Shown in pieces: positions 1 to 64,000 of a stretch of 64,000 nt of DNA. The DNA is taken from the NCBI RefSeq assembly GCF_000022485.1, contig NC_012623.1, positions 1,240,001 to 1,304,000 of the forward strand. Reading direction: 5' to 3'. The DNA is from Sulfolobus islandicus Y.N.15.51. GTDB taxonomy: Archaea > Thermoproteota > Thermoprotei_A > Sulfolobales > Sulfolobaceae. Below the pieces are notes generated by a model. The model saw only the letters and a program-made list of their open reading frames with translations, did not search any database and was not told the DNA's origin. Numbering within the stretch: position 1 is the stretch's first letter; each line of letters begins with the position of its first letter. The translations under genes and the position numbers were made by a program.

Positions 1-536
1 ACCTCTTTTTTATAGATGAAAATTCCATCCGAGAAGATACGTCTATCAAAACCAGTTATCTTTGAAGCTGCTTCAATATTTGCTGCAGTTTGGGCAACAG
101 CATCTAAATTCGGGCCCTCCACAACTATATCTTCACCTTTCACAGTAACCTTAACGCCCTGTAGTATTGGCGCCCTCCTTATATTCTTTTCACCTATTAG
201 ATTAGTTATTTGAACTTCGTTCCCTACTACCTTTACAGATGTTGGAAAGTGAGTATATATAATTTTAAGATAATACCTATAACCCTTAGTTACTCCAGTT
301 ATCATATTTTTGATATGACTAACTATACTATAGAAGGCCGCCTTTTTTCGTCTATTAGCAAATGTAGTTTCTAACACTATCTTATTTCCATCTAAACTAA
401 TTTGTATACCCCTAGCAAAGCTGAAATCTTTAACTACTTCACCTTTAGGTCCTTTCATCTTAATTACTGAGTCTTTTAAATCAACATTTACATTGCTCGG
501 AATTTCAATCTCTTCCCTTAAAATTACTATCTGCAT
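1..536 (-). CDS. rpl6: 50S ribosomal protein L6 (3' end outside window)
   Basis: Minus-strand frame beginning [16 protein letters not shown] and running off the left edge, so the C-terminus is missing. It carries the L6 signature of two repeated beta domains, with lines such as [10 protein letters not shown]-like text early and [14 protein letters not shown] later. L6 sits near the L7/L12 stalk base and GTPase centre of the large subunit. The ATG lies 11 bases after the S8 stop, in the usual archaeal spc order (S8-L6). About 178 residues are visible, close to the family length of roughly 180-190, so little is lost. Confidence 0.95.
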
Positions 537-547
537 TAAAAATCACC

Positions 548-949
548 TCAATATACATATCCCAATGCTACTCCTCCTAGTCGCATTCTAGCTGCTTCTT
601 TATGAGACATTACTCCTTTAGATGTCGAAACAATAATTATACCAATCTCTTTTGATGGTAAGTAACGCCTGATATAATCTGGTAATGCAATCATCTGTCT
701 ATAACTAAGAGGATATCGTGGAGTTATTGGTCCACACTTGTTAACTCTTCCTAACAACTGTACTGTAATCTTGCCCCATCTACCATCATCAATATACTCA
801 AATTCTCCTACATAACCCTCCTTCTGCATAACTCTTAAAACATTTATTACCAATTTAGATGCTGGCATTATAATAGCTTGTTTATTCCTTCTCATCTCAT
901 TGTTGTAGATAGACGTTAACGCATTTGCCAACGGATTTACGAATACCAT
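548..949 (-). CDS. rps8: 30S ribosomal protein S8
   Basis: A 133-residue S8 protein, which binds the central domain of 16S rRNA. The C-terminal motif [26 protein letters not shown] is the conserved S8 signature, seen here at about residues 108-133. The N-terminus [16 protein letters not shown] is typical of the archaeal form. It lies between S14 (6 bases upstream) and L6 in the spc order, so it is co-transcribed with the ribosomal operon. The length is normal for archaea. Confidence 0.97.
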
Positions 950-955
950 AACCTA

Positions 956-1120
956 TCACCAATACTTCCTAAACCCTAACTCATACGCGACTTCTCTAAA
1001 ACATTGTCTACATAAATAAATCCCATATTTTTGAATTACAGAATCCCTACTTCCACATCTCTGGCAAGCTTGAACTCCTTTACCATATTTTCTCTCGGCT
1101 GGAGGCTTGTATTTTCCCAT
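956..1120 (-). CDS. rps14: 30S ribosomal protein S14, zinc type
   Basis: A short 54-codon gene between L5 and S8, starting at ATG MGKYKPPAERKYGKG and ending ELGFRKYW. Cysteines 19, 22, 37 and 40 form a CxxC-x14-CxxC zinc knuckle, as in archaeal and eukaryotic S14 (uS14). The protein sits in the small-subunit head. The flanking genes are only 5-7 bases away, so translation is probably coupled. Length, motif and position all match the family. Confidence 0.96.
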   Translation of the reverse strand: MGKYKPPAERKYGKGVQACQRCGSRDSVIQKYGIYLCRQCFREVAYELGFRKYW

Positions 1121-1125
1121 TTCAT

Positions 1126-1674
1126 TCACCCTTCTACCAACTGTACATTAAAATTATTTCTTAAAAATTCCATAGCTTCTTCCTTCGTAACCCTATGCCT
1201 CCTTGGAATTCTAGTCTTTTTTCTTCTTCGTCTCGAAATCCTATAGCCAGCTCTCTCGAGAGTGATAGCTATATCCATGCCGAATATACCTATTTCTGGA
1301 TCATATCTTGCACCTGGTAAGATCACATGTTCCGCAATCCCAAAAGATACGTTACCATATTCATCAAAACTACTTTTCTTTAATCTATATCCTATAGCTT
1401 CTAAAACCTTTCTTAAGAATCCTTCAGCTTGAGTACCCCTTAAGGTCACCTTAACTCCAATTTCTTGACCTTTTCTAATTCCAAACTCCCTTATAGTTTT
1501 CTTGGAAATAGTATATACTGGTTTAGCTCCAGTTAACTCTTGTAAAAGTTGATAAGCTTTTTGTAACCTATCTCCAGATTCACCAAGTCCTATATTAACA
1601 GTAACCTTGGCTAACTTAACTTTCCTCATTGGATTTTGATTAACAGATAAAGTAGACTCTGTCATTTTAATCAA
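1126..1674 (-). CDS. rpl5: 50S ribosomal protein L5
   Basis: A 182-residue L5, a 5S rRNA-binding protein of the central protuberance. Recognisable text is [21 protein letters not shown] near the start and [23 protein letters not shown] near residues 123-147. The C-terminal [15 protein letters not shown] is the archaeal extension. The frame overlaps the S4e 3' end by 8 bases. A start three codons later (MTEST) would remove the overlap, so the exact N-terminus is uncertain by a few residues. Confidence 0.96.
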
Positions 1675-2386
1675 CTCTCATGTCAGATTTTTCCCTACCT
1701 ATACTCATCACATTCATGAGATTAGTCTGATAAGTATTACCATCTTTGCTTTCTAGTGTTATCACACTATATTTTCTAGACTTAAACTTACTCAAATTTA
1801 TATTTTTAACAACACCGTGAATACCGACGTTCTTACCGCCTACAAAGATTGCATATGAGCCTTCAGAGATAATGAATGAATCCACTATATTTTGGCTTGG
1901 TAACTCAATCTTTAATGTCATAAGCGTTTTGAAACTCTTTGCAGTTTCTTTATCGACTAGGATATTTCTTCCATCCTCTAAATTAAGCTGAATACTACCT
2001 CCCTTTACTGTAGTTTTATTCATGATCCTAACGTACTTATAATGAGCCTCATCTGCGGATATCTTGGATAACCTCATAAACCTAACGTTATCAGGAATAA
2101 CTCTAAAATATAGATCAGCGGAGGGAATTGAAACAATGTCCATAAGACCAACAGGGTATTTATAGTCTTTCCTTACCTTGCCATCTACTAAAACTTTACC
2201 GTCAAATATTATATGCTTAGCCTCTCTTACCGTTTCCGCAAGTTTAAGATAATCCCTAATTACAACAGCCAAAGGTATACTTTTCTCTATAGGGTGAGGT
2301 CCAGCATTAGGTCTAACCGTCCACTTATATTGTTTTTTGCTTATTACTAAAAACCAAGGTGTTTCAAATCTTGTTATGTGAGCCAT
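1667..2386 (-). CDS. rps4e: 30S ribosomal protein S4e
   Basis: A 239-residue S4e, a small-subunit protein found only in archaea and eukaryotes. It begins [22 protein letters not shown], then has an S4-like RNA-binding segment (residues about 40-90, with [26 protein letters not shown]) and a KOW-like C-terminal part. The ATG is 6 bases after the L24 stop. Presence between L24 and L5 is diagnostic of an archaeal spc operon. Confidence 0.96.
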
Positions 2387-2392
2387 TTTTCA

Positions 2393-2752
2393 TCACTTCT
2401 TAGATTTTTCTAACTTTTCTCTCCTTCTTGGATCACTCAGATCTAGCTTAGTTATCATTACTTTAGATGCGTGAATCCACACATATACCGGTGTTCCATC
2501 AGCTTTTTTTCTCGTTATCCCTTCTATTGCTAATCTTCCAGTCCTAGTATTAATTTCAGTTACCTTCCCTTCCTTTCCATTATGATTTCCCCGCATTACC
2601 CTAACAGTATCACCTTTTCTCACTCTAATACGTTTTATACCATATTGAGAGGCAATCTCATCAGAGACTTTAGCAATCAACAACTTCTTCCTTTGATGTA
2701 ATGGTAAAGTGTGTAATAATCTCCTCTGTTTAGAAGGTTTAAGAGATACCAT
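2393..2752 (-). CDS. rpl24: 50S ribosomal protein L24
   Basis: A 119-residue L24 with a KOW motif (RVRKGDTVRVMRGNHNGKEGKV, about residues 37-58), an early assembly protein at the 5' end of 23S rRNA. The open frame extends 15 codons further upstream to 2797, but that part lies inside the L14 gene and matches nothing in L24. I chose the internal ATG (MVSLKPSKQRRLL), which leaves 5 bases after the L14 stop and gives the family length. Confidence 0.95.
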   Translation of the reverse strand: MVSLKPSKQRRLLHTLPLHQRKKLLIAKVSDEIASQYGIKRIRVRKGDTVRVMRGNHNGKEGKVTEINTRTGRLAIEGITRKKADGTPVYVWIHASKVMITKLDLSDPRRREKLEKSKK

Positions 2753-2757
2753 ATTTC

Positions 2758-3174
2758 CTACACCACCAATGTAGCAAGACTTGCTATTTTTGGCCATCTT
2801 TCAGCTGCTTCTCTTGCTATTGGACCCCTAACTTCAGTACCTTTTGGTGTTCCGTCTGGGTTTATTATGACTACTGCATTATCTTCAAAGGAGATCCAGG
2901 TACCATCTGGTCTTCTATATGGCATTCTTTGTCTCACGATTACTGCCCTAAATTTCTGTTTTCTAACCTCTGGTGTTCCTCTCTTAACTGAGACCATAAC
3001 CATATCGGCAATATTGGCAAATGGAACTCTTCTCAGAACACCTCTATAACCATACACTCCAATTATCATAGCTTCTTTTGCTCCACTATTATCAGCAACG
3101 TTAACTACTGAATAATGCTGGAGACTTGGCGTTAAACCTTTTCTGGATCCTAAAACTTGAATCTTTTCTGACAC
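2758..3174 (-). CDS. rpl14: 50S ribosomal protein L14
   Basis: A 138-residue L14, which helps form bridge B8 at the subunit interface. The core text [22 protein letters not shown] (about residues 22-43) and the C-terminal [22 protein letters not shown] are standard archaeal L14. The start is 1 base after the S17 stop, so the genes are tightly coupled in the operon. Confidence 0.97.
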
Positions 3175-3175
3175 T

Positions 3176-3520
3176 TTAACTCACCTTGCTTAATACCACA
3201 AAACTTATAGATTTAGAAAGAGGTCTGCATTCGCCAATTATAACTTTATCTCCCTCTCTAACGTTAACACACGGTGGTACATGAGCATGTATCCTACTCC
3301 TTCTCCTTTCATATCTCTTATATTTCGAGTCATAGTATAAGTATTGCCTTTCTATAACTGCAGCTTTAGTACCTTTATACTTTACAATGACTCCTTCCAG
3401 TATAATGCCCCTAACTCTCAATGATCCATGATAAGGGCAATCTTCATCTTCGCATGCCTTCTCGGGAATAACAACATTAGGTATTCCCGGGTCCTTTACC
3501 ATCTTCCCCTTAGATCCCAT
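3176..3520 (-). CDS. rps17: 30S ribosomal protein S17
   Basis: A 114-residue archaeal S17 with an OB-fold. The N-terminal extension carries [16 protein letters not shown], followed by [49 protein letters not shown], where the last part is the S17 signature. It binds 16S rRNA helices 7 and 11. It follows Rpp29 with 9 bases between and precedes L14 by one base. Confidence 0.96.
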
Positions 3521-3529
3521 CTAGCTCAC

Positions 3530-3769
3530 CTAAATTCTTCTCCAAGGTTTTCTTACCAGCCTATAGCCAGCTATTATAAAAGACTTACCTTTAAAAGTTA
3601 TCTCAAATATACCATGAGCTTTAAATATCCTTATAACCTTGTTTTTCCCCCTTAACCTAATCAAAAATGTTTTTTCTGTCTCTAGTAAAATTAGACCTTC
3701 TCTAGAAATTAGAGAAGGATCCGTGTACCATAAAATCCTTATTTTAGAATTAATATAATCCAAAATCAT
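3530..3769 (-). CDS. rnp1: Ribonuclease P protein component 1 (Rpp29/Pop4)
   Basis: A 79-residue Rpp29 subunit, an Sm-like barrel that binds the specificity region of RNase P RNA during tRNA 5' maturation. Visible core: DPSLISREGLILLETEKTF, then VIRIFKAHGIFEITFKGKSFIIAGYRLVRKPWRRI. An in-frame extension to 3832 would overlap the L29 end and is lysine-rich read-through of that gene. The ATG at 3769 (MILDYINSKIRI) follows the L29 stop by 13 bases and gives the usual length. Its place between L29 and S17 is conserved in archaea. Confidence 0.93.
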   Translation of the reverse strand: MILDYINSKIRILWYTDPSLISREGLILLETEKTFLIRLRGKNKVIRIFKAHGIFEITFKGKSFIIAGYRLVRKPWRRI

Positions 3770-3782
3770 AAAACATATAAAA

Positions 3783-4010
3783 TTATTTATTCTCCACTTT
3801 TGCTTTTCCTTTACCTTCTCTCTTCTTTTCACTTAAAACTGTTAATATTCTTGCTATGTCTTTTCTTGTGTTTCTAATGCTTGCAGTGTTCTTTAAAGTT
3901 CCCATTCTAGCTTGCACTCTAAGTTTCATTAATTCCAATCTTAGCTCATCCACCTTTTTTATCAACTCTCCTTTTTCCATTTTCCTTAACTCTTCAAGAT
4001 CTACCGTCAT
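3783..4010 (-). CDS. rpl29: 50S ribosomal protein L29
   Basis: A 75-residue helical L29, located at the polypeptide exit tunnel near L23. The text [31 protein letters not shown] and [18 protein letters not shown] is typical of the two-helix hairpin. Its ATG overlaps the S3 stop (ATGA), which implies translational coupling. The basic tail is strain-variable. Confidence 0.95.
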
Positions 4011-4657
4011 TCTTTCTCACCCTCACCTTTCTCCTCACTCTTTTGTGAGGATTCTTCAATAAAAGTTACATTAGTTACTGATACCTCTTGAGGAACGGAA
4101 GGAGACTCTTTCAAACTGATTTTATCTTCAATCTTCAGTGGTTTAGTTATAACTACCTCGACACCAAATATTCCAGGCTTTAACATCGCTATAGCAATTG
4201 CTCTATCTATCATCTTCTCTAATTGTTGCCCGCTCTTATACACAATACCCTCCTTTAACTTCTCATATCTTGCCCTTTCCGTAGTAAGCTTGCCGCTTAT
4301 TATTATTTCCGCACCTAATGCACCGGCATTCATAATTCTTCTCATTGATATGAAAGCGGCTCTCCTAAAGTGATATCCCTTTTCTAAAGCTATTGCCAAC
4401 CTAAATGCCATTACTCTAGCATTGAGCTCCGGGTTCTCCACATTCGTTATTGTAATTTGTGGATTCTCTAACCCAAAAACTTTTTCGAAGATTTGTGCAA
4501 GCTGTTTTATATTTCTTCCACCCCTTCCTATAATCATTGAAGGTCTTCCTGCATATATTATAACCCTAGTTCCAATTGGAGTCTTCAATACCTCTACTCC
4601 TGCATACTCAGCATTATAGTATTGCTTAGCTAGATACTCATCAATCTTGACTTTCAC
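4007..4657 (-). CDS. rps3: 30S ribosomal protein S3
   Basis: A 216-residue S3, part of the mRNA entry channel. A KH domain lies at about residues 18-90, with [22 protein letters not shown] as its GxxG loop. The C-terminal domain follows, with [23 protein letters not shown]. The tail after about residue 180 is acidic and low in complexity ([14 protein letters not shown]), as in other Sulfolobales. It overlaps L29 by 4 bases. Confidence 0.96.
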
Positions 4658-4697
4658 TATAGACTTCTCAAGGAAATATCTCTTGATGTTTGGTATC

Positions 4698-5171
4698 TTA
4701 CTCCACCTCCTCCAAGATTACCTCTACATTAGATGTCCTTCTGTACTTTGCAGTAGCCCTCCCAAATGCTCTGGGCATATATCTTTCTAATGTTATACCC
4801 TTGTGGGCAGCTATATGCCTTATAATTAATTTATCGATATCCAGCCCTTTATTAGTTGCATTAGCCTCAGCGTTTTCTAACAACTTTAACACTTGCCTTA
4901 TAGCTTTCTTTGGATATCTACCAGCCTTTATTTTCCATTTAGCAGATATATTAGCTTTATGTGATGCACCCTTATTATATCTCCAGAATGGTAGGGCTTC
5001 CTTTTCTTCTAAAACTCTGTTTAGAAAATCTTTCGCATCATTAAGATACATTCCTCTAATAGCTTTGCAAACATTATAAAGATCTCTTATGGATGCAGGA
5101 ACATCTCTTATCACAGCTTTTGCAATTTTCAACTCATCAAGATTTAATTGAGGATAATTCCAACTTGCCAT
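4698..5171 (-). CDS. rpl22: 50S ribosomal protein L22
   Basis: A 157-residue archaeal L22, which lines the exit tunnel. Signature text near the C-terminus is [38 protein letters not shown], and the N-terminal [22 protein letters not shown] is the archaeal/eukaryotic (L17-like) form. It starts 6 bases after S19; a 40-base space separates it from S3. Confidence 0.96.
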
Positions 5172-5177
5172 AGCTGA

Positions 5178-5600
5178 TCATCCTTTCATTGCTAAGAATA
5201 AACTTGACCTTGTAGCCTTTAACCCTGGTTCTCCATGTTCAACCTTCTTAGTGGTTATTGAATACTCTCCCAAGTAATGACCTATCATTTCTGGCGTAAC
5301 TGTAAATTCAACAAATTCCTTGCCATTATAGACAGCCATCTTAAGACCAATTAGCTCTGGCAATATAACTAAGTTTCTGACATGCGTCTTTATGGTCTTA
5401 TTAACCTTTCCTTCTCTTCTATATTTCCTTATTTTTTCCAGCAAGTGCCTTTGTGCATCAGTAAATCCACGTTTTAATGATCTCCTTTGCCTTGAAGGTA
5501 GTAACTTAATAAACTCATCCATTGGCATATTTAGTAACTCATCTATACTCTTACCTCTGTATTTAAAGTTCTTCCATTCAGGTGGTATTTCTAATGACAT
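5178..5600 (-). CDS. rps19: 30S ribosomal protein S19
   Basis: A 140-residue S19 of the archaeal type with a long N-terminal extension. The core at about residues 80-130 reads [49 protein letters not shown], the S19 signature. It sits in the small-subunit head and contacts S13. It lies between L2 and L22, the normal S10 operon order. Confidence 0.96.
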
Positions 5601-5636
5601 CTAATTTCACCTATTCCCCCTTTTCATTTATAAAAT

Positions 5637-6353
5637 TCACTTACCCTCCTTCCTCCCTGTTCTCCTTGCCGCAATATGACCAACTTTTCTACCTGGAGGA
5701 GCATTTCTAGATACCGTAGAAGGTCTGCTTACACTCTGATGTAGCCCACCACCATGAGGATGATCGACTACATTCATTGCAACTCCCCTTACAATAGGCC
5801 ATTTCTTAGCCTTTACTTTATACTTCCAATAATTAGCTCCAGCCTTCAATAGTGGTTTTTCTACAACTCCACCACCAGCCACTACACCAACGGTAGCTCT
5901 AGCCTTATTCGAAACTGCTTTTATCTTATCTGAAGGTAATTTAATTAACACCTTATCACCGCTCTTGCCTACTACTACTGCATATGAACCAGCACTTCTA
6001 GCGTATTTGCCTCCGTCTCCAAAATTTTCTTCAACATTACATACTATTGTACCTTCTGGCGCATCACCTATCTCTATAACATTACCATTAGCTATTGGAG
6101 ATCCTTTACCGAATTCGATCTTCTGGTTAATAACCAAACCTTGAATTGCTTGCGTTAAAAACTTGGTTCCGTTCTCTAATTTTATGATAGCAACAGGCGT
6201 ATTCATCCCTGGATTATGCACTATGTCTATTACCTTGCCTACAAGATGTCCAAATATGTTAGGATACCTTACCTTACCTATTCGTAGCCAACTTGGACTC
6301 CTAAAAGTTGGAGAACCTTTTCCCGCCCTCTGCTGTAATAAATTCTTACCCAT
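5637..6353 (-). CDS. rpl2: 50S ribosomal protein L2
   Basis: A 238-residue L2, a core protein needed for subunit association and peptidyl transfer. The conserved C-terminal segment [21 protein letters not shown] contains the histidine of the HPHGGG motif, at about residues 189-209. The N-terminus ([23 protein letters not shown]) is archaeal. It follows L23 by 11 bases. Confidence 0.97.
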
Positions 6354-6364
6354 TCTATATCACC

Positions 6365-6610
6365 TCACAAAATGCCCAATCTGTGGGCTATATCACTTGC
6401 TTTATATTCTGGTGCTAATTTTACATATGCCTTCTTGTAACCTTGAGGTGTTATAACTACGTTAACTTTTACCACCTTAACACTAAATAATCTCTCAACA
6501 GATTTCTTAATGTCATCCCTTGTATCACTCTTATCTACTATTAATGTAAGTGTATTATAGGACTCAATAAGTTTTAATGCTTTCTCTGTAGCTAAAGCCA
6601 TTTGAATCAT
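6365..6610 (-). CDS. rpl23: 50S ribosomal protein L23
   Basis: An 81-residue L23, the exit-tunnel protein that docks SRP and nascent-chain factors. Text such as [59 protein letters not shown] is canonical. The annotated start may be three codons upstream of the usual MALATEK. The gene begins one base after the L4 stop. Confidence 0.96.
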
Positions 6611-6611
6611 T

Positions 6612-7415
6612 CTAACTCACCAACCTCTTACTCAATCGCTCATCTAAAATCTTTATGCTAGTTTCAGTATAAATAGTAAGCCTGCCTGAATGTGCACCTG
6701 GAGCCAGATGAATAACGCTTACATCTTTAGCGTTAACTACGTCAACTCCAGCTATGTTTCGTGCTGCCTTAACTATTGGAGAATTACTGTCGTGTACTAT
6801 TATTAGTGGGCCTATTGATTCCTTATATTTTCTACCCCTCATTTTGCCCTTTCCAGCCCTTATCCTAATCCTCTCTTTTACTCTCTTTACATCATCATAA
6901 ACACCTATCTTCTCTAAAAATTCTTCAACCTCGCTTGCAGTTTTTAAACTAACAATATCATCAGTTACTACTATAGGAAAACTTACTGAATCTTTAAATA
7001 CATGTCCCCTAGCCTTAACGAAAACTTTGTCTGCTGTAGCGCTTAACGCACTAATTACTGCCAATTGTTTCTCCTTATCGTTCACCTCTTCTACAAGCTT
7101 TTTGTCTACCGAAGGCGGAAATGTTAACCTACCACCTACGGTATTAGGTGCTAAGGCAGCTTCTCCAGAGTTTTTAACTCTAGGAACTCTGGCCATACCT
7201 AGATTTATTCCAAAACTCTCAGCTGATGTTCTTTTGCCTGCCATAGGATCTCTGCCTTTTGGTTGCAGAGAATGTGTAAACTCTGCTAAAAATACTCTTC
7301 TTATTATATCTTTTCTTACCGGAAACGAAAAAATGAAAGGTAACTCTACCTCTTTTACCTTATTTCCATCTTTATCTAAAATCACAGAGTTTTTCTTAAC
7401 TAGTTCTAAATACAT
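6612..7415 (-). CDS. rpl4: 50S ribosomal protein L4
   Basis: A 267-residue archaeal L4 (L4e/L1e type) with a long internal loop that reaches the exit tunnel. Visible markers are [41 protein letters not shown] (about residues 41-81) and [36 protein letters not shown]. It follows L3 by 6 bases. Confidence 0.96.
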
Positions 7416-7421
7416 TTACTT

Positions 7422-8477
<1,056 letters not shown>

Positions 8478-8516
8478 TCTTAATCCCCGCTAATTGCTAT
8501 TTCACCTATCACTCAA

Positions 8517-8528
8517 GCATTATAAATC
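8517..8528 (-). promoter_or_regulatory. Probable TATA box of the L3-L6 ribosomal operon
   Basis: Read on the minus strand this is GATTTATAATGC, about 40-50 bases upstream of the L3 ATG and touching the stop codon of the preceding methyltransferase gene. A GGTGA-like ribosome-binding stretch lies between it and the start. The long following run of co-oriented r-protein genes makes a promoter here plausible. It is inferred from sequence only. Confidence 0.5.
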
Positions 8529-9277
8529 TAACTTAACAGAAGGTTTAGAATAGACAGAGAATAAGCCAATGCCTCTTCCGCCCTTATATCTAAAACTCCT
8601 TGTTTAATAACAAAGTTATATGACTTATCCAAATATTGTTTACCTAACCTTTGTAATAGATTTCCAGCTGGTGGTCCAATAAGCAAAGTAAGGCCATATT
8701 TACTGTACAAGTTGGCCAACTCTTCCTTTGCTTTTAAGGGATTTTTTCCATTCCTACTTGCAATTATAAGATTATCAAAGTTGAGTATCTTGTTAAAGTC
8801 TACAAACTCGTTTTTAACTCCGCTATAATAGAAACCACTATAATCGATATAACCAACTTTTAGGGAGTCAGTAATCAGAATGGACTTTGATGATGAATTT
8901 ATTCTCTTTTTTAAACCGAAATCACCCTTAAAGCCTAATCTTATCTCGCCTTCAACAACTTGTTTAAAAATAAGGTGATATGGTATTGCCAAGGGACTCA
9001 TTAAACCAACTTTCTTTAAATTACGACTTATAGGAACATATTTTTTAAGATACGGAGGTAAAAGAGCATATTTTGTAACATCTTTAATTATTTTTTCTAA
9101 TTTAGTAGAATTTACGGAATCTGTTATCCAGTAAATTTTATTGACTCTAAATGTATTTGTGACTCTAAGTATAAATGAAAGTTTTAACGTAATTTCAAGA
9201 AGAGAATTTTCAATATCAAATATAGACAAAAAAAGAACAACATTTAAGGGCTTATAGCGTGGAAAAGGAAACATCAT
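8528..9277 (-). CDS. SPOUT-class RNA methyltransferase, COG2106 family
   Basis: About 249 residues from the ATG at 9277 ([21 protein letters not shown]), which overlaps the ileS stop as ATGA; the open frame continues 16 codons further inside ileS. The family (formerly DUF171) is an alpha/beta-knot putative RNA methyltransferase, and its gene is often placed just before L3 in archaea. Text [26 protein letters not shown] and [11 protein letters not shown] near the C-terminus agrees with the SAM-binding knot. The substrate, probably rRNA, is not evident from the sequence. Confidence 0.8.
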
Positions 9278-12200
9278 GTAGACTTCTTTATCCCTATTAT
9301 ATAAGATTCTCCTTCTATATCCCAATCCATTACGATATCCCCTTTAGGATCACCTAAAATTACCTTATTCCCCCTAGTCTCACTCTTAATAAATTCCTCC
9401 CATTTTTGTATCGTTTTTACTCTTTCTTCTGGCGCCTTTATACTAATCTCAATATAATCTACAACATTCAGTTTTAGTTGTTTTCTCATGAATTGTATCC
9501 TCCTTATGATGTCCCTAACTAATCCCTCTTCCTCTTCACTCTCGGAAATTTCCTTACTTATGACCACTATACCCTGAGCAAATTTAGATGAAACATAACC
9601 TTCAATAGTCTCTTCTGAGATAATCACGTGCGAAGTATTAAGTATTACATCAACATTATCTATTCTAGCAACGTGCTGTTTTTTATTAAGTATGTCTATA
9701 GCTATTATATCGCTGTTATTTCTAATATAATCCAATATTTTAGGAGACATACTCTTATACTCTTTACCTATGATCGACCTACTAGGCTCGACCTTATATT
9801 TACTGAAACTTTTGAATCCTTCTATTTTACTTATTTCTATATCTTTAGCGTTTAGCAGAGATAACAAGACATCTTTTATTCTATTAACCTTAGCCAACGT
9901 ATCCTCATCTTCTACGAAAATATAAACCTTAGCCAATGGCCATCTTAATTTTATTCCAGCCTTAGCTCTAGCGTTTAACGACGCCTCGTTTATTTCCCTG
10001 GCAACTTCAAAAGCTCTTTCTAATTCATTATCGATAAATCTCTCATCGTAATTAATACTAGACTCCATTGATACTGATTCCTTAGGATTAACTACAAAGG
10101 ATTTATAAATTTTCTCTGAAATAAACGGAATTATAGTAGATGCTAATATAATACATTGTTTTAATATGAAATAGAGAATATAATACATTGCTATCTTATC
10201 CTGAGTGTTAGCTTCAATCCACGCTCTTTTTCTTATTAACCTTATGTAAAACCTGCTTACATCTTCAACTAGAAAGTTTATCAAGTAATTAGCCATTTCA
10301 TGAACCTTATAATTCTTCATTGACTCATTTACCTTCTTTAACATTGAGTTAAATCTCGATAGTATCCATAAATCTTCTATCTTAGCATATTTTATAACAT
10401 CGTCAAGAGTATACTTAACGGGTTCAAAGTTATCCAAATTCATATACATTGATGCAAAGACGTACGTGTTCCAAATTATTTGCAAATCCCTTTTAGTTAG
10501 CTCTAACGCTCTCCATGAAAATCTTGCATCCTCCCATGTAGTGTTTCTGAGAAGCCATAAACGTAATATATCCCTTCCATACCTTTGAATTACTACAGAA
10601 GGTTCGACATAATTGCCTAGACTCTTATGCATTTCTCTACCTTGTTCGTCTAGCATAAATCCATGAACTAATACAGAAACATAGGGGGCTTTATCTAGTA
10701 ATATTAACCCAGATCTAAGCAAACTAAAGAACCAACCCCTTAACTGATCATGACCTTCTAGAACTAGATCTACTGGACCTAACTCCTTCCACTTCTCTTG
10801 CCAATCTTTACCTAAACTAGCAAAGAAAGCCACACCACTATCGAACCAAACGTCTGCCACATCAGTAATTCTCTTAGCAACTCCACCGCACTTATTACAT
10901 TTTACCCTTACATTATCTATCCACGGTCTATGTAAATCGTTAGGAACTGAATCTATTGCTATACTCTCTAAGTCTTCTCTACTTCCAACTACTATCACAT
11001 TATTGCACTTTTCACAAATCCATATAGGAAGAGGAGTTCCCCAGAACCTTTGCCTACTTATAACCCAATCTCTAAGCTCCTTAACCATGTTAGATATTCT
11101 GGATTTACCCCAATCCGGAATCCAGTTTACATTCTCTATCTCCTTAAGCATTTCATCTTTTATTTTCGTGACTCTTATGAACCACTGATCAATAGCCCTA
11201 AGTACTAATGGAGTCTTACATCTCCAGCATACTGGATAACGGTGAACTATTTTCCCTTCGAAGAATAAAGCGTTTTTCGACTTCAGATCGTTAATTACCA
11301 CCTTAGATGCGTCTCTAACTTTCAATCCTTTATATTTCCCACCTTCTTCAGTAAATTCTCCCCTATCATTAACGAACATTACTACTGGAAAGCCATATTT
11401 TTGACCTATCAAGAAGTCTTCTTCACCATGTCCAGTGGCAGCATGTACAAGACCGGTACCATCGGTTAATGTAACTACATTACCAGCATCTACAACTTGA
11501 TGAAAATCATCTAATTTAGTTTGTGCGCTAACAAAATCTCTTAGGGGATGCTTATATTTTACTCCTATTAACTCACTGCCTTTGTAGGTTCTGAGTACCT
11601 TATAATTAGTTATACTTGCCTCTTTCATAACAGCCTCTATACGATCTTTTGCAAGTACTAGTACCTCACCATTAACCTCTACATCAGCATAATCATAGTC
11701 TTTATTTACCATTACAAAAACATTAGATGGTATAGTCCATGGTGTAGTAGTCCATATTAATAGGTATCTATTTTCCTCTCCTTTAATCTTAAACTTAACA
11801 TAGATCGAAGGATCCTCTAAATCCCTATATTCCGACACCTCATAATCTGATAGAGTTGTTTCACATCTAGGACACCAATGTAATACTGCGGTACCCTTAT
11901 CTAACATCCCTTTTTCATAAGCTTTCTTAATTACGCTCCATGAAGAGCTTATATAAGAAGGGTCTAATGTATAGTAAGGCCTTTCCCAATCCATAAAGAC
12001 TCCAACGTCCTTAAAGTTTTGTGTCATTTTAGTCGCATTGGATAACGCAAACTCTTTGCATTTATTAATGAAATTCTCTACTCCAATTTTATCTATAATC
12101 TCTTGCTTATTTAATATTCCAAGTAGCCTTTCAGTTGCAACTTCTATAGGTAATCCATGTGTATCATATCCTGGTTGGTCATGAACTTTTTTACCTAGTA

Positions 12201-12423
12201 ATCTTTCATAGCGCAATATACAGTCCTTTATTACCTTATTCCAAATAGTCCCTATATGAGGAGTAGGGCTTGAAGGATATGGAGGGCCATCTATAAACAG
12301 AAACTTTTCCCTTCTTTTACTTACAATATCTCTTAATTTATTGTAAATTTTATTCTCTTCCCAAAATGAAATTATTTCGTCTTCGATCTTCTTAGGATCA
12401 TAATTACCAGTAAGAGGCTTAAT
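9274..12423 (-). CDS. ileS: Isoleucyl-tRNA synthetase with no canonical start codon
   Basis: Class I synthetase that charges tRNA-Ile, about 1049 residues if begun at the ATT at 12423. The catalytic core is complete: HIGH equivalent PHIGT about residue 56, CP1 editing domain ([28 protein letters not shown]), KMSKS equivalent EMHKSLGNY, zinc-type cysteines CPRC and CEKC, then an anticodon-binding helical C-terminus. The first ATG/GTG/TTG in frame is TTG at 12216, which would delete the HIGH motif. The frame is open up to 12441 (the codon after a TGA), but those codons are GTT-GAA-TTA-TCC-ACC-GTT-ATT. The homologous protein text begins [12 protein letters not shown], so I place the start at ATT or the preceding GTT. 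A strain frameshift is the alternative. Confidence 0.93.
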
Positions 12424-12466
12424 AACGGTGGATAATTCAACTCACCATACCCTATTAAACTTGACA

Positions 12467-12480
12467 AGTTTATAAAAATT
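12467..12480 (-). promoter_or_regulatory. Probable TATA box of ileS
   Basis: The minus-strand text AATTTTTATAAACT places a TATA element about 25 bases before an ATG at 12448 that is out of frame with ileS and opens a three-codon frame (ATG-GTG-AGT-TGA). This spacing is what a leaderless transcript would have. It is relevant to the unusual ileS start. Confidence 0.55.
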
Positions 12481-12517
12481 AAACTTCGTACCCAATCAAC
12501 CTTACATCACACATATA

Positions 12518-13528
12518 TCATATATACTTATATATTTCATCCACCATATCCTTTAACTTAGCATTACCGCCAACATCCTCCGTTAGCTTATTCCCACTTT
12601 TGTAGGTCTCTATAATTGCACCCTCTAACGATTTTGATGCCAATATATATTTATTCTCCTTAGATACATCATACATTCTACTAAGCATCATGGAGACAGA
12701 TAATAGAAATGCGGTAGGATTAGCTATCCCTTTTCCTGCAATATCAAAAGCTGCCCCATGTACTGGTTCAAACATAGATTTCCTATCTCCAATATTTGCA
12801 GATGGAGCTAGACCCAAACTTCCAGCTATCTGACTAGCCTCATCACTTAGAATATCGCCATAAACGTTACTAGTCACTATTACGTCAAACCGAGTTGGAT
12901 CTCGCACTAAATTGGCGGCAGCTGCATCAACATACATCTCATCGAAATTCACCTTGCCTTTCAAGACTTCCCTACAGACACTTGCGAAAAGCCCATCCGT
13001 AATTCTCATAACGTTAGCCTTATGGACACACGTAACTTTATGACGTCTAATTAAAGCGTAATTTAATGCTACATTAACTATTCTTTTAGAGGCAAACTCA
13101 GTGGTTACTTTAATAGCTATTGCTACTCCACTAGACGGAACAAATTCAAACCCTTTATACAAATCTTCTGTATTTTCTCTTACAATTAGTAAATCAACAT
13201 TAGAATATTTTGACTGAACATTTGGCAGTGACTTAGCTGGTCTAATATTTGCATACATATCATACATTTGTCTCAATTTAACTACAACATCCATTGCAGT
13301 CTCTCCAACTGGACCTTTTAGAATTATATCCGCCTTTTCTATAACGCTTAAGGTTTGTTTAGGTAAGGCTTCGCCATATTTATTTAATGCTGTATCGCCA
13401 GCCTCAACTTCAATTAAGTTAATATCAAGATTGTATTTCTCTATTAGCTTAGCTATAACTCTTTTACTTCCTTCGTATAACTCTGGTCCTATGCCGTCAC
13501 CAGGAATTACGGCTACTTGAAAAGTCAT
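12518..13528 (-). CDS. leuB: 3-isopropylmalate dehydrogenase family enzyme (LeuB-like)
   Basis: A 336-residue beta-decarboxylating dehydrogenase. N-terminal VAVIPGDGIGPEL, substrate-arginine stretch VKLRQMYDMYANIRPAKS, IVRENTEDLYKGFE (about 114-127), the metal-binding DVIVTSNVYGDILSDEASQIAGSLGLAPSANIG and the NAD-site EPVHGAAFDIAGKGIANPTA are all present. NAD rather than NADP specificity and leucine synthesis are the likeliest reading from resemblance to Sulfolobus IPMDH. Homoisocitrate dehydrogenase, used in the LysW lysine route, is the main alternative and cannot be excluded by eye. Confidence 0.82.
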   Translation of the reverse strand: MTFQVAVIPGDGIGPELYEGSKRVIAKLIEKYNLDINLIEVEAGDTALNKYGEALPKQTLSVIEKADIILKGPVGETAMDVVVKLRQMYDMYANIRPAKSLPNVQSKYSNVDLLIVRENTEDLYKGFEFVPSSGVAIAIKVTTEFASKRIVNVALNYALIRRHKVTCVHKANVMRITDGLFASVCREVLKGKVNFDEMYVDAAAANLVRDPTRFDVIVTSNVYGDILSDEASQIAGSLGLAPSANIGDRKSMFEPVHGAAFDIAGKGIANPTAFLLSVSMMLSRMYDVSKENKYILASKSLEGAIIETYKSGNKLTEDVGGNAKLKDMVDEIYKYI

Positions 13529-13540
13529 ATGTAAAGAAAA

Positions 13541-14128
13541 TTAGTCTAGCTTAAAACCTTTTGATCTTATCTTATTCGCTATCTCCCCTAAGAGATTATA
13601 AGTTTGAGGGGACGTACGTTTTATGACGCCAAATTCATAACCTAAAATTCTAATAAGCTTTTCTAGTTCCTTACCCTTATATATATCTAATCTAGTATAA
13701 TTAACTAGAAAGTCAACCGAAATGTAATCACCCCTATTATACGCTCTAGTTAAATTAGAATTTATTTCTAAATCTAGTGGATTTACTGAAAATATTGATG
13801 GATCAGCATTAGAGACCTTACTGCACTCTGCGTAAATAATATTCAGATTATTGAGAATTGGGACATTATACTCACTATCCATATTAAAAGTCAGCTTATC
13901 TAGCATGGAAAGGATGAAAAAATTTATATCTAAGGTTACATGTATAGAACATATCCGATTCTTTTCTAGATTAGAATATGTTAATGTACTTTTATATATT
14001 TTAAATCGAAGCTCATTTGCTTCAACTATTATACCTAGTGGTTTTATTATAGGTTTTATCCCAGAAGTACCGACTAACACCTCATATATCCCGTCATGAG
14101 GAAAGAACATTTTTAAAAACTTCTTCAT
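13541..14128 (-). CDS. DUF447 family protein, flavin-reductase-like fold
   Basis: A 195-residue protein starting MKKFLKMFFPHDGIYEVLVGTSGIKPIIKPLGI, the conserved entry of DUF447, whose members have an FMN-binding split barrel. Later text NLTRAYNRGDYISVDFLVNYTRLDI matches the second conserved block. No substrate is known to me. It lies 12 bases upstream of leuB on the same strand and is divergent from the M28 peptidase gene, only 9 bases away, so the two promoters must overlap the coding starts. Confidence 0.72.
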   Translation of the reverse strand: MKKFLKMFFPHDGIYEVLVGTSGIKPIIKPLGIIVEANELRFKIYKSTLTYSNLEKNRICSIHVTLDINFFILSMLDKLTFNMDSEYNVPILNNLNIIYAECSKVSNADPSIFSVNPLDLEINSNLTRAYNRGDYISVDFLVNYTRLDIYKGKELEKLIRILGYEFGVIKRTSPQTYNLLGEIANKIRSKGFKLD

Positions 14129-14137
14129 AAATCACTT

Positions 14138-15604
14138 GTGCTATTACAACATCTAAAAACCTTATCTAATTATGGCGAAATAATAACGGGATCAAAGAAC
14201 GAGATAAAATTAGTGAGAGAAATTAGAAAAATGCTAGAAGATAATAGTGACGAAATTAGGCAAATCCCGATTAGAGTTCTTAATTGGGAACAGAAAGAAC
14301 TAATTTTTGAGTGCGAATCAAAAACAATAGATGCAATTTCGCTTCCATATTCTTTATCAACTGAGGTTGAAGCAGATGTAGCAGATAACTTTAAAGAATG
14401 TAATGGTAGAAAGTTAATGAAAATTAGGATAAAAAATCTATACGAAATCAATAAATTGTATATAGAGGCAGTAGAAAATGATTGTTTAGGAATAATCTTT
14501 TCCCTAAATAATGAGAAAAGAAAATTCGTGATAAAGTATGGAGACCTTCTAAGCCATCAACCCAGCTACCCACCGCCAATACCAGCGTTTTATATTAAGG
14601 AGAACGATTTTCCTTACATAAAGGGTAGGTGTAGAATATCACTAAAAACTGACATAAACCCTTTTGCAACAGGTTATATTATCGAAGCCATAAGAAATTC
14701 GAAAAATGAAAATAAGATAATACATATTACAGCACATCATGATCATTGGTTTAAAGGAGAGAGAGACAATCTTTTAGCAGTGGCTTTATTGAGAGAATTT
14801 AGATCTAATGTTTACGAAACCCATCTAATTTCATTTACTGCAGAGGAATCGGGCTCTTTAAATTTCTCAACCTTCTCATGGTCACATGGTTCTAGAGAAT
14901 TTTTGAAAAATTACAAAAACACTGACGATATCTTACTTAACATCAACATGGATAATATAAGTGAGGAAAGTTTGATCTTAAAAGCTGTACCTGGACTTCT
15001 TGAACTCTCCAGGAAATACTTTAAAAATGTAGTTGAAAGCCCTGAGATATATAGCGATGGGTATTCATACATAAAAGTTGGAATTCCAAGTATTACAATA
15101 GAGAGTTTAGGAAATATTCATTATCATGGTGAATACGACGTTATAGAAAATGACAAGTCTAACGCATTTTTAAATGCGAGTACAATATTAGATATAATTA
15201 ATAGAATAATTAATGAAAATATAGAGTATAAAACACGTGAAATGAAAGAAGAACTTAAGAAAGATCTTGTGGAATTACCAGCAGAACTAAAATCATACTT
15301 AGTAAATGTTGAGGATTTACTTGATAAAAATTATATGGAGGCATATAGAGAGATTGTAAAATTATATGGAGGCATACTAGAACTTAATCAACCTTATTCT
15401 ACAGTTGAACTATTTCATAAGATTAAGGGATTAAAAATTGCAAGAAAAAATGACGTTTGTATCGAGGATTTAGGATGTATAAAAAGACTAAGAAATGATG
15501 AAATATTTTACAGGTTTTATTTATATTATATTAATGAATTAAAGGAATCAATAACTACCGAATACATTAACAAAATTTATTTCGTATTAAAGAAATTCTT
15601 CTAA
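14138..15604 (+). CDS. M28-family zinc metallopeptidase
   Basis: A 488-residue protein with a GTG start at 14138. Zinc-ligand motifs of M28 aminopeptidases are visible: HHDHW (His201/Asp202 region), Asp210 in ERDN, Glu236-Glu237 in FTAEESGS, Asp in NINMDNIS, and a terminal His in IHYHGEYDVIEND. No signal peptide is seen, so it is probably cytoplasmic. Residues 1-180 hold an inserted PA-like region and the last 130 residues are a helical extension of unknown role. The 3' end overlaps the convergent HAD gene by 18 bases. Confidence 0.78.
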   Translation: MLLQHLKTLSNYGEIITGSKNEIKLVREIRKMLEDNSDEIRQIPIRVLNWEQKELIFECESKTIDAISLPYSLSTEVEADVADNFKECNGRKLMKIRIKNLYEINKLYIEAVENDCLGIIFSLNNEKRKFVIKYGDLLSHQPSYPPPIPAFYIKENDFPYIKGRCRISLKTDINPFATGYIIEAIRNSKNENKIIHITAHHDHWFKGERDNLLAVALLREFRSNVYETHLISFTAEESGSLNFSTFSWSHGSREFLKNYKNTDDILLNINMDNISEESLILKAVPGLLELSRKYFKNVVESPEIYSDGYSYIKVGIPSITIESLGNIHYHGEYDVIENDKSNAFLNASTILDIINRIINENIEYKTREMKEELKKDLVELPAELKSYLVNVEDLLDKNYMEAYREIVKLYGGILELNQPYSTVELFHKIKGLKIARKNDVCIEDLGCIKRLRNDEIFYRFYLYYINELKESITTEYINKIYFVLKKFF

Positions 15605-16315
15605 TTGCTTAAGACTGGATATTACAAAGTCTGCATAAAGTTCGGCGTTTTTCACTTTACCTTCTCTGTCTATTAGCACACTAATCATGTTAGCCTTTTT
15701 AGCTGCTAAACAATCTTTTACTGGCTCGTCTCCCACAAAAACACACGAAGTGGGATCTACTGAAAGCTTTTCGCATGATATTATAAACGGCTCTAAATTA
15801 GGCTTTGGTCTAATACCTCCTTCTCCAGCTATTAATATCAAATCGAATTTATCTATTAAGGGAAAGGTTTTCAATCTACTACTTTTATTTCCCCCTTCTC
15901 CATCACTATTTGTAATTATGCCAAGTTTATATCCCTTACTATCTAGATATTCTATAATTTCCTTTGCATCTTCGTATGGTTCAGTTTGGCTAGCAATTGA
16001 CCAATACAAGCTAGTCCAATCGTAAAGCTGAGACTTATCTATGTGAACAATATTTAATGATTTTAGAATACTCTCCCACCATTTATTTCTATTATACTCC
16101 CCTTGGTTATCTAATTTCTTACTTTCCTCTTCTACTAATTTCTTAATTATATTTATGTCAATTTCTTGTCGATAATTCTCCTTTATGTACGTATATATAT
16201 CCTTACTTACAGCATCTAAAGCGTCCTTAGCCTTCGTACTAAAGTCGACTAATGTATCATCAAAATCAAAAAGCACTGCCTTTACATTATTGAATATTTT
16301 ATAATTAATCGACAA
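15587..16315 (-). CDS. HAD-superfamily phosphatase
   Basis: A 242-residue HAD hydrolase. Motif I is DFDDT (nucleophile Asp17, acid Asp19), motif II is the Ser/Thr of IITNSDGEGG, motif III the Lys of GGIRPKPN and motif IV the acidic pair in VFVGDEPVKDCLAAKKAN. A helical C1 cap lies between residues 25 and 115. It starts 6 bases before the EF-2 stop region on the same strand. The substrate is unknown; small phosphoesters are typical. Confidence 0.82.
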   Translation of the reverse strand: MSINYKIFNNVKAVLFDFDDTLVDFSTKAKDALDAVSKDIYTYIKENYRQEIDINIIKKLVEEESKKLDNQGEYNRNKWWESILKSLNIVHIDKSQLYDWTSLYWSIASQTEPYEDAKEIIEYLDSKGYKLGIITNSDGEGGNKSSRLKTFPLIDKFDLILIAGEGGIRPKPNLEPFIISCEKLSVDPTSCVFVGDEPVKDCLAAKKANMISVLIDREGKVKNAELYADFVISSLKQLEEFL

Positions 16316-16321
16316 TTCGAC

Positions 16322-18532
16322 TCACGACAAGAAATCTTCTACTTTAGGTAGCTCTTTAGGTAATCCTTTCCTCTCTCTAATCTTAGTAACCACATCCAGT
16401 AAGATACTATCCGGAACCGGAGCCCATCTACTAAACTCAGTACCCCAGAACGCTCTACCTCCAGTAGATCCTCTTAGTTCACTCGCCATATCATATGACT
16501 CTGAAACTGGAATCTCAGCGGTTATCCTAGACATGTTAGCTATTTGAGAGACGTCCAATATCTTTCCTCTTTTTCTCGTTATTACTGCAGTGACATTACC
16601 TATAAGATCTGCAGGCACTCTTATGTCCAGTTTCTGTATTGGCTCTAGTAAAGTCGGTCTGGAAGTTAAGAATCCTGCAAATATGGAGTTTCTAACTGCA
16701 GGGTATATCTGAGCTGGGCCTCTATGGGCAGGATCCTCGTGTATTACAGCATCATGTAAGATGACCTTAACACCTCTAATTGGTTCATGAGCTAAAGGAC
16801 CTTCTTTCATAGCTAACCTAAATCCTTGAAGTACTGTATCCATAACTTCCCTTAAATGCTGGACACCACTAGTTAAATCTACAAAGACGTTAACGTTTTC
16901 ATCTATTGCAATAATTCTCTTAGCTTCATCATAGTCCCAACTGGCTTCATCTCTTAATATCTTAGCCATCTCCTTGCTATCCATATCCTCCCTTATCGTG
17001 CCATTACTTATTAGCTCTATAGTCTTGTCATTTAAAGGCTCCACACTTAAGTAGAATTTGTTATGCTTATTTGGAGACTTTCCTTCAAATACTTGGCTCT
17101 TAGCTCTTATACTTTCCCTATAAACAACAATTGGCGGAGTAGTAACTACGTCAATACCATAATTCTCACGTAATAGCTGTAATGATACCTCTAAATGTAA
17201 GAAACCCATTCCAGATAACAGGTATTCTCCAGTTTCTTCATTTATTTTAACCACTAAGTTTGGATCTTCAATACTAAGCTTCCTTAATGCATCAATCATC
17301 TTAGTTAAATCTTTAGGATTCTTAGGCTCTACGGCTATAGTAACTACTGGTTCAGATATGTAATGTAATCTTTCAAAACTTCCTTGAACATTACTAAAAC
17401 CAACAGATATAGCTGTCTCACCGGATCTTGCTCTATCTAAACCTAATACTGCTGCGATATTGCCTGCTGGAATTTCTTCTGCAAGTTCCCTAGTTGGACC
17501 CATGTATAGGCTAACTTGAAGTATCCTCTGTGAGGTCTTAGCGTTAACTAACCACAATTCTTCACCAGACCTAAGAGTACCTGAGAATACTCTTCCTGTT
17601 GCCACTAGTCCTGCATGAGGATCGACTTTCATATCGGTTATCATAAATACTATGGGACCATTCGGATCAGCATTTAACATCGCCTTAGCTAATTCATTAT
17701 CTAGATCTCCTTTCCAGATTTTTGGAATTCTATACTTTTGCGCTTCAATAGGATTGGGAACGAACTTTATAGCAGCATCTAGTAACGCTTCATTAATAGG
17801 AGCTTGCGCAGCTAGCTCTTCAAGTTTAGACTTATCAGAAGCAGTGTATGCGTCAATAACATTCTTCATATTAATTCCTTTTTTCTGTGCCATAGGTAAA
17901 CTAAATCCCCATTTATCTTTAGCAGATCCAAATATCACATTTCCAGCTTGTGGATTAATCATCCATTTTTCTTTAAATTCTGGTTCTCCATACATATCAA
18001 TTAAGTTATTAACTTGCCTAATTATATCTAATAACCTATTTAACATTTCTTGTGGGCTTAATTTTAATTCCTTTACCAATCTATCTACTTTGTTTATAAA
18101 TAGAATTGGTCTGACTCTCTCCTCCAAGCTTTGCCTTAATACTGTTTCAGTCTGTGTCATAATTCCTTCCACTGCGTCTACAACTACGATTGAGCCATCT
18201 AAAACTCTTAGACTCCTCGTGACTCTTCCGCTGAAATCAACGTGTCCAGGTGTATCAATTAAGTTAATGACATAACCTTTACCTTCCGCTTCGTGATACA
18301 AACTAATGTTAGCAGCCTTTACTGTTATACCTCTTTGTTGCTCAACACTTAAGTAATCCAATGCTAGAGCTTCCCCTGCTACTTTAGGAGATATTATACC
18401 AGATGCTGCCAATAACGTATCACTAGTTGTGGTTTTTCCATGATCCACGTGAGCAATTATACCTATATTCCTAACTCTCGTTCTATCTTTCATTAGGCTT
18501 AGAACTTGCTCTACTGTCTTATATCTAGGCAA
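16322..18532 (-). CDS. fusA: Translation elongation factor 2
   Basis: A 736-residue EF-2, the GTPase that translocates tRNA and mRNA. G1 is HVDHGKTT, switch text [25 protein letters not shown]3 DTPGHVDF and G4 NKVD, all in the first 140 residues. In domain [17 protein letters not shown] holds the histidine that archaea convert to diphthamide. The start is TTG at 18532, with a GGTGA ribosome-binding stretch 7 bases before it. A TTTTAATA-like TATA element lies about 50-60 bases upstream. Confidence 0.97.
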
Positions 18533-18610
18533 ATGAAATCACCAACTTCTTGCACTTAAACTTCTCTAGACCCATATTAAAAGGTAATGCTAAAAAAGAG
18601 ACTAAAAAAT

Positions 18611-19312
18611 TTAAAGGAAATCAAATAAAGAGGTACTTTTCTTACTATCATTATCAGCGTTAGTTTTAGAATAGTGTGCCCTTAAAATTTTATAAATATC
18701 CTCAGCTTTTTTCCTACTACCTAATGCTTTTTCTAATTCTGATATAGACGCATTACAAATATTCTGTATAGTTCCAAACTTAAGTAGTAGCCTTTCAGCA
18801 AGTACAGAACCAACATTAGGAAAAGATTCTACAATATAAAGTTGCATATCAGAAATACTTTCTAGTTTAGCCTTATTATGTAAATTAATTCTCCTACTCC
18901 CATTTTCGCCAAATTGATACTTCTCTGCTATTTTTTTCAAAACTTCCGCAGTATCTTTTTTATCTCTAGAATAAAATACTTTAACATCATAATCAATCGT
19001 GGCAGAAATTAAAGCGCTGTTTATCGCTCTCCACTTTTCAGTTATTTTCCTAATTTCATTAATATCACCTTCAACAATTAACATTGGAAAATTATAAACC
19101 TCTGAAAGCCTACTGATTTGGTCAAAAAACCTCTTGTCAAAAACCGAATTTACCAAATCATTTACCGACTTCCTCTCTACTGCAGCATCTTCACCTATCA
19201 CATAATCAGCAACACTAAGTTGAGAGAATATTACTGTAATTCCCAACTCCTTTAATAATTCTGGTATACCACTAGCCTTTTCCCTATCATCAGCATAAAT
19301 TCTAATTACCAT
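18611..19312 (-). CDS. xpf: XPF/ERCC4-type structure-specific nuclease, short crenarchaeal form
   Basis: A 233-residue nuclease that cuts 3'-flap and branched DNA and works with PCNA in Sulfolobus. The ERCC4 active-site pattern GDxnERKxxxD is seen as Asp36, Glu46-Arg47-Lys48 and Asp52 (VERKSVND). A tandem helix-hairpin-helix region follows at about 150-215 (VESFPNVGSVLAERLLLKFG). The last residues, STSLFDFL, resemble a PCNA-interacting peptide. The helicase domain of euryarchaeal Hef is absent, as normal for crenarchaea. Confidence 0.92.
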   Translation of the reverse strand: MVIRIYADDREKASGIPELLKELGITVIFSQLSVADYVIGEDAAVERKSVNDLVNSVFDKRFFDQISRLSEVYNFPMLIVEGDINEIRKITEKWRAINSALISATIDYDVKVFYSRDKKDTAEVLKKIAEKYQFGENGSRRINLHNKAKLESISDMQLYIVESFPNVGSVLAERLLLKFGTIQNICNASISELEKALGSRKKAEDIYKILRAHYSKTNADNDSKKSTSLFDFL

Positions 19313-19333
19313 AACACTAATAAGTTATTTAGC

Positions 19334-19714
19334 TTAAGCTTTTATACCTGTTTGGCCACCTTGCGGATAATATTTCGATAACATCTCATTTATTTTAGCT
19401 TGTAAGTCTTCTAGCTGCTTTCTTAAAATACTTTCTTGCTTCTGATAAGTCCTTGATCTGAGTTCTAACAATTCTTTCCTATCATTAAGCTCCTTTTCTA
19501 CTGATGTCTTATCCGATTTAACCAATAAATTCCCTACAATCTTATAAATAGTAGCATCTGCATTAAGAACTGATAATTCTTCCAATACCTTGTTTATCTC
19601 CCTTAATTCATTCTCTATAGTAGACTTTTCCAATAATAATCTATCAAGCTGATCTTTTAACTGTTGAAACTTAGCTAGTTGAGCTTGAACTTCTGGAGGT
19701 AACTTCTCGGCCAC
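19334..19714 (-). CDS. pfdB: Prefoldin subunit beta
   Basis: A 126-residue coiled-coil chaperone subunit. Two long amphipathic helices (about 1-45 and 75-118) flank a short hairpin around [20 protein letters not shown], the beta-class signature. It combines with prefoldin alpha into a hexamer that hands unfolded proteins to the thermosome. The ATG lies inside the 3' end of pcc1, an overlap of 44 bases. Confidence 0.93.
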
Positions 19715-19946
19715 TTTTTTCCACCTCTTCCAGTGACTTTAGAATTGTATAGATCCAAAGTATATAAGAGTTCATTATAGCCCTAGCTCTTGTAATTGAT
19801 GGTGCATCTATCTCAATCTGTAAAGGGGATTTCTTAATTTTTACATATTTAGTATCTATCTTTTCAATTATTATCGAATTATATATTATATCCTGTAATT
19901 CGTTTTTATTGAAATTATCTGGATAAATTGAAATCTCTATCTTCAC
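19671..19946 (-). CDS. pcc1: KEOPS complex subunit Pcc1
   Basis: A 91-residue Pcc1-like protein. Text [35 protein letters not shown] has the Pcc1 pattern: a beta hairpin, then a helix with the conserved A-R-A-xxN-S-xLR/W order. In KEOPS it dimerises, bridges Kae1 and supports t6A modification of tRNA. It overlaps the Brix gene by 4 bases and prefoldin beta by 44. The serine-rich tail is partly a consequence of that overlap. Confidence 0.85.
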
Positions 19947-20455
19947 ACTTCTAATAGCATCTTCAAAAACTTAATGTTTTTCGTAGATAACGTAAACAAA
20001 AGTTCACAAATATTATTAGAGACTAGCCTCGTGTTCACAATAACCTCACAATTATTTGACAAGTTGTAGATATTCATATCGACTAGAAAATCTCTTAGAA
20101 AATCACACCTATTTAGTTCTATGCATACACTATTATGCCTTTTTATCTGATATAATGGGATATTATAGTCAGAAGGTAGTGATAAACCGTGTAATTTAAA
20201 AAAATATTTTATAGAAAAAGTTTCTAAATCATAAACAATTATTCTCAACGGATTACCATTCTTAGCTAATACGAACAATAAATATATTGCTCCTAAATTA
20301 ATAGCCCTTTCAAATATCTCTTTCTTACTTTTTTTACCCCGTGTAATTTTAACTGAGTCTGGTAACAGAGAAGTTAAAATATTTAAAAAATTTCTTGTTC
20401 TAATACTAGGATCTCTAGATGAAGTTATAACTATTCTAGTACGGTGTATATGCAA
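19943..20455 (-). CDS. Brix-domain ribosome biogenesis protein
   Basis: About 170 residues if begun at TTG 20455 (LHIHRTRIVITSSRDPS...). The Brix/IMP4 marker is ITSSRDPSIRTRNFLNILTSLLPDSVKITRGKKSKKE, followed by an alpha/beta repeat. The open frame continues 34 codons upstream inside L37Ae, but that part is shadow sequence. The chosen TTG overlaps the L37Ae stop by 20 bases. It probably acts in large-subunit rRNA processing, beside the exosome genes. Confidence 0.85.
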   Translation of the reverse strand: MHIHRTRIVITSSRDPSIRTRNFLNILTSLLPDSVKITRGKKSKKEIFERAINLGAIYLLFVLAKNGNPLRIIVYDLETFSIKYFFKLHGLSLPSDYNIPLYQIKRHNSVCIELNRCDFLRDFLVDMNIYNLSNNCEVIVNTRLVSNNICELLFTLSTKNIKFLKMLLEV

Positions 20456-20657
20456 GACCGGCCCACTTAGAATTACATTTCTTACAGTACCATATTCCAG
20501 AAGCCAATCTGATAACCTTACCAGTGGTCTTGCAATAGGGACATTGATGGTCATCATACCTCTTTTCCATTATTTCTTTCCACTTTTTTCTTAAAGTAGA
20601 TCCATATCTAGCCCCGTATCTTCCAGCAATTCCCGTGACTTTCCCCATAATTGCCAC
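20436..20657 (-). CDS. rpl37ae: 50S ribosomal protein L37Ae (L43e)
   Basis: A 73-residue zinc-ribbon protein with cysteines 39, 42, 58 and 61 (CPYC...CKKC). The text GRYGARYGSTLRKKWKEIMEKRYDDHQCPYC is canonical. The true start may be Met4 (MGKVTGIAGRYG). It follows Rrp42 by 6 bases in the exosome superoperon. Confidence 0.95.
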   Translation of the reverse strand: MAIMGKVTGIAGRYGARYGSTLRKKWKEIMEKRYDDHQCPYCKTTGKVIRLASGIWYCKKCNSKWAGLAYTPY

Positions 20658-20663
20658 CTATAA

Positions 20664-21491
20664 TTAAATTCCTAACTGCTTTTTAAGTTCTTCTAAAAGC
20701 TTGACAGCTACTAATCTTGCTGTATTCTCAGCCTGATCAATATCTTGTAATGACATACTGCCCTTTCCACTCTTTTGAATCCCCACTATTTTTAGATCTG
20801 GCGTATAGGAAAAGGAAACCTTAGTGTCCATTATTGACTCTTCATCCAAATCTGGATCAACTATTAAATATTTGTCAACTTTTGCTATAGACACTGTAAC
20901 TACTGGATGATTCAATGGTAATTTACCCACAACTTCATTTTTATTGACTCTAAACCCATTAGAATCTTGTTCTACCTTATACACTTTAGTATTATACAAT
21001 GCTGCAACTGAGGCCAACGTACATGCATCCAATACATTCCCACCATAGTCTAATACGTAAACGTCAAGCCATACTGTCCATACACTTTTACCGGGTTCTA
21101 TTACAAGTTTAGTTAGATCTAGAGCTTTAGAATCCCTTAAACTTCTATCTACTACTCTAGCTAATTCAATAGCATTCTCATCTGGAGGCCCAGGTTCAAA
21201 GGTCTCATAGGCTAAAGGTAGGAGTTCAACATTCACAATGAGGTTTCCTTGGTTAGGCGTATCTTCGTAAGGTTTATCTATTTCAAGTTTTGTCCCAGCT
21301 AATACCATTGTCGTGCCTAACTTAACTAACGCAGAACCATCAGCCTTTTTTGCATAATTCAAGGTTATAGAAAGAGGTCTATAATCCGTTAATTTTCTTC
21401 CGTCTTGCCTAGTGCCTTTCTCAAAAAGACTTACTATACTTTCCTTCTTAATTAAAGGTATAATATTTTGATTCGATGGAGTTGAAGACAA
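20664..21491 (-). CDS. rrp42: Exosome complex subunit Rrp42
   Basis: A 275-residue RNase PH-fold subunit. It pairs with Rrp41 in the hexameric 3'-5' exoribonuclease ring and contributes RNA contacts but not the catalytic acid. Markers are KGTRQDGRKLTDYRPLSITLNYAKKADGSALVKLGTTMVLAG (about 26-67) and PDENAIELARVVDRSLRDSKALDL. The start is 2 bases after the Rrp41 stop. Confidence 0.96.
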   Translation of the reverse strand: MSSTPSNQNIIPLIKKESIVSLFEKGTRQDGRKLTDYRPLSITLNYAKKADGSALVKLGTTMVLAGTKLEIDKPYEDTPNQGNLIVNVELLPLAYETFEPGPPDENAIELARVVDRSLRDSKALDLTKLVIEPGKSVWTVWLDVYVLDYGGNVLDACTLASVAALYNTKVYKVEQDSNGFRVNKNEVVGKLPLNHPVVTVSIAKVDKYLIVDPDLDEESIMDTKVSFSYTPDLKIVGIQKSGKGSMSLQDIDQAENTARLVAVKLLEELKKQLGI

Positions 21492-21493
21492 TT

Positions 21494-22240
21494 CTATACA
21501 CCCTCTTCTTTAAACTCTACATACTTACTTTTTAGAGCCTCCCTCTCTAAATTATATATTATATTTATACCCTTAACTGATAAATCAAAAGCTTGCCTAA
21601 ATTCCTCCGGAGTCATATTACCATTTAACTGAAATAACGTTACCTGGTTTAAAGACGGCATCATTGCAACCGGCATATCAGCCTCTCCCCACATATCCTC
21701 GGGCTCATTTAAATCTAGAACTATTACTCCATCAGCCTTCCCTACAGCTACCCCAGCTATTAAATCTCTCATAGGAATTCCAGCATCAGCTAACGCCAAA
21801 GACGCAGCCATCAATGAAACTAATCTGGATCCCGCGTCTGCTTGTAATATTTCAGTAAAAACATCTATGGCAGTTCTTGGAAACAATTCCACTAAAACAG
21901 CTGATTCTAAAGCTTCTCTTATAACCTTAGAAAGCTCAATCTCTCTTCTACTAGGTGCGGGATTCTTTCGCTCGTCTGTAGAGAATGGTGTCATATGATA
22001 TCTAACTCTTAATACTGCCCTATCCGGAAGAGATAAGTGTCTTGGATGCATTTCTTTTGGACCGTAAACCGCTGCTATAGCCTTTGTATTTCCCATCTCA
22101 AAAATCGCTGAACCATCAGCGTTTTTGAGAACTCCCAATTCTATCTTTATACTCCTTAATTCATCTGGCTTTCTACCATCTATTCGCTTTCCATCTTCAA
22201 GGATTAGTTTTGGTCTCTCCACTTGAAGCATTTCTCTCAC
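21494..22240 (-). CDS. rrp41: Exosome complex subunit Rrp41 (catalytic)
   Basis: A 248-residue RNase PH-fold phosphorolytic subunit. Markers include [30 protein letters not shown], the RNA-binding arginines in [14 protein letters not shown], and [15 protein letters not shown] with the catalytic acidic residue near 180. It starts inside the end of rrp4 (44-base overlap), with [11 protein letters not shown] matching the familiar Sulfolobus N-terminus. A start three codons later is possible. Confidence 0.97.
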
Positions 22241-22940
22241 CTAATTTTTCCTCAATGAATTGTTTTATTCTATCTGTCAATCCTTTTATATGTGACTCAT
22301 TTTCAATCTTCCTAATGGCCTCGATTAAAATTTCTTCAGAAAAGCGGGAAGGACAAGTAGCCCATATTCTACCATTATTGGCAACAAACATACTGCATCC
22401 ACTTTTTGAGGTCAAAGTCTCATACATACTTTTATTCTTACCTATAACACGCGGAACTTTAACTGGCATTATATCAATGACTATACCATTATTCACACGA
22501 CCTAGATCCTTGCCCTTAACTGATAAAACGGGATCTATTGATCTATCAAAATTTTCAATTCTAGCTATAACATAGTCACCTACATCTAAATACCTCCTTA
22601 AATCCTCTCCAACATTAACGGATCTTCCTAAAAGATTTGAGGCTGGTAAATATGCCTTATAAGGCGATTTTATGTCAACCACCCAACCATAGATTTCAAC
22701 GTCCTCCACTAAACCTATTACCACATCATTGACCTTAGGATAGTAAAACGAACCTTCCAACGGAATCACTTCAAACTGAGTATCTTTTACATCAAAAAGT
22801 CCAACAACTGTGGAGTAATATTTACTATTAACCTTTAATATATAAGGAGACCAAGGAATCTGGAACTCGCCTTCAGCTAATAACTCGCCAGGCACTACTA
22901 TTGATCTTGGCTGTAAAACAATTTTCTGGGACTGACTCAT
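22197..22940 (-). CDS. rrp4: Exosome complex RNA-binding cap protein Rrp4
   Basis: A 247-residue cap subunit with an N-terminal domain, an S1 domain (about 65-150, with [34 protein letters not shown]) and a KH domain with variant loop [18 protein letters not shown]. It forms the entry pore on the Rrp41/Rrp42 ring. The start is 2 bases after the SBDS stop. Confidence 0.95.
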
Positions 22941-22942
22941 TT

Positions 22943-23644
22943 CTATCTCACTTGCAATACTTTAACTTCAACTTCTCCTTTTGTCAGATTATTTAACTTA
23001 TCTATAACGTCTTGCTGTGCACCCGCTGGTATTTCCAATTCAGCTAATAATGTACCATCTTCTAACCAATTGGCTTTTTTTACCTCCCCTAAGTTATGTA
23101 ATTGTGATCTAACCTTAGAGCTATATTCTGATGGTACTTTAATACTAAGCAGAGCTCTCGCTATTTTAATTGGAATTATCTTAGAAATCTCCTTTACTAT
23201 TTGCATAGCTTGTGCCTCCACGTCTTTGTTTAAATCAATTTGTATTCTAGCTTGTTCCATTGCCATCTCTAATCTAGTTGGCGGAATTGGTAAATTAGTT
23301 TTGGGATCAACGGCGTTTCTATGAATAAAATCAATTATTTGCTTTCTCTTAGTATCTAACATCTCTTTCCTTTGTTCTGCAGTTACCGGTAATTCACCTT
23401 TAAGTAAAATTTCTTTTACAATTGTCTCGAAATCAGTAGTACCAAAAACTTTTTTGAGTGATGCTGGAGATGCTTTCAAACCTTTCTTCACGTCCTTGTA
23501 AATAGTGTCAGAAACTACTACATCAGAAAGACTTATGCTCTTCCCACTTCTAAAAGCTAATGCTTCTTTTGGCTTAGCTAATATCTCAAACCTCTCTCCA
23601 TGTGAGTCGTATTTAACTACTACATAATCACGCTCCTTCGTCAT
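22943..23644 (-). CDS. Ribosome maturation protein SDO1 (SBDS homolog)
   Basis: A 233-residue SBDS protein that in archaea and eukaryotes links EF-2-like GTPases to late 50S maturation. Markers are [29 protein letters not shown] and [50 protein letters not shown] (about 85-135), followed by a ferredoxin-like C-terminal domain. It lies between psmA and rrp4, the conserved superoperon order. Confidence 0.95.
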
Positions 23645-23661
23645 AAAAAAAATCCACCTTA

Positions 23662-24387
23662 TTATAACTTCTGTAAATACATATTCTTATCTTCACTGGT
23701 CATTTTTAGAAATAGCCCAGTTTGGGTTGAGGCATATCCTATTTCCACAGTATTTGGAGTTAACTTTTCATTAGGCTTAAGAGTAGCCGATAAGGCCTTT
23801 AAGGCTAGGAGTATAGTATCTTCTATAGTCAAGTCCTCCTTGTAATTCTTCTCTAAAAACTCAGTAGCTGTATAATAACCTTGTCCTATTGCAACAGCTT
23901 GATATGGCATATATTGCCCACTAGGTTCAGTCATATATAGTTTAGGAACTGATTTGTCTATTCCTGCAATCACTAGTGCAACACCAAATGGTCTAACTCC
24001 TCCATGTTGTGTGTACATTTGCTTAACATCAGCAACTGATTTTGTTAGATAATCAATACTAACTGGTTCATCATATATTAACCTATGTTGTAATGCTATA
24101 TTTCTCGCATAGTCTATTAAAACTCTACCATCAGAGGCTAGCCCAGCAAAACTGCACCCTACATGATCGTCGATTAAAAATACTTTCTCTATACTATCTA
24201 CATCTAATAATGATTGGGCTTTTCTTTTCTCGCTTGCAATAACAACACCAGATTTTGATTTAATACCTATTGCTGTCCATCCCTTTTTTACAGCTTCAAA
24301 TGCATAGTCTACTTGATATAGTGATCCGTCGGGCGAGAATATGGTTATTGCCCTATCATATCCCATAGCGGCTGGTCCGAACGCCAT
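23662..24387 (-). CDS. psmA: Proteasome alpha subunit
   Basis: A 241-residue alpha subunit that forms the outer gating rings of the 20S proteasome. The N-terminal [28 protein letters not shown] is the alpha signature; the first residues form the gate. Alpha subunits lack the Thr nucleophile, as here. Beta subunits lie elsewhere, one at 46.5 kb. It is 17 bases upstream of the SBDS gene and downstream of a C/D-box RNA. Confidence 0.97.
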
Positions 24388-24436
24388 ATACTATTCACTC
24401 ATGAAATACTGAGTAATCCCTAATTTTAAAAATATC

Positions 24437-24491
24437 GTTCAGCTCGTCGCAGAGAACATCATCGATACAGTCTGGAGCGGCTTCATCACTT
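24437..24491 (-). ncRNA. C/D-box small guide RNA overlapping the Pop5 stop codon
   Basis: Minus-strand order of motifs: C box GTGATGA (24483-24489), guide of 12 bases, a D'-like CTGT, C' box CGATGATG, guide TTCTCTGCGACGAG, D box CTGA (24439-24442). Spacing fits archaeal C/D sRNAs of about 50-55 bases that bind L7Ae, Nop5 and fibrillarin and direct 2'-O-methylation. The first TGA of the C box is the stop codon of the Pop5 gene. By the D+5 rule the second guide would modify a U within CUCGUCGCAGA; I cannot assign the target molecule. The D' box deviates from CTGA. Confidence 0.75.
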
Positions 24492-24917
24492 TAATCCGAT
24501 TAGTTTTTTAGCCTTTTTTAAGCTTCCGGTTGTTCTTCTTGGAACTATAAGTATTTTGTTACCATTAATTTCCTTAGCAAAAGGTAAACTAGCTAAAACA
24601 GCCTTATAGCCTATCCTATTAGTAGATATAATCCCTTCTTGAGTATCCTCTCTATATGTAACAACTTTAGGATTTGCAATATTAAGCCATACATTACCTA
24701 ATAGATCCTTCAAGGAGTTACGAACAACCCTCTCTAAATCATCACCTTTTACTTTGGATTCTGCAATAACGTAAAACACTATATATCTTTTAGCTCTTAC
24801 TATTTTCTTATTTTTCACAATATTAAGGTTTAAGCTCTTTTTTCTGAGATATAATACAGTTAATATGAGAAGCCATAATATTAATATAATGTCAATTATT
24901 AGTTGAATTGAGTTCAT
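24486..24917 (-). CDS. rnp2: Ribonuclease P protein component 2 (Pop5/Rpp14 family)
   Basis: A 143-residue frame. The Pop5 core is at about residues 38-143: [51 protein letters not shown] and a lysine-rich tail. Pop5 pairs with Rpp30 to activate RNase P RNA. The first 33 residues ([21 protein letters not shown]...) look like a membrane segment, which is odd for this subunit. A GTG at 24818 would give a 110-residue soluble protein. The first ATG overlaps Rpp30 by 26 bases. Confidence 0.88.
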
Positions 24918-25417
24918 TCAACAACTTTATGGGATTTAATATAACAAACTTATAAGCTTCCTCTTCATCAGCTCCCAATACGGTCAAATAACTTATTTTA
25001 GAGATTGGACTCCAGATCTCGTTAAAATCACTTGCATATGAGGAGAAAATAATGTTAGGTATCCATTTATATGCAAACACTATAGCATTATATAATAACC
25101 CGCTAGAAGATTTAAGTGAAACTTCAACGAATTTGTCATAATATCTTAATAGGTTTAGCATACTTTTCTTAAATATCCTCATATTATCATCAGCCAATAT
25201 CACGGCATTGACCCTTTTGTTGATAATAGCATACTTTAAGGCATCTATTGAAAGAGGTTTTACAAAAACTAATACATCTCTCTCAATAAAAGGCTTCTTA
25301 AGCATCTTTTTCAGTTGATTCCCATTTTCCGCTTTTATAGTAACCCTTTTTATACCAACCAAACCATCTTCACTAAAAACCATGTTATATCCTAACCTTT
25401 TGACGTAAGGAAACAGC

Positions 25418-26520
<1,103 letters not shown>

Positions 26521-26560
26521 CTATTCTCAAAATACTATGCTAAGCATCTAATTAATAAAT

Positions 26561-27787
26561 GTGTCCACTAAATCAGAACATATGATTACCATTGGAATTA
26601 TAGGAAAGACCAATGTAGGTAAAAGTACGTTTTTTGCAGCAGCTACACTAAAAGATGTGGAAATAGCTAACAGACCATTTGTAACTATAAATCCAAATGA
26701 AGGTATAGGATATGTAAGAGTGAGATGTGTTCATACTGAATTTAATGTCAAATGTAATCCGAAGAATTCCATTTGCATAGATGATTATAGATTCATACCA
26801 GTAAAACTAATAGATGTAGCTGGATTAATACCTGGTGCTCATGAAGGAAGAGGATTAGGAAACAAGTTCCTAGATGATTTACGTCAAGCTGATGCACTAA
26901 TACATGTAATTGACGCAAGTGGATCCACAAATGAAGAGGGTGTCCCAGTAGAGCCGGGGTCAAGAGACCCAGAAGAAGATATAAAGTTTATAGAAAATGA
27001 GCTCAATGAATGGTTTTATTCCATTATTAATAAAGACTGGGCTAAATTTGCAAGAACAATAGATTTGTCTGGAAAAGATCTAGTAGATGCCTTATTAAGT
27101 AAATTATCTGGAATATCTGTAAATAGATCACATATTATTGAAACTCTAAAAGCTACAAAATTGGAAAACCTAAAATTAATGCAATGGACAGAACAAGATT
27201 TAAGGGCATTAGCTAAAACTTTACGAGAAATAAGTAAACCTATGGTAATTGCTGCAAACAAGAGCGATTTACCACAAGCTAGAAAAAACATTAAGAGATT
27301 AAAAGAGAAATACAAGTGGGTTATTCCAACTAGTGCAGCATCAGAGATGGCTCTAAGGAAAGCAGCAAAGGCTGGAATAATAGCTTACATTCCAGGAGAT
27401 AATGATTTTACCATACTTAAACCATTAAACGAGAAACAAAAGAGCGCTCTAGAATATATTAGAAGTAGTGTGCTACAAGTGTATGGAAGTACTGGAGTAC
27501 AAGAAGCCATAAATACAGCAACATTTGATGCGTTGAACATGATCGTAACATATCCAGTAGAAGATGAGAAGAAACTGACTGACAGAAATGGAAACGTTTT
27601 ACCGGACGCGATACTCCTAAAGAAAGGTTCTACTCCAAAAGATTTAGCTAACGCTATACATACGGAATTAGCAAAAGGTTTCTTATACGCTATTGATGTG
27701 AAGAGGAAAATGAGAGTTGGAGAGAATTATCAACTACAGAACAATGATGTAATAAAGATTGTGTCAAGTACCGCTAGACCTTCTTAA
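26561..27787 (+). CDS. YchF/Obg-related GTPase with TGS domain
   Basis: A 408-residue P-loop NTPase. G1 GKTNVGKST (after MITIGII), DVAGLIPGAHEGRGLGNKFLDDLRQADALIHVIDASG (G3 region), ANKSDLPQA (G4 NKxD) and a C-terminal TGS domain (AILLKKGSTPKDLANAIHTELAKGFLYAIDVKRKMRVGENYQL). The archaeal branch probably associates with ribosomes; its exact job is unclear. GTG at 26561 is the first start; ATG at 26582 is the alternative. Its end overlaps the convergent nucleotidylyltransferase gene by 24 bases. Confidence 0.88.
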   Translation: MSTKSEHMITIGIIGKTNVGKSTFFAAATLKDVEIANRPFVTINPNEGIGYVRVRCVHTEFNVKCNPKNSICIDDYRFIPVKLIDVAGLIPGAHEGRGLGNKFLDDLRQADALIHVIDASGSTNEEGVPVEPGSRDPEEDIKFIENELNEWFYSIINKDWAKFARTIDLSGKDLVDALLSKLSGISVNRSHIIETLKATKLENLKLMQWTEQDLRALAKTLREISKPMVIAANKSDLPQARKNIKRLKEKYKWVIPTSAASEMALRKAAKAGIIAYIPGDNDFTILKPLNEKQKSALEYIRSSVLQVYGSTGVQEAINTATFDALNMIVTYPVEDEKKLTDRNGNVLPDAILLKKGSTPKDLANAIHTELAKGFLYAIDVKRKMRVGENYQLQNNDVIKIVSSTARPS

Positions 27788-28987
27788 GTAGTATGGAACG
27801 AATTTCTCGCCTTTCTCAACATCCCTATCTACGATAGCACCTGGATAAATCCAAGCATATGCACCAATCTTTACTCCAGGTAATATGGATACGTTAATCC
27901 CAGTTCTTACATGAGCGCCTACTATTGCACCTAATTTCTTTCTTCCACTGCCTACCCTTTCATTTTTTATATTGACTTTAACTTCCTTTTCATCAAATCG
28001 TAGATTAGCTGTTATCGTTCCTGCCCCAAAATTCACATCTTCACAGATTATACTATCGCCGACATAACTTAAATGCGGTATCTTTGTATTTTCCATTATC
28101 ACACTTTCCTTTATCTCATTGAACGCACCCACCTTAACGTTACTTCCTATCACGCTATATGGCCTTATATAGGCATTGGGTCCGATAACAGAATTTTTGC
28201 CTATATAAACGGGACCCTCTATATAGGTACCAGATTTTATTACAACATCATGTTCAATAATTGCCTTACCTTTAATTTTGACATTCTCCTCTATCACACC
28301 TAGATTTCTATCCTTCTCCCTATCTAAAAGGACCTTATTAGCCTCTATTAAATCCCAAGGCCTTCCTATATCTAACCATATCCCATTGTATGTAACTACC
28401 TTCACCTTATTTCCGATAAGATTTACAGCATCTGTAAGCTCAAGTTCACCTCTGCTTGATAAACCTATTTTGTCTATATATGAGAAAATATCATAGGTAA
28501 GCTTATAGATACCTGCATTAATTAATTTCGAAGGAGGATTTTCGGGCTTTTCAACTATTCTCACTAGTCTATTTTCCGAATCTTTAACTATAACGCCATA
28601 TTTTTTAGGATCGTCAGATTCTGTAGCTAGAATTGCTTCTCCGTTAGTGTTAACTATTTTCTCTACTGCTTCTTTTTCAAAAAGAAGATCCCCATATATA
28701 ACTAAAAATTCGTCATCCCTCTCAAGATATTTTTCCACTGCTAGTAAAGCTGCCGCAGTACCTTTTCCTTCAGTCTGCTCAACTAGGCTAACTCCTTCAA
28801 TAAGTTTAAAATATTCCTTATGATTTGAATTTATTACAATTACAACATCATTAACATATTTCTTAACTATTCTAATATTTCTTAAAATTAAAGGAGTATC
28901 AAGAACAGGAACAAAAGGTTTAGGTCTTGTGTGAGTTATTGGTTCTAATCTCTCTCCTTTACCCGCTGCTAACACTACTGCTTTCAA
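27764..28987 (-). CDS. Bifunctional sugar-1-phosphate nucleotidylyltransferase/acetyltransferase
   Basis: A 407-residue protein. Residues 1-230 are a Rossmann nucleotidyltransferase: LAAGKGERLEPITHTRPKPFVPV, then VIYGDLLFE and WLDIGRPWDL. From about residue 245 there is a left-handed beta-helix with hexapeptide repeats (IEGPVYIGKNSVIGPNAYIRPYSVIGSNVKVG). This architecture matches the S. tokodaii ST0452 type enzyme, which makes UDP-GlcNAc or dTDP-glucose and acetylates glucosamine-1-P. The start is TTG at 28987, inside the S3Ae 3' end. Confidence 0.88.
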   Translation of the reverse strand: MKAVVLAAGKGERLEPITHTRPKPFVPVLDTPLILRNIRIVKKYVNDVVIVINSNHKEYFKLIEGVSLVEQTEGKGTAAALLAVEKYLERDDEFLVIYGDLLFEKEAVEKIVNTNGEAILATESDDPKKYGVIVKDSENRLVRIVEKPENPPSKLINAGIYKLTYDIFSYIDKIGLSSRGELELTDAVNLIGNKVKVVTYNGIWLDIGRPWDLIEANKVLLDREKDRNLGVIEENVKIKGKAIIEHDVVIKSGTYIEGPVYIGKNSVIGPNAYIRPYSVIGSNVKVGAFNEIKESVIMENTKIPHLSYVGDSIICEDVNFGAGTITANLRFDEKEVKVNIKNERVGSGRKKLGAIVGAHVRTGINVSILPGVKIGAYAWIYPGAIVDRDVEKGEKFVPYYLRRSSGT

Positions 28988-29585
28988 CTTGTTTACCTAA
29001 ATTTTCTGGCACTTTTAGCACTTTAGTTTTTTCTATTTCAGCCTTCCTTAGTGGGTATATCTTCTTTGTTGCCTCAAATATTTCATTAGCCAGTCTCCCA
29101 AATACTACCTCTTGTGTAAAATCATCAAAGGTAAGTTCACTAGCTTTTTTGGATATGGTCTCATTAATTATTTTTCTAATCGCAGTTTTTTGAGATTGAT
29201 GACATTTATACGTAGTTAGAACTAATCCCTTAACCCTTACTACATAGCCATCCTTAGTAGTAACATCAAATACGCTGTTTACTTTAGAGCTCTTTCTCCT
29301 AATTAATGATCTTAAGTAATCTCTCGAGAGCTCATGTCCAACAAATCTCGTAATCAATCTGTCCCCTTCATTGCTTACAATCTTAAAGTATAAGTGAACG
29401 TAAACTTGGCTGAAATCACCAGTGAGATCATATAAAGTCGTCTCAACTCTTCTCCCTATGGTTTGAGTCACATCGTAGGCTGGTGTAGAACCTAAGGAAA
29501 CCTCTCCAAAAACTTTAGGTGCAATTATACTATACCATTTCTTCATTTTCCACTTATCCTTGATTGTCCCTCCTTTAGCTGACAT
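28959..29585 (-). CDS. rps3ae: 30S ribosomal protein S3Ae (eS1)
   Basis: A 208-residue eS1 protein. The text KKWYSIIAPKVFGEVSLGSTPAYDVTQTIGRRVETTLYDLTGDFSQVYVHLYFKI is the family entry and KIYPLRKAEIEKTKVLKVP the C-terminal block. It lies at the mRNA exit side of the small subunit. It overlaps TrmJ by 11 bases upstream and the next gene by 29. Confidence 0.95.
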   Translation of the reverse strand: MSAKGGTIKDKWKMKKWYSIIAPKVFGEVSLGSTPAYDVTQTIGRRVETTLYDLTGDFSQVYVHLYFKIVSNEGDRLITRFVGHELSRDYLRSLIRRKSSKVNSVFDVTTKDGYVVRVKGLVLTTYKCHQSQKTAIRKIINETISKKASELTFDDFTQEVVFGRLANEIFEATKKIYPLRKAEIEKTKVLKVPENLGKQVESSSVSSG

Positions 29586-30288
29586 TATTCATCTCCTTTT
29601 CATTGTGGATTATTCTGGTATAAAGTTTTCTCAAAAAATGCACAATGACCCTAGCCTCTTCCTCATCCTTTACTCCCTTTATAATTGTACGCTTTAGTGC
29701 TATATACATCTTATAATCGTCATCAGATCTTTTAAGCATTTTATAGAGAATTTCGGCATATCTATCTATTAATTTTATTGATTGATCAGAAATTGTAGAA
29801 GTCTGGGGATTATTCAATAATTCTCTATTTTTCCAAATTTCATATAATACTATGCCAACAGCATGAGAAAGATTAAGAACGGGATAACTAGGATTTGCTG
29901 GGATATAAAGGAGAAAATCACACTTAAATATCTCTTCTCTAGTTAGGCCAACGCTTTCTCTACCAAAAACCAATGCGACTTTCTTACCTTGAATTAAAGA
30001 CAGCAGTTCCCACGGTCTTATAGATTTCCGTAAAATATCTCCATTATTATCTGCTATACTGGAAGTAGCTATCTTAATATCGACGTCATTTATAGCCTCA
30101 TCAAAGTTGTTCACAATTTTAGCCTTCTCTAAAAATTCTTTCCCACCAGCGGAAAACTTGAAAGCCTCAGAAACGTTGGCCCTTGGATTAACTATATAGA
30201 GTTCATCAACCGAAAAATTTCTACATAACCTGGCAACAAAACCAATGTTATATTCACCTTCAGGCTCTACTAAAACTACCCTTATCAT
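29575..30288 (-). CDS. trmJ: tRNA 2'-O-methyltransferase TrmJ (SPOUT)
   Basis: A 237-residue SpoU-type methyltransferase. Motif 1 is VEPEGEYNIGFVARLCRNFSV, motif 2 VALVFGRESVGLTREEIFKCDFLLYIPANPSYPVLNLSHAVGIVLYE (about 96-142), forming the SAM knot. A Sulfolobus acidocaldarius homolog methylates C32 of tRNA. The C-terminal third is a helical dimer or tRNA-binding extension. It overlaps HemK-like by 29 bases. Confidence 0.88.
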   Translation of the reverse strand: MIRVVLVEPEGEYNIGFVARLCRNFSVDELYIVNPRANVSEAFKFSAGGKEFLEKAKIVNNFDEAINDVDIKIATSSIADNNGDILRKSIRPWELLSLIQGKKVALVFGRESVGLTREEIFKCDFLLYIPANPSYPVLNLSHAVGIVLYEIWKNRELLNNPQTSTISDQSIKLIDRYAEILYKMLKRSDDDYKMYIALKRTIIKGVKDEEEARVIVHFLRKLYTRIIHNEKEMNNVS

Positions 30289-30883
30289 CCTCCTTCACCA
30301 ACTCCAATCCTATCAATCTCTCATACCCAATAACCTTCTCATACTTCTGTGAAATTTTGAATCTTTCCTTATTAATAGCATATAATATCCTATCTTCATC
30401 ACTTAAAGAAGAATATAGGGTATAAATTCTATTAGCTTTTACAGTTTTTAAAAAATCAACAAGAACTTTACTTCCATCCTTTCCACCAGACCAACTATAC
30501 CCTATCCATTCATTATACTCCTCCACTGGTAAATAGGGAGGGTTAAAAATAGCTACATCAAAATCATACTTTCTAAGACAAGACAACAAATCGCAATTAA
30601 GAACACCTAAATAATTTGGACTTTTATACAAATTATTAACTTTTAAGGAACATAATGTAGATGTCGTCGCATATGGATTTATATCTACAAACATTACCTT
30701 TCCTCCCATTATCAGAGACCATATTCCTAAAATCCCAGAACCAGATCCCATATCTAAGACCTTTTCCCCTTTACCTACCTTTAGTAGGTTAAGTAGAATA
30801 TCGGTATCATCAGAAGGTTCATACGTCTGATCATTTAAACATAACTTAAATCCACGGAATTCAACAATTCTAACACTTGCCAA
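30260..30883 (-). CDS. HemK/Mtq2-type N5-glutamine methyltransferase
   Basis: A 207-residue class I methyltransferase lacking the N-terminal helical domain of bacterial PrmC. SAM motif I VLDMGSGSGILGIW (about 42-55), acidic end of strand 2 VDINPYA, and the catalytic NPPY at residues 114-117. The archaeal enzyme probably methylates the GGQ glutamine of release factor aRF1, as eukaryotic Mtq2 does. The start is TTG at 30883, 49 bases inside ksgA. Confidence 0.82.
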   Translation of the reverse strand: MASVRIVEFRGFKLCLNDQTYEPSDDTDILLNLLKVGKGEKVLDMGSGSGILGIWSLIMGGKVMFVDINPYATTSTLCSLKVNNLYKSPNYLGVLNCDLLSCLRKYDFDVAIFNPPYLPVEEYNEWIGYSWSGGKDGSKVLVDFLKTVKANRIYTLYSSLSDEDRILYAINKERFKISQKYEKVIGYERLIGLELVKEDDKGSFSRA

Positions 30884-31491
30884 GGTTTAAATTCCCTCAC
30901 CTTCAAATTATTATCTGAACTAAGCCCACACAACTTAGAAGCATTTTTTAAAGTTTTATTCCTATATCTACTAATACATGAAATTAAACTATCAACATCG
31001 TCATTATATTCTCTTACCCTATTAAAAACTGTAATAATTGAATAGACTTTTGGACGAGGACTGAAACATCTTGGTGGAATTATGTCTTTAGTCTGTATAT
31101 CAAACACATAATTAAGCAAAAAAGAAATATATGTAGGATCATTAAGAATCTTATCCACAAAATCCTTTTGCAAAATCAGTATAAGCTTACTTATATTGTC
31201 AAGTTTAACTACCTCCTTGAAAAAATCTGAAGTTATCTGGTAAGGTAGAGAAGAAACTAATTGACCCCTTAGTATTGGCAAATATCTTGCATCTGCTATT
31301 ACAAGATTATAATTTTTCAAATAGTCTGTCATTTTCTCATCTAATTCAATACAAATATCCGGTTCTAAAAATTTAGTAATATTTCCTTTTCCACATCCAA
31401 TCTCTAAAATAGGTCTGATTCCAGTATCCACGTATGAAATAAACTTTTCTATAAAACTCTTATCAATAAGAAAAACTTGTGAAAGCCTTAC
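30835..31491 (-). CDS. ksgA: rRNA adenine dimethylase KsgA/Dim1 with no canonical start codon
   Basis: 218 residues if read from GTA at 31491. The enzyme dimethylates two adenines near the 3' end of 16S rRNA. SAM motif LEIGCGKGNITKF, ADARYLPI, LVSSLPYQIT (NLPY equivalent) and PPRCFSPRPKVYS are present. The conserved N-terminal text VRLSQVFLIDKSFIEKFISY lies upstream of the first ATG/GTG/TTG in frame (GTG 31431). Above it the frame is open only to a TGA four codons before GTA. The GTA overlaps the TAA stop of DUF655 (AAGTAAGG), where one A-to-G change would create the common GTGA overlap. Confidence 0.85.
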   Translation of the reverse strand, partial: VRLSQVFLIDKSFIEKFISYVDTGIRPILEIGCGKGNITKFLEPDICIELDEKMTDYLKNYNLVIADARYLPILRGQLVSSLPYQITSDFFKEVVKLDNISKLILILQKDFVDKILNDPTYISFLLNYVFDIQTKDIIPPRCFSPRPKVYSIITVFNRVREYNDDVDSLISCISRYRNKTLKNASKLCGLSSDNNLKVREFKPWQVLELLNSVDLSYV

Positions 31492-32114
31492 TTTAGCTTT
31501 TCAATATAACCCACGTAAATGAATTGCTGTTCTAATCTTTTATTTTCATCTGATACAAGAGGATATACAAACAGATAGTATTTCTCTCCACCTTGCATCT
31601 CCTTTATTATCCTCTCTACTAGTATTGAAGCCACATCCTTAATGCCTATACGCGTCTCTATATCTTTAAAACTCTCAAAGGGTTTTTTCTTTCTTTCCTC
31701 CAGAATTATTCTTAAAGTCTTTTTACCAATGTTTGGCAATAACTCCAACGCATGAAGCTTTAACGTTAATGGCTCAGCCTTGTTAAAAATCTCCACGAAG
31801 ACTTTTTCTTTCTCTAAAACTATTTTATGCAAGATCTTAGGCAAATTATCTTTAGATACTGATGTAAGATCCTCGTAAGAAATATGAGCATCTACCTTAA
31901 CACTGGAATTTGAGTCCAATTCAATCTTATCCTCGGGAAAGAAATCCAAATTATAAGATAGGGGAGTGAGTTCAAGCAATAAGAAGTAATCCTCACCTAC
32001 AGCTTGAATAAGAGGCCTATCCCTGTGAAACTTATGCCTATCTAATGGATTACCTTCCCTCATATAATCTAAAACATACACTACTCGCTCCTTTACTACC
32101 CTTTTTCTTTGCAA
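31488..32114 (-). CDS. DUF655 protein with OB-like and helix-hairpin-helix regions
   Basis: A 208-residue protein. The first half (VVYVLDYMREGNPLDRHKFHRDRPLIQAVGEDYFLLLELTP) suits an OB-fold, and residues about 125-185 (ALELLPNIGKKTLRIILEERKKKPFESFKDIETRIGI) are helix-hairpin-helix. It is an archaeal nucleic-acid-binding protein of unknown role, always near RpoF, KsgA and L21e. The start is TTG at 32114. Confidence 0.82.
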   Translation of the reverse strand: MQRKRVVKERVVYVLDYMREGNPLDRHKFHRDRPLIQAVGEDYFLLLELTPLSYNLDFFPEDKIELDSNSSVKVDAHISYEDLTSVSKDNLPKILHKIVLEKEKVFVEIFNKAEPLTLKLHALELLPNIGKKTLRIILEERKKKPFESFKDIETRIGIKDVASILVERIIKEMQGGEKYYLFVYPLVSDENKRLEQQFIYVGYIEKLK

Positions 32115-32155
32115 TTCTACTTCCCTAAGTAGTAATAGATTCTAAAAGTAAAAAC

Positions 32156-32497
32156 TCAACTCTTAATGTATTTCCTAATTATATCAATTATTTTTTGTAT
32201 GTCCTCAGAAGTATATGTCCTATTACTGTCCATTATCAAAATACTCCTTACCTCGTCAGGTGTAATAGGGCAAATACTAGCTAAAACCGCTCTAACATCT
32301 TCCCTACTTATGATACTGCTTAACTCTTCAACAACCTTCTGTGCGGACTCAGCATCGCATTTCTCTACACTATTTAAATAATCATAAGTCCTTTGTAATA
32401 AATTAGATGAACTCCCAGATTTAATTACATCACTTAGTAATTTTTTTGCCACTGAGTAAGGAATATAGTGCTCCTCAACTATGTATACAGATGACAA
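32156..32497 (-). CDS. rpoF: RNA polymerase subunit F (Rpo4)
   Basis: A 113-residue Rpo4, partner of Rpo7 in the stalk that binds nascent RNA and TFE. Text [21 protein letters not shown], the [26 protein letters not shown] block and [41 protein letters not shown] match the HRDC-like archaeal family. It is 7 bases downstream of L21e. Confidence 0.94.
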
Positions 32498-32504
32498 ATA
32501 CTAA

Positions 32505-32810
32505 TCACCCACTAGAACTAAAAGAAACCAAATGTTCAGGCCTAACAATTATTACCTTTTCCTTATCGCCCAATGTGACCGAAACTAAATATGCCCTACC
32601 TCTTTTTCCAATAATTTTCCCTACTTTACCTTGATACCGTCTATGAGGCATACCGGAATGTACTGATGGGTTTATCTTTATTACGACCTTATCTCCTTCC
32701 TTATATTCAACCATTAGTCTGCTTAGAGATGGAACTGCACCCCTCTCTCTAGGACTCTTTCTTAATAAACTCCTTGATCTAGTTCGATAACCCCTCGAAT
32801 GTTTAACCAT
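32505..32810 (-). CDS. rpl21e: 50S ribosomal protein L21e
   Basis: A 101-residue L21e. It starts MVKHSRGYRTRSRSLLRKSPRERGAVPSLSRLMVEYKEGDKVVIKINPSVHSGMPHRRYQGKVGKI, which is the full family signature with an SH3-like barrel. It opens the L21e-RpoF-DUF655-KsgA-HemK operon. Confidence 0.96.
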   Translation of the reverse strand: MVKHSRGYRTRSRSLLRKSPRERGAVPSLSRLMVEYKEGDKVVIKINPSVHSGMPHRRYQGKVGKIIGKRGRAYLVSVTLGDKEKVIIVRPEHLVSFSSSG

Positions 32811-32899
32811 AATATTCCCTCTTACTCATTATATGCCACATAATTAAGATTTTTGTTGGAAAAACATATAAGGTAAAACTGAACTCAGTATAATAGATT

Positions 32900-32999
32900 G
32901 CGGGGGTGCCCGAGCCTGGTCAAAGGGGGCGGACTTAAGACCCCCAAGTAAGAGATCCGCTGGCGAAGGCCTGCACGGGTTCGAATCCCGTCCCCCGCA
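32900..32999 (+). tRNA. tRNA-Leu (TAA) with a short anticodon-loop intron
   Basis: GCGGGGG acceptor paired with CCCCCGC, discriminator A, long variable arm of class II, T-arm ACGGGTTCGAATCCCGT. The anticodon stem GCGGA/TCCGC encloses CTTAAGA once a stretch of about 15 bases (ACCCCCAAGTAAGAG) at the canonical 37/38 site is removed. CCA is not encoded. Confidence 0.93.
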
Positions 33000-33053
33000 T
33001 AATAACTCTATTCGTTCAATTTTTGGAAAAAGAGGAAATTAATACTACAAAAA

Positions 33054-34328
33054 TTAACACGAGATCTCATAATTTGACAAGTAATTCGTGGCCTCTTGTA
33101 GTAAATAACCCTTTAACTCGTTGGGACTCCAATCTGGATTTACAAGTGGTAAAACGCCATTCAGATAATCCCTTACCATTTGCTCATACATTGTCTTCTG
33201 ATTCCTAGTTAAACCGGGATAAGCTTCAATGCAGTTATTTATCGTAGATAAAACCTCATTATACACGTTTTTTAATTCCATAGCCCTCTCCTCAACTTGC
33301 CTATAACCATTTTCATAAGACACTTCAGACCAATCAATGGCAAGTGCAGCCAACTCAGCAATGGCTATTGGAAAAACTGCAGAAATCCCAGCAATAGTCT
33401 TTTTCTCCTTATTAATGGCATCTATTATCATGTTAAATCCCTCGCTTATATTCAGCTCCTTAGTGTAATTTGCGATACCAGCTTTAGTGAAATCAGTGGG
33501 AGACTTAACAACGTCCAAAAAGACGAATTCAACTGGATATTGCAAATTATTACCAAGTGGCACATTAATAGTTATTGTCGAGAAGGATTTGATTAGTCCC
33601 ACTAATCCAAATTCTGAACAATATGTCGCACAGAAGTGTCTACTGAACACTGGAGCACCAATATCAATATCATTAAACTTGAAATCGAGATTAAACGGTT
33701 GAAATACAGTTCCTACTGCAATTCTTGTACAATACTCACTAGGCATGATTTGGTTACAATTATTTAAGACCACATCTATTGGACCATTAACCGTAACTGC
33801 AGGATAATTTGATAAACCTACCCCACTAGCTACTTGCTTAAATAAGGCCAAAGCCAGATAGATGAAAGGATATTGATCAGAAGTAGTACGAAGTTCATCA
33901 GACCTCTCTCCTCCTAACGAACTCCCTATGAGAGTTTTTGAAACATAATAACTACAACCACTACCGGGATAGATTAAATCATCTATACTTCTTGGAGAAG
34001 AAAGCGTTATTTCTGATGCTAAACTTGCGATTGCAACTACTGAAACAACACCTATTGTAGTTATGTAATCCCAAATTGCACCAAGTAGACCTTGGCAAGA
34101 TTTAAACCTAGCTGGATTATACCATTTAATCTGTGCTGATACCCTTTTTAACGGTATAATTCCAATTCCTCCATTACTTATAAAAATATCCCTAGCCTTA
34201 GCAGGCAATTTTACTGAACCCCTAAACGCCGCACCACCTTGATATACTGCAATATTACTACCACCTACCCACACTGGTGATATTCCTCCAATGTAATAGT
34301 ATTCTCCAGTATCCTCAGTCTTAATCAA
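33054..34328 (-). CDS. Unrecognised 424-residue protein, possibly membrane or surface associated
   Basis: I do not recognise this protein. It starts with TTG that overlaps the stop of the small gene upstream (TTGA), so it is probably translationally coupled. Two hydrophobic stretches stand out: about 88-105 (YITTIGVVSVVAIASLA) and about 312-334 (AGISAVFPIAIAELAALAIDW). There are eight cysteines, including CATYC, and many Asn/Gly/Ser-rich beta-like segments, as in exported or viral structural proteins. No signal peptide is evident. Codon use is host-like. It lies between two tRNA-Leu genes with no integrase nearby. A cargo islet or host surface factor are the options. Confidence 0.6.
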   Translation of the reverse strand: MIKTEDTGEYYYIGGISPVWVGGSNIAVYQGGAAFRGSVKLPAKARDIFISNGGIGIIPLKRVSAQIKWYNPARFKSCQGLLGAIWDYITTIGVVSVVAIASLASEITLSSPRSIDDLIYPGSGCSYYVSKTLIGSSLGGERSDELRTTSDQYPFIYLALALFKQVASGVGLSNYPAVTVNGPIDVVLNNCNQIMPSEYCTRIAVGTVFQPFNLDFKFNDIDIGAPVFSRHFCATYCSEFGLVGLIKSFSTITINVPLGNNLQYPVEFVFLDVVKSPTDFTKAGIANYTKELNISEGFNMIIDAINKEKKTIAGISAVFPIAIAELAALAIDWSEVSYENGYRQVEERAMELKNVYNEVLSTINNCIEAYPGLTRNQKTMYEQMVRDYLNGVLPLVNPDWSPNELKGYLLQEATNYLSNYEISC

Positions 34329-34441
34329 AATACCTTGTGTCTAAAAATCTTAGTTTTCAATTCATAAGCACTTGAACTGTTTGACACGGCAACAGCTGAT
34401 ATTCCTTCAGCAACAGCTATGGCAGGATAAATCTCATACAT
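34325..34441 (-). CDS. Small 38-residue peptide upstream of the 424-residue protein
   Basis: ATG at 34439-34441 opens MYEIYPAIAVAEGISAVAVS then NSSSAYELKTKIFRHKVF and stop. Residues 5-20 are hydrophobic and small-residue rich, the rest is basic. It starts 7 bases after the stop of the 51-residue gene and its TGA overlaps the TTG of the 424-residue gene. The precise ATG/TTG-stop couplings support it being translated. No homolog is known to me. Confidence 0.45.
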   Translation of the reverse strand: MYEIYPAIAVAEGISAVAVSNSSSAYELKTKIFRHKVF

Positions 34442-34448
34442 CTTTTTG

Positions 34449-34604
34449 TTACCCCTCTATTTTATATTTATAATACTCTTTCAGTGAAATCATCTCACAC
34501 TGCTGCTGTGCTATGTCTAATGAAGCACCTATTGCTCCAATAATCCCACATATTGTACTTAAGATTGAACTTAGAGATATTTCGGCCGCAGTTCCTACAG
34601 CCAT
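34449..34604 (-). CDS. Small 51-residue hydrophobic peptide, first gene of the cluster
   Basis: MAVGTAAEISLSSILSTICG then IIGAIGASLDIAQQQCEMIS and LKEYYKYKIEG. Residues 9-31 are a glycine/alanine/isoleucine-rich membrane-type helix with one cysteine, resembling small membrane or pilin-like peptides. An AT-rich TATA-like element sits about 26 bases before the ATG, the spacing of a leaderless archaeal transcript. It is followed by two tightly coupled genes. Function unknown. Confidence 0.5.
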   Translation of the reverse strand: MAVGTAAEISLSSILSTICGIIGAIGASLDIAQQQCEMISLKEYYKYKIEG

Positions 34605-34624
34605 ATGAAATTTAACTGGTTAGT

Positions 34625-34637
34625 GTTTAAATATTTT
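34625..34637 (-). promoter_or_regulatory. TATA-like element for the 51/38/424-residue cluster
   Basis: Minus-strand AAATATTTAAACA lies 22-33 bases upstream of the ATG at 34604. That distance matches leaderless transcription from a TATA centre about 26 bases before the start. Sequence evidence only. Confidence 0.45.
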
Positions 34638-34944
34638 TCATAATAATAGGAAGTTGATATGTATACGCATTTATCCATGTAACCATTAAAATCGTGCTTA
34701 AAAGAAAAATGTAATCCTTCTAAAGTTAGGGTCATTCACGCATCCTTTGCGAATTCAGTTTATTTAAAGAATCGTAATGAATTTAATCAAATACCACCCC
34801 ACTGACTAGGTGGAGATCCACGCTCAGTAGTTTACTTTGTTTTATCCATATTATTCATAAATTACAATTCACAAAAGAGACTTGAATCGCCCAAAGTTAT
34901 AATGGTAATAATTTATTACCAAAAACTTCTACTTACTTTAACAT
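34638..34944. other. Gene-free AT-rich spacer before tRNA-Leu (CAG)
   Basis: About 300 bases between the small-gene cluster and tRNA-Leu (CAG). It holds a 46-codon minus-strand frame (34595-34735) without supporting features, a GC-richer island around 34795-34825 containing two CCACC/GGTGG arms, and the tRNA promoter zone. I see no IS end, no C/D motif set and no repeat of neighbouring tRNA sequence. Confidence 0.4.
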
Positions 34945-35029
34945 GCGGGGGTGCCCGAGCTAGGTCGAAGGGGGTAGGCTCAGGCCCTACTGGCGAAGGC
35001 CTTCGCGGGTTCAAATCCCGCCCCCCGCA
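34945..35029 (+). tRNA. tRNA-Leu (CAG)
   Basis: Class II tRNA of 85 bases: acceptor GCGGGGG with CCCCCGC, discriminator A, anticodon stem GTAGG/CCTAC around CTCAGGC, long variable arm. No intron and no encoded CCA. The SAH hydrolase gene follows closely on the same strand. Confidence 0.95.
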
Positions 35030-35104
35030 GTGATAAAATTTGCATACTTGGATAAACAGATAAAAATCCTAAGCTTTTTATGTTCTTTCGATAAAAAACT
35101 TCCG

Positions 35105-36358
35105 ATGAGCTACAAAATAAAAGACCTTTCTCTCGCAAGTGAGGGAAAAAAGCAAATAGAATGGGCAGAAAGACACATGCCAACATTGATGGAAATAAGG
35201 AAGAGATTTGAAGCTGAAAAACCACTAAAAGGTATTAACATATCAGCAGTACTTCACGTTACCAAGGAAACAGCAGCACTAGTTAAAACCCTTAAAATAG
35301 GTGGAGCTAACGTTGCTTTAGCTGGAAGTAATCCCCTTTCAACTCAAGATGATGTAGCAGCAGCCTTAGTAGAGGAAGGAATCTCAGTATTCGCATGGAA
35401 AGGAGAAAATGAGACAGAATATTATTCCAATATTGAAAGTATTGTAAAGATTCACGAGCCAAATATTGTAATGGATGATGGTGCTGATTTACACGCTTAC
35501 ATTCATGAAAAGGTAAGTTCTAAACTTGATATTTATGGCGGAACTGAAGAAACCACAACTGGTGTTATTAGACTTAAGGCAATGGAGAAGGACGGTGTCC
35601 TTAAGTATCCTCTCATCGCAGTAAACAACGCATATACCAAGTACCTTTTCGATAACAGATATGGAACTGGACAAAGTGCCATAGATGGAATACTTAGGGC
35701 TACAAACATTCTAATTGCAGGTAAAATCACAGTTGTAGCTGGATATGGATGGGTAGGTAGGGGAATAGCTAATAGATTAAGAGGAATGGGTGCTAGAGTC
35801 ATAGTAACTGAAGTAGATCCAATAAGAGCGCTTGAAGCAGTAATGGATGGCTTTGACGTTATGCCTATTGCAGAGGCCTCAAAGGTCGGTGACATATTCG
35901 TAACAGCTACTGGAAATACAAAGGCTATAAGAGTAGAGCATATGCTCAATATGAAAGATGGTGCAATCTTATCTAATGCAGGACACTTTAACGTAGAGGT
36001 GGACGTAAAAGGGTTAAAGGAGACTGCAGTTAAGGTAAGAAACATAAGACCTTATGTTGATGAGTATACTTTACCTAACGGTAAGAAAGTGTACTTACTA
36101 GCAGATGGTAGGTTAGTAAATTTAGCTGCAGCAGAGGGTCATCCTAGCGAAGTAATGGATATGAGCTTTGCAAATCAAGCTTTAGCCGTAGAATACCTAG
36201 TTAAGAATAGAGGAAAATTAGAGAAGAAAGTGTATAATATGCCAATGGAATTGGATTACGAAGTGGCTAGAATAAAGTTGAAATCCATGGGTATTCAAAT
36301 TGACGAGTTGACGGAGGAGCAAAAAGAGTACTTGGAACAATGGAAATCAGGGACCTAA
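35105..36358 (+). CDS. ahcY: S-adenosylhomocysteine hydrolase
   Basis: 417 residues from ATG 35105 ([28 protein letters not shown]), NAD-dependent, splitting SAH into adenosine and homocysteine so that methylation can continue. Markers: [26 protein letters not shown], the NAD fold [36 protein letters not shown] and late [25 protein letters not shown]. The frame extends 25 codons further up to the tRNA, but TTTTTATG at about 35076-35083 looks like a TATA box 24 bases before the chosen ATG, implying a leaderless mRNA. Confidence 0.96.
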
Positions 36359-36406
36359 AGGTTTAAACGCAAGTCTTAAAAACAGTTTTTCAGTTATTGT
36401 ATATGT

Positions 36407-36480
36407 GGGCCCGTAGCTTAGCTCGGTAGAGCGCTCGGCTCATAACCGAGTGGTCAGGGGTTCAAATCCCCTCGGGCCCA
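36407..36480 (+). tRNA. tRNA with CAT anticodon, probably elongator Met
   Basis: 74 bases: GGGCCCG/CGGGCCC acceptor, discriminator A, anticodon stem CTCGG/CCGAG around CTCATAA, T-arm AGGGGTTCAAATCCCCT. It lacks the initiator features (A1:U72 type start and three GC pairs under the anticodon). The CAT-reading tRNA-Ile2, whose C34 is agmatidinylated, is an alternative I cannot exclude. No intron. Confidence 0.85.
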
Positions 36481-36483
36481 TGA

Positions 36484-36678
36484 AATTTTTACTTTGAATT
36501 TGCTAATACACTGCGCAGAAATAAAAAGATTAAACATAAGGCTAAATTAGGAAAAGATTACAAACCAAGGTTTACAAGTTTCAAATCCAATTGGACTCTT
36601 GAAGAGGTTAAAAATGATTTATTAGACGTTGCCAACTATTATTTTGTATACTATGGAATACTAATGTATAAAGTATAG
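36484..36678 (+). pseudogene. Gene remnant directly after the CAT tRNA
   Basis: An open frame of 64 codons without a proper start lies immediately 3' of the tRNA. It encodes a coherent protein-like text (FEFANTLRRNKKIKHKAKLG, then YKPRFTSFKSNWTLEEVKND and LLDVANYYFVYYGILMYKV). The frame continues beyond its TAG with basic residues to another stop at about 36735. It looks like the tail of a lost gene. The family is not recognised. The rest of the 350-base gap up to tRNA-Ser is AT-rich with no gene. Confidence 0.4.
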
Positions 36679-36833
36679 AGTAGGCGTAGCCAGACTAAAC
36701 TCCGTGCTAAATACAATAAGAAAGATCTACTTTAAATGATAGGATTGCACAATGAGGTAAATGAGGAACAATCACCTAAAATGTTATGTTAGTTAGACCT
36801 TATTATTTTAAAAATTCTATAGGAATCAATATA

Positions 36834-36941
36834 CGCCGGGGACGGGATTCGAACCCGTGTGCCTCAGAGAGGCAGTAGGTCCCTCGCAGTGACGCTGGAA
36901 AGGTCTCGAGCCTACCCCCTTGACCGCTCGGGCACCCCGGC
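36834..36941 (-). tRNA. tRNA-Ser (CGA) with intron
   Basis: Minus-strand GCCGGGG acceptor with CCCCGGC, discriminator G, class II variable arm, T-arm ACGGGTTCGAATCCCGT. Anticodon stem GTAGG/CCTAC; the loop CTCGAGA is interrupted after position 37 by about 24 bases (ACCTTTCCAGCGTCACTGCGAGGG), the canonical archaeal intron site. Confidence 0.92.
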
Positions 36942-36973
36942 AATTAAATATATATCGATAAAAATTTAAAAAA

Positions 36974-37879
36974 TTACGCAGGAACGTAAATCGGATCTTT
37001 CTCCGTGGATACTTTGGTTATCTTCTTGAATTCACTTTTTATATTCTTAGGCAAACTAAACGAAATCTTATGAGAATAGTCATCATAGAACCTTAGCTGT
37101 CCACTAATACGTTCCCTTATTCTGGAATTTACTTCATCCTCCGAAAGTAAGTCTGGCCTTACTCCCCCATAAACGAATCCCCATAATCCATCAAAGGATG
37201 CCATATATGTGTATGAAGCTGAGGCTTCCTTAAACACCTCCTTTATAGTATTGTAAATCGTCACATATACTTCTAGAGAAAATGATGGAGATGTAGCTTG
37301 TGTTACTATACCACCTCCTTGATTTAATATTCCTCTCAATTTCTCATAGAACTCCTTAGTGTAAAGCATGTATGACGTGGAATCCTTGATCGGATCTGTT
37401 AGATCTAGAATTATAGCGTCGTATTTATCCTTTGTTTCATTTATAAACTTTAGACCATCAGTAATTATTAGGCTAGTCCTCTTATCCTCAAAAGCTCCTT
37501 GATGCCATTCATATAAATATTTCTTAGCAAATTCTATAACCTTCTCGTCTATATCAACCATTACTGCTTTTTCTACAGACTTATACTTAAGAACCTCCCT
37601 AAGAGTTGCACCCTCTCCGCCACCTAAAATTAGCACATTCTTAGGAGGTTTTGGCAATGATAGCAATAAGGGGTGAACTAACAATTCATGATAAATGTGC
37701 TCGTCGTAAAGAGTTGATTGCACTTTTCCATCTATTATAAGTCCTTTTCCAAACCTGGTAAATTCTACTAATGTAACGTGTTGGTACGGGGTCTTCTCTT
37801 CAGCGAATACTTTTTCTATTAGGTGACCGTGAAACTCGTATGGCGTTTGCCATTCTAGAAGCCAATGCCAACCAAACAT
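36974..37879 (-). CDS. speE: Polyamine aminopropyltransferase (spermidine synthase)
   Basis: A 301-residue spermidine-synthase-fold enzyme that transfers aminopropyl from decarboxylated SAM. N-terminal beta domain, then SAM-like motif [34 protein letters not shown] (about 81-114) and catalytic-loop text [12 protein letters not shown]. The YxxxxH-type entry [12 protein letters not shown] is present. Crenarchaeal enzymes often accept other diamines, so thermospermine or norspermidine are possible products. It shares its first base with the L37e stop. Confidence 0.92.
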
Positions 37880-38064
37880 TATCTTATTCTGACCCCATTA
37901 ACCTTTTTATTTTGCCAACTGTATCTCCTTATCTTCTTCGTCTTTCCAAATCCACAAGCTGCACAGTAGTGCTTACTTACGTTATAAGCGTTCCTACCAC
38001 ATCTCCTACACCTTATGTGAGTATGAGATTTGTTAATCTTTCCAAATGACGGTGTGCCTTTCAT
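37879..38064 (-). CDS. rpl37e: 50S ribosomal protein L37e
   Basis: A 61-residue zinc-finger protein with cysteines 19, 22, 34 and 37 (CRRC...CAAC). [27 protein letters not shown] is the family signature. It lies between the Sm-like protein and speE, the conserved LSm-L37e pairing of archaea. Confidence 0.96.
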
Positions 38065-38078
38065 TTTAGCTCACCTAA

Positions 38079-38318
38079 CTAAGAAGTTTGTAGAGGAGAA
38101 ATTAGAATTACGTTATCTCCTCTTATTACTATGGTTCCTAACTTTTTACCACTACCATCACTTTGTATCTCTTCTGAGTCTGATAGGACTAAATTCATAT
38201 GCTGATCATAGCTCCTCAGTGTGCCTCTTACTTCCTTATTTCCCTTTAGTTTAACTAATACTAGATTATTTAATGACTCTGCCAATACCTTATGCGCTGT
38301 TTCTGCCAAAAAATTCAC
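38079..38318 (-). CDS. Sm-like archaeal protein (LSm/SmAP)
   Basis: A 79-residue Sm fold. Sm1 motif: [29 protein letters not shown]; Sm2: [15 protein letters not shown]. It forms heptameric rings that bind U-rich RNA. It is 14 bases upstream of L37e and co-transcribed with it. Confidence 0.93.
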
Positions 38319-38366
38319 CTATCAAAATCATCTTGAGCTAGATTTAAAAATTATTGGGTAAAGAAG

Positions 38367-38455
38367 TCCCGCCGCGGGGACTTGAACCCCGGACCACCCG
38401 GTTACTGTCCCCTATCTACAGCCGGGCGCTCTAAACCGGGCTGAGCTACGGCGGG
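38367..38455 (-). tRNA. tRNA-Tyr (GTA) with intron
   Basis: Minus-strand acceptor CCCGCCG with CGGCGGG and discriminator A, with the unusual archaeal C1:G72 pair expected for tRNA-Tyr. Anticodon stem CCCGG/CCGGG around CTGTAGA after removal of about 13 bases at the 37/38 site. 89 bases in total. Confidence 0.93.
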
Positions 38456-38456
38456 T

Positions 38457-38670
38457 CTAATTAGACTTATTTAAGTTATCAATTATAAGTTTTATTGCGG
38501 TCTTGTCAGTCGGAAACGTTATATGTTTTTTATCAACTAGCACTATGCCGAATGATTTAGCTACTTTTTTGTGTATATAGTTTCTAAAAGAGTTCCTTCA
38601 CACCTTAGGTTGTTCTCTTTATCGATTCATCTAAAAGCTTATTAATTTGGTTTATTTTGTCTTGACGCAT
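38457..38670 (-). pseudogene. Degenerate coding remnant beside tRNA-Tyr
   Basis: In the 284-base gap the minus strand shows broken protein-like text. ATG at 38670 gives MRQDKINQINKLLDESIKRTT then a stop. Another frame closer to the tRNA reads VAKSFGIVLVDKKHITFPTD and KTAIKLIIDNLNKSN to a TAG at 38457. Joining them needs a frameshift and a stop suppression, so this is most likely a decayed gene. I do not recognise the family. Confidence 0.35.
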
Positions 38671-38743
38671 TGAGAAGGCTACTTGCTTGTTGTTTTTCAG
38701 TAGTTTTAAAAACTAACCCAGAATGTATTTTTAGGGCTGGATA

Positions 38744-39451
38744 ATGTTTAAGAATAACGACTTTATTTATATCGAATATACTGCAAGAATCAAGGATACT
38801 GGAGAAATTGTTGATACAACTAATGAAGAGGAGGCAAAGAAGGCTAATATTTATGATGAGACTAGAACTTATGGTCCTAGACTTGTGATTTTAGGTGAAA
38901 ATAGGCTAATTAAGGGATTGGAAGAGGCTTTATATAATTTTAATTTGAACGAGGAGAAAACGATAGAAATCCCACCTGAGAAGGCATATGGTGAAAGAGA
39001 TAATAGTAAAATTAAGATTGTACCTCTAGGAGAATTGAGAAGGCAAGGTATAACGCCAGTTCCAAACAATGTATTGAGATTAAGTGATGGTAGTCTTGCA
39101 GTAATAAGGAGTATAAGTGGAGGTAGGGTTGTTTTAGATCTAAATCACCCACTTGCTGGAAGGACTTTGATGTATAATGTTAAGGTCGTCAAGGTTCTCG
39201 ATAACGCTAAGGATAAGGTTATGGCTTTGATAGAGAGGAGATTTTCCTCAAAGTACGCCAGTGGTTTTAACGTCGAGCTTGATGATGGGAAGAAGAGTGT
39301 TAGAATTACTATACCAAAGGATCTTTATCTGGTGGAGGATTTACAAATTAATGTTTACTCTTTAGCTTATGAAATAGTAAGCTATGTTTTGGCAGATTAT
39401 ACTGTGGAGATTTTACAACAATATACTAAAAGTACTTTCTCTTCGTCTTAA
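38744..39451 (+). CDS. FKBP-type peptidyl-prolyl isomerase (SlyD-like, long form)
   Basis: A 235-residue isomerase. FKBP domain text: [60 protein letters not shown], and an IF (insert-in-flap) chaperone domain at about 85-150 ending [19 protein letters not shown]. The last 80 residues are the C-terminal domain common in archaeal long FKBPs. It is convergent with the G1P dehydrogenase gene, overlapping by 4 bases. Confidence 0.9.
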
Positions 39452-40503
39452 TCTATAATTTTTGTTACTCTTGCTATTTTTTCTGCAGAACTCCAAGTTA
39501 AACCCCTATCCCCTAAGATTGTGTACCTCTCTGGTCTTATAGTATGAGCTATGGTTAAGGCTTTTATTACTTCTTCATCAGAAAGACCTAAGTCTTTGGC
39601 TTTTACTGGGAATCCTATTTTTTTAAGTCTGTCTCTTATTATTTTCCAATTTATGCCATGCAAGTAGGCCATAATAATTGTTCCTAAACCAACAAGTTCA
39701 CCATGCAATACCCCCTCTGGGTGTAATAACTCAACCGCATGTGCAAAGAGATGTTCAGAGCCACTTGCTGGTCTGGTGCTTCCAGCCATTCCCATTGCTA
39801 CTCCGCTACTTATTAGTGCTTCTATTAGCATTCTTACACCGTACTTTATGTCCTTATTTATTATCTTAGTGCATTGAAATGCATGCTTTGCTGACATTAA
39901 CGCTAAAGATGCCGTGTAATCGCCATAATATTCTCCTCTTAACTTAGCCGCTAACCTCCAATCTCTCACTGCTATTATTTTCCCTATTGTATCCCCTATT
40001 CCTGCGTTTATTAATCTTCTTGGGGACAAGCTTAGAATTTCTATGTCTGCAATAATTGCTAATGGTTCTTTTGCCTTTACCGAAACTGGCTTTTGTAATC
40101 CTTTTATTGAAGCGAATGGCGATGTGATTCCATCGTGTGATGGAGAGGTAGGTATACTGACGAATTCTAGGTTATTCCTAAACGCTGCGTATTTCGTAAC
40201 GTCTATAACTTTCCCTCCACCTATTCCTAGCAATATATTAGGATTAACCTTCTTAACAACCTCCTCTACCTTATATACATCGTCTAAAGTAGCAGTATCT
40301 ATTTCGATTACCTCATATTTAGCATTTTTTGGAAGATTTTCTATAACTCTATCCGCTATTTTCTTAGTATATTTTGTTCCTGTAACTATTAGAAATGGAG
40401 AAGTTATGCCTAGTTGCGAGAAGTAAATAGAAATGTCATATATTATGTCATGTCCTACGAAAACCCTTCTAGGTAAACTGATTACGTGTTCTTTTACATT
40501 CAC
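39448..40503 (-). CDS. egsA: sn-Glycerol-1-phosphate dehydrogenase
   Basis: A 351-residue enzyme that reduces DHAP to sn-glycerol-1-phosphate, the backbone of archaeal lipids. NAD(P)-binding [34 protein letters not shown], metal-ligand regions [10 protein letters not shown] and [30 protein letters not shown] (His ligands about 247-263). Its length is typical. A TATA-like AAATCTTC/TTTAAATATT region lies in the 69-base divergent spacer with aCPSF1. Confidence 0.95.
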
Positions 40504-40572
40504 ATATAAAAGGAGAAGATTTAAATATTAAAAATTAGCATAGATAAGTTCAGTTGTAGCTATTTCTTAAAG

Positions 40573-42492
40573 TTGGTGAATAGATTGGCATCTCTAAATA
40601 GGATTAACACAATATCGTTAATATACTCTGAACTAAAAGATTTGGGAATAACCAGAATTGAATATGAAGGACCTACAATAGCGGTATATGTAAAGAAGCC
40701 GACAATGGTAACAGAAAAGGGGGAAGTAATAAAGAAGATTGCCAAGGATATTAAAAAGAGAATAATAATAAAGGCAGATCCTTCAGTAAGGAAGGATAAG
40801 AAGGAAGCTGTTGAAATAATAAAGAACATTGTACCTACGGAAGCTGAAATTGTGGATATAAAATTTGACGATGACTTAGGTGAGGTATTAATAAAAGCGA
40901 AAAAACCAGGGTTAGTAATAGGAAAAGGTGGCTCATTACAACAAAGGATATTTGCGGAGACATTTTGGAAGGCTGAAATAGTTAGAGAACCGCCAATAAG
41001 GTCTAGGACATATGACAGTATTCTAGAGCATATTTACAATGAGACTGAATATAGAGCTAAAATACTAAAGGTTTTTGGAGAAAGGATACATAGGGAGACA
41101 GTATTTCAAGATAAGTACGTGAGAATTACGGCATTAGGAGGCTTTCTAGAAGTTGGACGATCTGCAGTATTAGTAGAAACTCCAGAAAGTAAAGTATTGC
41201 TAGATGTGGGACTTAACCCTAGCGCGAATATGTTTGGAGAGAAATTGTTTCCTAGGCTTGACATTGACCAATTAAAAATAGAGGAGTTAGATGCTGTAGT
41301 TATCACACATGCACATTTAGATCATTGCGGAATGGTGCCATTTCTCTTTAAGTATGGATATGAGGGGCCAGTATACACTACTGTACCAACAAGGGATATA
41401 ATGGCATTAATGCAATTAGACTCGCTTGACGTTGTAGAGAAGGAAGGCAAACCTATACCTTACTCCGCTAAAGAAGTAAGAAAAGAGCTATTACATACAA
41501 TAACGTTAGATTATGGAGAGGTTACTGACATTGCCCCAGACATAAGGTTAACATTCTATAATGCTGGTCACATATTAGGATCTGCAATGGCTCATTTGCA
41601 CATTGGCGATGGAAAACATAACATAGTCTATACTGGCGATTTCAAATACGCGAAAACCAAATTGCTTGATAAGGCAAATACGGAATTCCCGAGGGTTGAT
41701 ACGCTAATCATGGAAACTACCTATGGAGCACAAGATCAGCCAAATAGAGAAGAATCGGAATTAGAGTTGTTAGAGATTATAAATAAAACGCTTAATAGAG
41801 GAGGGAAAGTATTAATTCCAGTACTAGCTGTGGGAAGAGGACAAGAAATTATGCTTATAATAAACGATTTCATGAAAAAGAAGCTTATTCCGGAAGTTCC
41901 AGTTTATGTAACGGGATTAGTTGATGAAGTTACAGCTATACATAATGCATATCCGGAATGGCTAGGAAGGGAAGTAAGAGAGGAAATTCTATACAAGGAT
42001 GAAAACCCGTTTACCTCAGAACACTTTAAGAGAATTGAAGGATATAAAGAGGATATAGCAAAAGGTGAACCTTCTATAATTTTAGCAACCTCCGGAATGT
42101 TAAACGGAGGCCCAGCTGTGGAGTTCTTCAAGACCATGGCGCCAGATCCTAAAAATGCAATAATATTTGTAAGCTATCAAGCAGAGGGCACATTAGGCAG
42201 AAAAGTGAGAGATGGCGCAAAAGAAGTGCAAATTCTAGATAGGGATGGAAGAGTGGAGTCAATACAAATTAATATGGAAGTAGAGGCAGTTGAAGGATTT
42301 TCTGGACACTCTGATAGAAGGCAATTGTTTAACTTCCTTAGAACCATTGAACCAAAGCCTAAAAATATAATATTAAATCACGGAGAAGCGTCAGCAATAA
42401 AGGCATTCGCGAACTATATAAGAGATGATAGATTGGGATATAAGCCTTTTATATACACCCCAGCAATATTGGATAGCCTAAGAGTAGCCTAA
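40573..42492 (+). CDS. Archaeal CPSF-type beta-CASP ribonuclease (aCPSF1/FttA)
   Basis: 639 residues: two KH domains (about 1-145, with [13 protein letters not shown]), metallo-beta-lactamase core ([14 protein letters not shown] with HxHx[27 protein letters not shown]), beta-CASP insert, and late motifs [14 protein letters not shown] and [13 protein letters not shown]. In archaea it terminates transcription and trims RNA 3' ends. The start is TTG 40573 or the adjacent GTG 40576. Confidence 0.95.
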
Positions 42493-42533
42493 AGAAAACT
42501 TTTAAAGTGAAATCGTAATAATCAAATAATCAG

Positions 42534-42609
<76 letters not shown>

Positions 42610-42784
42610 CTAACTGTATCTCTTTTTCCAAGGAATTAATTAACAAATATTATCAAACAGTTAAACATTGTTATAGTGTAAGACGATGATAATAATAACA
42701 GTAATAAATAGTTATCATTTACTCTTTTTCTATAAAACTATAATATTAAAAATTTTTAAAGAATAAATTAACTAATAGAAATGG

Positions 42785-42874
42785 TGCCGCGGCCGGGATT
42801 TGAACCCGGGTCACGGGCTCGAGAGGCCCGCATTCTTTCGGCGCCTGCGCTTGACCGGGCTAAACCACCGCGGC
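42785..42874 (-). tRNA. tRNA-Glu (CTC) with a non-canonical D-arm intron
   Basis: Minus-strand acceptor GCCGCGG/CCGCGGC, discriminator A, anticodon stem CGGGC/GCCCG around CTCTCGA, T-arm CCGGGTTCAAATCCCGG. The anticodon loop is uninterrupted, but the D arm is about 15 bases too long: after GGTCAA comes GCGCAGGCGCCGAAA before GAATG. Removing it restores a normal D arm (GTTT with GAAT) and a 75-base tRNA. Exact splice bases are ambiguous by one or two positions. Confidence 0.9.
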
Positions 42875-42906
42875 GTAGTCGCTATAAAATAAGTAAAGGA
42901 TGTAAT

Positions 42907-43404
42907 TTAAAGTTTAGTGTTTTTTAGTATCTCGTCAATGACATCGTACTTATTTCCCTCAAAGAATTCAGCATATATTATTTCATCATAAAGAATTAAA
43001 TATCCTTTTGCCTTATTTAGCAGAGAATATTTATATCCTTTACATCCTTCACAATATCCTCTAACCTCTTTAACTAACGAATTCTCAATTACAGATAGTT
43101 TAATATTCCCTTTTTCAATTATTTCTATATCGTTATCTTTTTTAACTGATAATCTCTTTGCTAAATAGTAAAGGGCAACTTGAATTAGATCAGTAGTAGT
43201 TACACCTTCTTCCCTTAATTTTTTCGATACCTTATACTCTCTATCCGCTTTCTTTAATACCTCCTTTACTTTTCTTCTTATCTTCACAGAATCTGAAAGA
43301 AGTTGGATACATTCCCTTGCTAACTCACTTGACGTTTTATAATCTCCAATCCACGTTAAGATATAAGCTTTATGAAGACTCTCAATGCAGTTCATTTTTC
43401 TCAC
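42907..43404 (-). CDS. Unknown 165-residue protein with a CxxC knuckle
   Basis: Not recognised. The N-terminal 60 residues are helical (SLHKAYILTWIGDYKTSSELARECIQLL) and could form a TPR- or HEPN-like helical pair. The second half is beta-rich with Cys118 and Cys121 (YCEGCKGYKYSL). It lies 1 base downstream of the nuclease-like gene on the same strand, so the pair is probably one operon and may act together. Codon use is host-like. Confidence 0.65.
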   Translation of the reverse strand: MRKMNCIESLHKAYILTWIGDYKTSSELARECIQLLSDSVKIRRKVKEVLKKADREYKVSKKLREEGVTTTDLIQVALYYLAKRLSVKKDNDIEIIEKGNIKLSVIENSLVKEVRGYCEGCKGYKYSLLNKAKGYLILYDEIIYAEFFEGNKYDVIDEILKNTKL

Positions 43405-43405
43405 T

Positions 43406-44020
43406 TTATGGTTTTATTAATATCATCATATCATACAATTGATTATTGTATTTTACAACATAAGATATTAACCCATAATTGTCTGGATACCTTAAATTTT
43501 CTATTGTAACTAAACTTTTTGATATCGTATTGACAATTTGCGATCTTCTAAAGGTCATTGTTGCTTTAGCTTCTACAAATAGTAATCCATTTTTAGCATT
43601 TAAAAATTTTCTTAACTTATCATATTTTTCTATATTAATAGCTAAATCTGATATTGTTCCTAGGAACTTTACGTTTCTAAATGGTAATATATCATTAATG
43701 CTTATGCCAAATAATTGATTTAGAAGAGCATATGTTATAGTTTCTCCTACAACAGTAACTACGTCACCAGATAATAGCTTGCCCCATCTTCCCATTTCAT
43801 AAATTTTTATCAATTTTGAAATATCTTGTAGTAGCTTTGATGAGAAAACAGAAGTTACTGCCAATATTTTATCATCCAATTCTAATTCCTCTGAGTACCC
43901 TCCTATTTCGAAGGCCTCAAGAATCTCGTTACTTACCAATTTTAGATCTTCTGCGGAATCTAAATCTGAATGTGGTAATAAATCTTGACTAAGCTCTATC
44001 CATGAAATTTTAAGCTTCAC
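43406..44020 (-). CDS. Unknown 204-residue protein with a possible PD-(D/E)xK nuclease pattern
   Basis: Not assigned to a named family. A restriction-endonuclease-like order is visible: Glu93 in a helix (VGETITYALLNQLFG), Asp125 in GTISDLAI, then Glu150-x-Lys152 in LLFVEAKATMTF, followed by a helix (RRSQIVNTISKSLVTIENL). Spacing suits a PD-(D/E)xK core, though this is an inference from three residues. It precedes and is coupled to the CxxC protein. It could be a repair or defence nuclease. Confidence 0.6.
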   Translation of the reverse strand: MKLKISWIELSQDLLPHSDLDSAEDLKLVSNEILEAFEIGGYSEELELDDKILAVTSVFSSKLLQDISKLIKIYEMGRWGKLLSGDVVTVVGETITYALLNQLFGISINDILPFRNVKFLGTISDLAINIEKYDKLRKFLNAKNGLLFVEAKATMTFRRSQIVNTISKSLVTIENLRYPDNYGLISYVVKYNNQLYDMMILIKP

Positions 44021-44044
44021 AATAACTTAAAAATGTTTAAAAAT

Positions 44045-45046
44045 TTAAGGCTTTACTAGTACCTTCCCAATCTTATGCTTATCCTTTAGTATTTCATATC
44101 CCTTATCTATCTCATCTAGCCCTACTGTTGCAGCGACTACGGGATTTATCTTTCCTTCTCCAGTTAACTTGAGAGTTTCTTCTGCATCCCTCTTGGTTGC
44201 GGACGCATGACCTATTACTTCTATATCTTTCAATATGACGTATCCTAATCTTAATTGATATATCTGAGTTGGATCGACGTTACCTATTTGTATCAGCCTA
44301 CCCCCCATCCACAAACTTTTCAGACTTTCATCTATTGTTGGTGTACCTACTGTGTCAATAACTACATTTACATCGCCTATCTTCTTTGCTTCTTCTGAGA
44401 ATTTACTACCTACTATTATATGGTCAGCGAATTTCCTTATGAAAGCCGCTTTTTCCTCTGATGTAGTTACTCCTATCACTTTTGCACCAAGTGCTTTAGC
44501 AATTTGTATGGCATGAATACCAACACCACCACTAGCCCCTGTAACTAGAACTGTTTCCCCCTTTTGCAACTTTGCCCTTCTCAAACTTCTATAAACCATT
44601 CCAGTTACACAAGGTACTAAAACCGCTCCCTCATCTGGGACGTTAGTGCCAACTTTTACGAGACTTGTAACTTTTATCTTTGCTTTTTCAGCAAAGAAGC
44701 CGTCTAATTCCTCTGAATAACCTAACCTGGAGTGGCAATATGCTTCCTCGCCCATTTGACAATAATGACAAGTTCCATCAGGTGCATAAAGAAGCGAAAT
44801 TACCTTATCACCTTCTTTAAAGCCTTTAACGTTCTCTCCAACCTGTTCTATTGTACCAACTACTTCGTGTCCTAAAATTACTGGATATTTCATTCTTGGA
44901 TAAAAACCTTGCAGTTGCAATAGATCTCTATAACATAATGCTGCTCTATTTACCCTAATTACAACTTCATCTTTTCCTGGGATTGGATCTGGAACTTCTT
45001 CTATCCTATATCCTTTTTGCTTACCCTGAACTACTACGGCTTTCAT
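44045..45046 (-). CDS. Acryloyl-CoA reductase (zinc-type MDR enzyme)
   Basis: A 333-residue medium-chain dehydrogenase. Text agrees closely with the Sulfolobus acryloyl-CoA reductase of the 3-hydroxypropionate/4-hydroxybutyrate CO2-fixation cycle. This enzyme reduces acryloyl-CoA to propionyl-CoA with NADPH. Seen: Cys38, His60-Glu61 of the catalytic-zinc site, Cys93/96/104 of the structural-zinc lobe, and the nucleotide motif TGASGGVGIHAIQIAKALGAKVIG. Related alcohol dehydrogenases are the alternative. Confidence 0.85.
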   Translation of the reverse strand: MKAVVVQGKQKGYRIEEVPDPIPGKDEVVIRVNRAALCYRDLLQLQGFYPRMKYPVILGHEVVGTIEQVGENVKGFKEGDKVISLLYAPDGTCHYCQMGEEAYCHSRLGYSEELDGFFAEKAKIKVTSLVKVGTNVPDEGAVLVPCVTGMVYRSLRRAKLQKGETVLVTGASGGVGIHAIQIAKALGAKVIGVTTSEEKAAFIRKFADHIIVGSKFSEEAKKIGDVNVVIDTVGTPTIDESLKSLWMGGRLIQIGNVDPTQIYQLRLGYVILKDIEVIGHASATKRDAEETLKLTGEGKINPVVAATVGLDEIDKGYEILKDKHKIGKVLVKP

Positions 45047-45184
45047 CGGTTAGATTGTGTTTAAACTGTATAAAAAATATTATCTATCATAGTAGACTTG
45101 ATATATTTTAAAAATAATATGTATAGCGTTCCCATGAGAGATTATTTGTAAGCTTTTATTACCAAATTAATAAGTATTATAACG

Positions 45185-45283
45185 ATGATGGAAAACGATA
45201 AAGATCCAATCCTTAAAAAGTTACCTGAACCATTATTCTGCGTGATGGAAGATGAAATTAGAAGAATTAAATTCAAAATATAA
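45185..45283 (+). CDS. Possible 32-residue peptide overlapping the amidase start
   Basis: ATG-ATG at 45185/45188 opens MMENDKDPILKKLPEPLFCV then [12 protein letters not shown] and stop. It overlaps the amidase ATG by 32 bases in another frame. It could be a short coupled leader peptide or chance; nothing else supports it. Confidence 0.25.
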   Translation: MMENDKDPILKKLPEPLFCVMEDEIRRIKFKI

Positions 45284-46445
45284 CGCATTTATCACTCTCC
45301 ATAATATCGAAGAAAACGATAAAGGTAAGTTAAAGGATGTTACATTTGGAATAAAGGATGTTATTTTAACTAAAGGCATAAGGACTACTGCTGGTTCGAG
45401 AATTTTAGAAAACTATGTTCCACAAAAAAATGCGTACGTTGTTGATGCAATACTTAGAGAAGGAGGAAAGATAATAGGAAAAACCAATACCCATGAATTT
45501 GCGTTAGGTGCAACTAATACATCAAGTATAGGAGGACCTGCAAGAAATCCAGTTAATCCAGAAAGAATAAGTGGTGGTTCTAGTGGTGGCTCTGCTGTTG
45601 CAGTGAAATTAGACATGATAGATGTGGGAATTGGTACTGACACTGGAGGATCTGTAAGGATTCCTTCGTCTTTATGTGGAGTAATAGGATTTAAACCAAC
45701 TACTGGGTTGATACCTACTGATGGTGTAATACCCTTTAGCTGGTCATTGGATACTGTGGGGATAATTGTGAAAGATAACATTGGACTGTTACGAAGAGTT
45801 TTTGATGCTATTTTACCAAATGAAAAAAAGAAGGTTGAAATAGCTAAACTAAGAACAAGACCGCGTCTAGGTTTATTTTTATTTGATGAAATGGAAGTTT
45901 CAAGAATATTGTTGAAAGAAATATATGCAAAATTATCTTCATATTTTGATATAGTCGAGGTCGATCTTCCTTTACTAAGGCAATATGGGTCTAAAACTAG
46001 AAGAACTATATCATTGGCTGAAGCTTCTTCCTATCATAAAGATTGGATAACTGAAAATAGTAATAAATACTTTAAAGATACTTATACGTTACTCCTTGAT
46101 GGTATGAAGATCTCTGCTACAGACTATATAGATGCAATTAGATATAGAAGGGTATTAATAGAAGAGTATATAAAAGTATTTAAAAATATTGATTTTATTT
46201 TGTCTCCAACAACAAAAATTGTTGCACCTAAAATTTCTGACGTACTCTCTAATCCTCTTCAATTTAGAGAATATCTAATAGCTAATACTGAACTGTTTAA
46301 TGTAGTTGGGGCACCATCAATAAGCATACCATTTTCTACCCTTAATGAGTTGCCAGTTGGTTTAATGATAAGCGGAGAGTTGTATAAAGATGGGGATTTA
46401 CTTGAGGTAACTGAATATATTTTAAACGTTGTAGGAAAACATTAA
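45252..46445 (+). CDS. Amidase signature enzyme
   Basis: A 397-residue amidase. The Ser-Ser-Lys triad is complete: Lys35 in FGIKDV, cis-Ser110 in [10 protein letters not shown] and nucleophile Ser134 in [13 protein letters not shown], with the 75- and 24-residue gaps of the family. It lacks the C-terminal additions of GatA. The substrate is unknown; a general aliphatic or aryl amide hydrolase is likely. It is followed after 55 bases by the proteasome beta gene. Confidence 0.85.
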
Positions 46446-46500
46446 TGGTCTACTGATATTGTATCCTATATTGACTGTCACCTTTTTATTCTTGCTTTTA

Positions 46501-47136
46501 ATGGTAATTATGGGGAATAAGTTGCAATTAGAAAATAAGATACTTAAGGGAACCACAACTGTAGGAATTAAGGTAAATGATGGAGTAGTTCTTGCAGCAG
46601 ATAGGAGAGCTAGTGCAGGATTTTTTGTAGCGAATAAAATGGTTAGAAAAGTACTATATATTACAGATAAAATAGGAATAACTACCGCAGGTAGTGTAGC
46701 CGATTTACAGTTTATATATGATGTACTGAAAAATATATATCATTATAATAATATTACTAAATATGGACCAATTTCCATAAAGGGAATTGCAACTAGATTA
46801 GCGAACGTATTATCTGCAACAAAGTATTTTCCTTATATCGTTCAAATCCTAATAGGTGGTTACGATGACCAGCCAAGATTGTTCAATTTAGATTATTTGG
46901 GCGACATAACTGAAGAAAATTATGTTGCAACTGGTTCTGGTTCACCAGTAGCTATGGGAGTGCTAGAAGATGAGTATAATCCCAAAATGACTTTAGATGA
47001 GGCAGCTGACCTAGCTAAGAGGGCTGTGTTCTCAGCAATAAAGCGAGATTCCTTTACAGGTACTGGCGTTATAGTAGCAAAAATTCACAGTAAAGGGCAT
47101 GAGGAATTAGAGTTCTACTTAAATAAGAAGGTCTGA
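46501..47136 (+). CDS. psmB: Proteasome beta subunit, catalytic
   Basis: 211 residues from ATG 46501 ([17 protein letters not shown]). Autocleavage at KG|TTTVGI would expose Thr1; Asp17 (VLAAD) and Lys33 (ANKMVRK) of the active site are both present, so this is a competent subunit. An in-frame extension to 46459 adds a hydrophobic run that belongs to no proteasome subunit and contains the promoter zone. Met at 46510 is a second option. Confidence 0.95.
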
Positions 47137-47216
47137 TTTCCTCCTTGCCTTAAGAAGGCGAAGCTTCCAGTTGGTATAAAGCGTTTTTAATTTTGAATGA
47201 TGAAAGTATATATTTG

Positions 47217-47666
47217 ATGAGGGTAGTATCTTCAGCCTTTAAGAACGAGGATTTTATACCCATTAAATATACTTGTAATGGACAAGATCTGTCTCCAGAG
47301 TTAGAGTGGGATCTTGTTATTAATGCTAAAAGTTATGCAGTTATTGTAGAAGATCCAGATGCGCCTGGAGGAACTTTTATACACTGGGTAATATATAACA
47401 TAACTACCAATAGATTACCGGAAGGAGTGCCAAAAGTGTATAAATCACAATATGGCATACAAGGTGTAAACGATTTTGGGAATGTTGGCTACAACGGCCC
47501 ATGTCCCCCTAAAACACACCCACCTCATAGATACTATTTTTATGTTTATGCAGTAGATACATTACTAAACGAAATTAAGAACGTTGATGCTGACAAATTG
47601 AAATTGTTAATAAAGGGACATGAGTTAGATAAAGGATTCGTAATGGGTAAATATAAGAGAAAGTAA
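47217..47666 (+). CDS. PEBP/YbhB-family protein
   Basis: 149 residues from ATG 47217 (MRVVSSAFKNEDFIPIKYTCNGQDLSPELEW). The ligand-site text VIVEDPDAPGGTFIHWVIYNI and YNGPCPPKTHPPHRYYFYVYAVD is diagnostic for phosphatidylethanolamine-binding/Raf-kinase-inhibitor-like proteins. The physiological role is unknown. A TTG eight codons upstream is also in frame; GTATAAAG at about 47174 is the likely TATA box. Confidence 0.88.
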   Translation: MRVVSSAFKNEDFIPIKYTCNGQDLSPELEWDLVINAKSYAVIVEDPDAPGGTFIHWVIYNITTNRLPEGVPKVYKSQYGIQGVNDFGNVGYNGPCPPKTHPPHRYYFYVYAVDTLLNEIKNVDADKLKLLIKGHELDKGFVMGKYKRK

Positions 47667-47687
47667 TTTCATTCATGAGGTGAGATA

Positions 47688-50323
<2,636 letters not shown>

Positions 50324-50340
<17 letters not shown>

Positions 50341-50560
50341 TTTTATCCAACTCTTCCAATAGGTTAATTAAGATTACTACTTTAGGGTTAGAGTAGTTTA
50401 ATCTAACTATTTTTTTATCACTACCTATTACTTCAACTAGACTCATCTTCTGCAAATCTTCCAGTTCCCTTCTTAATTTATCGTAATGGATCTTAGACAA
50501 TCTATATAATTTAGTGATATTCATATCACCATGCTTTATCAATATAGATAATATCTTCAT
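50324..50560 (-). CDS. Small winged-helix DNA-binding protein
   Basis: A 78-residue wHTH: MKILSILIKHGDMNITKLYRLSKIHYDKLRRELEDLQKMSLVEVIGSDKKIVRLN, an ArsR/MarR-like helix-turn-helix with a wing. Its targets are unknown. It lies between cdc6-2 and moaC on the same strand and overlaps moaC. It may regulate the local operon. Confidence 0.75.
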
Positions 50561-50577
50561 TTTAGATGAATTATAGA

Positions 50578-51819
50578 TTAAGCCTTCGATTTTAACCTCA
50601 CCACTATTTGTTGCATAATATAATCATCTAATCTTTTATCTAATGGTAGAGAAAGGGAAACTAGAGTCGTTCTTCCTCTCATTCCCTTCCCACTCTGCCT
50701 AGTATTAATTATCCCTATTACCTTAAGTTTCCTCAGATACTCATAAACTTGTGTATGTCTTCTAGGTTCCTCATTAAACTCTCTGGCTAATGATATATAT
50801 TCCTCTTCTAAGGTTCCCATTGTAACCTCATCAGCTTTACTCTTATTTAAAACTCGTATCAGCGCTTTCAAGAGTATAAGTTGATGCAAATCAAGATACG
50901 ATAAACTATCCACAATCTCTTGAATCTCTGGATTTATTGTAGAATTAGCCTTCTTAGCATGATCTAACAATACAACTGGTGATCCCTCCTTCTCTGCTAT
51001 TTCTCCAGCTAAACTTAGAGTCTCTATTGCAATTCTTGCATTACCATTACCCCCTTTATCATAGCCATAAGTATTGGATATGAATTGTAATACCTCATCA
51101 TCTACAGCATTATCATTAAAAGCTTCATCTACCCTATACTTCAAAATATCGTAAAGTTCCATAGACCTGTAAGGTGGAAATTCAATTAATCTTCTTGCTA
51201 TATGATCCCTTATACTTCTATCTAATTTATAAATAGAATGGCTTTCATTAACTATAAATATATAGCTAATTCTCTTTATTATTGCTGATATTTCGTCATA
51301 CAATCTTACTAAGAAGTATATTTCCTCAGTATTTGCAGTATTCAGGAAATGTCCAAACTCATCTAATGCAACTATTAGATGTATATTTCTCCTATCTAAA
51401 TATTCATGGATCATCTTAAATACTTCTTGTGCTGATAATCCCCTCGAGGGTATTGGTAGTTTTAACGCGTTAGCTATTTCTTGACTTATCAAGTACAATG
51501 TTCTATGCCTATAACAATTTACATGAACATACTTTACTTTAACTCCGTACTCTCTCTCCGCAATATCTTCAAAATTTTTACCAAACAATCTAACAGTTGC
51601 TGTTTTCCCAGTACCTGTCCTACCTACTATTACAACTCTTTCTGAATCTTTAGCATCTCCAGCTAGTAAATCTCTAAATACGAAACCTAATTCCTTAATC
51701 TTTTCTTCTCTATGTGGTAAATTTTCCGGCACGTAATCTGGCGAAAGCTTATCCTTATGCTTGATTATTAACACTGATGATCTCAAACTATCTGAAAGTA
51801 TATCCTTAGCTGAAACCAA
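50578..51819 (-). CDS. cdc6-2: Orc1/Cdc6-type replication initiator, Cdc6-2 class
   Basis: A 413-residue AAA+ protein. Walker A VGRTGTGKTATVRLF (about 65-79), Walker B IVALDEFGHF, sensor VNESHSIYKL, arginine finger DHIARRLIEFPPY, and a winged-helix domain at about 310-405. Gene context (RFC, MoaC, GINS, MCM) is that of Sulfolobus Cdc6-2, thought to act as a negative or damage-responsive factor and not the oriC1/oriC2 initiator. I see no origin recognition box in the flanking spacers. Confidence 0.9.
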   Translation of the reverse strand: MVSAKDILSDSLRSSVLIIKHKDKLSPDYVPENLPHREEKIKELGFVFRDLLAGDAKDSERVVIVGRTGTGKTATVRLFGKNFEDIAEREYGVKVKYVHVNCYRHRTLYLISQEIANALKLPIPSRGLSAQEVFKMIHEYLDRRNIHLIVALDEFGHFLNTANTEEIYFLVRLYDEISAIIKRISYIFIVNESHSIYKLDRSIRDHIARRLIEFPPYRSMELYDILKYRVDEAFNDNAVDDEVLQFISNTYGYDKGGNGNARIAIETLSLAGEIAEKEGSPVVLLDHAKKANSTINPEIQEIVDSLSYLDLHQLILLKALIRVLNKSKADEVTMGTLEEEYISLAREFNEEPRRHTQVYEYLRKLKVIGIINTRQSGKGMRGRTTLVSLSLPLDKRLDDYIMQQIVVRLKSKA

Positions 51820-51854
51820 AACTTTTACCCCAATCTAAATTAAGCGGTATTACC

Positions 51855-52370
51855 TTATATTTTATCTAAGAGAGTAGTCCGAAACTTTTCTTGATTCTTT
51901 CTCAAAAGCGATATCCCAGCGAATTCCTTTAATACATTAACGTGGAGTATAACCTCCGGATCTTTAAAATCAACATTAATTAAACCCTTTAGCCCTATCC
52001 CTACTCCCATTTCAATTTCTCTACAATCTACACTAATTCCCCTACTATAACAACGAACATAAAAAGTTTTGATATCTTTTACTCTATTTTTCATAAAATT
52101 CATTACATTAACAACAATCTCCTTTTCGTTAGTGGCATTTATAATCGATTGAAATGGATATACCTTTTCAGCACAGGATGGAGGGGAAGCGAAAAGTAGA
52201 CCATAAATTACTAATGGGTCTAAATTTGAGTAAATGAGAATTACGTTTTGCACATACTCTACAACCCTCGCATCAATATCTTTTATAAGTATCCTATTCA
52301 AAATTTCATTTATACATTTCTGACCTTTACCAGGTTTTGTAGTTACAAGAGCCCTTGGGTTCTGCCACAT
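51855..52370 (-). CDS. THUMP-domain RNA-binding protein
   Basis: A 171-residue protein. RALVTTKPGKGQKCINEILNRIL opens a THUMP-like region; SIINATNEKEIVVNVMNFMKNRVKDIKTFYVRCYSRGISVDCREIEMGVGIGLKGLINVDFKDPEVILHVNVL is the THUMP core. It resembles Tan1, the tRNA-binding partner needed for N4-acetylcytidine in tRNA. No catalytic domain is attached. It is divergent from gins23 with only 35 bases between. Confidence 0.85.
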   Translation of the reverse strand: MWQNPRALVTTKPGKGQKCINEILNRILIKDIDARVVEYVQNVILIYSNLDPLVIYGLLFASPPSCAEKVYPFQSIINATNEKEIVVNVMNFMKNRVKDIKTFYVRCYSRGISVDCREIEMGVGIGLKGLINVDFKDPEVILHVNVLKEFAGISLLRKNQEKFRTTLLDKI

Positions 52371-52405
52371 TAGATATAAGGTTTTGTATTAAGAAAAAAT
52401 AGATT

Positions 52406-52945
52406 GTGATTGAAGTAAAACTTAGAGCTATTAAAAGATTGTCCAATACTTACATTCGCCGAGTTATGATAATAGAGGACTGGAATGGGAGCTCGATAAC
52501 AGCGGGTAACGTTGAGTTAATAAAAGGAAGCGAAAATCAGTTACCACAATGGTTAGCTATTATCTTAGAAGAAAAAAACGTAGCAAAAATAGAAGATAGA
52601 ATTTCGATCGAAGATCTGGGAAGAATTCTTTTCCAAGAAAGACAAAATGCGAACACACCAGCATCTTTAGTTCCCTTAGGTAAGGATTTCTCAAGCAGAG
52701 TACAACTTTATCTCGAAACCTTAAAGAGAGACAAGAACGTTGAGAGTTTAGAAAAACTTAGAAAATCAATAAGCATACTGAATGAGATCATTAAAATAAG
52801 ACTAAGAAAACTGATTCAGCTCGCATTTCTCAACATCGATGATCAGAACTTAATTAACGGGATGACAGAAGAAGAGCTTTTAATCTATAAAACAATAAAA
52901 CAACTTATTAAGGAATTGTATGGTGATATAATTGGAAATTCCTAG
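52406..52945 (+). CDS. gins23: GINS complex subunit Gins23
   Basis: A 179-residue GINS subunit with a GTG start. The N-terminal B-like domain is followed by helices with LVPLGKDFSSRVQLYLETLKRDKNVESLEKLRKSISILNEIIKIRLRKLIQLA. It joins Gins51 and RecJ/Cdc45 with MCM in the CMG-like helicase. The 3' end overlaps mcm by 14 bases, which supports coupled synthesis. Confidence 0.9.
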   Translation: MIEVKLRAIKRLSNTYIRRVMIIEDWNGSSITAGNVELIKGSENQLPQWLAIILEEKNVAKIEDRISIEDLGRILFQERQNANTPASLVPLGKDFSSRVQLYLETLKRDKNVESLEKLRKSISILNEIIKIRLRKLIQLAFLNIDDQNLINGMTEEELLIYKTIKQLIKELYGDIIGNS

Positions 52946-54992
52946 CAAACAGATTGACTATAGAGACCTCTTTATAGAATTTCTAACAACTTTCAAGAAT
53001 ACCAACAATCAGAACAAATATATTGAGAGAATAAATGAACTAATAGCGTATAGGAAAAAAAGTCTTATAGTAGAATTTTCCGATATACTCTCATTCAACG
53101 AAAATCTAGCTTATGAGATAATAAATAACACCAAAATCGTTCTACCGATTCTAGAAGGTGCATTATATGATCATATCCTACAATTGGATCCTACATATCA
53201 GCGAGATATAGAAAAGGTTCACGTTAGAATTGTAGGAATACCTAGAGTTATAGAACTTAGAAAAATAAGAAGTACTGATATAGATAAACTAATAGCCATT
53301 GATGGAATACTAGTTAAAGTTACTCCGGTAAAAGAAAGAATTTACAAGGCAACCTATAAGCACATTCACCCAGACTGCATGCAAGAGTTTGAGTGGCCAG
53401 AGGATGAAGAGATGCCAGAAATATTAGAGATGCCAACCATATGTCCAAAATGTGGTAAGCCGGGACAATTCAGGCTAATCCCAGAGAAAACAAAGTTAAT
53501 TGATTGGCAAAAAGCGGTAATCCAGGAGAGACCAGAAGAAGTACCTTCCGGGCAGTTACCTAGGCAGTTAGAAATAATCCTTGAAGACGATTTAGTTGAT
53601 TCTGCAAGGCCAGGGGATAGAGTAAAAGTAACTGGAATTTTAGAGATAAAACAAGACTCTCCAATTAAAAGAGGAAGTAGAGCGGTATTCGACATTTATA
53701 TGAAAGTTAGTAGCATAGAAGTTTCACAAAAAGTACTAGATGAAGTAACAATCTCTGAAGAAGATGAGAAAAAGATCAAGGACTTAGCTAAGGATCCTTG
53801 GATACGTGATAGAATTATAGCATCGATAGCGCCATCTATTTATGGTCATTGGGAATTAAAGGAAGCTCTAGCATTAGCATTATTTGGAGGAGTTCCTAAG
53901 GTTCTAGAAGATACAAGAATAAGAGGAGATATTCACATTTTAATAATAGGTGATCCCGGTACCGCCAAATCACAAATGCTACAGTTTATCTCGAGAGTAG
54001 CTCCAAGGGCAGTTTACACAACTGGTAAAGGATCCACAGCTGCAGGCTTAACAGCTGCAGTAGTGAGAGAAAAGGGAACTGGAGAATATTACTTAGAAGC
54101 TGGTGCGTTAGTGTTAGCTGATGGTGGAATAGCTGTAATAGATGAAATAGATAAGATGAGAGACGAAGATAGAGTAGCCATTCATGAAGCAATGGAACAG
54201 CAAACAGTTTCCATAGCGAAAGCTGGAATAGTAGCTAAATTAAACGCTAGAGCTGCAGTTATTGCTGCGGGAAATCCAAAATTTGGTAGATATATAACCG
54301 AAAGGCCAGTATCTGATAATATTAACTTACCTCCCACAGTCTTATCAAGATTTGACCTAATATTCATATTAAAGGATCAACCAGGTGAACAAGATAGAGA
54401 GCTTGCAAACTATATATTAGATGTACATTCAGGAAAATCTACAAAAAATATTATAGATATAGATACATTAAGAAAATATATAGCGTATGCAAGGAAATAT
54501 ATTATACCAAAAATTACGAGTGAAGCTAAGAATCTAATTACAGACTTCTTCGTGGAGATGAGGAAGAAAAGTTCGGAAACTCCCGATAGCCCAATATTGA
54601 TAACTCCAAGACAATTAGAGGCTTTAATAAGAATTTCAGAAGCTTATGCTAAAATGGCTCTCAAAACAGAAGTCACCAGAGAGGATGCAGAAAGAGCCAT
54701 AAATATAATGAGACTATTCCTAGAAAGCGTAGGAGTTGACATGGAAAGTGGAAAAATAGATATAGATACGATAATGACTGGAAAACCTAAAAGTGCTAGA
54801 GAGAAAATGATGAAAATACTAGAAATAATAGATAGCTTAGCAGTAAGTTCAGAGTGTGCAAAGGTTAAGGATATACTAAAAGAAGCACAACAAGTTGGTA
54901 TCGAAAAAAGTAACATAGAAAAATTACTTACAGATATGAGAAAAAGTGGTATAATATACGAAGCAAAACCAGAATGTTACAAAAAAGTCTAA
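52932..54992 (+). CDS. mcm: Replicative helicase MCM
   Basis: A 686-residue MCM, the same length as S. solfataricus MCM. Residues 1-265 form the N-terminal hexamerisation domain with a zinc-type HPDC...CPKC site. The AAA+ core has Walker A GDPGTAKSQ (Lys at about 346), Walker B DEIDKM and arginine finger SRFDLIF. A winged helix ends the protein (about 605-686). It translates from ATG 52932 inside gins23. Confidence 0.97.
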   Translation: MEIPSKQIDYRDLFIEFLTTFKNTNNQNKYIERINELIAYRKKSLIVEFSDILSFNENLAYEIINNTKIVLPILEGALYDHILQLDPTYQRDIEKVHVRIVGIPRVIELRKIRSTDIDKLIAIDGILVKVTPVKERIYKATYKHIHPDCMQEFEWPEDEEMPEILEMPTICPKCGKPGQFRLIPEKTKLIDWQKAVIQERPEEVPSGQLPRQLEIILEDDLVDSARPGDRVKVTGILEIKQDSPIKRGSRAVFDIYMKVSSIEVSQKVLDEVTISEEDEKKIKDLAKDPWIRDRIIASIAPSIYGHWELKEALALALFGGVPKVLEDTRIRGDIHILIIGDPGTAKSQMLQFISRVAPRAVYTTGKGSTAAGLTAAVVREKGTGEYYLEAGALVLADGGIAVIDEIDKMRDEDRVAIHEAMEQQTVSIAKAGIVAKLNARAAVIAAGNPKFGRYITERPVSDNINLPPTVLSRFDLIFILKDQPGEQDRELANYILDVHSGKSTKNIIDIDTLRKYIAYARKYIIPKITSEAKNLITDFFVEMRKKSSETPDSPILITPRQLEALIRISEAYAKMALKTEVTREDAERAINIMRLFLESVGVDMESGKIDIDTIMTGKPKSAREKMMKILEIIDSLAVSSECAKVKDILKEAQQVGIEKSNIEKLLTDMRKSGIIYEAKPECYKKV

Positions 54993-55207
54993 GCTAATTT
55001 CTTATATATTGGCAGAGGAGACCACATTACCCATGCTGGTACTTGCTTTATTAATTCGTAAGCTTCTTCCCAACCGGAGAGACCTAACCTTTTTGATAGC
55101 TCTTCCAGTGTCATCTGTGTTCTTACGTATTCGTTAAGAACCGCTATTACATCATCGTTTATCTCTACTTCTCTACCACTTGAAAGCTTTATCTTTAACA
55201 TTTCCAT
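54989..55207 (-). CDS. Small conserved protein, convergent with mcm
   Basis: 72 residues: a short beta pair (MLKIKLSSGREVEINDDV), then a helix-turn-helix-like segment TQMTLEELSKRLGLSGWEEAYELIKQVP. Unknown function. The stop overlaps the mcm stop by 4 bases on the other strand. It heads a run of minus-strand genes with the membrane protein and CarS upstream. Confidence 0.65.
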   Translation of the reverse strand: MEMLKIKLSSGREVEINDDVIAVLNEYVRTQMTLEELSKRLGLSGWEEAYELIKQVPAWVMWSPLPIYKKLA

Positions 55208-55218
55208 GGGTTATCATC

Positions 55219-55548
55219 TCATATCCCAAATATAGATTTTACTGCATTAATTCCGTATATAGACCATATGGCTAAAACCAAAATTATAAGCGAAATTAGA
55301 ATTGACATTGCACCTAAACTATGCTCATTTCTCTCCATGAAATAAACTCCCAGGAGCAAAAATATTATTATAATAACTCCTAGCGCAAGGTAACCAGCAC
55401 TATTTAATGCTTGTCCGTTATTTAACGGTGAAATATAATAGGGAAAAGCAATGACTCCCAATATACCAATAATTAAAATAAATATTAGAATCAAAATTAC
55501 ATAGCTATTTATAACCTCGTTGTAAAGTCTGTTATACTTTTTTGGCAT
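55219..55548 (-). CDS. Small membrane protein with three predicted helices
   Basis: 109 residues. Hydrophobic stretches at about 17-38 (VILILIFILIIGILGVIAFPY), 50-69 (GYLALGVIIIIFLLLGVYFM) and 77-99 (LGAMSILISLIILVLAIWSIYG). No catalytic motifs; unknown function. It lies just downstream of CarS, so a link to lipid or envelope biology is conceivable but not shown. Confidence 0.65.
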   Translation of the reverse strand: MPKKYNRLYNEVINSYVILILIFILIIGILGVIAFPYYISPLNNGQALNSAGYLALGVIIIIFLLLGVYFMERNEHSLGAMSILISLIILVLAIWSIYGINAVKSIFGI

Positions 55549-55557
55549 GATATTACT

Positions 55558-56058
55558 TCACCATGGGACATTTTTAATTTTTAGCAAATAAGCAACGTAG
55601 TTTGTCCCTTGATGCAAAAAGAAAGCTAATCCACATATGAACAAAAACTGATACCACGTAATATTTACACGCATCAACACAAGTATTAGAGAAGCTCCTA
55701 AGACAAAATCTAATTGATCTAAACCTAAAACTCTTCCACCCCTAGGTATACCAAGTCTCCTCTTTATGAAGGCACCAATCATATCCCCTATCATTGCGAA
55801 TAAGGACTCTAAAAACGATATAAGAGTCCACTCAGCTGTAAAAAATTTAGATATAATAACACCTACTGTAGTACCGAAAGTTAATGCAACAATTAGACCC
55901 TCAAAGGTCTTCCCATCTCCAAATAGTCTCCTCCCATCTACGAAATTCTTACCAAAATCTATTGGAGTCCCCCTTTTAATGAATGGACCACTTCCATTAG
56001 CGATAAATGCAGGTAGATATATGAGAATTGATAATAAAAGATCGTATGCTATAGACAA
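55558..56058 (-). CDS. carS: CDP-archaeol synthase (CarS)
   Basis: A 166-residue polytopic membrane enzyme that transfers CMP from CTP to unsaturated archaetidic acid (DGGGP). The conserved cytosolic text is [27 protein letters not shown] (about 33-59) and [32 protein letters not shown] (about 90-121), the family (old DUF46) signature with its catalytic acidic and arginine residues. It overlaps the RadA-like gene by 10 bases. Confidence 0.92.
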
Positions 56059-56576
56059 CCAATTACACCCCTTTCAGTTATCTTAAATTTACATCTCCTA
56101 AGGTTACCTATAATATAAGATTTAGTAATCCTCAAAACATCATCGGAGAACTTTCGCATAAATTTTTCCCCAGCCACCTTATTATTGGCTGATACTTCCC
56201 AAACTAATAGAATTTTTACGTTAGACTGGGCGATCGACCTCAAAATAATTAATAGCTTTAAGAAACTATGTACATTCCGTTCATATCTATAAAACGTATT
56301 AATTGTGTCAACTACTATAAGACTGGGCTTATATTCCAAAGAATTGATTATTCCATTAAATAGTTCAATATTGCTTTTAACAGAAGCGAAATAAACTCCT
56401 TGACCAACCTTAATCTTTTCTAACCTAGCCTCGAAAAGAGAACCTTCAGTCGAGATGAAAACGGAAGTCCTTATTTCCAAGGCCAATTCTAACGAAAGAC
56501 TAGTCTTTCCTACCCCAGACTCGCCGTATATTGACACCAAATTTCCCCTTTCAAATACAAATGTTGACAAATTCAA
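56049..56576 (-). CDS. RecA/RadA-superfamily ATPase, short paralog
   Basis: A 175-residue core-only RecA fold. Walker [18 protein letters not shown] (about 16-32), Walker [16 protein letters not shown]2-like region then [12 protein letters not shown]. It lacks the N-terminal domain of RadA and resembles crenarchaeal RadA paralogs that assist recombination. Its partner and activity cannot be read from sequence. It is divergent from the next gene with 32 bases between. Confidence 0.78.
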
Positions 56577-56608
56577 AGCTTATAACTCACTAAATAAACA
56601 TCTTACAT

Positions 56609-57142
56609 GTGAAAATAAAAAATGTAGCAATTATCGCTGATTCTCCTAAAGTATATAAGAACATATTAGATGAACTAAAGAGAAGAAATATACAGATTTC
56701 TGAGAATGGAGAAGTGAAAATAGTAATAGATTCAGTAAAGGAAAGAAGTGATATTCTTAGATATGTGGGCCGTATAATAGCTATCTCAAGGGGAAAACAA
56801 GAATTCAACGAACTACTAATAGGCATAGATACCAATTCACCCTATCTAACTGTTGTTGCACTAATAGATGGAGAATTGATAGAATATAGAAGATCTTATG
56901 GACTTCAACCTTTAATTAACGCAATTAGTGAAATCCTAATTACATACCCAGCAAAAAGAAAAATAATAGGAGTAGGTATTGGAAATAAATATGGAAAAGA
57001 AATATATAGTGTTCTCTCAATGATCTATGAAAATGTAAAGAGTATAGACGAGAAGTACACAAATGCGAAATCACCCTTTAATCAGATAAAGGATAAAGAC
57101 ATAAGAGCAGCGTATAGTATAGCCTTGAGGGCATCTTCATGA
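56609..57142 (+). CDS. Unknown 177-residue protein, possibly RNase H-like fold
   Basis: The text LLIGIDTNSPYLTVVALIDGELIEYRR (about 68-94) has the first-strand Asp and hairpin seen in RNase H-like and RuvC-like folds; VGIGNKYGKE and DKDIRAAYSIALRA could be later strands and helix. Catalytic acids beyond Asp73 are uncertain. It overlaps the Clp1 gene by 4 bases, so it belongs to a three-gene operon with Clp1 and dTMP kinase. Not firmly assigned. Confidence 0.6.
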   Translation: MKIKNVAIIADSPKVYKNILDELKRRNIQISENGEVKIVIDSVKERSDILRYVGRIIAISRGKQEFNELLIGIDTNSPYLTVVALIDGELIEYRRSYGLQPLINAISEILITYPAKRKIIGVGIGNKYGKEIYSVLSMIYENVKSIDEKYTNAKSPFNQIKDKDIRAAYSIALRASS

Positions 57143-58221
57143 AAAAAGAACAGATAATACAAGGGCCTTGTACAATAAAAGTTTTAGAGGGAGAGGCTAG
57201 AATACTCGGAATAGAGATACAGAAAAACGATTTGTTAACAATACCATCAGATAAGACGTATACTCTTGTTTATGATGAAAATACAAGGTTAGAGACGGAT
57301 TGTAAAAAGCTGTTAGACAATTTAAATTTAAGATGGGATGAAATAGTTGAAGAGATTATAAACACAGTAGGAGTAGTATTGCTTCTAGGAAATGTAGATT
57401 CCGGAAAGACTTACTTGACCAATCTATTCACCAATCTTGCCACTTCTTACTTGAAGATTATAGATGCAGATGTTGGGCAATCCACTTTATTTCTACCAAC
57501 CTTCATAGCAGAATTAAAACCGATGAGAAAAACCCTTAATCTAGAGGAGCTTGGATATGATACTCTAGAATTCTTTGGAGATATAACACCTTCAACGAAT
57601 CCTAGACTACATGTTCAAAAAATATTGAGACTCTATGGAACAACACCAAAGGAAAGACTAACAGTAATAGATACTGATGGGTGGACTGTTGGACTAAATT
57701 CAATGTTACACAAATTCGAATTAATATACACAATTGATCCTGATTATATAATAGTATTTGATCAGAAAATAAAAGATTCATTACCTGAAAATTATAGAAA
57801 CAAAGCAATTCTTTTAAAAAGTGTAAATCTGCATAAGTCTAGATCTGAAAGAAAAGCAAATAGAATAGCAAAATATGAGAGATATTTTAAGGAAGCAAAA
57901 AACATAAAAACCCTATCTGAAAATTTATTAGGAAAACAAATATCAAACATTCTATACTGTGCATGGGGAGAGTATATACAATTATCAGACGAAGAACCAT
58001 GTACAGACTATTATATACCACTTAATTTACTAAAAGGAGCATTACTAGGCATAATAGAAAATAAGAAAGTCATAGGAGCCGCCCTATTAGATGACCTAAA
58101 AGAAAACGAAATAACAATACTAAGTAGAGTAAACAAGTTTACAGGGTTAGTTTTAGGGTATATTAGCTTAAATGATAAATTTGAGGAAAGAAGAATTAGA
58201 TTTAGAAAATGCAAAAGCTAA
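57139..58221 (+). CDS. Polynucleotide 5'-hydroxyl kinase, Clp1/Grc3 family
   Basis: A 360-residue kinase. An N-terminal beta domain (about 1-75; GPCTIKVLEGEARILGIEI) precedes Walker A LLLGNVDSGKTYLTNLF, then IIDADVGQSTLFLPTF and TDGWTVG. Archaeal members phosphorylate 5'-OH ends of RNA and DNA. A lid-like arginine stretch SRSERKANRIAKYERYF is present. It overlaps tmk by 13 bases. Confidence 0.88.
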   Translation: MKKEQIIQGPCTIKVLEGEARILGIEIQKNDLLTIPSDKTYTLVYDENTRLETDCKKLLDNLNLRWDEIVEEIINTVGVVLLLGNVDSGKTYLTNLFTNLATSYLKIIDADVGQSTLFLPTFIAELKPMRKTLNLEELGYDTLEFFGDITPSTNPRLHVQKILRLYGTTPKERLTVIDTDGWTVGLNSMLHKFELIYTIDPDYIIVFDQKIKDSLPENYRNKAILLKSVNLHKSRSERKANRIAKYERYFKEAKNIKTLSENLLGKQISNILYCAWGEYIQLSDEEPCTDYYIPLNLLKGALLGIIENKKVIGAALLDDLKENEITILSRVNKFTGLVLGYISLNDKFEERRIRFRKCKS

Positions 58222-58778
58222 TTGCAATTGAAGGAATAGATGGGTCAGGCAAAACAACACTTGCGAATCTATTAAAGGAGCATCTAGAATCTAAAATGAA
58301 ACTGAACGTGATTGTTACGAGAGAGCCATTTTCTGAAGATATAATAAAGTTAATAGAAAAAATTGGCTGGAATGATCCAATCCTATTAGTATTGCTCTTT
58401 GCAGCAGACCGAGAAATACACGTTAATTGGCTATCTAAAATAAAGGATGCTGATCTAATAATACTTGATAGATATTATTTCTCCAGCATAGCCTATCAAG
58501 GGGCTCTAGGAGTAGATGAGCAATGGATAAAAATGGTGAATTCCTATTTCCCTAAACCAGATATGGTAATATTATTAGACTTACCAATTGAGGTTGCTAT
58601 CAGTAGAATAAAAAATGATAAATTCAACTTCGAAGAAAAGATTAAAAGCCTTGCAAAAGTTAGGGAAAAATACCTAAAACTTGCAAAAGAATATAATTTC
58701 TACGTAGTAGATGCAAGCAAGGATAAGAATGAAGTATTAGAACAAGCAATAAAAATTATTCAGAAGAATTTATTTTAA
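58209..58778 (+). CDS. tmk: Thymidylate kinase
   Basis: A 189-residue P-loop kinase: [19 protein letters not shown], the DRx motif [15 protein letters not shown], and the lid around ISRIKNDKF. It forms dTDP from dTMP. Its 3' end overlaps the convergent zinc protein gene by 23 bases. Confidence 0.93.
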
Positions 58779-59112
58779 TCTTCCTTAATCGTTCTAATGC
58801 ATCTAAATACCTTATGATCTGAATTATCCTTTCAGAATCTAATGGATCCTCCTTCATCTTTTTTGCGCTTAAATATAGACCATCAATCAATATACTTTCT
58901 ATTTCATCTAACTGCAAATTTCTCTTTACGATCTTCTCCTCATCATCACTCTTCACTATATAAACTTTCCCGTGAACTGGACATACAACATCACCATTTT
59001 TCAATTTAAATAGCGGCATTTTGCATATAGGACAAGCCTCTTCTAACATTGTAGCGCCTTGACGTAAAAGTTCAGCAGCCTTCTTAACACCTACCTCACT
59101 TTCGTTAGTCAT
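58756..59112 (-). CDS. Autoantigen p27-like (SSSCA1) zinc protein
   Basis: 118 residues. Conserved opening [41 protein letters not shown] has a CxxC...CPxH zinc ribbon, the signature of the Sjogren/scleroderma autoantigen 1 family. The C-terminal 60 residues are helical. Role unknown in archaea. Confidence 0.85.
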
Positions 59113-59162
59113 AAATAATTCTTAAACTCCCTAATATTAAAAAGTAATAGAGGTGTTTTGAC

Positions 59163-59432
59163 ATGTCAATGCCTTATGACAATGAAGCTAAGATAAAACA
59201 AGCAGTAATTTTATTACAGAAGATAGTTAATGATACGAGCGTTCCCAGAAACATTAGAAGAGCAGCAACTGATGCAATAAGAAATCTTCAAGACCTTGGT
59301 TTAAGTCCTGCAGTAAGGGCTGCAAACGCGATTGGAATTTTGGAAGATATAAGTCAAGATCCTAATATGCCTACTCATGCTAGAATTTCCATCTGGAACG
59401 TTGTTTCCATTTTAGAGACAGTAAAGGACTAG
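59163..59432 (+). CDS. UPF0147 family protein
   Basis: An 89-residue all-helical protein: [72 protein letters not shown], which is the full family pattern with HEAT-like helices. Function unknown. A GGTG ribosome-binding stretch precedes the ATG. Confidence 0.9.
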
Positions 59433-59465
59433 CTTTTTTAAATCTCAATTTTTATTTTATAATGC

Positions 59466-59550
59466 GCGGGGGTGCCCGAGCTAGGTCAAAGGGGGCAGGC
59501 TTAGGCCCTGCTGGCGAAGGCCTGCACGGGTTCAAATCCCGTCCCCCGCA
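59466..59550 (+). tRNA. tRNA-Leu (TAG)
   Basis: 85-base class II tRNA: GCGGGGG/CCCCCGC, discriminator A, anticodon stem GCAGG/CCTGC around CTTAGGC, long variable arm. No intron and no encoded CCA. It is closely related to the two other tRNA-Leu genes in the window. Confidence 0.95.
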
Positions 59551-59709
59551 CTGTTTTTAAACTCAATTAAATTTCATCTATAAGATTAAATGTTTTAGAA
59601 TATATTGAATGAATACTAATTCTCAGAAATAATATCTAAATATCACTATATTTCAAGAATTAGTAAATAATTATCTCTAGTTGGTTAATTGCTGAAATAT
59701 TTTACTTTT

Positions 59710-59847
59710 TTAGACTATAGCTGGAGTTTGCAAAAGCTTATAGCCCGTAATTAACTCCCCAGTTAAACCAATGTTGTAAGTCTTATCACTATAAATAAAA
59801 CTAAAATTCTTCATTAGCTTTGAAGCAACGGACGTGAACCATTTCAC
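59710..59847 (-). pseudogene. Short coding remnant between tRNA-Leu and the provirus
   Basis: A 45-codon minus-strand frame (from GTG 59847) with protein-like composition: [20 protein letters not shown], then DKTYNIGLTGELITGYKLLQ and TPAIV. It ends in host-type sequence and starts 13 bases from the attachment site. It may be the 3' end of a gene cut by an older event. The family is not recognised. The rest of this 309-base gap is AT-rich without a gene. Confidence 0.35.
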
Positions 59848-59859
59848 ACTTTAAGTGTA

Positions 59860-60710
<851 letters not shown>

Positions 60711-60721
60711 GCGTGAGTTAA

Positions 60722-61105
60722 ATGCGAGTAAGAGAAAGTATAGCTAGAACGATAGCGATAAGTGTAATATACGCATTATTAGAAACTTATTTCGTTAATC
60801 TCACCAATGGCGGTAATATTATTTCTCCATATCATTTGTTAGTCCTTCTAGTAGGATTAATCGCGGGATTTGATAGAAACTTAAGGATTTGGATAGCTAA
60901 CGCTTTAACATATTCGGTGCTAGAAGATGCTTTCTATTGGGTGTTCAAAGGACAATTGCCGTATGCATGGTCTAACGAATATATAATGATAGACCATATT
61001 CCCGTATATTATATCCCATACTTGACATTAGCCCTAGTCCTCTACAAGAAGAGTGACAAAAAAGATGATAAAAAGAACGGCGGTCTGAATCCTACATTTC
61101 GTTAG
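60722..61105 (+). CDS. Predicted membrane protein inside the provirus
   Basis: 127 residues, starting ATG 60722. Hydrophobic spans at about 9-24 (TIAISVIYALLETYF), 37-51 (YHLLVLLVGLIAGF), 57-74 and 95-107 (YYIPYLTLALVLY), then a basic/acidic tail (KKSDKKDDKKNG). Arginine codons are mostly AGA/AGG, closer to host use than in the neighbouring viral genes, so it may be a recent acquisition. Not recognised. A superinfection or envelope role is speculation. Confidence 0.6.
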   Translation: MRVRESIARTIAISVIYALLETYFVNLTNGGNIISPYHLLVLLVGLIAGFDRNLRIWIANALTYSVLEDAFYWVFKGQLPYAWSNEYIMIDHIPVYYIPYLTLALVLYKKSDKKDDKKNGGLNPTFR

Positions 61106-61124
61106 AATCCCCATTTTAATCGTT

Positions 61125-61301
61125 TCACTTTAAAAGCGCTTCTTTTACATTGCCGTACTGATCCTGATAGATTACGTGTTTGCCGTTAATGCTAAGAATT
61201 TTCTTCGCTTTTATGACCCCGTTTGTAGTCTCTAATTTTATTATATTCTCATCGTTTTCCACAACGTCGATATTATCACGCTTCCGATTAAAAAATATCA
61301 T
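61125..61301 (-). CDS. Small viral protein of 58 residues
   Basis: MIFFNRKRDNIDVVENDENI then IKLETTNGVIKAKKILSING and KHVIYQDQYGNVKEALLK. A beta-rich small protein, too short to be caught by length filters. Its ATG overlaps the stop of the 75-residue gene (ATGA), which supports translation. Function unknown. Confidence 0.6.
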   Translation of the reverse strand: MIFFNRKRDNIDVVENDENIIKLETTNGVIKAKKILSINGKHVIYQDQYGNVKEALLK

Positions 61302-61525
61302 CTCATTACGCCCGCGAAAATCTGCAGTACTTCCTCATCAGTTTTCGCGTTTTTCAAAATGTTTTTGACACGTTCGTATTCATCGTCATTAAGTCTCACA
61401 TCGTATTTAGCTCTTTCGTTTCCATTCATATATTCTTTTATTCTTAATGTGCGCCCCTCTAATTTCATTTTTACTTTCGCCCCACCTGGGGCATCAACAA
61501 TTACGATATCTCCTTCTCTTTTCAT
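61298..61525 (-). CDS. Small viral protein of 75 residues
   Basis: MKREGDIVIVDAPGGAKVKM, LEGRTLRIKEYMNGNERAKY, then a helical end DVRLNDDEYERVKNILKNAKTDEEVLQIFAGVMR. The first half is beta, the second two helices. It lies 37 bases downstream of the acidic wHTH-like gene on the same strand. Not recognised. Confidence 0.65.
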   Translation of the reverse strand: MKREGDIVIVDAPGGAKVKMKLEGRTLRIKEYMNGNERAKYDVRLNDDEYERVKNILKNAKTDEEVLQIFAGVMR

Positions 61526-61562
61526 GAGTAAAATGACGCGTGTTGAGTTAAAAAATAAAAAA

Positions 61563-62033
61563 TTACGTCTCGTCTCGTCTCGTTTCGATTAATTTTATCG
61601 TGTCTCTATATAGTATTTTCTTCTCAGAATGAAGTTCACGTAGCATTTCGCGTATTTTATCTTCGCTTACCTCTATTCCCTTTGTCGAGAAAAAGTTTTT
61701 GATATCATTTACTCTACATTCTTTCTTCTGTTTTATAAAATCATATATCATCTCTTTAATAGTGTCACGATCTTGTTTTTCTATTACTTCTACTTCGGTC
61801 TCTTCATCATCTTCTTCTTCCTCTTCTTTCTTTGGTGGAACCCAGGCAACGAACGTGTACTTAGTCCTTCTTCTCATTTTCAGGATTTGTATTTTAACGC
61901 CATATTTGCGCGCCAGATCTTTGACATCAAAAACTAACTCGTCCGGAATCATGATAACCGCTTCTTTATCTAGTTCAAAAAGCGGGTACCACATCCTGAT
62001 TATTCGAATTAACTCCTCTTCGTCTCGTTCCAT
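61563..62033 (-). CDS. Viral protein with acidic linker and winged-helix-like domain
   Basis: 156 residues in three parts. Residues 1-66 form an alpha/beta domain (DEEELIRIIRMWYPLFELDKEAVIMIPDELVFDVKDLARKYGV). Residues 68-86 are a strongly acidic linker. Residues 90-150 are a winged-helix-like segment (TIKEMIYDFIKQKKECRVNDIKNFFSTKGIEVSEDKIREMLRELHSEKKILYRDT). The layout suggests a transcription factor with an effector domain. I do not recognise a named SSV homolog with certainty. Confidence 0.65.
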   Translation of the reverse strand: MERDEEELIRIIRMWYPLFELDKEAVIMIPDELVFDVKDLARKYGVKIQILKMRRRTKYTFVAWVPPKKEEEEEDDEETEVEVIEKQDRDTIKEMIYDFIKQKKECRVNDIKNFFSTKGIEVSEDKIREMLRELHSEKKILYRDTIKLIETRRDET

Positions 62034-62066
62034 ATCAATTCACCTATTTTTGATAAAATAAGAGTT

Positions 62067-62306
62067 TTAACACGAAACATAACATCCGACCTGAATAGCG
62101 AATAGTTTAAGCGCGTCAACAACAATTGAGCGCGCTCTATCTCCTAACATTTGAATTAGCGCCTCGCATTTCTCATCACTTATCACGCCGCGCTCTTTCG
62201 CTTTGTATGCGCCCGCTTTAGTATAGCCCGCTCTCATCAAGTCGTCTATCGTAGCGACCGCGATTAGCATTTTTTTATAATCTGTTGGGAGAAATTCACA
62301 TACCAT
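62067..62306 (-). CDS. Small viral HTH-like protein, probable autoregulator
   Basis: 79 residues from ATG 62306 (MVCEFLPTDYKKMLIAVATIDDLMRAGYTKAGAYKAKERGVISDEKCEALIQMLGDRARS). The helices around TIDDLMRAGYTKAGAYKAKERG suit a helix-turn-helix. The tail ends QVGCYVSC. An in-frame extension to 62399 passes through the TATA box and palindrome, so I reject it. The palindrome directly before the ATG points to self-repression. Confidence 0.65.
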   Translation of the reverse strand: MVCEFLPTDYKKMLIAVATIDDLMRAGYTKAGAYKAKERGVISDEKCEALIQMLGDRARSIVVDALKLFAIQVGCYVSC

Positions 62307-62310
62307 GGAA

Positions 62311-62345
62311 TCCCCAGTATAATGTTGGACTGGGGAGTATAAAAG
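62311..62345 (-). promoter_or_regulatory. Promoter with palindromic operator upstream of the 79-residue gene
   Basis: A TATA box CTTTTATAC (62337-62345, minus strand) abuts an inverted repeat, TCCCCAGT at 62311-62318 and ACTGGGGA at 62329-62336, separated by 10 bases. The arms are perfect 8-mers, GC-rich in AT-rich surroundings. The repeat covers the expected transcription start, a classic place for an archaeal repressor. Confidence 0.7.
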
Positions 62346-62563
62346 CTTTTTTGTATTTTTCCGCGCGATAATGCAAAAAAATAACGCGACTTTCTTCATT
62401 TTGTCATGAATTCAACGTAAAATAACGCGAAACGACGACGATAATTCCTTCATTCTCTTGTGAATAATTTATAAAATTAATTATTTATTAGAGTGGGATA
62501 GTGTTTGTTTTTCTCCCGCAACCCCCTTTAATAGAGTTTATTTCTGCAGTTTGTCGACTAATT

Positions 62564-62734
62564 CTATTTCTTTATTCTCTTGTAACAAAGCGTCAACCCG
62601 TCTTTAGTATCGATAGTCAGTTCGAAGACGTCGTTAGGCGATATACCTAATGCTCTGACAAATTCGCGGGGTATGTGAAGATAGTACGTTTCGTCGCCCG
62701 GTCTAGAACCGCGTCTTACATACGGCTTTATCAT
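62564..62734 (-). CDS. AbrB/SpoVT-like DNA-binding protein of the provirus
   Basis: 56 residues: MIKPYVRRGSRPGDETYYLH, IPREFVRALGISPNDVFELT, IDTKDGLTLCYKRIKK. The pattern IPREFVRALGISPNDVFEL is the swapped-hairpin AbrB signature (L/I-P-x-x-hR-x-hG-h-x-x-G/N-D). Such proteins are common regulators in fuselloviruses. The gene is divergent from the plus-strand early-type operon and shares its control region. Confidence 0.82.
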   Translation of the reverse strand: MIKPYVRRGSRPGDETYYLHIPREFVRALGISPNDVFELTIDTKDGLTLCYKRIKK

Positions 62735-62834
62735 AGTATAATCTCTAGTCGGAATCGTTTTTAAGCTTTCCGGTCGGAAAAGTTTATAGAAAAGTTTATA
62801 AAGCCGGAAAACTTACTCTATTTTGGAGTAAAAA
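62735..62834. promoter_or_regulatory. Divergent control region with TTTCCG/CGGAAA palindrome
   Basis: A perfect palindrome TTTCCG-GT-CGGAAA spans 62767-62780. To the right are two tandem repeats AAAGTTTATA (about 62780-62789 and 62791-62800), the second a good TATA box 33-40 bases before the ATG at 62835. A related half-site CCGGAAAACTTA follows at 62804-62815. To the left, a minus-strand AT-rich element precedes the AbrB-like gene by about 25 bases. The arrangement suggests one switch controlling both directions. Confidence 0.7.
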
Positions 62835-62954
62835 ATGGAGTCGGAAATCCTCAATCAAAAAGCCCCGAAAGGGGGTAAATTCGAAAATGTTTTTTTGAAA
62901 GATAACCCGCTATACGAGTCTATAAAACCGAAAACGGTGGTGAGAGAACTGTGA
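62835..62954 (+). CDS. Small viral protein of 39 residues
   Basis: MESEILNQKAPKGGKFENVF then LKDNPLYESIKPKTVVREL. It lies just after the TATA-bearing region and its TGA overlaps the GTG start of the next gene, so it heads a run of five or six coupled small genes. No recognisable domain. It is short, but the coupling makes it credible. Confidence 0.55.
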   Translation: MESEILNQKAPKGGKFENVFLKDNPLYESIKPKTVVREL

Positions 62955-63163
62955 GTTTACTAAAAGCAGACTGGGATACTATCGAGAGAGCAATCGAGAA
63001 GATGTTAAACGACCACATGAGGACATGGGGATCGTACGACTACTTCGTCATTGACGACGTTACGATTCTGGTAAAAGTCTACGCTGAGGGCAATAACAGA
63101 CTAATGTTTACGATAAAGGCAAAGTTAGCGGGCGAAAAATTAGAGGTTGTCGAGGTGAGCTAA
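62951..63163 (+). CDS. Small viral protein of 70 residues
   Basis: GTG start. MSLLKADWDTIERAIEKMLN, DHMRTWGSYDYFVIDDVTIL, then VKVYAEGNNRLMFTIKAKLAGEKLEVVEVS. One amphipathic helix followed by a beta sheet. The next gene starts one base after its stop. Function unknown. Confidence 0.65.
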   Translation: MSLLKADWDTIERAIEKMLNDHMRTWGSYDYFVIDDVTILVKVYAEGNNRLMFTIKAKLAGEKLEVVEVS

Positions 63164-63343
63164 ATGAGCAGATTGTACTACGACTATTTACGCATCTGCA
63201 AAGGTAGAGAGTGCGTAATAAGGAGAAGAATCGACGCGGAAAACGATAGACGACGCGTAAGGAGAATGTTCAAAGAGTATTGTAGTACGTGCGTTTTGGG
63301 GAAAATCATGTTTAAAGAGTTAAGAAGGGGCGGGAAGATATGA
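63164..63343 (+). CDS. Small viral protein with a four-cysteine site
   Basis: 59 residues, very basic, missed by length filters. Cysteines 12, 17, 40 and 43 (ICKGREC and YCSTC) could bind zinc; in between is an arginine-rich helix (IDAENDRRRVRRMFKEY). It probably binds nucleic acid. The ATG of the next gene overlaps its stop (ATGA). Confidence 0.6.
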   Translation: MSRLYYDYLRICKGRECVIRRRIDAENDRRRVRRMFKEYCSTCVLGKIMFKELRRGGKI

Positions 63344-63657
63344 TCGTCACTATTCCTTATCGATTTATTGAAGAACACGCGTGGTGTGAAAAAGAGTTCG
63401 GCGAATATTTGCCGTACGCTGAAGACGCTACGTACGAGTTCGGCGTGGACGAATGCGAATTCGAGTACGCCGACCTGATAGACATAGTTATTGAGTATTT
63501 CGATGATATTGTTGATATAATACTTAGCGACAAGCGACTTACGAATGCGCTGGTTAAAAAGATGAGAAGTCGAAAAATCGACGCATTCATGAACGACGCG
63601 AAGGACGAGGGGGGCAACGCATTAAAAAATCGGAAAAATGAGGTGACGCAAAAGTGA
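63340..63657 (+). CDS. Acidic viral protein of 105 residues
   Basis: MIVTIPYRFIEEHAWCEKEF, then a strongly acidic segment at about 16-65 with many Asp/Glu and aromatics (ECEFEYADLIDIVIEYFDDIVDIILSD), then a basic helix LVKKMRSRKIDAFMNDAKDEGG. Acidic small proteins of viruses can mimic DNA, but that is a guess here. It overlaps both neighbours by 4 bases. Confidence 0.65.
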   Translation: MIVTIPYRFIEEHAWCEKEFGEYLPYAEDATYEFGVDECEFEYADLIDIVIEYFDDIVDIILSDKRLTNALVKKMRSRKIDAFMNDAKDEGGNALKNRKNEVTQK

Positions 63658-63809
63658 AAAGTTTCGCGGGGATGGTTTCATCTTCGTTTGAAGCCAACAT
63701 AAAAAACGTTCAAAACGGGAGCGTGAAAAGAGTGCGGGTTTTCACAGAAAACGGAGTGTATGTATCCCTGCGATTATATTTTTTAACAAGTTTTTCGAAC
63801 AGTGTTTAA
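63654..63809 (+). CDS. Small viral protein of 51 residues
   Basis: GTG start overlapping the previous stop (GTGA). MKSFAGMVSSSFEANIKNVQ, NGSVKRVRVFTENGVYVSLR, LYFLTSFSNSV. Beta-rich, unknown function. It precedes the ribbon-helix-helix gene by 15 bases. Confidence 0.5.
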   Translation: MKSFAGMVSSSFEANIKNVQNGSVKRVRVFTENGVYVSLRLYFLTSFSNSV

Positions 63810-63824
63810 GAGGTGTTACAAAAA

Positions 63825-63998
63825 ATGGTGAACCGCGTATATACAGCCGTAAAACTTTCGGAAGAAGAAAGAAAAATACTGGAAATTATCGCGAAAAGTT
63901 ACGATATTACGATGAGCGATGTTATAAGAATTGCGATAACGGAATATACGCAAAAACATAGAAACGATCTAGAAAAAATCAAGGAGGGGACGACATAA
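63825..63998 (+). CDS. Ribbon-helix-helix (CopG-type) DNA-binding protein
   Basis: 57 residues from ATG 63825: MVNRVYTAVKLSEEERKILE, IIAKSYDITMSDVIRIAITE, YTQKHRNDLEKIKEGTT. One beta strand (YTAVKLS), helix A, the turn DITMSD and helix B match the RHH_1 pattern. The frame opens at 63813 with an extra MLQK. Fuselloviruses carry several such regulators. It ends 2 bases from the window edge. Confidence 0.8.
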   Translation: MVNRVYTAVKLSEEERKILEIIAKSYDITMSDVIRIAITEYTQKHRNDLEKIKEGTT

Positions 63999-64000
63999 GT

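Follow-up and report, generated by a model that had tools for sequence, protein, structure and literature searches.

In archaea, tRNA genes are the usual integration targets of integrases (PMC8371274), and the SSV and pNOB8 elements of the Sulfolobales are tRNA-integrating elements of this kind (PMC8371274). These archaea also carry PaREP1, a solo gene family that is multi-copy and restricted in lineage. At the protein level, the trypsin-like fold of the HtrA/DegS-type proteases (PA clan) can be repurposed for non-catalytic work, as in MamO of magnetotactic bacteria (PMC4794232).

Here we analyse a locus that bears comparison with each of these systems, located in the window, i.e. the whole 64,000-nucleotide stretch of Sulfolobus islandicus Y.N.15.51 DNA under study. 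In our best explanation, to which we assign a probability of about 0.8, positions 33054-34604 hold a recent pseudogene that belongs to a multi-copy pseudoprotease family confined to Sulfolobaceae, whose members are solo accessory genes beside stable-RNA genes. The lesions, orthology, family, range and RNA-gene proximity in this reading are drawn from sequence comparison.

The interval between two tRNA-Leu genes

The sequence-only reading had described this interval as a promoter followed by small membrane peptides and a large protein, encoded by a cluster of three genes between two tRNA-Leu genes. The features of the locus are as follows.

33054-34604, minus strand: one broken gene (pseudogene); ancestral ORF of about 516 codons, now 51 + 38 + 424, joined in one frame in the orthologues at the same site (L002 and L003)
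34604-34449, minus strand: 51-codon ORF; N-terminal piece with a hydrophobic, Gly/Ala-rich helix region, matching the N termini of intact members
34441-34325, minus strand: 38-codon ORF
34328-33054, minus strand: 424-codon ORF
34625-34633, minus strand: TATA-like box GTTTAAATA, 21-29 nt 5' of the first (original) ATG, kept in the sister species
34452-34455, minus strand: first lesion, GGGG against GGG in both sisters; the extra G gives a +1 frameshift and ends the 51-codon piece
34337-34340, minus strand: second lesion, ACAC against AC in both sisters; a +2 frameshift that ends the 38-codon piece
32900-32999, plus strand: tRNA-Leu (TAA anticodon), intron-containing, 54 bp from the broken gene (cmscan, anticodon read from the sequence)
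34944-35030, plus strand: tRNA-Leu (CAG), 339 bp from the broken gene (ARAGORN)

Much of the earlier description stands. Both tRNA-Leu genes are real, the TATA-like box is present and probably functions as a promoter, and the ORFs of 51, 38 and 424 codons are found with 7 bases between the first two and an overlap at TTGA between the last two. The 424-codon ORF also contains the eight cysteines (residues 78, 125, 191, 200, 233, 237, 366 and 424) and the two hydrophobic segments (89-107 and 312-330) that had been ascribed to it. These ORFs are, however, not three genes. Among 41 genomes searched, two congeneric species (G006 and G002) carry this DNA at the corresponding position, again with tRNA-Leu and L21e as neighbours, and in both of them a single frame of about 516 codons spans the two joints. 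DNA alignment of the window with these sister species reveals exactly two frame-changing differences, namely the two lesions listed above, after the second of which the 424-codon ORF returns to the ancestral frame. The start of the 38-codon ORF is an internal ATG of the ancestral frame, and the TTG start of the 424-codon ORF is an internal codon of that frame, GTG in the sisters. Because the sister orthologues pass through both joints in one frame, the interval is by this comparison one broken gene, and the supposed cluster of small membrane peptides and large protein dissolves into pieces of a single young pseudogene.

The copies in the related species are damaged as well. One TCA-to-TAA change interrupts the G006 copy, while the G002 copy has an ATG-to-ATA change at its start together with CAA-to-TAA and TGG-to-TAG changes; in a fourth species (G001), the copy at this tRNA-Leu site has decayed and contains many stops. 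No lesion is common to the three aligned species (window, G006 and G002), and the tRNA-Leu copy appears to be breaking independently in each species of the genus. Sequencing error is an unlikely cause, given that the orthologues in related species carry different lesions at this site. It is hardly credible that the interval holds three genuine genes in co-transcription, or a single gene expressed via programmed frameshifting or translational re-initiation. A promoter-like element is retained and the ORFs abut with the TTGA overlap, but both insertions are absent from the sisters, for which reason frameshifting and re-initiation were rejected. The sisters instead have simple nonsense mutations or have lost the start codon, and dN/dS is near neutral.

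Selection is relaxed on the window copy. The dN/dS is 1.14 between the window and G006 (41.5 nonsynonymous and 10.5 synonymous changes), 0.83 between the window and G002, and 0.49 between G006 and G002. By comparison, intact orthologues elsewhere give 0.31 and 0.36, and the flanking genes, compared between the window and G006, give 0-0.25. Measured against the intact values, the nonsynonymous excess in the window/G006 pair has a P of 6e-5 to 4e-4. With two frameshifts and a dN/dS of 1.14, the locus holds no uninterrupted frame under purifying selection, and it is these two frameshifts, together with a dN/dS of about 1.1 against 0.3-0.4 in intact relatives, that lead us to read the window copy as a young pseudogene.

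The surroundings of the gene differ between species in other respects. About 190 bases between the promoter of the broken gene and tRNA-Leu (CAG), at approximately 34705-34895 of the window, are absent from G006, and no Rfam family matches this extra stretch. Across window positions 31488-36358, dS relative to G002 is 0.06 for the broken gene and 0.15 for AdoHcyase against 0.37-0.52 for L21e, rpoF and DUF655, as if a segment had been exchanged between species. The neighbourhood is rearranged in G003-G005, and the empty sites there are unusable for comparison.

The protein family and its predicted fold

Intact homologues are about 460-600 amino acids long and multi-copy, with up to 17 matches per genome. 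A wider profile finds the family in 17 of the 31 Sulfolobaceae genomes and in none of the 198 other genomes of the class; two marginal matches outside Sulfolobaceae in a phylum sample (E 3e-4 and 8e-4) were taken as noise. No Pfam or NCBIfam model matches, nor is there a significant match in PHROGs. Weak PHROG matches (E 0.03-0.3) and matches to viral fusion proteins in the PDB (E 0.01-0.4) were judged to be chance helix matches. The phages, plasmids and viral contigs searched contain no convincing relative, leaving a capsid or virus origin without support. Back-translation scans of genome contigs likewise gave no confirmed relative, a result that is not read as absence since the genome search finds many. 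From these searches, the family appears to be undescribed, unnamed and restricted to Sulfolobaceae, and accessory rather than household. Its copies are mosaic: those of a cluster in G017 have a common core and exchanged ends, and by block identities the C-terminal tail of the window copy is closest to a different sub-lineage than its core.

AlphaFold (AF2) models were obtained for two intact members, one from G009 and one from G043, with pLDDT of 80 and 90 and pTM of 0.85 and 0.90. In VIA-align, all matches listed are trypsin-like, the best reaching Z of 10.6 and 10.3 over 185-192 residues with rmsd of 3.8-4.2, and DegS is among the best. Foldseek matches are weak (best trypsin-like E-values 0.085 and 0.13). 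The predicted fold is that of the PA clan (trypsin/HtrA), with two six-stranded beta-barrels of the chymotrypsin type. Sequence profiles (Pfam, NCBIfam and a DegQ/DegS profile built from two sequences only) do not place the family within HtrA, and the proposed PA-clan link draws on predicted structure and short motifs. Transferred to the window, the parts of the protein are as follows.

33591-34325, minus strand: predicted PA-clan (trypsin/HtrA-like) beta-barrel part, from motif alignment and homologue fold; limits approximate
34269-34316, minus strand: motif EDTGEYYYIGGISPVW, where active proteases have the catalytic His loop
33645-33671, minus strand: motif DIDIGAPVF, where active proteases have the catalytic Ser loop
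33054-33590, minus strand: predicted C-terminal, mostly helical part, from homologue models; limits approximate

The order of motifs fits that of HtrA, with RQGILIKTTDTGDWFYIGGISP corresponding to the GSGVI...TNNHV region, GLGAIPL to DLAVL, and DIGAPVF...GLAGLI to NSGGALV...GI. In the aligned members, other residues stand where the catalytic His, Asp and Ser would be, an assignment made at the motif level; at that level the His-Asp-Ser triad of an active serine protease appears to be missing. No His is conserved, every alignment column containing at most 16 His in 38 sequences. Judging from the replaced catalytic residues and the lack of a conserved His, the members are probably pseudoproteases, with loss of catalysis indicated at the motif level.

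The family thus resembles HtrA/DegS-type proteases in its predicted double-barrel fold over about 190 residues and in the similar motif order around the barrel. It differs from them in having only about 10% identity, in the replaced His, Asp and Ser, in a long insert between the barrels, in its N- and C-terminal parts and in matching neither Pfam nor NCBIfam models. With MamO, it would have in common a trypsin-like fold, a degenerate active site and a non-catalytic role (PMC4794232). MamO binds metal via a di-histidine motif, whereas no His is conserved in the family, and the organisms and gene setting are unrelated. The intact protein would consist of an N-terminal hydrophobic helix, a trypsin/HtrA-fold domain devoid of the triad and a helical C-terminal part, and most likely binds a partner protein or ligand without cutting.

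The sequence-only reading had found no known family for these ORFs, and the Pfam, NCBIfam and PHROGs searches bear this out. Its picture of a Cys-rich, beta-like protein agrees with the Cys-containing, beta-rich protein found here, and the accessory islet it proposed corresponds to an accessory gene for which the tRNA-side setting is meaningful. The suggested capsid module finds no support, given a trypsin-like predicted fold and no viral or plasmid relative in the collections searched; a toxin or surface role, its other suggestion, is conceivable for the intact family. Among the checks it had recommended, profile searches gave no match, and the models of the two intact homologues gave the trypsin-like fold.

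Position beside stable-RNA genes

A tRNA, rRNA or other stable-RNA gene lies within 2.5 kb in 37 of 39 family regions, and within 1.5 kb in 33, the regions being not fully independent since copies are partly related by ancestry and site. tRNAs of many isotypes serve as neighbours, 16S or 23S rRNA is near in nine regions, and SRP RNA adjoins one copy. For two genomes the tRNA lists are complete; there, a tRNA, rRNA or SRP-RNA gene is found no more than 2.5 kb from each of the 20 family loci, compared with 7 of 69 control loci from the same genomes (pooled Fisher P = 2e-14; PaREP1 2/22, IS605 orfB 2/22, a 95-bp repeat 3/25). The tree contains several deep lineages, all of them sited near stable-RNA genes. 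The exceptions are L064, which is near-identical to L063, and the L070 cluster. In the latter (L070:4358-19780, in G017), five or more family copies recombine with one another amid large duplications, both inverted and direct, and 20 kb of sequence contain no stable-RNA gene. The attachment of the family to stable-RNA genes is strong and its position near-exclusive, which sets it apart from PaREP1 despite the similar multi-copy, solo and lineage-restricted character of the two families.

Stable-RNA spacers could act as a neutral safe harbour, where solo genes persist only because no operon is broken and no targeting takes place. This explanation is possible, if short of probable. It accommodates the observation that the copies stand as solo genes in the spacers that separate RNA genes from conserved genes, with no fixed side or orientation. 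In the same genomes, however, PaREP1, IS605 orfB and the 95-bp repeat are not concentrated there.

Copies have also moved. A recent clade in G042 is found in the spacers of five tRNA genes (tRNA-Gly, -Lys, -Gln, -Pro and -Arg), with its G043 relative at tRNA-Ala, and reciprocal or one-sided empty sites are seen in a relative. The tRNA-Leu/L21e site holds three different lineages in three genera. Duplicated units begin about 72 bp ahead of the start codon and end close to the stop codon, with 99.7% identity over 1471 bp for L063/L064 and 96% over 1505 bp for L085/L086. Inspection of the unit ends by eye revealed no inverted repeat and no short target duplication; gene conversion can also produce such a pattern of duplicated units. 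Several sites show further repeats. At the L086 site, about 60 bp of flank are imperfectly duplicated, and at L085:3290-5530 the family unit is directly bordered at one end by a repeated (IS-like) stretch of about 630 bp and at the other by the 95-bp repeat (about 25 genomic copies). At L067 (1406-1723 and 3281-3601), the 3' half of tRNA-Gln and about 280 bp downstream are duplicated at 85% identity with the family gene outside, which looks like the scar of another integrated element.

Alternatively, elements of the SSV or pNOB8 type could have entered tRNA genes by means of an integrase, the family copies being the one cargo gene left of each. The preference of archaeal integrases for tRNA genes (PMC8371274) is consistent with this idea, as is one family copy (L087:3370-5381) that has a tRNA-Leu gene on one side and, 57 bp after the family gene on the other, 21 bp repeating the 3' end of that tRNA gene exactly, placed as an att repeat would be. 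We regard it as possible but less than likely, because L087 alone among 37 tRNA-copy pairs has a repeat other than a further tRNA gene, several copies adjoin 16S or 23S rRNA, copies lie on either side of the RNA gene, and the ten neighbours scanned include no integrase. The tRNA-side position and the L087 repeat are thus what the family has in common with SSV and pNOB8 (PMC8371274), from which it differs in being a single gene with no integrase found, present also by rRNA and SRP RNA, and with no relative in the phages, plasmids and viral contigs.

Another reading, tentative and rather unlikely, is a single-gene unit encoding a trypsin-fold pseudoprotease and delivered specifically to sites flanking stable-RNA genes by some means other than a known integrase or chance survival. 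Selection of these positions for an action of the protein on or near the neighbouring RNA genes is improbable: the association does cover tRNA, rRNA and SRP RNA and several deep lineages, but side, distance and RNA type are inconsistent, 14 of the 31 Sulfolobaceae genomes have no copy, and the broken copy in the genus shows that the link is dispensable.

Implications for the family

In the preferred reading, that of a recent pseudogene from a pseudoprotease family of solo accessory genes, accessory DNA would spread into spacers beside tRNA, rRNA and SRP-RNA genes in units of one lone gene and its promoter, recombination between copies would reshuffle the family, and loss would be frequent. The route by which copies reach RNA-gene sites is a part of this explanation that we infer.

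What appeared to be a three-gene islet is thereby corrected to one broken gene, and a pseudogene is in itself ordinary. What is new is an undescribed archaeal family in which a predicted protease fold, probably without catalytic activity, goes together with near-exclusive siting next to stable-RNA genes. Directed placement is testable because sister species have empty sites where young copies are found. In yeast and Dictyostelium, retrotransposons target tRNA genes; if placement of the family is directed, it would represent an archaeal gene-spreading route with an outcome comparable to theirs.
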